From Chryseobacterium gleum (GTDB lineage: Bacteria; Bacteroidota; Bacteroidia; Flavobacteriales; Schleiferiaceae), in contig CAMCXO010000023.1 of NCBI GenBank assembly GCA_945883565.1, positions 1-45,126 on the forward strand: a stretch of 45,126 bases of DNA, given 5' to 3'. Positions 1-45,126 of the stretch are shown in pieces. Position 1 is the stretch's first letter. Every line of letters begins with the position of its first letter. A model generated the notes under the pieces. That model saw only the letters and a list, made by a program, of their open reading frames with translations. It was not told the origin of the DNA and searched no databases. Made by a program: the position numbers and the translations under genes.

Positions 1-93
1 ATGATGTTACTTCCTCCTATGGCTTTAATTACCCTAGGAATTATCATTTGGATTCAGCGTTCTCGGAACACCAAACTCATCGAAAAAGCTTAA
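1..93 (+). CDS. nqrD: Na+-translocating NADH:quinone reductase subunit D, C-terminal end (partial)
   Basis: The first 30 codons of the window are open and end in TAA at 91-93, four bases before the nqrE start. The visible residues form a hydrophobic helix followed by a short basic tail ([11 protein letters not shown]), as expected for the cytoplasmic end of the last membrane helix of NqrD. NqrD is an integral membrane subunit that, with NqrE, holds the iron centre inside the membrane part of the Na+ pump. The assignment rests mainly on position immediately before nqrE and nqrF in the conserved nqrABCDEF order; the fragment alone is too short for a firm family call. The 5' part lies outside the window. 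Confidence 0.75.
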
Positions 94-97
94 GAAT

Positions 98-718
98 ATG
101 CAAGATCTCATTAATATTTTTGTGAAATCAGTTTTCATAGAAAACATGATTTTTGCCTATTTCCTGGGCATGTGTTCGTACCTAGCTGTATCCAAAACAG
201 TTAAAACCGCGGTTGGTTTAGGCGCTGCTGTAATCTTTGTTTTAGTAGTAACCATACCGGTAAATTGGCTTCTTGAAAATTATGTATTAAAAGAAGGTGC
301 TTTAGCCACTTGGTTAGGCCCTTCATTCGAAGGAGTAGACTTGAGCTTTTTAAGCTTTATAATGTTTATCGCCGTTATTGCCTCAATAGTACAATTAGTC
401 GAAATGGTTGTGGAAAAATTCGCGCCTGCTTTATATGGAGCACTCGGTATTTTTTTACCTCTAATAGCAGTTAATTGTTCCATCTTGGGCGGAGCTCTGT
501 TTATGCAAGAACGCGCCTATGGAAGCATTGCTGAAGCGTCTGTTTACGGTTTAGGCTCAGGTGTTGGTTGGTTTTTAGCGATAGTAGCAATTGCCGCCAT
601 ACGTGAAAAAATCAAATACAGTCATGTACCTGCACCGCTTCGCGGCCTTGGTATAACATTCATTATTACCGGCCTAATGGGTATCGCCTTTATGAGCTTC
701 ATGGGTATTAAACTCTAA
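98..718 (+). CDS. nqrE: Na+-translocating NADH:quinone reductase subunit E
   Basis: This 206-residue protein is almost entirely hydrophobic, with about six membrane helices, and has the NqrE/RnfA family layout: an N-terminal [19 protein letters not shown] stretch and a central [18 protein letters not shown] segment. The Cys of each segment (near residues 26 and 126) corresponds to the family cysteines that help bind the iron centre shared with NqrD. It is a membrane subunit of the pump that couples NADH oxidation by quinone to Na+ export. It starts four bases after the nqrD stop and ends 12 bases before nqrF, so the three are co-transcribed. The ATG start matches the usual family N-terminus and length (about 200 residues). 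NqrE is preferred over RnfA because the next gene is NqrF. Confidence 0.95.
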
Positions 719-730
719 TTTTCACAAAGC

Positions 731-2041
731 ATGTTGTTAGCTTCAACTTCTACAATCATCATCACCGGAATGGCGGTTTTTTTCACCGTCATTCTTTTGC
801 TGGTAGCTTTGCTTCTTACAGCTAAAGCCAAGCTATCTCCCTCAGGACCAGTTAAACTGAATATTAATGGAGAAATGGTTGAAGTAGAAAGCGGTTCTAC
901 CTTGCTATCTACCTTATCTAATCAAAAAATATTTTTACCATCAGCTTGTGGTGGTGGTGGCACTTGTGGAATGTGTAAATGCCAAGTTATGGAAGGCGGT
1001 GGCGACATCCTGCCAACAGAAACTGGATTCTTTAGCCGCAAAGAAATTCAAGAAAACTGGCGATTAGGCTGTCAGGTAAAAATTAAAAACAGCATGACTA
1101 TTAAAGTACCAGAGGAAATCTTTGGTATCAAAAAATGGGAATGCGAAGTGGTTTCAAATTACAACGTAGCCACTTTTATTAAAGAGTTCGTGGTTAAACT
1201 TCCAGAAGGTGAACATATGGAGTTTGAAGCCGGTGGTTATATCCAAATCGACGTTCCTGCTCTTGAAGTGAACTTTAAAGACTTCGACATTTCACCAACC
1301 CCTGGGGACCCGGCAGGTCTCGATAAATTTAAGCCGGATTGGGACAAATTTGGATTGTGGGATCTAAAAATGAAAAATGATGAGCCCCAATTTAGAGCCT
1401 ATTCTATGGCCAATCACCCGGCTGAGGGCAATATCATTATGTTAAATATCCGAATTGCAACCCCCCCATGGGATAGAGCCAAAAACGCTTGGTTGGATGT
1501 GAATCCCGGAATATGTTCTTCATATGTATTTAGTTGCAAGCCAGGGGACAAAGTAACTATTTCGGGTCCTTATGGTGAGTTCTTTATCAAAGAAACCGAG
1601 AAGGAAATGGTGTATATAGGAGGCGGAGCTGGTATGGCGCCTTTACGTGCACATATTTTTCATTTGTTTCACACGTTAAAAACCAAACGTAAAGTTTCGT
1701 TTTGGTATGGCGGACGTTCTAAAAGAGAATTGTTCTACACTGAACATTTTAGAGCAATCGAACAAAATTTCCCGAATTTTAGGTTCCATGTGGTGTTGAG
1801 TGAACCTTTACCTGAAGATAATTGGCAAGTAGCGAAGGATGTTAGCGACCGCAATGCTGATGGATTCCTTGGATTCGTGCATCAATCTTTCATAGACAAT
1901 TACTTAAGTAAGCACTCAGACCCTGAAGATATTGAATTCTATTTCTGTGGTCCGCCAATGATGAACGCAGCTGTTCTTAAAATGGTTGACGATTGGGGCG
2001 TTCCACCTGAACAAGTTTCATTCGACGACTTTGGGGGTTAA
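731..2041 (+). CDS. nqrF: Na+-translocating NADH:quinone reductase subunit F (NADH dehydrogenase subunit)
   Basis: NqrF is the electron entry subunit: it takes hydride from NADH onto FAD and passes electrons to a 2Fe-2S cluster. In 436 residues one sees an N-terminal membrane anchor (about 8-31), a plant-type ferredoxin domain (about 40-125) with cluster ligands C73, C79, C82 and C114 (motif [13 protein letters not shown], then LGC), an FAD-binding barrel with the RAYSMANHP signature, and a C-terminal NAD-binding domain with [12 protein letters not shown] and [11 protein letters not shown]. The protein ends in SFDDFGG, the usual NqrF ending. It is the last nqr gene here; a strong hairpin follows its stop codon. 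Length and all cofactor motifs are intact, so the subunit should be functional. Confidence 0.97.
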
Positions 2042-2046
2042 AAATC

Positions 2047-2075
2047 AGGCCATTCTTAGGAATGGCCTTCTTATT
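2047..2075 (+). terminator. Rho-independent-type hairpin after nqrF
   Basis: A perfect 9-bp stem (AGGCCATTC, 2047-2055, with GAATGGCCT, 2060-2068) closes a TTAG loop and is followed by a T-rich tail (TCTTATTTT). It lies between the nqrF stop at 2041 and the apbE start at 2085. It probably ends most nqr transcripts or reduces read-through into apbE. Confidence 0.65.
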
Positions 2076-2084
2076 TTGATCAAA

Positions 2085-3086
2085 ATGAAACTAAGCCTAT
2101 TAATCATATTCATACTTGTTGTTTTGGGATGCTCCCATAATAAAAGCTTTGAGCTTGTTGAAGTATATGGGCAAGCACAAGGAAGCACCTTTCAAGTTAA
2201 ATACCTAACGGAAAAGTCAATAGATTTTCAAAAATCCATTGACAGCATATTTTTAACAATTGACCTAAACCTTTCTACTTGGCAACCTAAAAGTGCGATT
2301 TCAGCCCTAAATGAAGGTTCAACAATAGATCTTCAACAATATCCGGATCTATCTGCTGTTATTGATAGTTCGAAGGTAATGTATGATTTAACCAATCGGC
2401 AATTTGACATCACTATTGGACCAATTATTCAATTTTGGGGCTTTCATAGGAAAAACAACAAACAAATACCTGACTCTACCGAATTGGATTCATTAATTCT
2501 TAAAACCGGTTGGAACCAAGTTATAAGAAATGAATCAAAAATCCGCCTTAATAAAGGCGCATCTTTAGATGTAAATGGATTGGCTCAGGGTTATACAGTT
2601 GATCGAATTGCCTTTTTTTTAGAAAAAAAAGGGATAGAAAACTACATGGTTGAAGTTGGTGGTGAGGTTAAATGTAAAGGGTACAATTCTAATAAACAAC
2701 TTTGGTCAATAGGCATAGATAAACCAACAGAGAATAGGGAAAATGGGCAATTTCAAGCCATTGTAGAAATCGATAACATGGCCTTGGCCACATCGGGTAA
2801 CTATAGAAAATATGTTCAAGATGCTGTTACAGGCTATAAATACGGACATTCCATTTCTCCAATGACTGGATACCCACTTCAAGATCCACTTTTAAGTGCA
2901 ACTGTATTCTGCAAATCTTCAACAAGAGCAGACGCTCTAGGCACGGCATTCATGGTTATGGGTTATAAGAAAAGTCTAGATTGGCTAAAATCACACCCTG
3001 AAGTTCAAGTTTACTTTGTTTACTCAGATAAAAAAGGTGATCTTAAAACCTTTGTGAGCCCTGAATTGGCTAAAAAGTTAAAATAA
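2085..3086 (+). CDS. apbE: FAD:protein FMN transferase (ApbE), lipoprotein
   Basis: ApbE covalently attaches FMN from FAD to a threonine of target proteins; in Nqr-containing bacteria the targets are NqrB and NqrC. I choose the ATG at 2085 (333 residues) because it begins a lipoprotein signal, MKLSLLIIFILVVLGCS, with the lipobox Cys at residue 16; the frame remains open upstream into nqrF but without a sensible start. ApbE signatures seen are the early GQAQGSTFQVKY segment, the central LDVNGLAQGYTVDRI and EVGGEVKCKG motifs, and the TRADALGTAFMVMG metal/FAD site near the end. The gene lies 43 bp behind nqrF, which fits its role in maturing the same complex. It is convergent with the small gene at 3090-3287, three bases away. 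Confidence 0.95.
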   Translation: MKLSLLIIFILVVLGCSHNKSFELVEVYGQAQGSTFQVKYLTEKSIDFQKSIDSIFLTIDLNLSTWQPKSAISALNEGSTIDLQQYPDLSAVIDSSKVMYDLTNRQFDITIGPIIQFWGFHRKNNKQIPDSTELDSLILKTGWNQVIRNESKIRLNKGASLDVNGLAQGYTVDRIAFFLEKKGIENYMVEVGGEVKCKGYNSNKQLWSIGIDKPTENRENGQFQAIVEIDNMALATSGNYRKYVQDAVTGYKYGHSISPMTGYPLQDPLLSATVFCKSSTRADALGTAFMVMGYKKSLDWLKSHPEVQVYFVYSDKKGDLKTFVSPELAKKLK

Positions 3087-3089
3087 CCT

Positions 3090-3287
3090 TTAAACTTCTT
3101 CCTTTCGAGCACATTGTTCGCTAGGCGCAGCCCCACAAAAACTGCAGGCCTCGCCTTCCTTATTTAAGTAAGGACTTTGGCTCGCACATGTTCCTGAAAA
3201 TTGACCATCCTTTTTACCCCAAATTTTTATGGCTAAACCAGCCATGCCAAGACCAAGAAGTGCGGCTGTTACTAGAAATATTTGCAT
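3090..3287 (-). CDS. Small Cys-rich single-span membrane protein, possible NqrM-like maturation factor
   Basis: A 65-residue protein with one N-terminal membrane helix (MQIFLVTAALLGLGMAGLAI) and a short soluble tail carrying four cysteines in the pattern GTC-x17-CxxC-x8-C. The ATG at 3287 gives a normal membrane start; an upstream TTG at 3302 would add five residues. Small 'membrane or secreted' proteins of this type are common in Bacteroidota. The combination of one helix, a G(S/T)C motif, later clustered cysteines and a position next to apbE and nqr resembles NqrM (DUF539), which is needed to build the Nqr iron centre in Vibrio. Homology to NqrM is inferred, not demonstrated. It is transcribed toward apbE. 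Confidence 0.7.
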   Translation of the reverse strand: MQIFLVTAALLGLGMAGLAIKIWGKKDGQFSGTCASQSPYLNKEGEACSFCGAAPSEQCARKEEV

Positions 3288-3348
3288 CCAACAAAGGTAC
3301 AATTAAAGGCTACTACAGACCTAAGCCTTGCACTATTTTCGTGCCTTG

Positions 3349-3966
3349 ATGGAATATGCATCTCAAATACTTGAAAGAACAGTAGAAGAAATTAGTCTTT
3401 TACCCGGTATTGGCCGGAAAACCGCATTGCGCTTAGCGCTTCATTTGGTTAAACGTGGTCCAGAAGCTAGTTTAGCTTTGGCTAAGACACTAGAGTCATT
3501 AGCGACTAATTTGCAACATTGTACAACCTGTTATAATATATCTGATACCGAAATATGTTCTATTTGTGCAAACCCAGCTCGACAAAATGGAATTTTATGT
3601 GTGGTTGAAGACATACGAGATGTAATTGCCATCGAAAACACTCAGCAATTTAAAGGAAGTTATCATGTTTTAGGAGGGTTAATATCACCGCTTGAGGGAA
3701 TTGGGCCTTCTGACTTACAAATTGAAAGCCTAATTCAAAGAGTTCGGTCTTCTTGTGCTTATGAGGTTTTGTTTGCTTTAGGAGCCACAGTAGAAGGCGA
3801 TTCAACATCATTTTACATTTATAGAAAATTGCAAGATGTTGGTGTAAAAATAACAGCCATTTCGCGTGGTATTGGTGTAGGCGATACATTAGAATATGCA
3901 GACGAAGTGAGTTTAGGTAGAAGCATAATGCAACGTATCCCATTTGAAGACGTTTTAAAGCCTTGA
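3349..3966 (+). CDS. recR: Recombination mediator protein RecR
   Basis: RecR works with RecO (and RecF) to load RecA at single-strand gaps. The 205-residue protein starting at ATG 3349 has all family parts: an N-terminal helix-hairpin-helix (LLPGIGRKTALRLALHL, residues 18-34), a four-Cys zinc finger (C58, C61, C70, C73) and a Toprim domain beginning GILCVVEDIRD (81-91) and ending near the GIGVGDTLEYADEVSLGRS segment. The length matches the usual about 200 residues; a TTG at 3328 would add seven residues with no family support. Its TGA stop overlaps the TTG start of the next gene, so the two are likely translationally coupled although functionally unrelated. Confidence 0.96.
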   Translation: MEYASQILERTVEEISLLPGIGRKTALRLALHLVKRGPEASLALAKTLESLATNLQHCTTCYNISDTEICSICANPARQNGILCVVEDIRDVIAIENTQQFKGSYHVLGGLISPLEGIGPSDLQIESLIQRVRSSCAYEVLFALGATVEGDSTSFYIYRKLQDVGVKITAISRGIGVGDTLEYADEVSLGRSIMQRIPFEDVLKP

Positions 3967-5894
3967 AGTTATCTGTCGTAATTGTCAACTATAATGTGGC
4001 TATGTTCCTCGAACAATGCCTTATATCGGTAAATAAAGCGGGACAAGACATTGATTTTGAAATATTCGTGGTTGATAATGCAAGTGTGGATCATTCGGTT
4101 GAAATGCTTCGCAGTCGATTTCCAGAGGTCAACCTTATTGAAAATTCGAAGAATATCGGATTTGGAAAAGCCAATAATCAAGCTATAAGATTGTGTAAAG
4201 GTGAGTTTATTCTGCTTTTAAATCCAGATACAGTTTTACAAGAAGACACACTCAATAAGTGCATATCTCATATGAACAAACACCCTGAATGTGGGGCTTT
4301 AGGTGTTTATATGCTTGATGGCCAAGGGAATTATCTACCGGAATCAAAGCGCGGTTTGCCCATTCCCAGAACGGCATTTTTTAAAATTAGTGGTTTAAAC
4401 AAATTGTTTCCCAAATCAAAAATCCTTAACCATTATTATCTGGGGCACCTAGACCACAATAAGAATCAAAAGATAGAAATTTTGGCCGGCGCCTTCATGT
4501 TTATTCGGAAAAGCACAATTGAAACAGTTGGAGATTTCGATGAACAATTTTTCATGTATGGCGAAGACATTGACCTTTCATACAGAATTCTACAGGCCAG
4601 TTTCGAAAACCACTATTTGGCCGAAACCCGAATTATTCATTACAAAGGCGAAAGCACAAAAAAAGGTTCACTTAATTATGTATTTGTCTTTTACCAAGCC
4701 ATGGCACTTTTTGCTCAAAAGCATTTTTTGGGTTTAGGTGGTAATATGTATTTAAAAGTAATTCAATTGGCCATTTGGAGTCGTGCTGGCCTGGCTGTTT
4801 TGTACCGATGGGCTAAAACACTACACCTTCCTATTTTGGATGCTGGATTTATGTATGCAGGAATGTGGGGTATAACCAGATATTGGGAAATGAACCACCG
4901 TTTTGTGAGCGGAGGAGGTTATCCCCCAGAATTCATGCAATTAGTGGTACCTATTTACATTATTATATGGCAATTTTCCCTTTTTCTAGGAGGAGGTTAC
5001 GATCGTCCAATTCGATTATCTAAAATGCAAAGCCATTTACTTTGGGCCAGCATAAGTATGCTCGCCATTTATGGTCTCTTAAATGATGACTATCGCTTTA
5101 GTCGAGCGTTGCTTTTACTTGGTTCTGTTTGGGCATTATCAACCAGTAGCATTTTACGCTTAACCCTCGAAAGTTTATTTGGAAGTTACTTAAGAACTTC
5201 TCAAAATCTTAAAAAAGCCTGGCTAGTGGGTTCTGTAGAGGGTAACAAGCGTCTGAAGAATCTAGTTCAACTAAGCAGACCAAACGTATTTATAACTGGA
5301 GAAACCTTGGCTGATGAGTACGGTATACCAGTTCAAAAATTAAGTGAAATCATAAGAACTTTGGGTATAAATGAAATTATTTTTGATGCTGCAAGTCTAA
5401 AGAATAACGATATACTTGATGCTATGGTGGCTTTAAACCAAGATGGGCTTGAAATGAAAATAGCTCCAGAAGCCGCTCTTTTTATAATAGGAAGCAGCTC
5501 AATTCATACTCAGGGCGAATGGTATAATCCCGCCATAAGCGCCATTGAAGATGCTACTTTTAAAAGAAATAAACGATTAATTGACATTCTATTATGCCTG
5601 GTTATTTTGCCAGTTTCCCAATTATTTTCGATTTTATCAACCCATTCAAAGTTTGTTTCAACTGCTGCAAAGCAAGTCCTTTTAGGAAATGCAACTTGGG
5701 TGGGATTTGCGCTTCGCTTAACGCCGGCTGGAAGCAAAAGCCGAAAAGCTATATTTCACCCTGGAGGTAAAACCATGCTAAGGACTGATATCCTAGAACT
5801 TCTAACCCAAATTGATATGCTTTATGCCCGAGAGTGCAGCCATAAGAATGATTTAAGCATACTTTGGAAAAACCTTTTTAACACCACCAATTAA
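3963..5894 (+). CDS. Family 2 glycosyltransferase fused to a degenerate sugar-phosphate-transferase-like membrane region
   Basis: Residues 1-230 form a GT2 domain of the rhamnosyl/N-acetylglucosaminyl type (KLSVVIVNYNV, VVDNASVD, NIGFGKANNQ, LLLNPDT, FDEQFFMYGEDIDLSYR), expected to use nucleotide sugars in cell-surface glycan synthesis. About residues 260-430 contain several membrane helices, and 440-525 look like the Rossmann-type domain found in front of bacterial polyprenyl glycosylphosphotransferases. The stretch FKRNKRLIDILLCLVIL mimics the start of that transferase domain, but the catalytic part is absent and only about 100 poorly conserved residues follow. The start is TTG at 3963: the next Met (residue 14) would remove the first strand of the GT fold. 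It overlaps the recR stop by four bases. The exact sugar and acceptor cannot be read from sequence. Confidence 0.85.
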   Translation: MKLSVVIVNYNVAMFLEQCLISVNKAGQDIDFEIFVVDNASVDHSVEMLRSRFPEVNLIENSKNIGFGKANNQAIRLCKGEFILLLNPDTVLQEDTLNKCISHMNKHPECGALGVYMLDGQGNYLPESKRGLPIPRTAFFKISGLNKLFPKSKILNHYYLGHLDHNKNQKIEILAGAFMFIRKSTIETVGDFDEQFFMYGEDIDLSYRILQASFENHYLAETRIIHYKGESTKKGSLNYVFVFYQAMALFAQKHFLGLGGNMYLKVIQLAIWSRAGLAVLYRWAKTLHLPILDAGFMYAGMWGITRYWEMNHRFVSGGGYPPEFMQLVVPIYIIIWQFSLFLGGGYDRPIRLSKMQSHLLWASISMLAIYGLLNDDYRFSRALLLLGSVWALSTSSILRLTLESLFGSYLRTSQNLKKAWLVGSVEGNKRLKNLVQLSRPNVFITGETLADEYGIPVQKLSEIIRTLGINEIIFDAASLKNNDILDAMVALNQDGLEMKIAPEAALFIIGSSSIHTQGEWYNPAISAIEDATFKRNKRLIDILLCLVILPVSQLFSILSTHSKFVSTAAKQVLLGNATWVGFALRLTPAGSKSRKAIFHPGGKTMLRTDILELLTQIDMLYARECSHKNDLSILWKNLFNTTN

Positions 5895-5943
5895 ACGGCA
5901 ATGCCTACCTTCGTGCCCAACCCCCTCACTAAAAACTTTATTC

Positions 5944-7299
5944 ATGGCACAGTTTGAACTGGTCATGCCCAAAATGGGCGAAAGTGTGGCAGAAGCCACC
6001 ATCATTAAATGGTTGAAACAAGAAGGTGACACCATTGAAGCCGAAGAATCGGTTCTGGAAATTGCAACAGATAAAGTTGATTCTGAAGTTCCTGCACCAG
6101 TTGAAGGCAAACTTGTTAAACGCTTGTTTGGAGAAAACGACGTCGTTCAGGTAGGCCAAATTATTGCCATCATCGAAACGGCAACAGCTGAGAACATAAT
6201 TAAAACCGCTTCAAACCAGGTCGAACTAAATCAAGTTGATACCCCAATTCATCCTAAAATTGAAGTACCTGTTATTGAAACCCAAATACTCAACACTTCA
6301 ATAGATGTACCTCGTACATCCGAAAACGGGAGATTTTATTCTCCATTGGTGAGAAGCATAGCAAAGGAAGAAGGCGTTGCTTTGCAAGAACTCGAGCAAA
6401 TAAAAGGCAGTGGCTCTGATGGTAGAGTTACTAAAAACGACCTTGTGTTTTATTTAACTGAAAGAAAGAATACAAAAACGATTAATCAATCAGTTAGCGA
6501 AACGCCTAAAAATGTTTCTAGTCAAATTAATGCAGCCCCGGTTACCACCGCTTCTACAAAGACGACGCCCAACATCAGCATTGGTGCAAACGATGAAATC
6601 ATAGAAATGGATCGCATGCGCAAGCTTATTGCCGATCACATGGTAATGTCAAAATCCAATAGTCCTCATGTTACTTCATTTGTGGAGGTAGATGTAACCA
6701 ATATGGTACGCTGGCGCGATAAGATTAAGGACAGTTTTTATAAACGAGAAAAAGAAAAAATAACTTTTACTCCAATATTTATTGAAGCCATAGTAAAGGC
6801 CATTAAAGATTTTCCAATGATTAACATTTCGGTTACAGCCGATTATAAAATAATAAAAAAAGGAGACATCAATATTGGAATGGCTGCGGCTTTACCAAGT
6901 GGAAATCTTATAGTCCCGGTTATTAAAAACGCCGATCGACTCAATCTACTGGGCCTTACCAAAGCTGTAAACGATTTAGCTGGAAGAGCGCGAAACAACC
7001 AATTAAAACCAGAAGAAATACAAGGTGGAACTTATACATTAACTAATGTTGGTACCTTTGGTAATGTTCTTGGTACGCCAATAATTAACCAACCCCAAGT
7101 TGCCATTATGGCGGCCGGAGCTATTATTAAAAAACCCGCTGTTATCGAAACGCCTGAAGGAGACTTCATAGGTATTAGGCAAAAAATGTTTTTGTCTCAT
7201 TCATACGATCATAGGGTAGTTGACGGCGCACTTGGAGGCAGTTTTGTACGCCGCGTAGCCGATTATTTAGAAGCATTCGACCCAAATAGGGAGATTTAA
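5944..7299 (+). CDS. 2-oxo acid dehydrogenase E2 component, dihydrolipoamide acyltransferase
   Basis: This is the acyltransferase core of a 2-oxoacid dehydrogenase complex. The 451-residue chain has one lipoyl domain (about 1-77, lipoylated K44 in EIATDKVDSEVP), a linker, a peripheral E1/E3-binding domain (about 113-150, SPLVRSIAKEEGV...GRVTKNDL), another flexible linker and a catalytic domain from about 220. The catalytic HRVVDG motif (H423, D427) is intact. No E1 or E3 gene is adjacent, so the substrate (pyruvate, branched-chain acids or 2-oxoglutarate) cannot be fixed; the single lipoyl domain and FTPIFIEAIVKAI core look most like the branched-chain type of Bacteroidota. A TACCTTCG box at 5906-5913 may be its -7 promoter element. 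A terminator hairpin follows at once. Confidence 0.93.
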   Translation: MAQFELVMPKMGESVAEATIIKWLKQEGDTIEAEESVLEIATDKVDSEVPAPVEGKLVKRLFGENDVVQVGQIIAIIETATAENIIKTASNQVELNQVDTPIHPKIEVPVIETQILNTSIDVPRTSENGRFYSPLVRSIAKEEGVALQELEQIKGSGSDGRVTKNDLVFYLTERKNTKTINQSVSETPKNVSSQINAAPVTTASTKTTPNISIGANDEIIEMDRMRKLIADHMVMSKSNSPHVTSFVEVDVTNMVRWRDKIKDSFYKREKEKITFTPIFIEAIVKAIKDFPMINISVTADYKIIKKGDINIGMAAALPSGNLIVPVIKNADRLNLLGLTKAVNDLAGRARNNQLKPEEIQGGTYTLTNVGTFGNVLGTPIINQPQVAIMAAGAIIKKPAVIETPEGDFIGIRQKMFLSHSYDHRVVDGALGGSFVRRVADYLEAFDPNREI

Positions 7300-7306
7300 C
7301 TTAAAC

Positions 7307-7328
7307 AGGGAGGGCTTCCTCCCTTTTT
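7307..7328 (+). terminator. Rho-independent terminator after E2 gene
   Basis: A perfect 7-bp stem (AGGGAGG 7307-7313 with CCTCCCT 7318-7324) closes a GCTT loop and runs directly into a T tract (7324-7328). It separates the E2 gene from the exonuclease gene that starts only six bases later. Confidence 0.75.
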
Positions 7329-7333
7329 CATTT

Positions 7334-8134
7334 ATGAATTTAAAACTCAAACGCCCTATTTGCTTCTTCGACCTCGAAACCACTGGCACCGATGTAGTGA
7401 ACGACCGAATTGTGGAAGTAGGCGCTTTAAAGAAACTCCAGAATGGCGACATCTTAAGAAAGCGCTGGCTGCTTAACCCAACCATCCCCATTCCAAAAGA
7501 AGCCTCTGATGTACATGGAATAACCGATGAAATGGTAGCACAAGCCCCCACTTTTAAAGAGAAAGCCAAAGAAATTCATGCTTTCATGGGAGATAGCGAT
7601 TTAGCCGGTTTTAACTCGAACAAATTCGATATTCCGGTTTTGGCTGAAGAATTTGAGCGAGCAGGAGTTGAATTTAATATGGAAAAAAGGATGGCGGTGG
7701 ATGTTCAAAACATTTTTCACAAAATGGAACCCCGAACTTTAACAGCGGCTGTGAAATTTTACTGTGGAAAAGAATTGGAAGATGCCCATTCAGCTGTTGC
7801 CGATGCTGAGGCCACTCTTGAAGTTTTTGAAGCCCAACTATTGCGGTATTCCAAAGAATTCGAGGCTCTTGCAGAAAACGAAAAATTGCCTTTAGGAATC
7901 GAACTAATGAGCAAAATTTCGAATAGAGGCAATGCTCTAGATTTTGCCGGTTACATACGTTTAAACGACGCGGGAAAAGCCATTTTTAGTTTTGGGAAAT
8001 ATAAAGGCGCTGAAGTTCAAGGCGTATTAAATTCAGATCCAGGTTATTTTAATTGGATTCAAAATGCCGACTTTCCACTCTACACAAAACGGGTTTTAAT
8101 TCGTTTGAAACTAGAAAACGCATTTAAAAAATGA
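7334..8134 (+). CDS. DEDDh-family 3'-5' exonuclease (DnaQ/epsilon-like)
   Basis: The 266-residue protein begins with an exonuclease domain like that of DNA polymerase III epsilon. The Exo I motif FFDLETTGTD supplies D13 and E15, the Exo II region is DLAGFNSNKFDIPVL, and Exo III is DAHSAVADAEAT, where His and Asp complete the DEDDh metal site. The C-terminal 90 residues include a conserved short motif (FGKYKG...DPGYFNWI) that is often seen in these Bacteroidota exonucleases and in other nuclease-linked proteins. It probably removes 3' nucleotides during proofreading or repair; whether it is the replicative proofreading subunit is not decidable here. Its stop overlaps the start of the next gene by four bases (ATGA), indicating coupling. 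Confidence 0.9.
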   Translation: MNLKLKRPICFFDLETTGTDVVNDRIVEVGALKKLQNGDILRKRWLLNPTIPIPKEASDVHGITDEMVAQAPTFKEKAKEIHAFMGDSDLAGFNSNKFDIPVLAEEFERAGVEFNMEKRMAVDVQNIFHKMEPRTLTAAVKFYCGKELEDAHSAVADAEATLEVFEAQLLRYSKEFEALAENEKLPLGIELMSKISNRGNALDFAGYIRLNDAGKAIFSFGKYKGAEVQGVLNSDPGYFNWIQNADFPLYTKRVLIRLKLENAFKK

Positions 8135-8742
8135 AAATTATTTGCATAGGACGAAATTACGCCGCGCATACTGAAGAGTTGAAGAATGAACAACCTGCCG
8201 AACCAGTGGTGTTTATTAAGCCCGATAGTGCCATTTTAGTAAGTGGTAATCCATTCTTTTTACCAGATTTCAGTCAGAATATTCATTACGAATTGGAATT
8301 AATTGTTCGTATCGATCGTTTGGGAAAGAATATTCAACAAAAGTTTGCCCACAAATATTACAATGAGATTGGTTTAGGCATTGATTTTACTGCCAGAGAC
8401 TTACAAGATGATCTTAAAAAGAAAGGATTGCCTTGGGAAAAATCCAAAGCTTTCGATGGAAGCGCTGTAATTGGCGCTTGGACAAGCAAAAATCAATACA
8501 ATAACATCAACAACCTGAATTTTGAATTACGCATCAATGGTCTGGTGGTTCAACAAGGTGTAACTTCACTTATGCTGTACAGTATTGATAGAATTATTGA
8601 AGAAGTTTCGAAGTATTTTACGCTTAAAATTGGAGATATAATTTTTACCGGTACTCCTTCGGGAGTAGGACAGGTACACCCAAATGATTTATTAGAAGGC
8701 TACCTGGAAGGTAAGAAATGCTTAGAATTACGCGTTAAATAA
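8131..8742 (+). CDS. Fumarylacetoacetate hydrolase family protein (acylpyruvase-like)
   Basis: A compact 203-residue FAH-fold enzyme. It begins KIICIGRNYAAHTEELKNE and contains PVVFIKPDSAI, the metal-binding Glu pair in HYELELIVRI, the Asp in GLGIDFTARDLQ, and the closing GDIIFTGTPSGVG. This is the short YcgM/FAHD1 type, for which acylpyruvate hydrolysis or oxaloacetate decarboxylation is known; the true substrate here is inferred only. It overlaps the exonuclease gene by ATGA, so both are on one message. The region after its stop contains an inverted repeat and the promoter of the next gene rather than a clear terminator. Confidence 0.9.
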   Translation: MKIICIGRNYAAHTEELKNEQPAEPVVFIKPDSAILVSGNPFFLPDFSQNIHYELELIVRIDRLGKNIQQKFAHKYYNEIGLGIDFTARDLQDDLKKKGLPWEKSKAFDGSAVIGAWTSKNQYNNINNLNFELRINGLVVQQGVTSLMLYSIDRIIEEVSKYFTLKIGDIIFTGTPSGVGQVHPNDLLEGYLEGKKCLELRVK

Positions 8743-8772
8743 TTGGATAAGGCCTTGGGTTAAGTCATTAAA

Positions 8773-8799
8773 AATTGCTTTGAACTAGCCAAAGCAATT
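8773..8799. promoter_or_regulatory. 10-bp inverted repeat overlapping the T9SS cargo gene promoter
   Basis: AATTGCTTTG (8773-8782) is exactly complementary to CAAAGCAATT (8790-8799), with a 7-base spacer. The left arm contains the proposed -33 TTTG and the right arm ends five bases before the -7 box. There is no T run immediately after it, so an operator is at least as likely as a terminator for the upstream gene. Confidence 0.5.
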
Positions 8800-8811
8800 C
8801 TGTTATATTTG
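8779..8811 (+). promoter_or_regulatory. Bacteroidota-type sigma promoter for the T9SS cargo gene
   Basis: A -33 box TTTG (8779-8782) and a perfect -7 box TATATTTG (8804-8811) are separated by 21 bases, matching the Bacteroidota consensus TTTG-N19-21-TAnnTTTG. The start codon of the following gene is at 8845, leaving a short leader. Confidence 0.65.
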
Positions 8812-8844
8812 TTTCTCCACGTGTACCTTGGAAACACCAAATCT

Positions 8845-11800
8845 ATGAAGAAGATTTTACTTGCTGCATCAGTATCAATTGGTCTGATATTTCAATTACA
8901 GGCGCAAACGGTTGCCTTTACCGAAAAATTTGATGGACCTGCCATTGGCGGAAATACCACAAGCCGCGGAGGGTCAACAACCGCAGCGGCAACTCCTGTG
9001 CCGGCTGGTTTTTGGGCTTGGAACGATACCAATGCCACTAGCGTCTCGGCGCCGATGTCTTACCATGTAGAAACTCCATTAAGCAGCGATACAGTAATTT
9101 ACGAAACACCAACCTTTAGCACAGTAGGAAATGCTTTCGTTTTGGTAAGCTTTTTTCACAAAGCCTTATTGTTTGGTTCCATGCGAGCTGAAATTTTCGC
9201 ATCCAATAACAATGGCACGACTTGGACCAGATTAGGAAGCACGCACTATTCGGGCACTTCTACCACATTTCCTACTCTAGGTTATTTCAACATAACATCT
9301 TACCCAACCAATGGGGCGCTTTGGGGAACCAATACGGCTCCTCTAAATGCGACTAATGCGCAATGGGTTAAAGAAGAGTTTAATGTTTCTTCGATCTTAG
9401 GAACCGGTGGCGGTTCGGCCCAATGTAAACTGCGCTTTGTTTATAAAAGCATACAAGGAAATATACTGCCTTCTGCCAATTGGAATCAATTTGATGGTTG
9501 GTATGTAGATGATGTTGAAGTGGTTGTGGCACCCTGTGAAGTATTTCCTCCTAACGTCACCTTTACTTTAACTCCACCTCCGGTACCCTGTTATGACAAT
9601 CACCCACAGGGTCCAGTTCTTAATTTAACTCCAAAAGTTGGATTAAATGCCACCGACCCCAGTGGTATTCAATCGGCTGTAATTCATTACAGCATTAATG
9701 GCGGTGCATTTATTTCTGCACCGATGACCGTTGGTGTTCCTGCAGCTCGAAGAGAATTTCAGTTTCCAGCTGGCACACTAGCTTTAGGCGATACGGTCGA
9801 TTACTACGTTGTTGTTACAGACGCCTCATGTGTAAATAACCAAAGAAGAATGCCTCAAGCCACAGGCACTTACTACACTTTTTGGACGGTTCCTGCTTGG
9901 CCAACAAAATGTGGAACAGCTGCTTGCGGAACATCGCCAACGGTAATTCAAAATTTCCCGTGGACAGAAAACTTTGAAAGCTCTATTTTTATAGCAGGTA
10001 CCGGGCCTGATAATACAGGAACTGCACACCGAGGTACTTTCCCTGTTTTCCCCGTAAGTAACTGGGAAATATCTCCTTCTACAGCAAGCAGCGGTTTTGG
10101 TTGGAGTATTCGTCAAGGCACACCTCCTAATACAAATACAGGACCGAGTGGCGATAATACCTCAGGAACCGGAAAGTTCATTTATTTAGCAACTGCCCAA
10201 ACTGGGGTTAACAGTCAGCTTATTACGCCATGTGTTGATTTGAGAAATATAAGTGGTTGTGTTGCACTCGAATTCTTTTATCACAAGTTTGGTAATGCCA
10301 TGGGTAATTTAAGGGTTGATATTGACACCTCACAAGGCAATGCAATTGGCCATTATAAGACAGGTGTTTTACAAATAGCAGGGCAAACCCAAACAACACA
10401 AAATGCGCCTTGGACCAAAGCATTTTTAGATTTAACTCCTTACATAGGACAAATTATTAGATTAAGATTTGTTGGAACGCGGGTGGGTGTAAATGGCAAT
10501 ATGGCGATAGACGATTTGCGTATTTATCAGCCTGATCCAGTAAATCTCGAAATGACTGCCTTCACAGCGCCTCAAAATGGATTTTGTACCTATAGCAATG
10601 CTGAAGATGTGGTTATTCAGGTTAAGAATCTAGGTTGCTTGCCAATAAGTAACATACCTGTAGCCTTCGAATTAAATGGAGTGATTTTCAGAGACACCAT
10701 TCCAACCAACTTGATTAGTGGTGGCACTACCACCTTCACTTTTGGTCCAAAGGCCAATTTAAGTGCATATATTTCTCATACCATTCGAGTATTTTCAGAA
10801 GCTCCTAATGATTCTGATCCAACAAATAACCAAATTGGTCCAAGAACCATAGTACATGACCAGCCTATTGGTGGATTTCCATATATCTTGGATTTTGACG
10901 GTCCTACGGCACAAGCAGGTAATTTCACCTTTAACAACCCTGGAAATACTGGAACATCTGATTGGAGCATAACCCCTCCGAATACTGCAGACAATTACAG
11001 CTGGTTTGTTGGCGCCGGTTTAACACCGACGAATAATACCGGTCCCTTTGGAGGCTATCAAAGTAATAATTATTTGTACACTGAGGGCAATTATGGCACT
11101 GCTCCAGCTAGCGCGGTATTGCTCAGCCGCTGTGTCGATATGTCGACGTTGAACAACCCATTTGTTAACTTCTTGTACCATTTTTACGGGGCCGATGCCG
11201 GAGCACTTGTATTGCAGGTAAAACCCGAAAACAGCAACAGCTTTACTTCTGTTGGGGGTTCGGTTATACCCACCAATACCTTTCAAACCGATGAGTTTTC
11301 TCGTTGGGCTTTGCGCCACATAGATTTAAGCGCCTATGCCAACCAAGTTGTTCAGCTGCGCATCGTTGCACAAAAAACCGGTTCTGGAGCTGCCTCAGAT
11401 ATCGCAATTGACAAGATACAGATTTATAATCAGGGCGCACAAGACGCTGGTATTATAGGCATCAATCAGCCAGGAACAGCCGTTACAATTCCGGCAGGAA
11501 CCGGGCCACAGGTAGTTCTTCAAAACTACGGAAGTCAGTCTTTAACAAGTATTCCCTTAACTGTTACTGTAACGCCTGTATGTGGAGGCGCCAGTACCAC
11601 TATTAACCATACATGGACAGGAACACTGGCACCGGGAGCAAGTGCGAATTTCACTCTACCTGCTTCCCCGGTTTACATCCAAGGTTCAATGGATATTTGC
11701 GTTAGTACGAACATTGCAGCCGATAACAATGCCTTTAACAACCAATTTTGCACCAGAACTACCGGTTTGATTGACATTCAAATACCATTTAGTAGCGATT

Positions 11801-13569
11801 TTGAAAGTTGCGTAGACGATGAATATGGTTTTTCAATAATGGGCAATGTGGGAACTGGTAAGACCTATCGTTTATGGGGTAAGAAAGATGGCGCAGGCGC
11901 ACATTCAGGAACCAAATCATGGAAAACCAATCCTTCCAACACAGGACTTTACCGCGAAACCAGCAGTGAGGCTCTGAGAATGCCACGATTTATTGGCTTC
12001 GATAGTATAATGGGAGCAGAAATTCGGTTCTGGCATCGTTTTGATTTTGGCGCAGGCGATGGTGGAAGGGTGGAGTTCTTTGCGCTCGGACAATGGAATC
12101 CTCTTGGAGACGCTGTGCCTTTGCCTTCATATCCAAATTGGTATGCCAATTCTAGTTTAGGGGCAGCCCAAATTCCATCGTTCAATAATGGTCCCGGGTT
12201 TGCAGGTAATTCTGGAGGATGGGTGCTATCTTCTTATCCGTTGGCGTTTCAAAATAACAATTCTTCCCCTTTGGCCATGCGCTTTATTAGCAGTTCTAAT
12301 GCTTCAGCCAATGGCACTGGTTGGGAAATCGATGATTTTGAAATTTATGTTCCACCCCAATATTCAGCTGCACCGGTAGACGTAAGAACTGTTGCCAATT
12401 TGCCTTTCCCTGGTAACAATCAACTCATAGTTCGTACGCAGAATACAGGCGCACGTCCTCTTGATAGCTGCAATTTCACCGTTTGGATTAACAACACCTT
12501 GCTTGGAACGCAAAAGTTGATATTCAGCCCACCTCTGGCGAGAGGACGATCAAGATGGGACACCATTCAGGCTCCGTGGTTAAATGCACAAAGTGGTAAT
12601 TACAATGTATGTATGTATACCAGTCAACCAAATGGCCGCAGCCGTGACGACTTCAGACCAGACGATTCTTTATGTTTGAACGTGGTTATTTTGGACGTAA
12701 TCTCCAATATTGATTCCACTGGCTATTGTAATAATTTTGAAGACCCCGCGCAAACCGATTGGCTGGCTTTGAATTATGCTACTTATGCCGATGGGTTAAA
12801 CTTTTGGCAAAAAGGTACCCCAACGCAAGCTCAAATTTCCAGTGCCTTTAGCGGGAATAACGCCTGGATGACGAATTTAAGCGGCAATTATAGAAACCGC
12901 GACTCCTCTGCCCTCTTTACCCCGGTTTTCCAACTTGAAAGCAATAAGCGCTATAAAATGGAATTCATGCATAATTACTACACGGAGCGGTTCCATGACG
13001 GCGGTACTGTAGATATTTCTACAGATGGTGGATTGAGCTGGAAAAGTGTAGGAAACGTGCAAGGTGGATGGTTTAACACCCATTTCGTGACCAGTTTAGA
13101 TGTTATCCGACCAGGATGGACAAACAGATCTAATGGCTGGGTTCCGGCTTCTTTGGTTTTTGAGATTCCTTATGATGGCCCTGCTATTTTCAGATATAGA
13201 TTTGGCAGCGACAACAATTACGAATTCGAAGGTTGGGCGATAGACGACTTCTGTTTCAAACTTTCTAGCGATCAATTACAATACTTTATCGGGCTTGATG
13301 AAGGCATTCAAGGTTTAGCTGAAGTTGGCGACCTTTACCCTAACCCTGCTTCCAACTACACTCAAGTGGATTTCAATCTCTTACAGCCCTCTGAGGTCGC
13401 TGTTAGAGTTTACGATATGTTGGGCAAGGTAATTTACACGCAATCTCAGCGTTACGACAATGGAGCCCATACCTTGAGCATTCCAACTGCATCATTTAAA
13501 AGTGGATTCTATGTAGTTGGTCTCGAAATGGATAACTACCAAATACTAAGGAAGTTAATTATTCAGTAA
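8845..13569 (+). CDS. Large secreted surface protein with repeated jelly-roll modules and a T9SS type A sorting domain
   Basis: A 1574-residue secreted protein. The ATG at 8845 starts a clear signal peptide (MKKILLAASVSIGLIFQLQAQ); an earlier TTG lies inside the promoter. The body repeats a beta-sandwich module ending in a WxIDDhxI-like motif five times (WYVDDVEV near 218, MAIDDLRI near 552, DIAIDKIQI near 852, WEIDDFEI near 1160, WAIDDFCF near 1463), separated by CARDB-like segments with NDxDPTNNQ-type motifs. The last 80 residues (from LYPNPASN) are a Por-type sorting tail, removed as the protein crosses the outer membrane by T9SS and is anchored or released. No catalytic motif was recognised; adhesion or a structural surface role is a guess. 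It has its own promoter and a strong terminator. Confidence 0.92.
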   Translation: MKKILLAASVSIGLIFQLQAQTVAFTEKFDGPAIGGNTTSRGGSTTAAATPVPAGFWAWNDTNATSVSAPMSYHVETPLSSDTVIYETPTFSTVGNAFVLVSFFHKALLFGSMRAEIFASNNNGTTWTRLGSTHYSGTSTTFPTLGYFNITSYPTNGALWGTNTAPLNATNAQWVKEEFNVSSILGTGGGSAQCKLRFVYKSIQGNILPSANWNQFDGWYVDDVEVVVAPCEVFPPNVTFTLTPPPVPCYDNHPQGPVLNLTPKVGLNATDPSGIQSAVIHYSINGGAFISAPMTVGVPAARREFQFPAGTLALGDTVDYYVVVTDASCVNNQRRMPQATGTYYTFWTVPAWPTKCGTAACGTSPTVIQNFPWTENFESSIFIAGTGPDNTGTAHRGTFPVFPVSNWEISPSTASSGFGWSIRQGTPPNTNTGPSGDNTSGTGKFIYLATAQTGVNSQLITPCVDLRNISGCVALEFFYHKFGNAMGNLRVDIDTSQGNAIGHYKTGVLQIAGQTQTTQNAPWTKAFLDLTPYIGQIIRLRFVGTRVGVNGNMAIDDLRIYQPDPVNLEMTAFTAPQNGFCTYSNAEDVVIQVKNLGCLPISNIPVAFELNGVIFRDTIPTNLISGGTTTFTFGPKANLSAYISHTIRVFSEAPNDSDPTNNQIGPRTIVHDQPIGGFPYILDFDGPTAQAGNFTFNNPGNTGTSDWSITPPNTADNYSWFVGAGLTPTNNTGPFGGYQSNNYLYTEGNYGTAPASAVLLSRCVDMSTLNNPFVNFLYHFYGADAGALVLQVKPENSNSFTSVGGSVIPTNTFQTDEFSRWALRHIDLSAYANQVVQLRIVAQKTGSGAASDIAIDKIQIYNQGAQDAGIIGINQPGTAVTIPAGTGPQVVLQNYGSQSLTSIPLTVTVTPVCGGASTTINHTWTGTLAPGASANFTLPASPVYIQGSMDICVSTNIAADNNAFNNQFCTRTTGLIDIQIPFSSDFESCVDDEYGFSIMGNVGTGKTYRLWGKKDGAGAHSGTKSWKTNPSNTGLYRETSSEALRMPRFIGFDSIMGAEIRFWHRFDFGAGDGGRVEFFALGQWNPLGDAVPLPSYPNWYANSSLGAAQIPSFNNGPGFAGNSGGWVLSSYPLAFQNNNSSPLAMRFISSSNASANGTGWEIDDFEIYVPPQYSAAPVDVRTVANLPFPGNNQLIVRTQNTGARPLDSCNFTVWINNTLLGTQKLIFSPPLARGRSRWDTIQAPWLNAQSGNYNVCMYTSQPNGRSRDDFRPDDSLCLNVVILDVISNIDSTGYCNNFEDPAQTDWLALNYATYADGLNFWQKGTPTQAQISSAFSGNNAWMTNLSGNYRNRDSSALFTPVFQLESNKRYKMEFMHNYYTERFHDGGTVDISTDGGLSWKSVGNVQGGWFNTHFVTSLDVIRPGWTNRSNGWVPASLVFEIPYDGPAIFRYRFGSDNNYEFEGWAIDDFCFKLSSDQLQYFIGLDEGIQGLAEVGDLYPNPASNYTQVDFNLLQPSEVAVRVYDMLGKVIYTQSQRYDNGAHTLSIPTASFKSGFYVVGLEMDNYQILRKLIIQ

Positions 13570-13591
13570 ACTCTCCATTTCATTCTACCAC

Positions 13592-13620
13592 AAGCCGCTT
13601 CAATTTGAAGCGGCTTTTTT
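13592..13620 (+). terminator. Rho-independent terminator after the T9SS cargo gene
   Basis: AAGCCGCTTC (13592-13601) pairs perfectly with GAAGCGGCTT (13607-13616) around an AATTT loop, and the T tract continues to 13620. It lies 22 bases after the stop codon. Confidence 0.85.
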
Positions 13621-13703
13621 ATGTCATATTGTCCGATAATCATATCAATCCCTGCCAATTTAGCAAACGGAATTGCATTTGATTAGATTTTAAAAAACTT
13701 GTT

Positions 13704-16316
13704 ATGAATCTTGACAAATACACCATTAAAGTACAGGAAGCCCTTCAAGAGGCACAACAAATTGCTTTGGCAAACGATCATCAAAGCCTCGATCCTGCAC
13801 ATTTGCTTCTGGCCATGTTAAAAGTCGATAAAAATGTTCTGCCGTTTTTATTCAATAAATTACAATTTAATGCCATTCGATTAGAAGATGTTCTGGAAAA
13901 ACAAATTCAGAGTTTTCCAAAAGTTTTAGGAGGGCAACAACATTTGTCGCAAGAAACCGCTCGAATCTTAGCAAAGGCCGAGAAAACAGCGAGCGAAATT
14001 GGCGATGAGTATATTACCCTTGAAGCGATTTTGATGGCTTTCATGCAAACCAATGGGCAAGTATCGCAAATGCTCAAAGATGGAGGCATAAATGCTGAAA
14101 ACCTGAAAAAAGCCGTCTACGATTTGAGAAAAGGCGAGACAGTACACTCATCAAATGCAGAAGATAATTACAATGCTTTAAATAAATACGCCAAAAATCT
14201 TATACAATTAGCAAAGGCCGGTAAACTTGACCCAGTAATTGGACGTGATGAAGAAATACGCCGCGTATTGCAAATTCTTACCAGAAGAACCAAAAACAAC
14301 CCCATACTAATTGGCGAGCCCGGTGTAGGTAAAACGGCGATTGCCGAAGGTTTAGCCCATCGAGTAATTAGAGGTGATATCCCTGAAAATTTACAAGACA
14401 AATTAATTTATTCGTTGGATTTAGGCGCTCTTATTGCTGGAGCCAAATACAAAGGTGAATTTGAAGAAAGGCTAAAATCTGTTGTTAAAGAAGTTACCGC
14501 ATCTAATGGCAAAATTGTATTGTTTATAGATGAAATTCATACACTTGTTGGTGCGGGTGCCGGAGAAGGGGCCATGGACGCGGCCAACATTTTAAAACCG
14601 GCTCTGGCACGTGGCGAATTAAGAGCCATTGGAGCCACCACTTTAAACGAATATCAGAAGTATTTTGAAAAAGATAAGGCTCTAGAACGCCGATTTCAGA
14701 AGGTTTTGGTTGATGAACCCGATACCGAATCGGCCATTTCAATTCTAAGGGGCATAAAAGAAAAGTATGAAAGCCATCATAAAGTGCGCATTAAAGACCA
14801 AGCCATCATTAGTGCGGTAGAACTTTCGCAACGTTATATAACTGACAGATTTCTTCCGGATAAGGCCATTGATTTGATTGATGAAGCTGCTGCGAAAATG
14901 CGGATGGAAATTAATTCGAAGCCAGAAGAAATTGATATTCTCGACCGAAAGGTGATGCAACTTGAAATTGAAATTGAGGCCATCAAACGAGAAAACGATC
15001 CTAAAAAACTGGCTGTACTGAGAGAAGAACTAGCCAATCTACAAGAAGAACGAAATGCCCTAATGGCAAAGTGGCAAAATGAAAAATCGGTAGTCGAGCG
15101 AATTCAAAACGCTAAGGAACGGATAGAAAACCTGCGTTTCGAGGCAGAAAGAGCTGAAAGAGAAGGCGATTATGGTAAAGTCGCCGAAATTCGCTATGGG
15201 AGAATGGAAGAAGTTATGGACGATTTGGAAAGGTCTGAAGCTGAGCTGAAAGACATTCAAAGCCAAAACCACTTAATCAAAGAAGAAGTTAATAGTGAAG
15301 ACATAGCCGAAGTTGTATCGAAATGGACCGGAATTCCTCTTAGCAAAATGCTTCAAAGCGAGCGTGAAAAACTGCTAAAAATGGAAGATGAACTGCACAA
15401 ACGCATTGTTGGCCAGCAAGAGGCCATAGCAGCTGTTTCGGATGCTATACGAAGAAGCAGAGCCGGCCTTAGCGATGAAAAACGTCCAATTGGTTCATTT
15501 ATTTTTCTTGGAACAACTGGTGTGGGTAAAACAGAACTTGCCAAGGCATTAGCAGATTATATGTTTAACGACGAGCAGGCTTTAACTCGGATTGATATGA
15601 GTGAATATCAAGAACGACACAGCGTTAGCAGACTAGTAGGCGCGCCTCCGGGTTATGTGGGTTATCAAGAAGGCGGACAACTTACTGAAGCCGTTAGACG
15701 TAAACCCTATTCTATAGTTTTGCTCGACGAAATTGAAAAAGCCCATCCCGATGTGTTCAACATTTTACTTCAAGTTCTCGACGACGGCCGTTTAACCGAT
15801 AACAAAGGAAGAATAGCCAATTTCAAAAATACACTAATTATAATGACCTCAAATTTAGGCTCTGCTTTGCTTCAAGAAAGATTTGACGGTTCATTTCGAG
15901 GCGATAGAAATACTGTAATGGAAAATGTCAAATCAGAACTAAATCAACTATTGAGAAAGACCATAAGGCCTGAATTCCTTAATAGAATTGATGAAACTAT
16001 TGTATTTACCCCATTAAATGAAGACGAAGTAAAGCAAATAGTGCGTCTTCAATTAAACCTTTTGAAAAAACTTCTCACCAAACAAGATATAACAACGGAA
16101 GCTACAGAGGAAGCCATTTCACTTATTGCGCAAGCCGGATTTGATCCACAATTTGGAGCCAGACCTTTAAAAAGGGTAATACAGAAGGAGCTGGTGAATA
16201 AATTGAGTAAAGAAATACTGGCCGGTACTATAGCCCCAGAAGCCGTCATCCTTATAGATGTCTTCAACGGTCAATTGGTCTTTCGCAATCAAATTACACC
16301 AGAATTAAGCGAATAA
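13704..16316 (+). CDS. clpB: ATP-dependent protein disaggregase ClpB
   Basis: ClpB rescues aggregated proteins together with DnaK. The 870-residue chain has the N-terminal Clp repeat domain (1-145), AAA+ domain 1 with Walker A GEPGVGKT and Walker [11 protein letters not shown], a long middle coiled-coil domain (about 400-530, rich in Glu, Arg and Lys) that distinguishes ClpB from ClpA/ClpC, and AAA+ domain 2 with Walker A GTTGVGKT and [19 protein letters not shown]. Start, length and motifs are normal. It stands alone, preceded by a terminator and convergent with moxR (18 bases between stops). I did not find a clear heat-shock promoter or CIRCE element in the 134-bp upstream gap. Confidence 0.98.
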
Positions 16317-16334
16317 GCCAGAATAAAAACCGCC

Positions 16335-17315
16335 CTATATAACTGCTTCTTTTAATAACCGCCCAACAATGGTTTCTATTGTAATGCCCTCAGCCTCTGC
16401 CTGATAATTCCTAACCAATCGATGCCTTAAAATGGGCAGTGCCACTTCTTGTACCTCTTGGGCCCCAGGAGAAAATTTGCCTTTAACGGCTGCAAGCGCC
16501 TTGGCCCCTAAAATAAGAAATTGACTGGCTCTAGGACCTGCTCCCCATGCCAAATACTTGCTTACCCATTCAGGTGTATTTTTGGTATTTGGTCGAGACA
16601 AAGCCGCAATCCGAACCGCGTACCTGGTAACCTGATCGGTTACTGGTATTTTGCGAACAAGACTCTGAAAAAACAGAATTTCACTTCCATGTAAAACGGC
16701 TTCCAGTTCGTTGGACTGACCGCCTGTTGTACCTTTTACAATAAGCACCTCTTCTTCAAAGCTTGGATAGTCTACGAAAATATTGAACATAAATCTATCG
16801 AGCTGAGCCTCGGGCAATGGGTAGGTTCCCTCCTGTTCTATTGGGTTTTGGGTGGCCAAAACAAAAAAAGGTTCAGGCATTTTATACGAATGCCCACCTG
16901 AAGTTGCCGAACGCTCTTGCATAGCTTCTAAAAGGGCACTTTGTGTTTTAGGCGGTGTTCTGTTTATTTCATCTGCCAAAACAATGTTGGCGAATATTGG
17001 GCCTTGTATAAATTTAAATCGCCTGCTTTCGTCAAGTATTTCCGAGCCCACAATATCGGAGGGCATTAAATCTGGTGTAAACTGAATACGGCTAAAACTT
17101 AGGCCTAAGCTTTTGGCCAAGGTATTAACCAATAGAGTTTTTGCCAATCCCGGAACCCCCACCAATAAGCTGTGACTCCTACATAAAATACTGATTAATA
17201 ACTGATCTACAACTTCTTCCTGGCCAACAATCACCTTTGCTATTTCGCGCTTTAATTGGGCGTATTTAGCTTGCAGTTGCTCGATGGCCTTTACATCATC
17301 ATTTCCTTCGTTCAT
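16335..17315 (-). CDS. MoxR-family AAA+ ATPase
   Basis: A 326-residue AAA+ protein of the MoxR family, with Walker A in the typical MoxR form GVPGLAKT, Walker B VLADEINRTPPKTQSALLEAMQE, sensor 1 FVLATQNPIEQEGTYPLPEAQLDRF and a C-terminal helical lid. MoxR proteins act as chaperone-like ATPases that often insert cofactors or activate VWA-domain partners. Here the usual DUF58 and VWA genes are missing; instead it is the last gene of a run of periplasmic folding factors and overlaps the upstream SurA-like gene by 17 bases. The precise client is therefore unknown. The minus-strand gene ends 18 bases from the clpB stop. Confidence 0.93.
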   Translation of the reverse strand: MNEGNDDVKAIEQLQAKYAQLKREIAKVIVGQEEVVDQLLISILCRSHSLLVGVPGLAKTLLVNTLAKSLGLSFSRIQFTPDLMPSDIVGSEILDESRRFKFIQGPIFANIVLADEINRTPPKTQSALLEAMQERSATSGGHSYKMPEPFFVLATQNPIEQEGTYPLPEAQLDRFMFNIFVDYPSFEEEVLIVKGTTGGQSNELEAVLHGSEILFFQSLVRKIPVTDQVTRYAVRIAALSRPNTKNTPEWVSKYLAWGAGPRASQFLILGAKALAAVKGKFSPGAQEVQEVALPILRHRLVRNYQAEAEGITIETIVGRLLKEAVI

Positions 17316-18675
17316 CTTTTTCGTTTTTTTGCCAATCGTACTTAAAATCGCATTCCACCCAATTTACATTAATTCTCACTGAAGTTCCTTCTAATTTTTC
17401 TTTAATCCACTTGCTCATGGTCTCCTGTCTTTTTTCTCCCATGGCCATGCCTTGAATCCTTGTGTAATCGTCTCGTAAATTGGCTCTGTGCGGTTCTGTT
17501 TTAGAAAGCACTTTCACCATTCTAAATCCTTCTTTTCCATCTCCACTTCTCAATAAAAAAGGTTCAGAAATCTGACCGGCGTCTAAACCATCTACTCCAA
17601 GAAAAAGACTTTTATCCATTTGATTCACCTCCCATTTAGAGTCTCCACTATTCGGATTCATCATCAATCCCGAGTTAAAACGAGTAGACTCATCCTCCGA
17701 CAACTCAAATGCCAGCTGTTCAAAGGTTTTCACTCCACTCAAAACCAACATTCTAATGCTATCCATCTTCAAACGGACTTTATTCAAATCGTCATCAGAA
17801 ATTTTCGGTTTAATTAAAATGTGTTTTAAATCGAGCTCTTCACCTCTTTTTTCTATTAACTGTATAATATGGTAACCGAATTCTGTTTTAACGGGTTCGG
17901 AAACTTGACCTTTTTTTAGATTGAAAGCCACTGCTTCAAATTCCTTTACAAATTGCCCTCTACGAATTCCTTTATACTCTCCACCGTTTTTGGCCGAGCC
18001 GGGGTCTTCGCTGTAAAGAACGGCCAAAGTTGAGAAATTACTGCCTGCTGCAATTCTTTCTCTTAATTGATTTAATCGATCGATGGTTTCCTGAGCAGAT
18101 TCTGGCCTCACTTTGGGGTAGAGTACAATTTGTGCTATTTCCAGTTCGGTACCAATTAATGGCAAACTGTCTTTAGGTATTCGTTTGTAGTAATCTCGAA
18201 CTTCTGAAGGGGTTATTTCCAATCCATCTGTAATGGTACCTTGCATTTTTTGTGCTACTAACTGATTTCTAACCAAGGAACGCATTTCTTCTTTAATTTC
18301 AACTATGGACTTCTTATAGTATTCTTCCAATTTTCTTTGAGAACCAATTTGTTGGGTAAGCATTTCTATTCTTCGGTCCATAGTGGCCTCAACTTCGTCT
18401 GAACTTGCAACTACAGAATCGATTTCCGCTTGATTAATAAGCAATTTTTCAAGCATTAGCTCTTCCAAAACCGCACACTTTGTGGGCACAAATCCCATAC
18501 TTGCTGCTTGCTGCTGAGCAGTTTGGAACTGGATATCCCAATCTGATTTTAAAATCATGTTTTGACCAATAAGAATGGCAATGCCATCTACAGGGATAGG
18601 CTGTGAAAAAACCGGGGTCAGCGTTAGGATTGCAAAAATCCAACTCAGATTTTTAATCTCTTTCAAAAACTTCAT
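17299..18675 (-). CDS. SurA-like periplasmic peptidyl-prolyl isomerase with two parvulin domains
   Basis: This 458-residue protein starts best at ATG 18675, giving the signal peptide MKFLKEIKNLSWIFAILTLTPVFSQ; ATG 18681 or TTG 18702 would extend the N-terminus by two or nine residues. It has a SurA-type N-terminal chaperone region (VDGIAILIGQNMILKSDWDIQ), a complete parvulin domain (ELEIAQIVLYPK...YSEDPGSAKNGGEY...VKTEFGYHIIQLIEKR) and a second one (LDLKHILIKPK...LAFELSEDESTRFNSGLM). SurA escorts outer-membrane proteins through the periplasm and isomerises prolyl bonds. It overlaps the lipoprotein gene upstream by 23 bases and moxR downstream by 17, so the four genes are one translational unit. 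Confidence 0.9.
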   Translation of the reverse strand: MKFLKEIKNLSWIFAILTLTPVFSQPIPVDGIAILIGQNMILKSDWDIQFQTAQQQAASMGFVPTKCAVLEELMLEKLLINQAEIDSVVASSDEVEATMDRRIEMLTQQIGSQRKLEEYYKKSIVEIKEEMRSLVRNQLVAQKMQGTITDGLEITPSEVRDYYKRIPKDSLPLIGTELEIAQIVLYPKVRPESAQETIDRLNQLRERIAAGSNFSTLAVLYSEDPGSAKNGGEYKGIRRGQFVKEFEAVAFNLKKGQVSEPVKTEFGYHIIQLIEKRGEELDLKHILIKPKISDDDLNKVRLKMDSIRMLVLSGVKTFEQLAFELSEDESTRFNSGLMMNPNSGDSKWEVNQMDKSLFLGVDGLDAGQISEPFLLRSGDGKEGFRMVKVLSKTEPHRANLRDDYTRIQGMAMGEKRQETMSKWIKEKLEGTSVRINVNWVECDFKYDWQKNEKDERRK

Positions 18676-19522
18676 ATTCATTATTTTGTACTGCCTCTTC
18701 AAAAAGTTCTTTTTCGAGTTTGTCTAAAATGGCCAATTTTCTTTGGTTAATTATTATGCTTCTTATGGTACTCTCAACATAAATTAAAGGAGGCATGGCA
18801 TCTTTAATTTTATAGTCCCGAATTTCGAGCCAATACACTTTTTTTTCATCTTCTACCTCTACATAACGGTTTTGTCGTAAAAAATCTTGTTGATTATATG
18901 ACTGAATTGGCACTAAAGTCTCTAATTCGTTGAAGCTTCGCCAAGTGGTATCTAACATATTGTTTACCTCAGCATATTGGGTTACAAAAAGTTTAAATTT
19001 ATTCTTGTCTGAATCTTTGCTTGATCTCCACCATTTCTTTGCTTCTTGTAATTTGGGTGTTTCTTTCGAAAATACAACAAAAGACGTTTGCAGTATATTT
19101 TCCTTTAAAACGAAATTTTGGCTATTTGCGCTTAAATACTTAGAAATTTGATCAGAAGTAACCACGGTATCCAGTTGTTTCCGAACCATGGCTTGTTGAT
19201 ACTTGAATTTTATCAAATCGTTTCGGTAGTCACGAACCAATTTGTCGAGATCATCGAGTTCAGTATTGAGGTTATATTCCGCTTTTTGCAAAATCACCTG
19301 ATTTCGTGCCCAGTTTTCGATAATAAGCTTTGCTTTCAACAAGCTATCATCGGGTTCCAAATTATCGGGCAACATGCTCGACAGTTCATCTAAGTACAAA
19401 TACGCTTTTCCAACCCGTGCAACAGCTATTCGTTCCTCATCTGAAGACCACCGCAATCGATCACATGAAAGGCATAGAAACACAAAAACTGCCAATAATG
19501 GCAGACTTAGGCGTAGTTTCAA
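18653..19522 (-). CDS. SurA/PpiC-related lipoprotein lacking a recognisable parvulin domain
   Basis: A 289-residue predicted lipoprotein (MKLRLSLPLLAVFVFLCLSC, lipobox Cys20). After the anchor comes a SurA-N-like segment (IAVARVGKAYLYLDELSSMLP, then a helix-rich region IIENWARNQVILQKAEYNL), but no parvulin motifs such as SEDxxSAxxGG or GYHII are present. The rest is charged and helical. It may be a holdase or membrane-tethered partner that has lost isomerase activity. It lies between two parvulin genes, overlapping the upstream one by four bases and the downstream one by 23, so it is probably produced with them in fixed ratio. The function is inferred from context and the N-terminal similarity only. 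Confidence 0.75.
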   Translation of the reverse strand: MKLRLSLPLLAVFVFLCLSCDRLRWSSDEERIAVARVGKAYLYLDELSSMLPDNLEPDDSLLKAKLIIENWARNQVILQKAEYNLNTELDDLDKLVRDYRNDLIKFKYQQAMVRKQLDTVVTSDQISKYLSANSQNFVLKENILQTSFVVFSKETPKLQEAKKWWRSSKDSDKNKFKLFVTQYAEVNNMLDTTWRSFNELETLVPIQSYNQQDFLRQNRYVEVEDEKKVYWLEIRDYKIKDAMPPLIYVESTIRSIIINQRKLAILDKLEKELFEEAVQNNEYEVFERD

Positions 19523-21474
19523 GGATTCAGTTTGTTAAACAAGTCGGCTTTAACCAGCTCATCAACTCGAACAGCATATTTTGTTCTGAGTTCTCTTAAC
19601 CATTCCTTTTCGAGAAACTGCTGATAATCTGAAACTACCAATCCTTTGCATTCCTCCATTTCTTTAGGGCCCTCTTGCACTATTTCTTTGAGATCTGCAA
19701 AAACATAACGTCCATTTACTTCATGCACCTCGGTAAGCCCAACAGCACTCACATTATTCATCCATGTTTCTGGAGTTTCGGTGAAGGCATCGGATACCTG
19801 AAGTGCTAAACTGCTTTTTTCGTTTAATTTTTTCACAAGCTCTTCCCTGTCCATTCCCTTACGTGCAGCTTTAAATGCTTTCTTAGCAGTTTTTGCATCC
19901 TGAGCATTGTAAAGCACATAACGGAAGCGCTTTTGCCAACGGTACTTATCGCGATTTTGTTCGAAAAAGCTCTCAAGGCCCACAGTATCTTTCAAGCTTT
20001 TATCCCACACTTTCTGCTGAGTTAAATCAAATAACAAAATACCATCGCGGTATTCATTAAGAAGCAATTTGTACTCAGGGTATTTGTTCTCCAGATTATT
20101 GCGTTCATGAATAAGTAGCCGTTCATCAGCATGCGCATTAAGATAATCGCGAACAAATTGGTTCATCGGATAATTTTCGGATGCCTGCCCATTGCTCATT
20201 TCTATGAAATCAACCAAATGCCGCGTCTCTATTTGAGCATCGCCAAAGGTGGCCAAAACGGTTTCATCACGCAGAAGTGATTCGGGTGCCTCCCAATTGC
20301 CTTTTTTAGCGTCTTCCGGAATTAATTTAACCAAACGGCTAATAGCCTTTGGCACTTCCTTGTAATTATACTCTTTCTTCAATTTAACTATAAAATTCTC
20401 TTGGGAAATTTGACCTCTTTGATCGCGTTGAATTTTTCTTTTTACTATATTCAATTTCTCATCACTGCTCAGATCGGGCTTCTTCTCGATAAGCTTTACA
20501 ATATGCCATCCAAAAGAGGTTTTAATAGGCTCGCTATAATCGCCGGGATTTTGTAATGCAAAAGCAGCATTTTCAAATTCTTCCACCATTTCATTCATCC
20601 CAAATTCAGCCAATTCTCCATTTTTACTTACGCTGCTTTTGTCTTCAGAAAATTGTTTTACCAAGGTATTGAAATCACTTTCGCCTGATTTTAGCCTTTG
20701 GTGGATTTCTTTTATTCGAATTTCTGCATCGGCTTTCTGTTGTTGGGTACTCGCATCGTTGCTTATAAGCATAATGTGTGCAGCTTTTAAACGTCCTCTA
20801 GCAGGACGCTTGTCGTCGAGACGAATAATGTGGTAACCGAACTGCGTTCTAACAATCGGAGAAATTTCGCCCAGTTTTAAAGCATAAGCAGCGCTTTCGA
20901 AAGGATAAACCATTCCAAAAGCTGTGAAATAACCTAAAGAACCTTTTTTTGCAGCCGAATAACTGTCTTCCGAATACTCAGTAGCCATTTCTTCGAATGA
21001 CTTTTTTCCGGTCACTATAAGTTCCCTAACGTTTTCGAGTTTCAAATAGGCTTCCAGGGTGTCTTTAGGATCTTGCGATTTTGTTCCAATCATGATGTGA
21101 CTCGCTTTCACATCGAATTGCATTCGATGTAGCGCCTCTTGAATGAGCGATTCCTCTGCCGATTTATCTGTTAAGTAGGGTTTGGCCAATTGGTCGCGGT
21201 AACCATAAAATTCATCGAGAAACTCTGGCCTGTAATGCATATTTAAATCCTTGGCTTCAAGAACTTTTAGCTTAAAGTTTATATAAAGCTCAAGGTATTC
21301 ACCCGGGGTTTTGGGGTCAATTTGTTCACCAATGTCCCGATTTTTGTTGTAAACGGCCTCAAACTCGGCGGCACTAACGTCTTCTCTACCATCTAAAGAA
21401 AAAAGAACCTGAGATTGTGCTCCAAAGCCAAGAACCAAAGCTAGGGCTAAGGGGTTGAGAAAATTGAACTTCAT
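19519..21474 (-). CDS. Periplasmic peptidyl-prolyl isomerase with two parvulin domains (PpiD/SurA-like)
   Basis: The 651-residue protein carries an N-terminal signal sequence (MKFNFLNPLALALVLGFGAQSQ) and two tandem parvulin domains at about 120-225 (VKASHIMIGTKSQDP...YSEDSYSAAKKGSLGYF...GYHIIRLDDKR) and 228-335 (LKAAHIMLISND...FSEDKSSVSKNGELAEF...GWHIVKLIEKK). The last 300 residues form a helix-rich chaperone-like region without a known motif. It should catalyse prolyl isomerisation and chaperone secreted or outer-membrane proteins. A TATTTTTG box on the minus strand at 21503-21510, 29 bases before the ATG, may be a -7 element separating this gene from guaB, which ends 65 bases upstream. Confidence 0.9.
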   Translation of the reverse strand: MKFNFLNPLALALVLGFGAQSQVLFSLDGREDVSAAEFEAVYNKNRDIGEQIDPKTPGEYLELYINFKLKVLEAKDLNMHYRPEFLDEFYGYRDQLAKPYLTDKSAEESLIQEALHRMQFDVKASHIMIGTKSQDPKDTLEAYLKLENVRELIVTGKKSFEEMATEYSEDSYSAAKKGSLGYFTAFGMVYPFESAAYALKLGEISPIVRTQFGYHIIRLDDKRPARGRLKAAHIMLISNDASTQQQKADAEIRIKEIHQRLKSGESDFNTLVKQFSEDKSSVSKNGELAEFGMNEMVEEFENAAFALQNPGDYSEPIKTSFGWHIVKLIEKKPDLSSDEKLNIVKRKIQRDQRGQISQENFIVKLKKEYNYKEVPKAISRLVKLIPEDAKKGNWEAPESLLRDETVLATFGDAQIETRHLVDFIEMSNGQASENYPMNQFVRDYLNAHADERLLIHERNNLENKYPEYKLLLNEYRDGILLFDLTQQKVWDKSLKDTVGLESFFEQNRDKYRWQKRFRYVLYNAQDAKTAKKAFKAARKGMDREELVKKLNEKSSLALQVSDAFTETPETWMNNVSAVGLTEVHEVNGRYVFADLKEIVQEGPKEMEECKGLVVSDYQQFLEKEWLRELRTKYAVRVDELVKADLFNKLNP

Positions 21475-21539
21475 ACTGCTTTTGACCTTTTATTATGTTG
21501 GCCAAAAATAGCGATTGAAAAATAGAGTTCGGTTAAGAA

Positions 21540-23021
<1,482 letters not shown>

Positions 23022-23035
23022 TTAAAGATTGCGCG

Positions 23036-23069
23036 CAAAGATAGTATGAAGGCTTGCTTGAATTTCAAG
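23036..23069 (-). promoter_or_regulatory. Bacteroidota-type promoter for guaB
   Basis: On the minus strand a TATCTTTG -7 box (plus-strand 23036-23043) lies 22 bases downstream of a CTTG -33-like box (23066-23069). The -7 box matches TAnnTTTG exactly; the -33 box matches three of four bases. The guaB ATG is 23 bases from the -7 box. Confidence 0.5.
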
Positions 23070-23114
23070 GGTATTTGCAGTTCCCCAAAGCTCTAAACGC
23101 TTCACTCGGATGCT

Positions 23115-23149
23115 AAAAAAAAATCCGTTTAGGACAAGCCCAAACGGAT
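23115..23149 (-). terminator. Terminator after the TPR gene
   Basis: On the minus strand an 11-bp stem with one G-T wobble (plus-strand arms 23123-23133 and 23139-23149, core ATCCGTTT/AAACGGAT) closes a 5-base loop and is followed by nine T (plus-strand A run 23115-23123). A shorter T-rich run on the other side means it could also act in the opposite direction. Confidence 0.8.
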
Positions 23150-23170
23150 ATTTTTATTTGAAATTAAATT

Positions 23171-24544
23171 CTATTTGGCGGGAATTGCCTGAATAAGCGT
23201 TTCCATTTCTTTGCTCTTAGCATAGTTACCAAGGCGATAGTAAACCTCTTTCAATGCTTTTAAAGTGCTTTCGTCGGTTGGATTAAGGCTTTGGGCCTTT
23301 TCAAACAAAGGCAGTGCTTTTTCAAATTCTGCGTTTTGTTCCTTTTTCATGGCCTCGTATTGTTTGGTGGCATTGAGCGGCAAGGCATTCATTTTTTCTA
23401 TGATGGCATTCGCGCTGTTGATATATAGCAGTCCTTTCATGTAAAGCGCATCTGCGTAATTGGGGTCTAAAGCTATAGCCGCATCATAAGCTGTAATGGC
23501 TTCTGCCGGTTTGTTCATGTTGGTATGTAAAATTACCGCTTTGACATAGTAAAACAACTTATTGTCAGCTTCCTGGGCAATGGCGATGTCCAGGTTTTTA
23601 AGAGCTGCTTCAAAGTCGCCTGAATCCAAGTAGGTTTGAAGTTCAATTCTCACCAAGCCTTCATCTTCAGGGTACATTTCACGGGCTTTAGACAAAGTGG
23701 CTTTGTAGTTTTCATTATCACCTGCACTTTGGTACAGTCTAATCAAGGCTTTATACAGTTCTTTGGTTACAGGTTGCGAGCTTTGCGGATCGGCGTATTT
23801 ACCACTTGCAACAGCAGCATCTGCTTCTACCTTATTATTTGCGGCAACACGTGAGCCCTTTTCGATGTCAAGAACTGTCCAGGCAATTCCCTTATAGTTC
23901 CATTCCAAAAGCGCTTTATTGCCGTCGATGGCCCTCTTTAAATAGGATTCATTTCGATTGGCCTTGTTTTCGTCGTTTAAATTGGCTGCTCTTTCGGCCA
24001 AAATAATGCTGTTGTAATAGGCTGTGGTGTCAAAATTTACTTTATCAACTCCAAGCGACATAGGGCCTTTTTTAAGTTCAAAAACCTTTAAGAAGTCGTC
24101 AGAAGCCCCTGCATTGTCGCCGGCATCACTTCTGCCAATGCCACGTTGAAAAATGGCTCCTGCCAGGGCGTACATATCGTAAGTTGCTCTATCTGAATAG
24201 GTTTTTTTTCCGCTTGCGTGTTCACTTTCTATGGTTTTCACCAAATAGAGTTCTGCTTCATCCAAAGCGTTTGGATTAAGGCTGGCAATGGCTGGATCGT
24301 TGCTTGTGGCCACTTTAAGATTTATGGCGCCCATGTAGTAGTTAAACTTCTTCATATTTTTTTCGCTTACACCTTGACCAGCTTTTGCTTCAATAGCGGC
24401 CTTGGCTTCGTCGATATATTTTTTGGCGGCTACTAAATCGTTATTGCGATCAAATTCGAGAATGGCGCTCGAAATATGTGGGCCTTCCTGCGCTTGAATG
24501 GCCAAAGTGCAAAAGGCCATACAGATTAAAAAAATCCTTTTCAT
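23171..24544 (-). CDS. Secreted or periplasmic tetratricopeptide-repeat protein
   Basis: A 457-residue protein with a signal peptide (MKRIFLICMAFCTLAIQAQ). The early part (20-90) contains charged helices (DRNNDLVAAKKYIDEAKAAIE), and the C-terminal half shows TPR-type helix pairs, best seen at about 295-330 (GDFEAALKNLDIAIAQEADN), 332-375 (KPAEAITAYDAAIALDPNYADALYMKGLLY) and 400-445 (ALPLFEKAQSLNPTDESTLKALKEVYYRLGNYAKSKEM). TPR proteins are protein-interaction scaffolds; the partner is not evident. It begins 19 bases after the gyrA stop, so it is probably the second gene of the gyrA transcript, a link that seems to be one of chromosome order rather than function. Confidence 0.85.
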   Translation of the reverse strand: MKRIFLICMAFCTLAIQAQEGPHISSAILEFDRNNDLVAAKKYIDEAKAAIEAKAGQGVSEKNMKKFNYYMGAINLKVATSNDPAIASLNPNALDEAELYLVKTIESEHASGKKTYSDRATYDMYALAGAIFQRGIGRSDAGDNAGASDDFLKVFELKKGPMSLGVDKVNFDTTAYYNSIILAERAANLNDENKANRNESYLKRAIDGNKALLEWNYKGIAWTVLDIEKGSRVAANNKVEADAAVASGKYADPQSSQPVTKELYKALIRLYQSAGDNENYKATLSKAREMYPEDEGLVRIELQTYLDSGDFEAALKNLDIAIAQEADNKLFYYVKAVILHTNMNKPAEAITAYDAAIALDPNYADALYMKGLLYINSANAIIEKMNALPLNATKQYEAMKKEQNAEFEKALPLFEKAQSLNPTDESTLKALKEVYYRLGNYAKSKEMETLIQAIPAK

Positions 24545-24563
24545 TGGATTGGGTTTTTCTTGA

Positions 24564-27062
24564 TTATGGGTTTTCGGTATTGGGTTCTATGCCTTCATGG
24601 CCTTCGCCTAAGGCAATTTCGTCTTCAAAAGCAGGAACTTTGGTAATGCTGGCTATTTGATCGTTTCCTTTCAATTGAATAAGCTTTACACCCTGGGTAT
24701 TTCTACCCATAACACGAAGTTCTTTAACAGCCATTCTTATCATTACCCCCGATTTGTTAATAATCATCAAGTCATCGTCGTCGGTTACATCTTTTAAAGC
24801 TATAAGCGCTCCCGTTTTATCGGTAACATTCATGGCTTTAACGCCCTTTCCTCCCCGGTTGGTAATGCGGTAGTCGTCAATTGAAGACCGCTTACCAAAC
24901 CCGTTTTCGGATACCACCAGAACATCTGATTCTCCTTCGTTAACACAAATCATGCCTAATACTTCGTCTTTCTCATCCTCTAGAGTTATGGCGCGCACAC
25001 CTGATGCGTTGCGCCCCATAGGACGCACTTTTGATTCGTTAAAGCGTATGCATTTTCCGTTCGAAGCGGCCATCAGAATTTCGCTGGTGCCTGTAGTTAA
25101 ACGGGCTTCGAGCAGGGTATCGCCATCGCGAACGGTTATGGCATTGATGCCATTTTGGCGAGGCCGGCTGTAGGCTTCAAGAGTGGTTTTTTTAATAATG
25201 CCTTTTCGTGTACAAAGGGTTATAAAGTGGCTGTTTATATAATCTTCATCTTTAAAGCTTATGATGTTTATAAACGCCTTTATTTTATCGTCGCTCGGAA
25301 TGTTTATTAAATTTTGAATTGCTCTTCCCTTGCTGGTTTTAGAGCCTTCAGGAACCTCGTATACCTTCATCCAAAAACAACGACCTTGTTCGGTGAAGAG
25401 CAAAATGTAATTGTGGTTGCTGGCCGTAAAGAGGTATTCAATAAAGTCTTCATCTCGGGTGGTAGCGCCTTTATGTCCTACGCCCCCTCGGGTTTGACGG
25501 CGGTACTCGCTGAGAGGGGTTCTTTTGATGTAGCCGGCATGCGAAATGGTGATAATTACCTGTTCGTCTGGAATCATATCCTCTATGCTCAAATCGCCCC
25601 CGGCAAAATCGATTTCTGTTCTCCGCCCGTCGCCAAACTTTTCTTTTATTTCGAGTAATTCGTCTTTAATGATTTGATAGCGCAAGCCTTCATTTGAAAG
25701 CACCTCTTTATAGTAGGCAATTTGCTTCATCAATTCGGCGTACTCTTCTTTTATTTTCTCCCGCTCTAAACCTGTTAAGCGTTGTAAACGCAAATCGAGT
25801 ATGGCTCTGGCTTGAATCTCGCTAAGGCCAAAATTTTGGATTAAGCCTTCACGGGCTGTGTCGGGAGTATCGGCTTCTCGAATAAGTTTTATTACCGCAT
25901 CCAGATGGTCGAGTGCAATAAGCAAACCCTCTAAGATATGAGCCCGTTTTTCGGCCTGATCGAGTTCGTATTGTGTACGTCGAACCACCACCTCGTGACG
26001 GTGTTCAACAAAATGAACAATTTGGTCTTTCAGGTTCAGCGTTTGAGGGCGACCCTGAACCAGGGCAATGTTGTTAACGCTAAACGAAGTTTGAAGCTGG
26101 GTGTATTTGTAGAGATTGTTTAGAACAATATTAGGAATGGCGTCTTTTTTAAGGTAGTATACCACCCTCATGCCTTTTCGGTCCGATTCATCTTTTATAT
26201 CGGCGATGCCTTCAATTCTTTTATCGTTGATTAAGTCGGCGGTTTTTTTAATCATTTCCGCTTTGTTAACCTGATAGGGTATTTCGGTAACTATAATACA
26301 GTCTCGGCCTTTAACCTCTTCAAAATTGGTTTTGGCTCGCAGCACTATTCTGCCCCTGCCGGTTTCAAGAGCCTCTTTCACCCCATCGTAACCGTAAATA
26401 ATGCCTCCCGTTGGAAAATCGGGTGCTTTGATAAACCTCATCAGTTCTGCAATGCTGATGTCGCGTTCATCTATATAGGCCACGATGCCATCAATACATT
26501 CCGATAAGTTGTGAGGTGCCATATTGGTGGCCATTCCCACGGCAATACCCGCCGATCCATTAATCAATAAGTTGGGTATCCGCGTTGGAAGCACTGTAGG
26601 TTCTTCGAGCGAATCGTCGAAATTAAGCTGAAAATCTACCGTGTTTTTATCGATATCTCCAAGCATTTCTTCGGCAATTTTGCGAAGACGCGCCTCGGTA
26701 TATCGCATAGCCGCCGGGCTATCGCCATCAACAGAACCAAAGTTACCCTGACCATCGACCAGAGGATATCGAAGCGACCAATCCTGGGCCATACGCACCA
26801 TGGTATCGTACACCGAGCTGTCGCCATGTGGATGGTACTTACCCAAAACTTCCCCAACAATACGGGCTGACTTTTTATAGGGACGGTTGCTTAATACGCC
26901 CATATCGTACATACCATACAGCACCCGTCGGTGCACCGGTTTGAGTCCGTCGCGCACATCGGGCAAAGCGCGCGATACAATTACCGACATCGAATAATCG
27001 ATGTAGGCGGTTTTCATTTCATCCTCTATGTTAATGGGAATGATTCTTTCGTTTTCAGCCAT
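24564..27062 (-). CDS. gyrA: DNA gyrase subunit A
   Basis: GyrA carries the DNA breakage-reunion activity that introduces negative supercoils with GyrB. The 832-residue protein begins with the winged-helix region ([21 protein letters not shown]-type segment at 22-42) and has the catalytic tyrosine Y121 in [10 protein letters not shown]. In the quinolone-determining region ([13 protein letters not shown]) S82 and D86 occupy the positions of E. coli S83 and D87, so no classical resistance change is seen. A GyrA-box-like [10 protein letters not shown] lies at the start of the C-terminal beta-pinwheel, whose blades follow to the end, supporting gyrase over topoisomerase IV. A TATTTTTG box on the minus strand at 27110-27117 could be the -7 element. 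Confidence 0.96.
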
Positions 27063-27303
27063 ATTGTCAGTTCAAGCGCAAGGGTTCCTTCTAAAAATTG
27101 CGTAACGCGCAAAAATAAGTCCTAAAGGCTGCCATTGGTTAGCTTATCATGCACATTGCGCATGCTTTTTGCACAATTGTTTGTGAAAATCGCGCCACCT
27201 TTGATTTGCTTTCAGAAAATCCTCAAATTTTGTTGAAACCAATTAGTCAAATATGGCGTTAGGTTTTAAAGAATTAATTACTATTACCACGACATACCCA
27301 CAC

Positions 27304-29865
27304 ATGGACGAAAACTTTTCACCCCGAGTAAAAGATGTCATCAGCTTCAGCAAAGAAGAAGCTTTGCGGCTGGGACATGAAGTAATAGGTACCGAACATC
27401 TAATGCTCGGCTTGCTTCGCGAAGGCGAGGGCAGTGCGGTTAAAATGTTGGAGCGCCTGAGCGTTGATTTAAAGTCGTTTCGAAACAAGCTCGAAAACTT
27501 AAGCGCGCCCAATTATGGCAATCCACCTGCTGCACAGAAAAAAAACCTACCCCTTACCAAACAAGCAGAAAAGGCTCTAAAAACCACTTTCTTAGAGGCA
27601 AAGCTCTTCCAAAGTCCGATAATTAGAACTGCCCATTTGCTCTTGTGTATTTTGCGCAATGAAGAGGACCCGGTTGCCCGGCTCTTAAAACACTATAATA
27701 TTGATTACGAGCGCATAAAAAAAGAATTCCAAGGCAATTATCAAAGCGATGAATTTGGTATCAGCCCAAAAGCCGAATCATCGTTTGGAAACGAAGACGA
27801 TGATGATTTTGAAAAACGCGAAAGCGGCAGCGGAACTTTTAACCCCCGTCCACGAACCGATAGCAAATCCAAAACTCCGGTTTTAGACAATTTTGGTCGC
27901 GACCTTACCCGCCTAGCCGAGGAAGGCAAGTTGGATCCCGTAGTGGGTCGAGAAAAAGAAATTGAGCGGGTTTCACAAATTTTATCGAGAAGAAAAAAGA
28001 ACAACCCTTTGCTTATTGGCGAACCGGGTGTGGGTAAATCGGCCATAGCCGAAGGTTTGGCACTGCGTATTATTAAAAGAAAAGTATCTCGGGTTCTTTT
28101 CGACAAACGGGTGGTTACACTCGATTTAGCTTCATTGGTGGCCGGCACCAAGTACAGGGGGCAATTCGAAGAGCGCATGAAAGCCTTGATGAATGAGCTC
28201 GAAAAAAACAGCGACATCATTCTGTTTATAGACGAACTTCATACTATTGTAGGTGCAGGCGGGGCTACCGGATCTCTCGATGCCAGCAATATGTTTAAGC
28301 CCGCTTTGGCCAGAGGCGAAATTCAGTGCATTGGCGCCACCACACTCGATGAATACCGCCAATACATAGAAAAGGATGGGGCTTTAGAAAGACGTTTTCA
28401 AAAAGTGATGGTAGAACCCACCAGCATTGATGAAACCATCCAGATTCTAAGAAATATCAAAGACAAATACGAAGACCATCACAACGTATTGTATACACCT
28501 GAAGCCATAGAGGCCTGTGTGAAGCTTACCGATCGATATTTAACCGACCGTTATTTGCCAGATAAAGCCATTGATGCTTTAGATGAAGCCGGATCGAGGG
28601 TGCATATTATGAGCATAAAAGTGCCCGAGCAAATTCTTGAAATTGAAAAGCAACTGGAAAACATTAGGGAGGAAAAAATTCAAGTGGTAAAACGCCAGCG
28701 TTATGAAGAAGCTGCACGTTTGCGCGATGCCGAGAAAAAGCTTGAAACTGAACTTGAAAAAGCCCAGGCCGAATGGGAAATTGAAGTTCGAAAGAACAAA
28801 GAAATAGTAAGTGAAGACAATGTGGCCGAAGTGGTAGCCATGATGACCGGTGTTCCCGTTCAACGCATTGCCCAAGCAGAAGGCAGTAAACTGGCCAAAA
28901 TGGCAGAAGATCTTCAAAAACGCATTATTGGTCAAGATGAAGCCGTGTTGAAAATTGTGAAATCCATTCAGCGCAACCGCGCCGGCCTCAAAGACCCAGG
29001 TAAACCCATTGGTTCGTTTATTTTTTTAGGTCCAACCGGGGTTGGAAAAACACAATTGGCCAAAGAACTTTCGCGTTTGTTGTTTGATTCTGAAGATGCC
29101 CTCATTAGAATAGACATGAGCGAATACATGGAAAAATTCGCGGTGTCTCGTCTGGTTGGTGCACCTCCAGGCTATGTGGGGTATGAAGAAGGCGGGCAAT
29201 TAACCGAAAAAGTGAGACGAAAGCCTTACTCGGTGGTATTGCTCGATGAAATTGAAAAAGCCCATCCTGATGTGTTCAATTTGTTGTTACAAGCCTTAGA
29301 CGACGGCCATATGACCGACAGTTTGGGCAGAAAAGTGGACTTCAAGAACACAATCATTATTATGACTTCCAATATTGGTTCGCGCCAATTAAAAGATTTT
29401 GGAACAGGGGTTGGATTTGGAACCATAGCCCGAACCGACCAGGTTGACGAGATGGCCAAAGGGGTAATTGAAAACGCCTTGAAGAAAACATTCGCTCCCG
29501 AATTTTTAAACCGAATAGACGATATTGTAGTCTTTAAGAATTTAGGAAAAGCCGAAATCGGTAAAATCATCGACATTGAACTTGAAAAACTCTATGCCCG
29601 AATTCAAGCCTTGGGGTATAGTTTGGTGCTTACCGACGAAGCCAAAGCTTTTGTTGCCGATAAAGGATTTGACGAAAAGTTTGGGGCTCGTCCACTAAAC
29701 CGCGCCATTCAGAAATACATTGAAGATCCCTTAGCCGATCACATCATCAATTCGCGTTTGGAAAATGGGGATACCATTAAAATTGGACTTGCAGCTGCCG
29801 GGGAAGCTTTAGAATGCCTGGTTGAACACAGTACCGAGATTAGCCCCATTACGGGCGAAGACTGA
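27304..29865 (+). CDS. clpC: ATP-dependent Clp protease ATP-binding subunit ClpC
   Basis: ClpC is the unfoldase that feeds substrates to ClpP. I choose ATG 27304 (853 residues) because MDENFSPRVKDVISFSKEEALRLGHE is the usual Bacteroidota ClpC start; the frame extends back to 27253 without similarity. Parts: two N-terminal Clp repeats (about 10-145), an acidic linker, AAA+ 1 (Walker A GEPGVGKS, Walker B ILFIDELHTIVG), a short middle region with a UVR motif (KRQRYEEAARLRDAEKKLE) that marks ClpC rather than ClpB, and AAA+ 2 ([28 protein letters not shown]). Upstream a CACCTTTG near 27196-27203 is a weak -7 candidate. The stop overlaps the next start by one base (TGATG). Confidence 0.97.
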   Translation: MDENFSPRVKDVISFSKEEALRLGHEVIGTEHLMLGLLREGEGSAVKMLERLSVDLKSFRNKLENLSAPNYGNPPAAQKKNLPLTKQAEKALKTTFLEAKLFQSPIIRTAHLLLCILRNEEDPVARLLKHYNIDYERIKKEFQGNYQSDEFGISPKAESSFGNEDDDDFEKRESGSGTFNPRPRTDSKSKTPVLDNFGRDLTRLAEEGKLDPVVGREKEIERVSQILSRRKKNNPLLIGEPGVGKSAIAEGLALRIIKRKVSRVLFDKRVVTLDLASLVAGTKYRGQFEERMKALMNELEKNSDIILFIDELHTIVGAGGATGSLDASNMFKPALARGEIQCIGATTLDEYRQYIEKDGALERRFQKVMVEPTSIDETIQILRNIKDKYEDHHNVLYTPEAIEACVKLTDRYLTDRYLPDKAIDALDEAGSRVHIMSIKVPEQILEIEKQLENIREEKIQVVKRQRYEEAARLRDAEKKLETELEKAQAEWEIEVRKNKEIVSEDNVAEVVAMMTGVPVQRIAQAEGSKLAKMAEDLQKRIIGQDEAVLKIVKSIQRNRAGLKDPGKPIGSFIFLGPTGVGKTQLAKELSRLLFDSEDALIRIDMSEYMEKFAVSRLVGAPPGYVGYEEGGQLTEKVRRKPYSVVLLDEIEKAHPDVFNLLLQALDDGHMTDSLGRKVDFKNTIIIMTSNIGSRQLKDFGTGVGFGTIARTDQVDEMAKGVIENALKKTFAPEFLNRIDDIVVFKNLGKAEIGKIIDIELEKLYARIQALGYSLVLTDEAKAFVADKGFDEKFGARPLNRAIQKYIEDPLADHIINSRLENGDTIKIGLAAAGEALECLVEHSTEISPITGED

Positions 29866-30467
29866 TGCAAAAATTGATTTATTTAACCTTAAAAGGCCCT
29901 TCCGAGGGCCTTTTTCGCGATAAAGGCAGTAAGTTTTTGGCTTATGCGTTTCCAATGGCTTCAGAAAACGATTTACATCTCAACCTTCAGCATTTAAAAA
30001 TCAAGCATCATCAGGCCAGTCATTTCTGCTATGCATGGAGGCTATCTCCACAAAGCCAATTGTTTAGAACCCATGACGATGGCGAACCCAACCATACAGC
30101 TGGAACTCCCATTCTTCACGCTATTCAAAGTGCTGATATTTGGGAAATTGCCCTAGTAGTAGTTCGTTATTATGGCGGAACCAAACTTGGGCGTGCCGGA
30201 TTGGTAAATGCTTATAAAACGGCCGCTGTTGAAGCCCTTTCAGCGGCCCAATTAGAAGAAAAAATTCCACATTTCGAGTTTTGTATCGAAATGAGCTATG
30301 AACAATTACCGTCTGTTCAGGTATGGATTAACCGGCAACAAGTAAAACCCATACACACTGAAATGGGAACCTTTGTTTTGATGCGATTTTCATTGCCTTT
30401 TACCGCAAAAGAAGCTGTAGACGAACTGCAAAACCTGGTAATGAAATTGGACATAAAAGAAAATTAA
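29865..30467 (+). CDS. YigZ/IMPACT family protein (UPF0029)
   Basis: A 200-residue member of the YigZ/IMPACT family. The conserved N-terminal domain is clear: FRDKGSKFLAYAFP, HHQASHFCYAW, the signature DDGEPNHTAGTPILHAI and the highly conserved VVRYYGGTKLGRAGLVNAY. The C-terminal 65 residues form the smaller ferredoxin-like DUF1949-type domain. YIH1/IMPACT proteins in eukaryotes modulate Gcn2, but the bacterial role is not established. The ATG overlaps the clpC stop (TGATG), which implies translational coupling, although no functional tie to ClpC is known to me. Confidence 0.92.
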   Translation: MQKLIYLTLKGPSEGLFRDKGSKFLAYAFPMASENDLHLNLQHLKIKHHQASHFCYAWRLSPQSQLFRTHDDGEPNHTAGTPILHAIQSADIWEIALVVVRYYGGTKLGRAGLVNAYKTAAVEALSAAQLEEKIPHFEFCIEMSYEQLPSVQVWINRQQVKPIHTEMGTFVLMRFSLPFTAKEAVDELQNLVMKLDIKEN

Positions 30468-30476
30468 ACCTGTAAC

Positions 30477-30986
30477 TCATTCTTTCCATTTTCCTTTCTC
30501 TCTTAGAAATTTTTCAAGGTTATCGGGTTTTTGCGTTCCAATTAAAAGCCTATCCCCATTTTGTAATTTTAGCTGCAATCCAAATCGGCCTTTGGTTGTA
30601 AATGCCCATCCTTGGGTACCCACCCTTAAACCCCATCCGCCATATTCAAGCAAGGCCCGGTATTTCCGCACATGGCAAACTGCCATTTGATGCCAGGCAT
30701 AGAACCTGAAGTTACGGTGGAAAGGCTTAAATCGAACCTTTACACCTTCGGCATCTGCTTTGGTTTCGAGCTGCATACTGACAAAAAGCCCCATAACCAA
30801 AGCCAAAACCAGACTGCCGATTAACCAAGGCATGGTTTGGGTTTTCAAAAAACTTAAGGCCTCTATTTCTACAAGTTGAACTAATAAACCCAGAATAAAA
30901 AATGCCAACATCACCGCCAAGGGCATAAAAATGAACCATTGGCTAAAACGCTGTATTTCGTGAAATTCTACTTGATGTTTGCTCAT
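30477..30986 (-). CDS. Two-TM membrane protein with a PH-like C-terminal domain, SPFH operon member
   Basis: I do not recognise a characterised family. The 169-residue protein has two membrane helices (about 17-38 and 52-72) joined by a short loop, followed by about 95 soluble residues with a beta-rich pattern (GVKVRFKPFHRNFRFYAWHQMAVCHVRKY, YGGWGLRVGTQGWAFTTKGRFGLQLKLQNGDRLLIGTQ) ending in a predicted helix (NLEKFLREKGKW). This shape resembles bacterial PH-like membrane proteins (DUF6141-like), in which the domain faces the cytoplasm. It is the last gene of a three-gene minus-strand operon, 18 bases behind the ribbon-helix-helix gene. A role at the membrane together with the SPFH protein is inferred from order only. 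Confidence 0.8.
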   Translation of the reverse strand: MSKHQVEFHEIQRFSQWFIFMPLAVMLAFFILGLLVQLVEIEALSFLKTQTMPWLIGSLVLALVMGLFVSMQLETKADAEGVKVRFKPFHRNFRFYAWHQMAVCHVRKYRALLEYGGWGLRVGTQGWAFTTKGRFGLQLKLQNGDRLLIGTQKPDNLEKFLREKGKWKE

Positions 30987-31004
30987 TTTAAAACCCTTTA
31001 AAAT

Positions 31005-31175
31005 CTAAACCTCACCAGAAGATTTTTTTAAGCGACCACTTTTGCGCAGCGCTTCGGTAAGCACAAACTCTATTTGCCCGTTTACGGACCGAAATTCATC
31101 GGCCGCCCACTTTTCTAAAGCATCAAGAGTAGATTCGTCCAGTCTAAGCGCGAACGCTTTCTTTTTTGGCTGCAT
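31005..31175 (-). CDS. Small ribbon-helix-helix (Arc-type) DNA-binding protein
   Basis: A 56-residue ORF between the SPFH gene and the membrane-protein gene. Reading from ATG 31175 (reverse strand) gives MQPKKKAFALRLDESTLDAL and onward EKWAADEFRSVNGQIEFVLTEALRKSG to a TAG at 31005-31007. This is a textbook RHH layout: a beta-strand (KAFALRLD), helix 1 (ESTLDALEKWAADEF) and helix 2 (NGQIEFVLTEALRKSG). The start is four bases after the SPFH stop; an ATG overlapping that stop is in another frame. Such Arc-type repressors bind DNA as dimers on palindromes, and a perfect palindrome sits in the operon promoter (32044-32057), so autoregulation is likely. It could instead be an antitoxin-like protein, but no toxin gene is visible. 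Confidence 0.85.
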   Translation of the reverse strand: MQPKKKAFALRLDESTLDALEKWAADEFRSVNGQIEFVLTEALRKSGRLKKSSGEV

Positions 31176-31179
31176 GCCA

Positions 31180-32034
31180 TTACCCTTGGTGCAGCGTACC
31201 TGCGTTAATTACCGGACTGGCCTCGCGGTCGGAACACAAAACCACCATAAGGTTGCTTACCATAGCGGCCTTTTTATCGCCGTCGAGTTCAACCACACCT
31301 TTGGCCGCCAATTGCTCTAAAGCCGTTTCAACCATACCCACAGCCCCTTCCACAATTTTTAAACGGGCTGCTACAACAGCGGTTGCCTGCTGACGTTTGA
31401 GCATGGCTCCGGCAATTTCTTCAGCATAAGCCAAATACCCAATTCTGGCTTCCATAACTTCTATTCCGGCCATAGCCAAACGTTCGTCCAATTCAGCTTC
31501 AAGGGCATGGTTAACTTCTTCTACCCCTGAGCGCAAACACACTTCAGACTGAGCATCGTCGAAATTGTCGTAAGGGTAACTGCCCGCCATTTTTCTAACG
31601 GCCGCATCGGTTTGTACCCGAACAAAGTTCACAAAATCATCGACCTCAAAAACCGCTTTGTAGGTTTCTTTCACTCGCCAAACCAGAATGACACTAATTA
31701 ATATAGGATTACCCAATTTGTCGTTCACCTTTACCCTTTCGCTGTCGAGGTTACGCGCTCTAAGCGAAATTTTCTTCCGCACATAAAAAGGGTTTAGCCA
31801 AAAAAAGCCATGGTTTCTTAAGGTACCGTGGTAAGTACCGAACAGCGTAACCACCAAACTGTCGTTTGGATTAATTATAGCCAAACCCGGTAGGTGGAAG
31901 ATCCAAGCCAAGCCTAAAACGACCGGAATAAACCATGGCCATTTAAAGGCGATGGCTGTTGCTATAGCGGCCAATAAAAGCAAGCTGAGTGCTACATGTA
32001 AAAAGCCATTGGAGGCTTTAAGTGGTTTTTCCAT
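31180..32034 (-). CDS. SPFH/band 7 (stomatin-like) membrane protein
   Basis: A 284-residue SPFH-domain protein. ATG 32034 (MEKPLKASNGF) is chosen because the proposed -7 box and start of transcription lie downstream of the other ATG at 32070. Two adjacent membrane helices (about 10-50) precede the SPFH domain, which starts IINPNDSLVVTLFGTYHGTLRNHGFFWLNPF and continues through RARNLDSERVKVNDKLGNPILISVILVWRV. A helical tail (AYAEEIAGAMLKRQQATAVVAARLKIVEGAVGMVETAL) probably drives oligomer formation. SPFH proteins form ring-like scaffolds in membranes and often regulate proteases or stress responses. It is the first gene of an operon with an RHH regulator and a PH-like membrane protein and is divergent from the wzz-like gene. 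Confidence 0.93.
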   Translation of the reverse strand: MEKPLKASNGFLHVALSLLLLAAIATAIAFKWPWFIPVVLGLAWIFHLPGLAIINPNDSLVVTLFGTYHGTLRNHGFFWLNPFYVRKKISLRARNLDSERVKVNDKLGNPILISVILVWRVKETYKAVFEVDDFVNFVRVQTDAAVRKMAGSYPYDNFDDAQSEVCLRSGVEEVNHALEAELDERLAMAGIEVMEARIGYLAYAEEIAGAMLKRQQATAVVAARLKIVEGAVGMVETALEQLAAKGVVELDGDKKAAMVSNLMVVLCSDREASPVINAGTLHQG

Positions 32035-32043
32035 CGCGGTATT

Positions 32044-32057
32044 ATTTGATATCAAAT
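32044..32057. promoter_or_regulatory. Perfect 14-bp palindrome, candidate RHH operator
   Basis: ATTTGATATCAAAT is its own reverse complement. It overlaps the -7 box of the SPFH promoter and the expected transcription start, and lies 9 bases before the SPFH start codon. The operon encodes an Arc-type DNA-binding protein, which makes this the natural candidate operator. Confidence 0.6.
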
Positions 32058-32084
32058 TAACATCATACATATATTAAATGCAAG
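32053..32084 (-). promoter_or_regulatory. Promoter of the SPFH operon
   Basis: On the minus strand a CTTG -33-like box (plus-strand 32081-32084) is followed after 20 bases by TTAATTTG (32053-32060), which differs from the TAnnTTTG consensus at one position. Spacing fits the Bacteroidota pattern. The ATG at 32034 lies 18 bases beyond it. Confidence 0.5.
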
Positions 32085-32132
32085 TGTTATTGAATGCTTT
32101 TTTTCTCGCTTAAAGGCCTGCTTTTAATTGCC

Positions 32133-32140
32133 TACTTTTG
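32133..32140 (+). promoter_or_regulatory. Candidate -7 box for the wzz-like gene
   Basis: TACTTTTG matches TAnnTTTG exactly and lies 25 bases before the chosen ATG at 32166. No good -33 TTTG is found at the expected distance (CTTA at 32109-32112), so the promoter call is tentative. Confidence 0.4.
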
Positions 32141-32165
32141 CGCGCCGCCCAAAAATCATAGCTGT

Positions 32166-33197
32166 ATGTCGAAAAAGAGAAAGGAAGATTCATATTTTGA
32201 CTCGTCTAACATTGTACTTTATCTTTATGAATGGCGAAAAGTATTGATTGCGGTAACTGTGAGCGCTGCAGTATTGGCTGTTATTTTTAGTGCGCCTTAC
32301 TTTGTTAAGCCTAAGTTTCGCTCTGAAGTGGTGGTATTTCCTGCCACCACCAATTCGGTTTCCAAAGCCCTTTTACCTCAACAGTTTTCGTCGCGCGGAC
32401 AAGATGTTATGGAGTTTGGTGATGAGCAGGAGGCTGAAAATTTGCTTCAAATATTAAATTCTGACGAAATACGAAACCGAATAATTGAAAAATACGACTT
32501 ACTTCGGCATTATGACATTAATCCCGACTCTAAGTACAAATACACCAAACTCTTTAAGGCCTATGAAGGCAATGTAAAATTTAAGCGAACTGAGTTTATG
32601 TCGGTGGTTATTTCGGTTCTTGATACCGATCCGGACACAGCGGCCCTTATAGCGAACGACATTAGCGATTTGTTAAATGAAGTAAAAAACCGCATTCAGC
32701 GCGAAAGGGCTTTACAAGGACTTAGAATTGTAGAAACAGAATATTTATCGCTGAAGAGCATTATTGACAGCATGACCCGAGAACTTACTAAACTGCGCGA
32801 AAAAGGCATTCACGAATACGAATCACAAAGCGAGGTGTTTAGTGAGCAATTAGGTGCCGCCATTGTAAAGGGCGGAGCGACATCTGACGCTGCCCGCGAA
32901 ATTCAAAATCGTTTAGATACCCTGGCCAAATACGGCGGACAATACGTAAGCCTTCGCGATGAAAGTAGGCTGTTAAAAGACGAATTGGTGAGGTTAAGAA
33001 CCCGTTATGATCAGGCCAAGGTGGATGTGAATGAAACTCTACCCGTTACGTTTAAAGTTAATACTGCGGTACCGGCTGAACGGAAAACCTACCCTAAACG
33101 GTCGTTAATTGTATTGGGGGCCGCCTTTAGTGCGTTTTTATTTGCTTTGGTTGCCATTATTGTAGCCGATACCATTCGCCGAGCCAATATTCAATAG
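32166..33197 (+). CDS. Wzz/chain-length-determinant family inner-membrane protein
   Basis: A 343-residue Wzz-type co-polymerase. The ATG at 32166 follows the -7 box; an earlier frame start at 32094 would place the start codon upstream of transcription. There is a first membrane helix at about 27-47 (VLIAVTVSAAVLAVIFSAPYF), a large periplasmic region with long coiled-coil helices (SLKSIIDSMTRELTKLREKG, SLRDESRLLKDELVRLRTRYDQA), a proline-containing segment before the second helix (PAERKTYPKRS), and the C-terminal helix at about 313-336. This is the classic two-helix Wzz fold that sets the length of O-antigen or capsule chains. No tyrosine-kinase domain is attached. The O-antigen ligase-like gene starts three bases after its stop. 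Confidence 0.88.
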   Translation: MSKKRKEDSYFDSSNIVLYLYEWRKVLIAVTVSAAVLAVIFSAPYFVKPKFRSEVVVFPATTNSVSKALLPQQFSSRGQDVMEFGDEQEAENLLQILNSDEIRNRIIEKYDLLRHYDINPDSKYKYTKLFKAYEGNVKFKRTEFMSVVISVLDTDPDTAALIANDISDLLNEVKNRIQRERALQGLRIVETEYLSLKSIIDSMTRELTKLREKGIHEYESQSEVFSEQLGAAIVKGGATSDAAREIQNRLDTLAKYGGQYVSLRDESRLLKDELVRLRTRYDQAKVDVNETLPVTFKVNTAVPAERKTYPKRSLIVLGAAFSAFLFALVAIIVADTIRRANIQ

Positions 33198-33200
33198 CCC

Positions 33201-34643
33201 ATGCAGGCTTTAGCCAATAAGAAAATTGTGGTGGGCCTTTCGATTGCCTATGTGCTTCTGGCTACTTTTCTTATAACCCGAGAGTTTTATTATGCTCCCC
33301 TCTTGCCTATTGGCTTGGCCATAGCCGGAATGACATTTTTTGCACTCGATAAACTTCTGTATTTCATCATTTTCTTCACGCCTATTAGCATTACCCTCGA
33401 AGAACCTGAACTAGGCATTGCGGTTGGCTTTCCAACCGAGCCCCTCATATTTGGCATTATGCTCATTTTTTTTCTTAAGCTTTTGGTAGAAGGGAAATTT
33501 GATAAGGGCTTTATGCTGCATCCTTTAAGTTTGGTGGTGATACTTCATTTGGTTTGGATGGCCTTTACCACCCTTACAAGCGAGATGCCGTTGGTTTCTT
33601 TCAAGTATTTTCTGGTGCGGTTGTGGAGTGTGGTGGTGATGTTTTGGGTAATGAGCCGATTGTTTACCAACGAAACTCGCATTAAACGCTTTTTCTGGTT
33701 GTATTTAATCCCCTTGGCAGTGGTGGTTATTTGGTCGGTTTACAACCATGCGCTTCAAGGTTTTAGCAAGCAAGCCTCGGTTATGAGTATGTATCCTCTT
33801 ATGAAAGAGCATACCTCATACGGAGCCGTATTGGCTTTGTATTTTCCGGTTGCATTTGGCTTTGCTTTTCTTCAAACCGAAAACCTCAATAAAAAATCTT
33901 TATCGTTTTCCATTTTTATCATCATCGCCATTGGCCTTATATTTAGTTATACCCGAGCTGCATGGGTAAGCGTGGTGGTGGCGGCTGTGGTTTGGGCCTT
34001 AATGGCTTTGCGCATTAATAAGCTAGGTTTTTGGAGTTTGTTTGCCGTTTTTTTAGGACTTCTGTTGTTTTTTCAAGGGCCTATTCTTCAAAAATTATCT
34101 TCCAACAAACAAGATTCTAGCGACGACTTAAGCGAACATGTAGAAAGTATTGCCAATATTTCTTCTGATGCCTCCAACTTGGAACGCATTAACCGATGGA
34201 AGAGCGCGGTTAGAATGTTTAGCGAAAGGCCTTTGTTGGGTTTTGGGCCGGGTACATATCAGTTTACTTACGCGCCATTTCAAAACCCCAGAGAAAAAAC
34301 CATTATTTCAACCAACAATGGAGATGTAGGCAACGCCCATAGCGAATACATTGGACCATTGGCCGAGCAGGGCTGGCCCGGGCTAATGTTTGTGGTGCTC
34401 ATGGTTTTTCTGATGATGAAAACCGGGGTTCGGGTGATTTATCGAAACCATGACCCAAAAGAAGTGTTTTTTGCTACCGCCGCAATGCTGGGATTGGTTA
34501 CCTATTGGACCCATGGTTTTTTAAATAATTTCCTCGATCTCGACAAAGCTGCCCTGCCCGTTTGGGGTTTTGCAGCTATGTTGGTGATGATGGATTTAAA
34601 GCGTGTAAATTGGACGCAACAAGCCAAGCAAATTGAGCGTTAA
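33201..34643 (+). CDS. O-antigen ligase / polymerase family membrane protein (WaaL/Wzy_C)
   Basis: A 480-residue protein with about 11-12 membrane helices. The Wzy_C-type core is visible in the middle: IIAIGLIFSYTRAAWVSVVVAAVVWALMALR, followed by a large periplasmic loop containing the conserved NLERINRWKSAVRMFSERPLLGFGPGTYQ and the NAHSEYIGPLAEQGWPGLM segment with its conserved His. Such proteins either ligate undecaprenyl-linked O-polysaccharide to lipid A core or polymerise it; the two activities cannot be separated from sequence. Its position after the Wzz-like gene and directly before porQ suggests a part in making the LPS to which T9SS cargo is attached. Its stop abuts a possible porQ ATG. 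Confidence 0.88.
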   Translation: MQALANKKIVVGLSIAYVLLATFLITREFYYAPLLPIGLAIAGMTFFALDKLLYFIIFFTPISITLEEPELGIAVGFPTEPLIFGIMLIFFLKLLVEGKFDKGFMLHPLSLVVILHLVWMAFTTLTSEMPLVSFKYFLVRLWSVVVMFWVMSRLFTNETRIKRFFWLYLIPLAVVVIWSVYNHALQGFSKQASVMSMYPLMKEHTSYGAVLALYFPVAFGFAFLQTENLNKKSLSFSIFIIIAIGLIFSYTRAAWVSVVVAAVVWALMALRINKLGFWSLFAVFLGLLLFFQGPILQKLSSNKQDSSDDLSEHVESIANISSDASNLERINRWKSAVRMFSERPLLGFGPGTYQFTYAPFQNPREKTIISTNNGDVGNAHSEYIGPLAEQGWPGLMFVVLMVFLMMKTGVRVIYRNHDPKEVFFATAAMLGLVTYWTHGFLNNFLDLDKAALPVWGFAAMLVMMDLKRVNWTQQAKQIER

Positions 34644-34670
34644 ATGAGGGCTTTTAAATCTTCTTACCAG

Positions 34671-35708
34671 ATGCGCAAACTTCTATATATCGGATTGCTT
34701 TTATTGGTTTCGCAGTATTCAAAGGCCCAATTGGGTGGAAGAGCCACGTATTCGTTCCTCGACTTGGTTTCTAATCCACGGTTGGCAGGCTTAGGCGGAA
34801 AAGCCACCGGTTTTGACGAAGAGGATGTGGCTATTGGATTTTGGAATGCCTCTATGATGCGCAAAGAAATGGGGGGGCAATGGAATATCAGCCACATCAA
34901 TTTCCCGGTGGGTATAAACAGCGGAGAAGCGGTTTACGCCCACCATGTAGACAAAATAGGCACCTTTCATGCCGGTTTCAGAATGCTCGATTATGGCAGC
35001 TTTGAAGCCAGCGACTTTAACGGATTTGTAAATGGTACGTTTAGAGCTGCCGATTACGCCTTGGTTTTAGGGGGTTCAACCCAATTAGACAGCAATTGGA
35101 GCGTTGGGGCGCAATTAAAAATCATCAACTCCGCATTAGAAATCTATTCATCATGGGGCCTAGCTACTGATTTTTCGGCCACCTACCGAATACCTGAAAA
35201 ACGATTCGCTGTAAGCGCCGTATTTCGAAATATTGGCACCCAGCTTACCACCTATTCGGGCACCCGCGAACCTCTACCCTTCGAAGTTCAGTTGGGCATA
35301 TCTAACAAATTTGAACACATGCCTTTTAGATGGCATATTACCCTCGACAATTTGCAACAGTGGGACGTAAGCTATTTTAATCCGGCTTTGAGACAAATAG
35401 ACCCCATTACCGGCGAGCCCATTGACCAAAATGTAAGCTTAGGACAGATGTTTCTTCGACACCTTATTGTGGGTGCCGAATTTCAGCCTACCCAAGGATT
35501 TCAGGTGCAGGTAGGTTACAACTTCAGGCGGCAGGCCGAAATGAAAATGCTTACCCGGAGGTCGTCGGCCGGTTTGTCTTTTGGTGTTGGCATTCGCCTC
35601 TTTAAAATTAGATTTAACTATGCACGTACGAATTACCATGTTTCGGGTGCCACCAACCATTTAGGTGTGGGCGTAGATTTAAACCGCTTCAAAAAACAAA
35701 AAATCTAA
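34671..35708 (+). CDS. porQ: Type IX secretion system protein PorQ
   Basis: A 345-residue outer-membrane protein of the PorV/PorQ family. The start at 34671 gives a signal peptide (MRKLLYIGLLLLVSQYSKAQ); an ATG at 34644, immediately after the preceding stop, would add nine residues. The mature start LGGRATYSFLDLVSNPRLAGLGGKATGFDEEDVAIGFWNAS is typical of PorQ, and the rest is beta-barrel sequence with alternating hydrophobic strands, ending in a final strand LGVGVDLNRFKKQKI. PorQ is a FadL-like component that acts with the PorU/PorZ/PorV attachment complex at the cell surface. The next gene is cmk, a neighbourhood that recurs in Bacteroidota. Two T9SS cargo genes occur in the same window. Confidence 0.88.
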   Translation: MRKLLYIGLLLLVSQYSKAQLGGRATYSFLDLVSNPRLAGLGGKATGFDEEDVAIGFWNASMMRKEMGGQWNISHINFPVGINSGEAVYAHHVDKIGTFHAGFRMLDYGSFEASDFNGFVNGTFRAADYALVLGGSTQLDSNWSVGAQLKIINSALEIYSSWGLATDFSATYRIPEKRFAVSAVFRNIGTQLTTYSGTREPLPFEVQLGISNKFEHMPFRWHITLDNLQQWDVSYFNPALRQIDPITGEPIDQNVSLGQMFLRHLIVGAEFQPTQGFQVQVGYNFRRQAEMKMLTRRSSAGLSFGVGIRLFKIRFNYARTNYHVSGATNHLGVGVDLNRFKKQKI

Positions 35709-35711
35709 GTT

Positions 35712-36404
35712 GTGAAAGCCTTAACCATTGCCATAGACGGCTATTCGAGCACCGGAAAAAGTACCCTAGCCAAAAAATTGGCCGCACATTTGGGTTATCG
35801 ATATGTAGATTCGGGCGCCATGTATAGGGCCGTAGCCCTTTATGGCCTTCAACAAGGATGGGTTAAGGGCCAAGACATTCAGACTGAGGCTTTCGAAAAT
35901 AGCATTCAACAGATTCGACTTGATTTTATAAGCTCGGCCGAAACGGGCCGCTCTGAAATCACCTTGAACGGCGAACCCGTAGAAAACCAAATTAGAAGCA
36001 TGGAGGTTAATAGGGCCGTAAGTATGGTGAGCGCCATTTCGGCTGTTAGAAAACATTTGGTGGCCCAGCAACAGAAAATGGGTTTAAGCGGGGGGGTGGT
36101 AATGGATGGACGCGACATTGGCACAGTGGTGTTTCCACATGCAGAGCTAAAACTGTTTATGACCGCCAGCGAGGACGTTAGAGCCCATAGGCGCCATGCC
36201 GAACTGCTTGCGGCTAATAAGGAGGTTGTTTCTTTAGAAGAGGTAAAGAAAAACCTCATAGAACGCGATTTACAAGACCAAAACCGAAGCGATAGTCCGC
36301 TTCTACAGGCCGCAGATGCCGTGGTTTTAGACAATACCCATCTTGATAGGGATGCGCAATTTGACTGGGTATTGCAAAAAATACAGCCCCTTTTAAAGGC
36401 TTAA
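35712..36404 (+). CDS. cmk: Cytidylate kinase
   Basis: Cmk phosphorylates CMP and dCMP to the diphosphates. The 230-residue protein has the P-loop GYSSTGKST (residues 10-18), LGYRYVDSGAMYRAVALYGL, the inserted CMP-binding segment, GVVMDGRDIGTVVFPHAELKLFMTASEDVRAHRR and the lid motif RDLQDQNRSDSPLLQAADAVVLDNT. The start is GTG at 35712, three bases after the porQ stop; the next Met (residue 37) would delete the P-loop, so the GTG is required. It probably belongs to the same transcript as porQ. The 372 bases that follow contain no gene. Confidence 0.97.
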   Translation: MKALTIAIDGYSSTGKSTLAKKLAAHLGYRYVDSGAMYRAVALYGLQQGWVKGQDIQTEAFENSIQQIRLDFISSAETGRSEITLNGEPVENQIRSMEVNRAVSMVSAISAVRKHLVAQQQKMGLSGGVVMDGRDIGTVVFPHAELKLFMTASEDVRAHRRHAELLAANKEVVSLEEVKKNLIERDLQDQNRSDSPLLQAADAVVLDNTHLDRDAQFDWVLQKIQPLLKA

Positions 36405-36776
36405 ACCCCTTGCCTACAGGCTCTCTAAAACAAGCAATTGCGTTAGGTCAATTCGAGCCAAGGATGTACATGGTTTTCCACAATTCGCCTAGGCAGCATC
36501 TGTAGCCCCTAGGTTGAAAACGCCATAAAATGGCCTTTTGAAAGGGAAATGGTTTATCGACAAAACGATTAATTGCATGTTCATAACTGAGTTTGCTTTT
36601 CCATTTAAAGCTTTTGTGGCCCCGCAATTATTGACAAAATTTGTGAAGCAAGCCTGATACACTACGTGTTTAAGCACGTAAAGAAGTCAATAAAACCAAA
36701 TTTAAAACCCTGAATACAAACGTTTTGACCCATCAAAAGGCCAAATCGTAAAGCATTGTCTACCAACCTATAAACC
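36405..36776. other. Intergenic region before nrdB with two small hairpins
   Basis: No coding sequence is convincing here. A GCCAT-AAA-ATGGC hairpin lies at 36522-36534, followed by CTTTTG, and could be a weak terminator for cmk. A second hairpin, TACGTG-TTTAAG-CACGTA, lies at 36663-36680. No NrdR box, cobalamin-riboswitch feature or consensus TAnnTTTG promoter was recognised, although a leader of this size suggests regulation of the nrd genes. Confidence 0.4.
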
Positions 36777-37766
36777 ATGGAACACATAGAACCCATACTG
36801 CGCGAAAACAAAGACCGCTTCGTGCTTTTTCCAATTCAGCACCACGATATTTGGGAATGGTACAAAAAACAAGAAGCCAGCTTTTGGACCGCAGAAGAAA
36901 TTGATTTGTCGCAAGACACAAGCGATTGGGAGAACAAGCTTAATGACGATGAGCGCTACTTCATTAAGCATATTTTGGCCTTTTTTGCCGCCAGCGACGG
37001 CATTGTAAACGAGAATCTTGCCGAAAACTTCGTTAACGAGGTTCAGTATACCGAAGCCAAATTTTTCTATGGCTTTCAAATTATGATGGAGAACATTCAC
37101 TCCGAAACCTATTCTCTTCTTATTGACAGTTACATAAAAGACCCCGCCGAACGCGACCGACTTTTTCACGCCATCGAAAACTTTCCCGCCATTAAAGAAA
37201 AAGCCGATTGGGCACTTAGATGGATTAAATCTCCCTCCTTTGCTGAAAGGCTGATAGCCTTTGCCGCCGTAGAAGGCATTTTTTTCAGTGGCTCGTTTTG
37301 CTCCATTTTCTGGCTTAAAAAACGAGGCCTCATGCCCGGCCTAACCTTTAGCAACGAACTTATAAGCCGTGACGAAGGCCTTCACCGCGATTTTGCCTGC
37401 CACCTTCACAACCAGCACCTCCTAAACAAGGTTCCACAAGAACGGATCAAACAAATTATTACCGAGGCCCTTGACATAGAGCGCGGTTTTATTACCGAAT
37501 CCTTGCCAGTAAGGCTTATTGGCATGAATTCCGATCTTATGACCCAATACCTCGAATTTGTAGCCGATCACCTTTTGGTGGAATTGGGCTGCGATAAGGT
37601 TTATAAAGCCAATAATCCCTTCGATTTTATGGAGATGATATCGCTGGAACGCAAAACCAATTTCTTTGAGGGCCGGGTGGCCGAATACCAAAAGGCCGGG
37701 GTTAAAAAGGAAGACTCTGCCAATCCGAGCAGTCAGGAAATATTTAGCGACAATTTCGAATTTTAA
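36777..37766 (+). CDS. nrdB: Ribonucleoside-diphosphate reductase class I, small (radical) subunit
   Basis: NrdB houses the dimetal-tyrosyl radical cofactor of class Ia ribonucleotide reductase. The 329-residue protein shows the metal ligands D74 (AASDG), E105 and H108 (MMENIH), the radical tyrosine Y112 (HSETYSLL), and the second ligand set around [18 protein letters not shown] and [11 protein letters not shown]. The presence of Y112 argues for a tyrosyl-radical enzyme rather than the Phe/DOPA variants. The C-terminal tail ends SDNFEF, consistent with the peptide that docks on NrdA. It overall resembles the eukaryotic-type small subunit. nrdA starts 14 bases after its stop. Confidence 0.97.
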
Positions 37767-37780
37767 TATCTAAGCCCAAT

Positions 37781-40282
37781 ATGATGTATGTAATAAAGCG
37801 CGATGGACGCCGTGAATCGGTAAAGTTTGATAAAATAACCGCCCGAATTCAAAAACTTTGCTATGGTTTAAGCGAGTTGGTTGATCCCACCGCGGTAGCC
37901 ATGAAGGTAATTGAAGGCATTTACGAAGGGGTTACTACCTCAGAACTCGACAGTTTGGCTGCTGAAGTGGCTGCCTCACTTACCACCAGGCACCCTGATT
38001 TTGCCCAATTGGCAGCCCGTATTGCGGTTTCTAACCTTCATAAAAACACCGAAAAATCGTTTAGCGAAACCATGAAAGCGCTTTACGATTATATCAACCC
38101 CAAAACCGGACTGCATTCGCCGCTAATTGCGAACGATGTAATGGAAGTGATTGAGAAAAACGCCATGTTGCTCGATTCTACCATTATTTACGACCGCGAT
38201 TTTGGCTATGATTATTTCGGCTTCAAAACCCTTGAACGTTCTTATTTGCTTAGAACCAATGGCAAAGTGGCCGAACGCCCACAACATATGCTAATGCGCG
38301 TAGCCATTGGCATACATAAAGACGATATAGATGCGGCCATAGAAACCTACGACCTCATGTCGAAGCGCTTCTTTACCCATGCTACACCTACCCTATTTAA
38401 CTCGGGCACTCCAAAGCCTCAAATGAGCAGCTGTTTCCTCATTAGCATGCGCGACGACAGCATAGACGGCATTTACGACACCCTTAAACAATGCTCTAAA
38501 ATAAGCCAAAGTGCAGGCGGCATAGGGCTTAGCATTCACAACGTAAGGGCCACAGGCTCTTATATTAGAGGCACCAATGGCACCTCTAACGGCATTGTGC
38601 CTATGCTAAGGGTATTTAATGATACGGCCCGTTATGTTGACCAAGGGGGCGGAAAACGCAAGGGTAGCTTTGCCATTTATATAGAACCTTGGCATGCCGA
38701 TATCTTCGATTTCCTTGACCTCAAGAAAAACCATGGCAAAGAAGAAATGCGCGCACGCGATTTATTTTATGCCCTCTGGACCCCCGACTTGTTTATGAAG
38801 CGCGTAGAAACCGATGGCCCCTGGACCCTTATGTGCCCTAACGAGTGCCCCGGACTTTACGACAGCTATGGTGCCGAATTTGAAGCCCTTTATACCCGTT
38901 ACGAATCGGAAGGCAAAGGCCGCAAAACCATTAAAGCCCGCGATTTATGGGTTAAAGTTCTCGAATCGCAAATTGAAACGGGAACGCCTTATATGCTTTA
39001 TAAAGACGCTGCCAACGAAAAAAGCAACCAGAAAAACCTAGGGGTAATTCGTTCGTCAAACCTCTGCACCGAAATAATGGAATATTCGGCCAAAGACGAG
39101 ATTGCCGTTTGCAACCTCGCTTCTATTGCGCTGCCTATGTTTGTTGAAGACGGGCAATTTGACCATGCCCACCTTTACCAGGTTACGCACAAGGTAACCC
39201 GTAACCTAAACCGCATAATAGACCGAAACTACTATCCGGTTAAAGAGGCCCGAAACAGCAATATGCGCCACCGTCCTATTGGTCTGGGGGTACAAGGACT
39301 GGCCGATGCCTTCATTAAACTTCGCTACCCCTTTACATCGCCCGAGGCCAAACAACTGAACCTGGATATTTTCGAAACCATCTATTTCGCTGCTATTTCG
39401 GCCTCGGTTGAAGAAGCCAAAAAAGATGGACCTTACGAAAGCTTTAAGGGCAGTCCTATGAGTGAAGGTAAATTCCAATTTGACCTTTGGGGAGTGGATG
39501 CCAAGTCGTTAAGCGGTCGCTGGAACTGGGAAGCCCTTCGTCAGGAAGTTGTTACCCATGGTGTTCGCAACTCTTTGCTTGTAGCCCCTATGCCCACCGC
39601 CTCTACCTCTCAAATATTGGGCAATAACGAGTGCTTCGAGCCTTATACCTCTAACATTTACACCCGCAAAGTATTAAGCGGCGAATTTGTGGTGGTAAAC
39701 AAGCACCTATTGCTAGACTTGGTAAATCTGGGTCTTTGGAACGATCAACTCAAAAACGACATTATTCGCCATAACGGTTCCATTCAGAACATTGACATCA
39801 TTCCCGCGAACATCAAAGAACTGTACAAAACCGTATGGGAGCTTAGCATGCGCGACATAATTGACATGGCCGCCGACCGGGGCATTTTTGTAGACCAGAG
39901 CCAAAGCATGAACCTGTTTATGGAGGCCCCAAATCTTGGGAAGCTTACCAGCATGCACCTTTACGCTTGGAAAAAGGGACTTAAAACCGGCATGTACTAT
40001 TTGCGAAGCAAAGCCGCCGCCGATGCCATTAAGTTTACTGTAGAAAAGCAAGCCAAGGCCGAAACCAGTCCGGTGGTTAACGCCCCTGTTGCGGTTACGG
40101 CTGCCGCCTCCAAACCTATTGCGAGCGCAGTTCCGGCAAGCGACGGTTTTGAAAAAGACGTGGCTGAGCTCAATGCTCAAAAGCTGGCCCAGGCCGTAAA
40201 GGCTCAGGCCGAAAAAACCGATGAAGCCATTATAGCCTGTTCCATTGACAATCCTGAAGGCTGTGAAATGTGTGGTTCGTAA
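37781..40282 (+). CDS. nrdA: Ribonucleoside-diphosphate reductase class I, large (catalytic) subunit
   Basis: NrdA reduces ribonucleoside diphosphates to deoxy forms. The 833-residue protein starts with an ATP-cone allosteric domain (1-95, [20 protein letters not shown]) and contains the redox Cys C218 (MSSCFLI), the catalytic loop [10 protein letters not shown] with thiyl Cys C429 and E431, the partner Cys C444 ([12 protein letters not shown]), and the substrate motif [30 protein letters not shown]. The NLCTEI...VCNLASIAL spacing is like that of eukaryotic RRM1. After the fold, an Ala/Lys-rich linker (about 755-815) leads to a C-terminal CEMCGS shuttle Cys pair. The start used is the first of two ATGs in tandem (37781, 37784). 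A terminator follows. Confidence 0.97.
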
Positions 40283-40308
40283 AACCCAATCACACTAAAT
40301 TTTTAAGA

Positions 40309-40336
40309 AAGGCAAGCCAAAAGCTTGCCTTTTTTT
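40309..40336 (+). terminator. Rho-independent terminator after nrdA
   Basis: AAGGCAAGC (40309-40317) pairs perfectly with GCTTGCCTT (40323-40331) around CAAAA, and the T run continues to 40336. It marks the end of the conserved gene block; repeat DNA starts beyond it. Confidence 0.85.
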
Positions 40337-40540
40337 GTTTAGATAACACAAGCATGGGCCAAAACACTTTGGCGTAGAATGACTATTACCACCTTTTTCC
40401 AAGCGTATTCTCGTACCCAAGCGGACCTGTAAACCCCACAAGGAAGGAGGTGCAAGACTATGTGTCAAAGTGCAGTAGAGTCTCTTTCCGACATCTTTAG
40501 GTTGGACTCTTTTCATAGAAAGAGCAATATCTACCAAAGT
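40337..40540. other. Unassigned non-coding DNA between nrdA and the REP-like array
   Basis: No gene is supported. A minus-strand frame across 40295-40558 is open, but it runs through the nrdA terminator at one end and into the repeat at the other, so it is not credible as a gene. The composition already differs from the nrd genes. I see no further recognisable structure. Confidence 0.35.
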
Positions 40541-40778
40541 GGCAACGCCACGAAACACCCAAGCCCTGAAAGGGCGATATAAGGTTATGTGTATATGGAG
40601 TATGTATCGACATAATGCTTGCTGTATTACACCCCTTCGGGGCTGGTTATGGATGATGGCATCTTCTTATCCGATGGGCGATGCCCATCGTTGGTGTATG
40701 TCGCCCCTTCGGGGCTGAGCATCATAGCCCTGTAAGGGCGTAATCCCTTAGCGAGGCGGTAATGCCCCTCGCTATGAT
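40541..40778. repeat. REP-like hairpin array, unit 1 (long form)
   Basis: A 238-bp unit starting GGCAACGCCACGAAAC. It contains a row of hairpins: GCCCTGAAAGGGC, CCCCTTCGGGG, GATGGGC-GAT-GCCCATC (40673-40689), a second GCCCCTTCGGGGC, GCCCTGTAAGGGC and an imperfect GCGAGGCG hairpin near the end. This long form has about 22 extra bases (GGATGATGGCATC region) that are missing from units 2 and 4. The next unit follows directly. Confidence 0.85.
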
Positions 40779-40994
40779 GGCAACGCCACGAAACACCCAA
40801 GCCCTGAAAGGGCGATATAAGGTTATGTGTATATGGAGTATGTATCGACATAATGCTTGCTGTATTAAACCCCTTCGGGGCTGTTTTCGATGGGCGATGC
40901 CCATCGTTGGTGTATGTCGCCCCTTCGGGGCTGAGCATCATAGCCCTGTAAGGGCGTAATCCCTTAGCGAGGCGGTAACGCCCCTCGCTATGAT
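40779..40994. repeat. REP-like hairpin array, unit 2 (short form)
   Basis: A 216-bp copy almost identical to unit 1, but the segment between the first CCCCTTCGGGG hairpin and the GATGGGC hairpin is reduced to a few bases (TTTTC). It contains the same 48-base spacer between the GCCCTGAAAGGGC and CCCCTTCGGGG hairpins that the transposase gene replaces in unit 3. Confidence 0.85.
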
Positions 40995-41669
40995 GGCAAC
41001 GCCACGAAACACCCAAGCCCTGAAAGGGCGTAATATATTAGCAAGATGTTTATATCTAATCCCAAACATATTTTTCGTCATATTCAACGTGATACTTTTT
41101 TAGAAACGCACGATACTCATCCTGAAACGTTTTCTTACTATGATGTTCGTGTTGATTTGCGATGTATGCAATCACTGTATCAACTTCTGAAGGATTAACA
41201 GAGAAAGCTCCGTAACCATCTTGCCAATAAAAGTTTTCATAGCCCACCCCCTTTGTCTTTATCCATTTGGAGGAATTTGATTTTAGTTCTTCCATCAGTT
41301 TCATCAAGGCTATCTTTTTGGAAAGCATACAAAGGATGTGGATATGGTCGGTGTAGCCGCCTACTTTAATGACGGTGCAATCGAGTTTGTTGCAGATGCC
41401 ACCGAGATATGCGTGTAGTTCTGCCTCTACCGGAGGATGTATCAACGGCTCACGGTGCTTGGTGCTGAATACAATGTGCATATAATTTTTTACGAGCGAC
41501 TGTCCCATAGTTTTGTATTACACCCCTTCGGGGCTGGTTATGGATGATGGCATCTTCTTATCCGATGGGCGATGCCCATCGTTGGTGTATGTCGCCCCTT
41601 CGGGGCTGAGCATCATAGCCCTGTAAGGGCGTAATCCCTTAGCGAGGCGGTAACGCCCCTCGCTATGAT
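40995..41669. mobile_element. REP-like unit 3 (long form) carrying an IS200/RAYT-type transposase gene
   Basis: The left part (40995-41030) is the unit start through the GCCCTGAAAGGGCG hairpin. The right part (41516-41669) resumes at TATTACACCCCTTCGGGG and runs to the unit end, in the long form. Between them the 48-base spacer of the other units is replaced by about 485 bases that contain the complete transposase gene. Thus the hairpins flank the gene on both sides as in REP/RAYT elements and IS200/IS605 ends. Confidence 0.75.
41056..41508 (-). CDS. IS200/IS605-family Y1 (HUH) transposase, REP-associated (RAYT-like)
   Basis: A complete 150-residue Y1 transposase. The HUH metal-binding motif is HIH at residues 55-57 (GGYTDHIHILCML) and the candidate nucleophile is Y115 (DTVIAYIANQHEHH). 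The family segments MHIVFSTKHREPLI and FYWQDGYGAFSVN are also intact. These enzymes cut and join single-stranded DNA at hairpin ends. The length equals typical IS200-like TnpA, and the surrounding short palindromes point to the REP-associated (RAYT) subgroup, which mobilises or maintains repeats in trans. No TnpB/IscB accessory gene is present. It is transcribed on the minus strand within a repeat unit. Confidence 0.92.
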   Translation of the reverse strand: MGQSLVKNYMHIVFSTKHREPLIHPPVEAELHAYLGGICNKLDCTVIKVGGYTDHIHILCMLSKKIALMKLMEELKSNSSKWIKTKGVGYENFYWQDGYGAFSVNPSEVDTVIAYIANQHEHHSKKTFQDEYRAFLKKYHVEYDEKYVWD

Positions 41670-41849
41670 GGCAACGCCACGAAACCAAGCCCTGAAAGGG
41701 CGATATAAGGTTATGTGTATATGGAGTATGTATCGACATAATGCTTGCTGTATTACACCCCTTCGGGGCTGTTTTCGATGGGCGATGCCCATCGTTGGTG
41801 TATGTCGCCCCTTCGGGGCTGAGCATCATAGCCCTGTAAGGGCGTAATC
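41670..41849. repeat. REP-like hairpin array, unit 4 (short form, truncated)
   Basis: A short-form copy with a 3-base deletion after CGAAAC. It contains the 48-base spacer and hairpins, but stops after GCCCTGTAAGGGCGTAAT, where it is joined to the hsdS remnant at about 41849. The missing part is the GCGAGGCG hairpin and unit end. Confidence 0.8.
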
Positions 41850-42060
41850 CCCCTGCAAATAGCTTTCAAAAAGTTCTTTGGCGTTTTTGAGGTTTTGTTC
41901 GCATTATTTCGACTTCGCTCAATAACCGAAAAGGCTTCATCTAATATGGAAACGATGCGTTGTTGTTCGGGGAGAGATTTTGGGTAAGCAACATTAATTT
42001 CTTTCAAAAGCCTATAATGTCGGGCATACCCCAAACTTCCTAAATCAATATTTTGTAAGA
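41849..42060 (-). pseudogene. hsdS: Type I restriction-modification specificity subunit HsdS, C-terminal remnant with frameshift
   Basis: Minus-strand translation gives NIDLGSLGYARHYRLLKEIN, then YPKSLPEQQRIVSILDEAFSVIE, the usual sequence at the start of the HsdS C-terminal conserved helix. The frame then breaks at about 41900-41903: one missing base separates it from QNLKNAKELFESYLQG, the classic HsdS ending, which reads in a shifted frame up to the repeat junction at 41849. Both target-recognition domains are absent. HsdS would determine the DNA sequence recognised by a type I system; this copy cannot work. Confidence 0.85.
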
Positions 42061-42251
42061 AACGCTTCGTCAATAATTGGCGTGTAAATCTTGCCTGTAA
42101 GTTCGGCTGCTGTGGCTCGGTCTTTCTCCAAGTCGTCCAAATATTTAAGGAACAAAATCCAAGAGGTTTGCTCCACATAGTCCAACTCACTGCCGCAACC
42201 TGCGTCTTTGTGAAGTATATCGTCAATATTTTTAAAGGTTTGTTCGAACAT
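42060..42251 (-). pseudogene. hsdM: Type I restriction-modification methyltransferase HsdM, N-terminal remnant
   Basis: From ATG 42251 the minus strand encodes MFEQTFKNIDDILHKDAGCG, then SELDYVEQTSWILFLKYLDDLEKD and AAELTGKIY, the standard N-terminus of HsdM. Similarity ends at about residue 60, after which the sequence switches into hsdS material; the frame itself stops at 42045. The whole SAM-binding and catalytic region (including the NPPF motif) is gone. The structure indicates one large deletion joining the start of hsdM to the end of hsdS. Confidence 0.88.
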
Positions 42252-42515
42252 TATTTATGTCTGTTTTTAATTTCGACTGGCTCAATTACAATCAATTTGT
42301 AAAGTTATCATTCTTGTTGGTGCGGTGGCAAAAAATGGCTCTTTTGGTTTTGCTGAAGGGTCGGCTTGTGGGTGGGGCAAAACCAAATGTGCCATTTATG
42401 GGCTGGCAATTCAAAATATTTTGTGCGCTGGGAAAAAATTAAAACACAGAAGGGTAGGCAATGAATGTCGGCTTACTCGTTGTCCGTTTGTTGTATCGTT
42501 TGTCAAAATGTGTTG
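42252..42515. other. Non-coding DNA upstream of the hsdM remnant
   Basis: No gene is supported. It contains an 11-bp perfect inverted repeat, TTTGGTTTTGC (42343-42353) with GCAAAACCAAA (42377-42387), around a 23-base G-rich loop. It may hold the former hsdM promoter, but no consensus box was found. Confidence 0.4.
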
Positions 42516-42557
42516 ATTGTATATGCGATTGTATATGCGATTGTATATGCGATTGTA
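42516..42557. repeat. Tandem 12-bp repeat
   Basis: Three perfect copies of ATTGTATATGCG (42516-42527, 42528-42539, 42540-42551) plus half a copy (ATTGTA). The last half-copy runs into a 28-bp palindrome. Confidence 0.95.
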
Positions 42558-42582
42558 AAGACAGGGCATGCCCTGTCTCTAC
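42555..42582. repeat. 28-bp near-perfect palindrome
   Basis: The two 14-base arms (42555-42568 and 42569-42582) are complementary except at one position; the perfect core is GACAGGGCATGCCCTGTC. It resembles dispersed palindromes that occur in many Bacteroidota and other genomes. There is no adjacent T run, so it is not an obvious terminator. Confidence 0.85.
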
Positions 42583-42598
42583 GTTATGTGTGCGGGCC

Positions 42599-43484
42599 GT
42601 TGAACACTCGAAGTCTGTTGATAATGTGAAAATGGTGGTAAAAGAATGGAGGAAGTAAAGGGTATTGTTGAATGTTTGAAGTTTGTGGTTTAAGGGTGAA
42701 CAGCAGTGGTGCAAATGAAGGTGTTGTGGGTTTAGCGATTCCTTTTGTTGGTAGAATTGAAAACGTTGGCGGTAAAATTGAAAATGCTCACGGTGGAACC
42801 GATAACGTTCGTGGTGGAAATGAAAAACTTGGTGGTTTAATGTAAATGTCCGCGGTTTAGCGTTGAATTCTGTTGCTTAGTGTTGACACCGATGGTGCAA
42901 GTGAAAAAGTAGGTGGTAAAATTGAAAATGCTCGTCGCTTAATTGAAAAAGGCTTTGGTGCAAGGTTTGACGCCTGTGGTGCAGCGGATAATGCTCGTGG
43001 TAAAATTGAAAACGCCGGTGGTGCAATTGAAAATGCCTATAAATTGCTGTTTGACGGCTGTGGTTGAAAGTTAGATTTTAGTAGGCGAAGTTGAAGACGC
43101 TGGCGGTTGAATTGAAAAAGCCAACACCTGAAAGTGGTGAAGGCTTCCGTTTTTTTGAAAACGTCGTCTGCTTTTTTGCAGACGCCTGTGGTGGATGGTT
43201 TGAAGCCTGGTCAGGTTCGTTAGATGTCGGGTGATTTTTTGAGAATGCCGGTTTCGTTTTTGAAAACGTCGTCTGCTTTTTTGCAGATGCCGGCGTTGGA
43301 AGGTTTGAGGTTTATAAATATTTTGGAAACGTCGGTAAAAAAATTGAAAATGCCTATTAATGAATGCTCGAAGTCAACTAATAACTGTTTGATGCCGGCG
43401 TTGGAAGGTTCGAGGTTTATAAAAATTTTGGAAACGTCGGTAAAAAAATTGAAGAAGCCGACTGATTAATGCTCGAAGTGGGCG
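42599..43484. repeat. Degenerate part of a 21-bp minisatellite
   Basis: Sequence with a clear but eroded 21-base period. Recognisable units include those at 42599 (GTTGAACACTCGAAGTC), 42667 (GTTGAATGTTTGAAG), 42751 (GTAGAATTGAAAACG), 42772, 42916, 42999 and 43020 (GTAAAATTGAAAA type). Only small slips occur: the distance from the unit at 42667 to the one at 43485 is 818 bases, one less than 39 units. Several in-frame stops exist in every long reading frame tried, so it is not a gene now. From about 43146 a 105-bp (five-unit) higher-order repeat is superimposed. Confidence 0.8.
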
Positions 43485-43946
43485 GTTGAATGTTTGAAGT
43501 CATCAGTTTAACGCTTGAAGTCTCCAGTTGAACGTTTGAAGCCGGCAGTTGAACGTTTGAAGCCGGCAGTTTAACGTTTGAAGCCGGCAGTTTAACGTTT
43601 GAAGCCGGCAGTTGAACGTTTGAAGTCGGCAGTTTAACGCATGAAGTCGACGGTTGAACGTTTGAAGCCGGCAGTTTAACGTTTGAAGCCGGCAGTTGAA
43701 CGCTTGAAGTCGTCAGTTGAACGTTTGAAGTCGGCAGTTTAACGCTTGAAGTCGGCAGTTGAACGCTTGAAGCCGGCGGTTGAACGTTTGAAGTCATCGG
43801 TTGAACGTTTGAAGTCGGCAGTTGAACGTTTGAAGCCGGCAGTTGAACGTTTGAAGTCGTCAGTTGAACGTTTGAAGCGGGCGGTTGAACGTTTGAAGTC
43901 GACGGTTGAATGTTTGAAGTCGACGGTTGAATGTTTGAAGCGGGCG
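43485..43946. repeat. Homogeneous 21-bp minisatellite, 22 units
   Basis: Exactly 22 consecutive 21-base units with no insertion or deletion. The core is GTTGAACGTTTGAAG followed by six variable bases, most often CCGGCA or TCGGCA, also TCGTCA, TCGACG and CGGGCG. Variation is confined to a few positions: the fourth base is T in six units (GTTTAACG), base 7 or base 9 is C or T. Most units contain the palindrome AACGTT. Both strands show open frames (heptads VERLKSA on plus, NVQLPAS on minus), but these are translations of the repeat with no credible start or context. Confidence 0.95.
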
Positions 43947-44043
43947 GTTTTTCGAGCTGGCATGCTGAAAGGGCCGCGGTTTTAGAATGGTGTTTGTTGG
44001 GACAAATGGGACATTAGATACTGATTGTATGCTAATTGGGATT
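43947..44043. other. Non-coding junction after the minisatellite
   Basis: The 21-bp pattern ends abruptly at 43946 and gives way to unrelated sequence. No gene, promoter or hairpin of note was recognised. Confidence 0.4.
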
Positions 44044-44180
44044 CGCGCCAGGGATTGAAGCGGAAAGCCCACAGCCGCCATAAGCAATGGCTTGTGAATT
44101 AATCATGCCTATGCTTAACTCCTAAAAATCATGGTTCTGACATTGGCGGCGAGGACTTGCAGCGCAAAGCCCGGCCCGCG
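44044..44180. ncRNA. Candidate structured RNA or dispersed structured repeat
   Basis: Two similar strings, GGGATTGAAGCGGAAAGCCC (44051-44070) and GGACTTGCAGCGCAAAGCCC (44153-44172), flank a perfect 7-bp long-range pair GCCGCCA (44074-44080) / TGGCGGC (44144-44150). An inner hairpin CCAT-AAGCA-ATGG (44078-44090) and an outer CGCG/CGCG pair (44044-44047 with 44177-44180) can be added. The nested pairing and internal symmetry look like a folded RNA, perhaps related to Bacteroidota intergenic motifs such as flavo-1, but this is from memory of the pattern and the strand is unknown. A further GGGCA/TGCCC pair lies at 44183-44222. Confidence 0.35.
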
Positions 44181-44247
44181 AGGGGCAGGATAATGTTTTG
44201 GCTTAGATAGAACCTTTTGCCCACGCGGGGGCGCCCTGGGTTTAAGC

Positions 44248-44272
44248 AAAAAAAAAACCGCCCGAAGGCGGC
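44248..44272 (-). terminator. Terminator after the second T9SS cargo gene
   Basis: On the minus strand the stem CCGCC/GGCGG (plus-strand 44258-44262 and 44267-44271) closes a TTCG loop and runs into ten T (plus-strand A run 44248-44257). It lies 22 bases after the stop of the minus-strand gene. Confidence 0.9.
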
Positions 44273-44294
44273 TTTAGTTGGGTTTGATTGCAAC

Positions 44295-45126
44295 TTAAGG
44301 TTTAACCCATTTTACTTGGGTGATGCGCTGTTCGCTTTCTACTTCTATTATGTAAGTACCACTTGCTAAATCGCTTAACAAGAGTTCGGTTTGTGGGTTT
44401 TGGGAGGTAGTGCTGCGCCATACGCGGCCTTGCAAATCAATTAACTGAATGTGGCTGCCTATAGGGGCATCTACGTAAACCTTATGCTGGCCCGGATTGG
44501 GATAAACCTTTATTTTGGCTGCGTTCAGGATTTCGAGACCAATGTTTGTGGTGGTAAAGCTTAGTTCGTTTCCGTAAGCAGTTCCGGCGCTGTTGGTGGC
44601 ATAGGACTTTATAAAGTAAGTGGTGTTTTGGCTTAATCCACTTAAGATGCTGCTGTAGCTGCCCACTGCGATTCCGGCTGTGGTGATATTATCGGCCAAA
44701 CTGGGGTTACCGGAGGTGTTGTAACAAAAGCCGCGGGCGGTTAGGTTGCTGCCACCATTGCTAACAACCGTTCCAAATGCCGTGGCAGAATTGTTGGCAA
44801 TGTTTGCCACGCTATCGGTAGAAAGTGTTGGCATGCCGGGCATTGAAGTTGTAAAACTGAGTTCGTTGCCATAAGTGGTTCCCAAACTGGTGGTTGCATA
44901 GGCTTTTACGAAGTAAGTGGTGTTTGGAGACAGTCCACTTAAATTGTTGTTGAAACTTCCGGGCCCTGAACCGGCTGGGCTGGTGCTGCTAGAGATTGTT
45001 GGGTTTCCGGTGGTGTTGTAGCAGAAGCCCCTAGAGGTAATAGCGGCTGGTCCGGCTGCCAAAGCCCTACCATAAGGAATGGCTGTATTTTGGGTAACGT
45101 TTGCTACCGAATCTGTAAATACGCTT
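44295..45126 (-). CDS. T9SS type A sorting-domain protein with fibronectin/Ig-like repeats (5' part outside window)
   Basis: The frame is open from the TAA at 44295 to the end of the window (276 residues seen; a TTG at 45062 is internal, not the start, because homologous repeat sequence continues beyond it). About two and a half copies of a repeat of roughly 94 residues are visible, each with DSVANxxxNxA, ARGFCYNTxGNP, LSGLSxNTTYFxKxYATxxxGTxYGNELSFTT. This is the common Bacteroidota beta-sandwich surface repeat. The last 75 residues (KIKVYPNPGQHKVYVDAP through ASGTYIIEVE to VKWVKP) are a Por sorting tail, so the protein is exported by T9SS. A strong terminator follows. No enzymatic domain is seen in the visible part. 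Confidence 0.9.
   Translation of the reverse strand, partial: SVFTDSVANVTQNTAIPYGRALAAGPAAITSRGFCYNTTGNPTISSSTSPAGSGPGSFNNNLSGLSPNTTYFVKAYATTSLGTTYGNELSFTTSMPGMPTLSTDSVANIANNSATAFGTVVSNGGSNLTARGFCYNTSGNPSLADNITTAGIAVGSYSSILSGLSQNTTYFIKSYATNSAGTAYGNELSFTTTNIGLEILNAAKIKVYPNPGQHKVYVDAPIGSHIQLIDLQGRVWRSTTSQNPQTELLLSDLASGTYIIEVESEQRITQVKWVKP

Follow-up and report, generated by a model that had tools for sequence, protein, structure and literature searches.

A dispersed family of 21-bp-phased repeats with few off-phase indels and its association with a leader in front of defence genes in a Chryseobacterium gleum assembly

The stretch of DNA analysed, here called the window, comprises 45,126 nucleotides of contig CAMCXO010000023.1 from an assembly designated Chryseobacterium gleum. 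Towards its right end an intergenic repeat array is located to the right of a transposase gene and of remnants of hsd genes. The features of this region were assigned as follows (window coordinates, strand, identity and basis):

41056–41508, reverse strand: Y1 (IS200-like) transposase, 1.05 kb left of the window array (Pfam PF01797, 2.2e-26)
41753–42226, reverse strand: open frame containing part of a type I specificity subunit; it overlaps the HsdM remnant (PADLOC Specificity_I, 7.3e-10; no Pfam match)
42045–42251, reverse strand: 68-aa remnant of the N-terminus of a type I methyltransferase (PADLOC MTase_I, 1.4e-14; Pfam HsdM_N, 5.7e-6)
42559–42578, no strand: perfect 20-bp palindrome AGACAGGGCATGCCCTGTCT at the left end of the window array (sequence)
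42599–42654, forward strand: block-B-type header segment with core GTTGAACACTCGAAG, 5 bp off the block-A register (BLAST of 42560–42654 against other loci; spacing)
42655–43308, forward strand: block A, diverged sequence in 21-bp phase, 654 bp (copies at 9 loci)
43286–43479, forward strand: block B, 1.8 copies of a higher-order unit of 105 bp = 5 × 21 bp (Tandem Repeats Finder, period 105)
43485–43946, forward strand: block C, 22 units of 21 bp with consensus GTTGAACGTTTGAAGCCGGCA (Tandem Repeats Finder and unit table)
44042–44180, forward strand: Flavo-1-like repeat in the right flank of the array (Rfam, 26.8 bits, below the gathering score of 42)

Additional repeats were observed in the flanks. 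The segment 42250–42560 contains another dispersed intergenic repeat of approximately 70–190 bp, which is also present on C7, C10 and C3 and weakly on C2. Just left of the palindrome, at 42515–42557, a 12-bp tandem repeat GATTGTATATGC was found in 3.6 perfect copies, and the repeats flanking the Y1 transposase (40672–41820) gave sub-threshold Acido-Lenti-1 RNA scores. On the far right an open-ended frame of repeated domains runs on the reverse strand (44295–45125), the end of which looks like a C-terminal sorting domain of secreted Bacteroidota proteins.

With the 21-bp lattice counted from the first full unit, block C was resolved into 22 whole units without any indel, exactly as the preliminary description of this DNA had stated, and Tandem Repeats Finder reported a period of 21, 22.2 copies, 86% matches and 0% indels for 43475–43940. 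The identity at lag 21 was 0.871 in 43485–43946 versus 0.260 in 1000 dinucleotide shuffles (z 26.5) and 0.468 in 42655–43479 versus 0.270 in the same number of shuffles (z 12.1). When the whole window was scanned for lag-21 excess, only segments starting at 42526–43786 exceeded the cut. The identity at lag 7 was clearly raised only in block C (0.43), with values of 0.30 in block A, 0.29 in block B and 0.21 in a further block, D, that occurs at other loci. In block C, positions 1–15 of the unit form a mostly conserved core with common variants at positions 4 and 7, followed by a variable 6-bp linker (170 units from 8 loci, chosen for matching the core at 12 or more of its 15 positions, a choice that favours this result). 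By position the linker was variable at 6 to 8 of the 8 loci, positions 1, 3, 5, 12 and 13 being invariant, and variants seen only once numbered 20 in 14 core positions versus 25 in the other 7 (p = 0.002).

The preliminary description had also proposed that one continuous 21-bp array starts at 42599, decays gradually towards the left and possibly grows at its right end. The periodicity does reach back to about 42655; the header at 42599, however, is out of register by 5 bp. From its core to the next one at 42667 the distance is 68 bp, that is 3 × 21 + 5, so the register breaks between the header and block A, and this boundary is probably a recombination junction. In place of a gradient a step was found at 43485: the matches to the block-C consensus per unit were 1–15 of 21 to the left (6–14 in the last eight units) and 15–21 of 21 to the right, and the lag-21 identity was alike in block A (0.46) and block B (0.47). 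The left part is a distinct, dispersed block rather than a product of local decay, and growth at the right end finds no support and does not fit this anatomy.

The core was searched for elsewhere in the genome, as had been suggested, and TTGAANGTTTGAAG was found 127 times, clustered at 21-bp spacing, with no occurrence of the reversed control. A DNA search of the own genome with 42560–43960 gave at least 63 matches among the best 40 of 49 candidates; these were grouped into at least 21 loci, which is a lower bound, and two small fragments (C28:1–81 and C10:74204–74273). The window array is therefore one member of a modular dispersed family with at least 21 loci on a 21-bp lattice. Block A is present at 9 loci, its other eight copies being 85.6–88.2% identical to the window copy over 633–654 bp. 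Block B occurs at 13 loci in tandem runs of up to 8 units, block C with 10 or more units at 8 loci, and block D, another 21-bp unit, in C5, C17 and C3a. Loci with several blocks share one orientation, in which block A is followed by block B or by a right extension of block A and then by block C or D. Some loci carry only part of the blocks, for example block A alone at C48, C26, C29 and C31.

The palindrome region with AGACAGGGCATGCCCTGTCT that heads the window array also heads the block-B loci C4, C10, C12, C16, C17 and C3a, and a second, different palindrome precedes block A at C7, C18, C3b, C48, C26 and C5. Neither palindrome is present at C29, C31, C3c and C55. The copies at C44, C46, C8 and C2 start at a contig end; since contigs end at or within these repeats, array lengths may be underestimated. 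The copies are spread over many contigs, and the GC skew of their flanks, used as a replication-strand test for the loci other than C44, C2, C46 and C8, was near zero and mixed.

For the comparison of indels with substitutions a second repeat served as reference. This leader repeat of approximately 290 bp (reference copy L039:4760–5046, corresponding to C5:9859–10145 in the own genome) is co-duplicated with block A in six copies. Over the 293 columns of these six copies its minimal number of changes is 82, and about six indels have occurred, two of which fall in a G run. Block A of the same six copies shows 173 changes and no indel, and all nine block-A copies together show 620 aligned columns, 199 of them polymorphic, with at least 229 changes and again no indel (Fisher p = 0.0013 against the leader for six copies, p = 0.0004 for all nine). 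Successive block-B units lie 105 bp apart with one exception of 84 bp. In a strict set of 43 of the 56 block-B units (at least 80% like the consensus, 13 dropped) from 12 loci, 269 changes were counted on a UPGMA tree without any off-phase spacing (p = 0.0002 against the leader); all 56 units give 443 changes, but some boundary units run into block C. A run of seven A in block B shows some substitutions and no insertion or deletion in any unit. Each change is taken as an independent event in these tests, and no gaps were allowed when the block-B units were cut.

The distance between cores is in many cases a multiple of 21, the largest being 57 × 21 at C17. The net drift of one base that the preliminary description had noted was recovered: two cores are 524 bp apart (25 × 21 − 1) in the window, as they are at five further block-A loci (C7, C3b, C48, C26 and C5). 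Further off-lattice core distances are 128 and 104 bp at C18, 104 bp at C3b, 38 and 87 bp at C48 and 62 bp at C26, and the block-D array at C3a has a 1-bp slip. Conservation by position modulo 21 did not reach significance in either block A (p = 0.07) or block B (p = 0.15), and among 14 periods tried in block A, period 42 gave p = 0.046 and period 63 gave p = 0.001. The A/T autocorrelation, which bears on DNA curvature, contained no 10–11 bp sub-period. Within the family off-phase indels are rare despite many substitutions, whereas the non-phased, co-duplicated leader carries ordinary indels, and the register looks constrained. This comparison supports the earlier suggestion that exact phasing over two helical turns matters.

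Since 21 bp equal seven residues, avoidance of frameshifts in protein-coding heptad repeats would also preserve the register, and block B does offer a single open forward frame of up to 333 codons (C17), free of frameshifts, with 11 stops versus 36 expected and a stop in just 2 of the 43 strict units. Its third codon positions are, however, the least variable (0.127 versus 0.132 and 0.162; 0.089 versus 0.097 and 0.126 in the strict set), and stops are depleted, to a smaller extent, in the two open reverse frames as well (19 versus 29 and 18 versus 35 expected). In block C, T at position 4 interrupts the frame in 21 of 193 units. In block A every forward frame of each copy holds 3–24 stops, and of the six frames of all copies only one reverse frame of one copy is free of stops. 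With no third-position bias in block B and stops in blocks A and C, the family is probably non-coding, and the coding explanation is very improbable. Frameshift avoidance is accordingly an unlikely reason for the missing indels, which leaves a constraint of DNA geometry as the simplest one.

Transcription of the arrays into a structured or sponge RNA would fit their intergenic position, the single orientation per locus and the adjoining Flavo-1-like RNA repeats, for which sub-threshold matches were also obtained beside 6 of 8 other copies scanned. Inside the window array, however, Rfam gave no match up to E = 1, the linker capable of pairing (GCCGGC) is the most variable part, and an RNA has no need of a strict 21-base register; this explanation, too, is highly doubtful. 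For known RNAs, only sub-threshold matches beside the array were obtained.

A stronger competitor is a selfish or neutral satellite, that is a functionless dispersed family spread by recombination or by REP-type palindromes with a Y1 transposase, which grew in unit steps through unequal exchange and in which the exact phase is a by-product of homogenisation. Palindromes stand at many left ends, the Y1 transposase lies close to the window copy, and at C29 and C31 a frame that appears Y1-transposase-like by eye is joined directly to block A (the C31 frame has no Pfam match). Exchange between loci is implied by the mosaic combinations of blocks and by common variants that recur at identical positions in most arrays. 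A satellite explains this mosaic as well as the restriction of the sequence to one genome, no match having been obtained in 118 relatives. On the other hand, homogenisation should not erase indels and yet leave hundreds of substitutions while the co-duplicated leader gained indels; and since each locus has just one copy of block A, unequal exchange inside the locus could not have removed indels from it. A functionless satellite is a real possibility that ranks close behind our preferred explanation, and it does not account for the missing indels.

The surroundings of the leader connect part of the family to phage defence. Besides short palindrome matches, the leader has 12 matches of 139–287 bp in the own genome, 7 of them full-length and 5 partial (approximately 140–190 bp). 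Its gene-proximal end carries TATATATACACGAAAATATACTGTACTTTTT, and the next gene to the left of every copy reads away from it at a distance of 10–430 bp. Of the 7 full-length leaders, 6 (all but that at C2) have block A immediately upstream, whereas none of the 5 partial leaders has. Conversely, a leader adjoins block A at 6 of the 9 block-A loci, and in 5 of these cases the first or second gene behind the leader is a defence gene. Among all 12 copies, 9 have a defence gene within the first four same-strand genes behind the leader according to PADLOC and Pfam. The genes behind the individual copies are:

C5: type I R (PADLOC)
C18: DRT UG14 (PADLOC)
C3b: type I M (PADLOC)
C7: ResIII-type (PADLOC, weak, 3e-5; Pfam ResIII, 1.5e-12)
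C6: AbiU (PADLOC)
C26: DUF4349, then AbiU (PADLOC)
C2: a 213-aa gene, then type IIG (PADLOC)
C8: type I R and a methylase/specificity frame (PADLOC)
C4: Wadjet JetA/JetB as third and fourth gene (PADLOC)
C34: protein with two ATPase domains and a weak type II restriction match (not among the 9 defence copies)
C48: cyclase with a sensor propeller (not among the 9 defence copies)
C64: 291-aa protein without any match (not among the 9 defence copies)

At C7 and C3 the dispersed repeat known from 42250–42560 of the window sits between the leader and the defence gene. A search for the leader in 98 relatives, with up to 7 best candidates scored per genome, returned just one 31-bp palindrome match. 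The leader is possibly a shared promoter of a defence regulon.

The association does not extend to the whole family. For 10 flanking proteins from 7 of the 11 block-B loci lacking block A, PADLOC gave no match in 8 cases and weak shared-domain matches in 2 (HtpG, 1e-8, and an amidotransferase, 6e-5), and where Pfam named genes at the scanned loci, these were ordinary ones. That block B lies beside ordinary genes at the loci scanned counts against coupling a binding array to defence. C4 breaks this contrast, as its block-B array is located 0.65 kb from a partial leader with the Wadjet genes about 3 kb away.

The same observations bear on a recombination platform, in which arrays and leader would provide shared homology for swapping defence genes behind one 5′ region. 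Trypanosome surface-gene expression sites, which have adjoining 70-bp repeats, offer an analogy. Such a platform is suggested by the occurrence of the leader, in its full or partial length, before genes as unrelated as HsdR, HsdM, ResIII-type, DRT UG14, AbiU, type IIG and Wadjet, by the junction of most full leaders to block A, and by the window copy, which looks chimeric. In that copy block A has no leader, hsd remnants lie to the left, and a block-B header takes the leader's place. Plain homologous recombination, however, needs no 21-bp register, and apart from C4 a clear defence gene was missing among the flanking proteins at the scanned block-B loci. As the main explanation the platform is unlikely, and it is compatible with the one that we prefer.

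We tentatively prefer, at somewhat less than even confidence, a phase-constrained DNA-binding array that is partly coupled to a 5′ region common to defence genes. The copies before virus-defence genes together with the near-perfect phase suggest a DNA-binding scaffold rather than random decay of repeats. Selection would keep the 21-bp lattice matched to two B-DNA turns, most likely because a putative DNA-binding protein occupies a site at every second turn. With approximately 10–70 sites per locus on one face of the helix, an array could nucleate a long cooperative nucleoprotein structure. Where it precedes a leader, it would probably act from upstream on this presumed promoter, be it as scaffold, silencer or insulator; alternatively, it may have served as homology for the exchange of defence cassettes together with the leader. 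The agreement of 21 bp with two helical turns is suggestive; since 21 is also 3 × 7 and heptamers of the GTTTGAN type occur in this order, the agreement may be a coincidence. The off-lattice distances, the weak conservation modulo 21, the lack of a 10–11 bp sub-period and the small number of stops in the open frame of block B also count against this explanation. A more far-reaching version, in which an architectural protein bound to a genome-wide two-turn satellite controls or marks a defence regulon of unrelated anti-phage genes with one 5′ leader and arrays upstream, is improbable.

Repeats in bacteria are commonly regarded as selfish DNA or as DNA in decay. In the present case the co-duplicated leader provides an internal control, and the comparison with it suggests that the precise helical spacing of non-coding DNA is under selection. 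If the link between leader and defence genes is functional, a single regulatory module would serve much of the phage defence of one bacterium, which bears on the question of how acquired defence genes come under control.

Several known systems resemble the family in part. Bacterial minisatellites or VNTR loci consist of head-to-tail units in intergenic positions with unit variants within the array, and the window array, with head-to-tail copies of a unit in the range of 10–100 bp, intergenic position and variant units, is of this tandem class; it differs by its at least 21 dispersed loci, the 105-bp higher-order units, the recurring block order and the paucity of off-phase indels. Plasmid iterons and ParR-type centromere repeats are direct repeats at whole helical turns with a conserved core and a variable linker. 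The present array shares direct repeats in helical register, with some off-lattice exceptions, and a conserved core, but its copies are dispersed on many contigs, and no replication or partition (Rep/ParR-type) gene was found among the flanking proteins scanned, a subset of the neighbours. The role in chromosome segregation that the preliminary description had considered is not favoured, given copies on many contigs and some before defence genes. REP/BIME elements are short palindromic units mobilised by a REP (Y1, IS200-like) transposase. The present family shares with them its intergenic dispersal, the palindromes found at the left end of many loci and the proximity of a Y1 transposase to the window copy, whereas blocks A–D are non-palindromic direct repeats of hundreds of bases with palindromes at left ends only; the family was not assigned to this class, as the 21-bp blocks are non-palindromic and there is no sign that the Y1 enzyme moves them. 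Eukaryotic higher-order satellites are built from monomers and multi-monomer higher-order units with diverged flanks. A monomer, a 5-mer higher-order unit and a diverged flank are likewise present here, but the family is prokaryotic, short and spread over many small loci. A CRISPR-like array was ruled out, the 21-bp units being contiguous without spacers. In the portions of the literature available no account of a comparable bacterial array was found, which does not prove that none is in print.

Heptamer repeats such as GTTTGAN occur in other Flavobacteriales; they share similar words (TTTGA/TTGAA) and the relation 21 = 3 × 7 with the present family, which differs by its period of 21 and a distinct third heptamer. 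A two-unit pattern with 2 mismatches allowed was found in 1 of 119 genomes, the own one, and in 0 of 118 relatives, among which four congeners with 80–94% completeness also gave no match. The same pattern had no match in the genome contig collection or in viral contigs, and blastn found no match to the array in plasmids; a phage or plasmid origin was accordingly discarded for these collections. A DNA search of 59 relatives (up to 6 best candidates scored per genome) returned just one 57-bp heptamer-repeat match and one 30-bp match. Since no other genome among those searched has the sequence, conservation across species cannot be shown.

The spacing alone was compared across the order with TTTGA repeated four times. 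At 21-bp spacing the own genome had 102 matches, and up to 10 each were found in 20 of 394 other genomes; at 20- or 22-bp spacing the own genome had none, and either spacing gave matches in 3 of 395 genomes. The reversed control gave 0 in the own genome and some matches in other genomes, up to 33 in G347. Loci with the 21-bp matches were read from 16 of the 20 genomes. About six of them (L123, L124, L234–L237, other Flavobacteriales) are short diverged 21-bp arrays of unrelated sequence with no evident gene, stop-free frames of 107–151 codons running across the arrays of L124, L123 and L235; the remaining loci read were coding-looking or simple or heptamer repeats. Two of the three genomes matching at 22-bp spacing, which belong to the host's family, contain short 22-bp arrays (L240 and L241); by eye, these adjoin a gene start. 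Given the short 21-bp and 22-bp arrays, small two-turn arrays may recur across Flavobacteriales.

For an empty-site comparison, 12 stretches from six relatives around HtpG and the ribonucleotide reductase (RNR), several of them short contigs, were inspected and contained no clean empty site. In these stretches DPPIV is not located beside HtpG, and the window's Y1 and 276-aa neighbours are not located beside RNR. The best among the matches listed for the window's ribonucleotide reductase was that of the MAG Cryomorphaceae bacterium CPBay_Spr15G08_3, with 84% identity.
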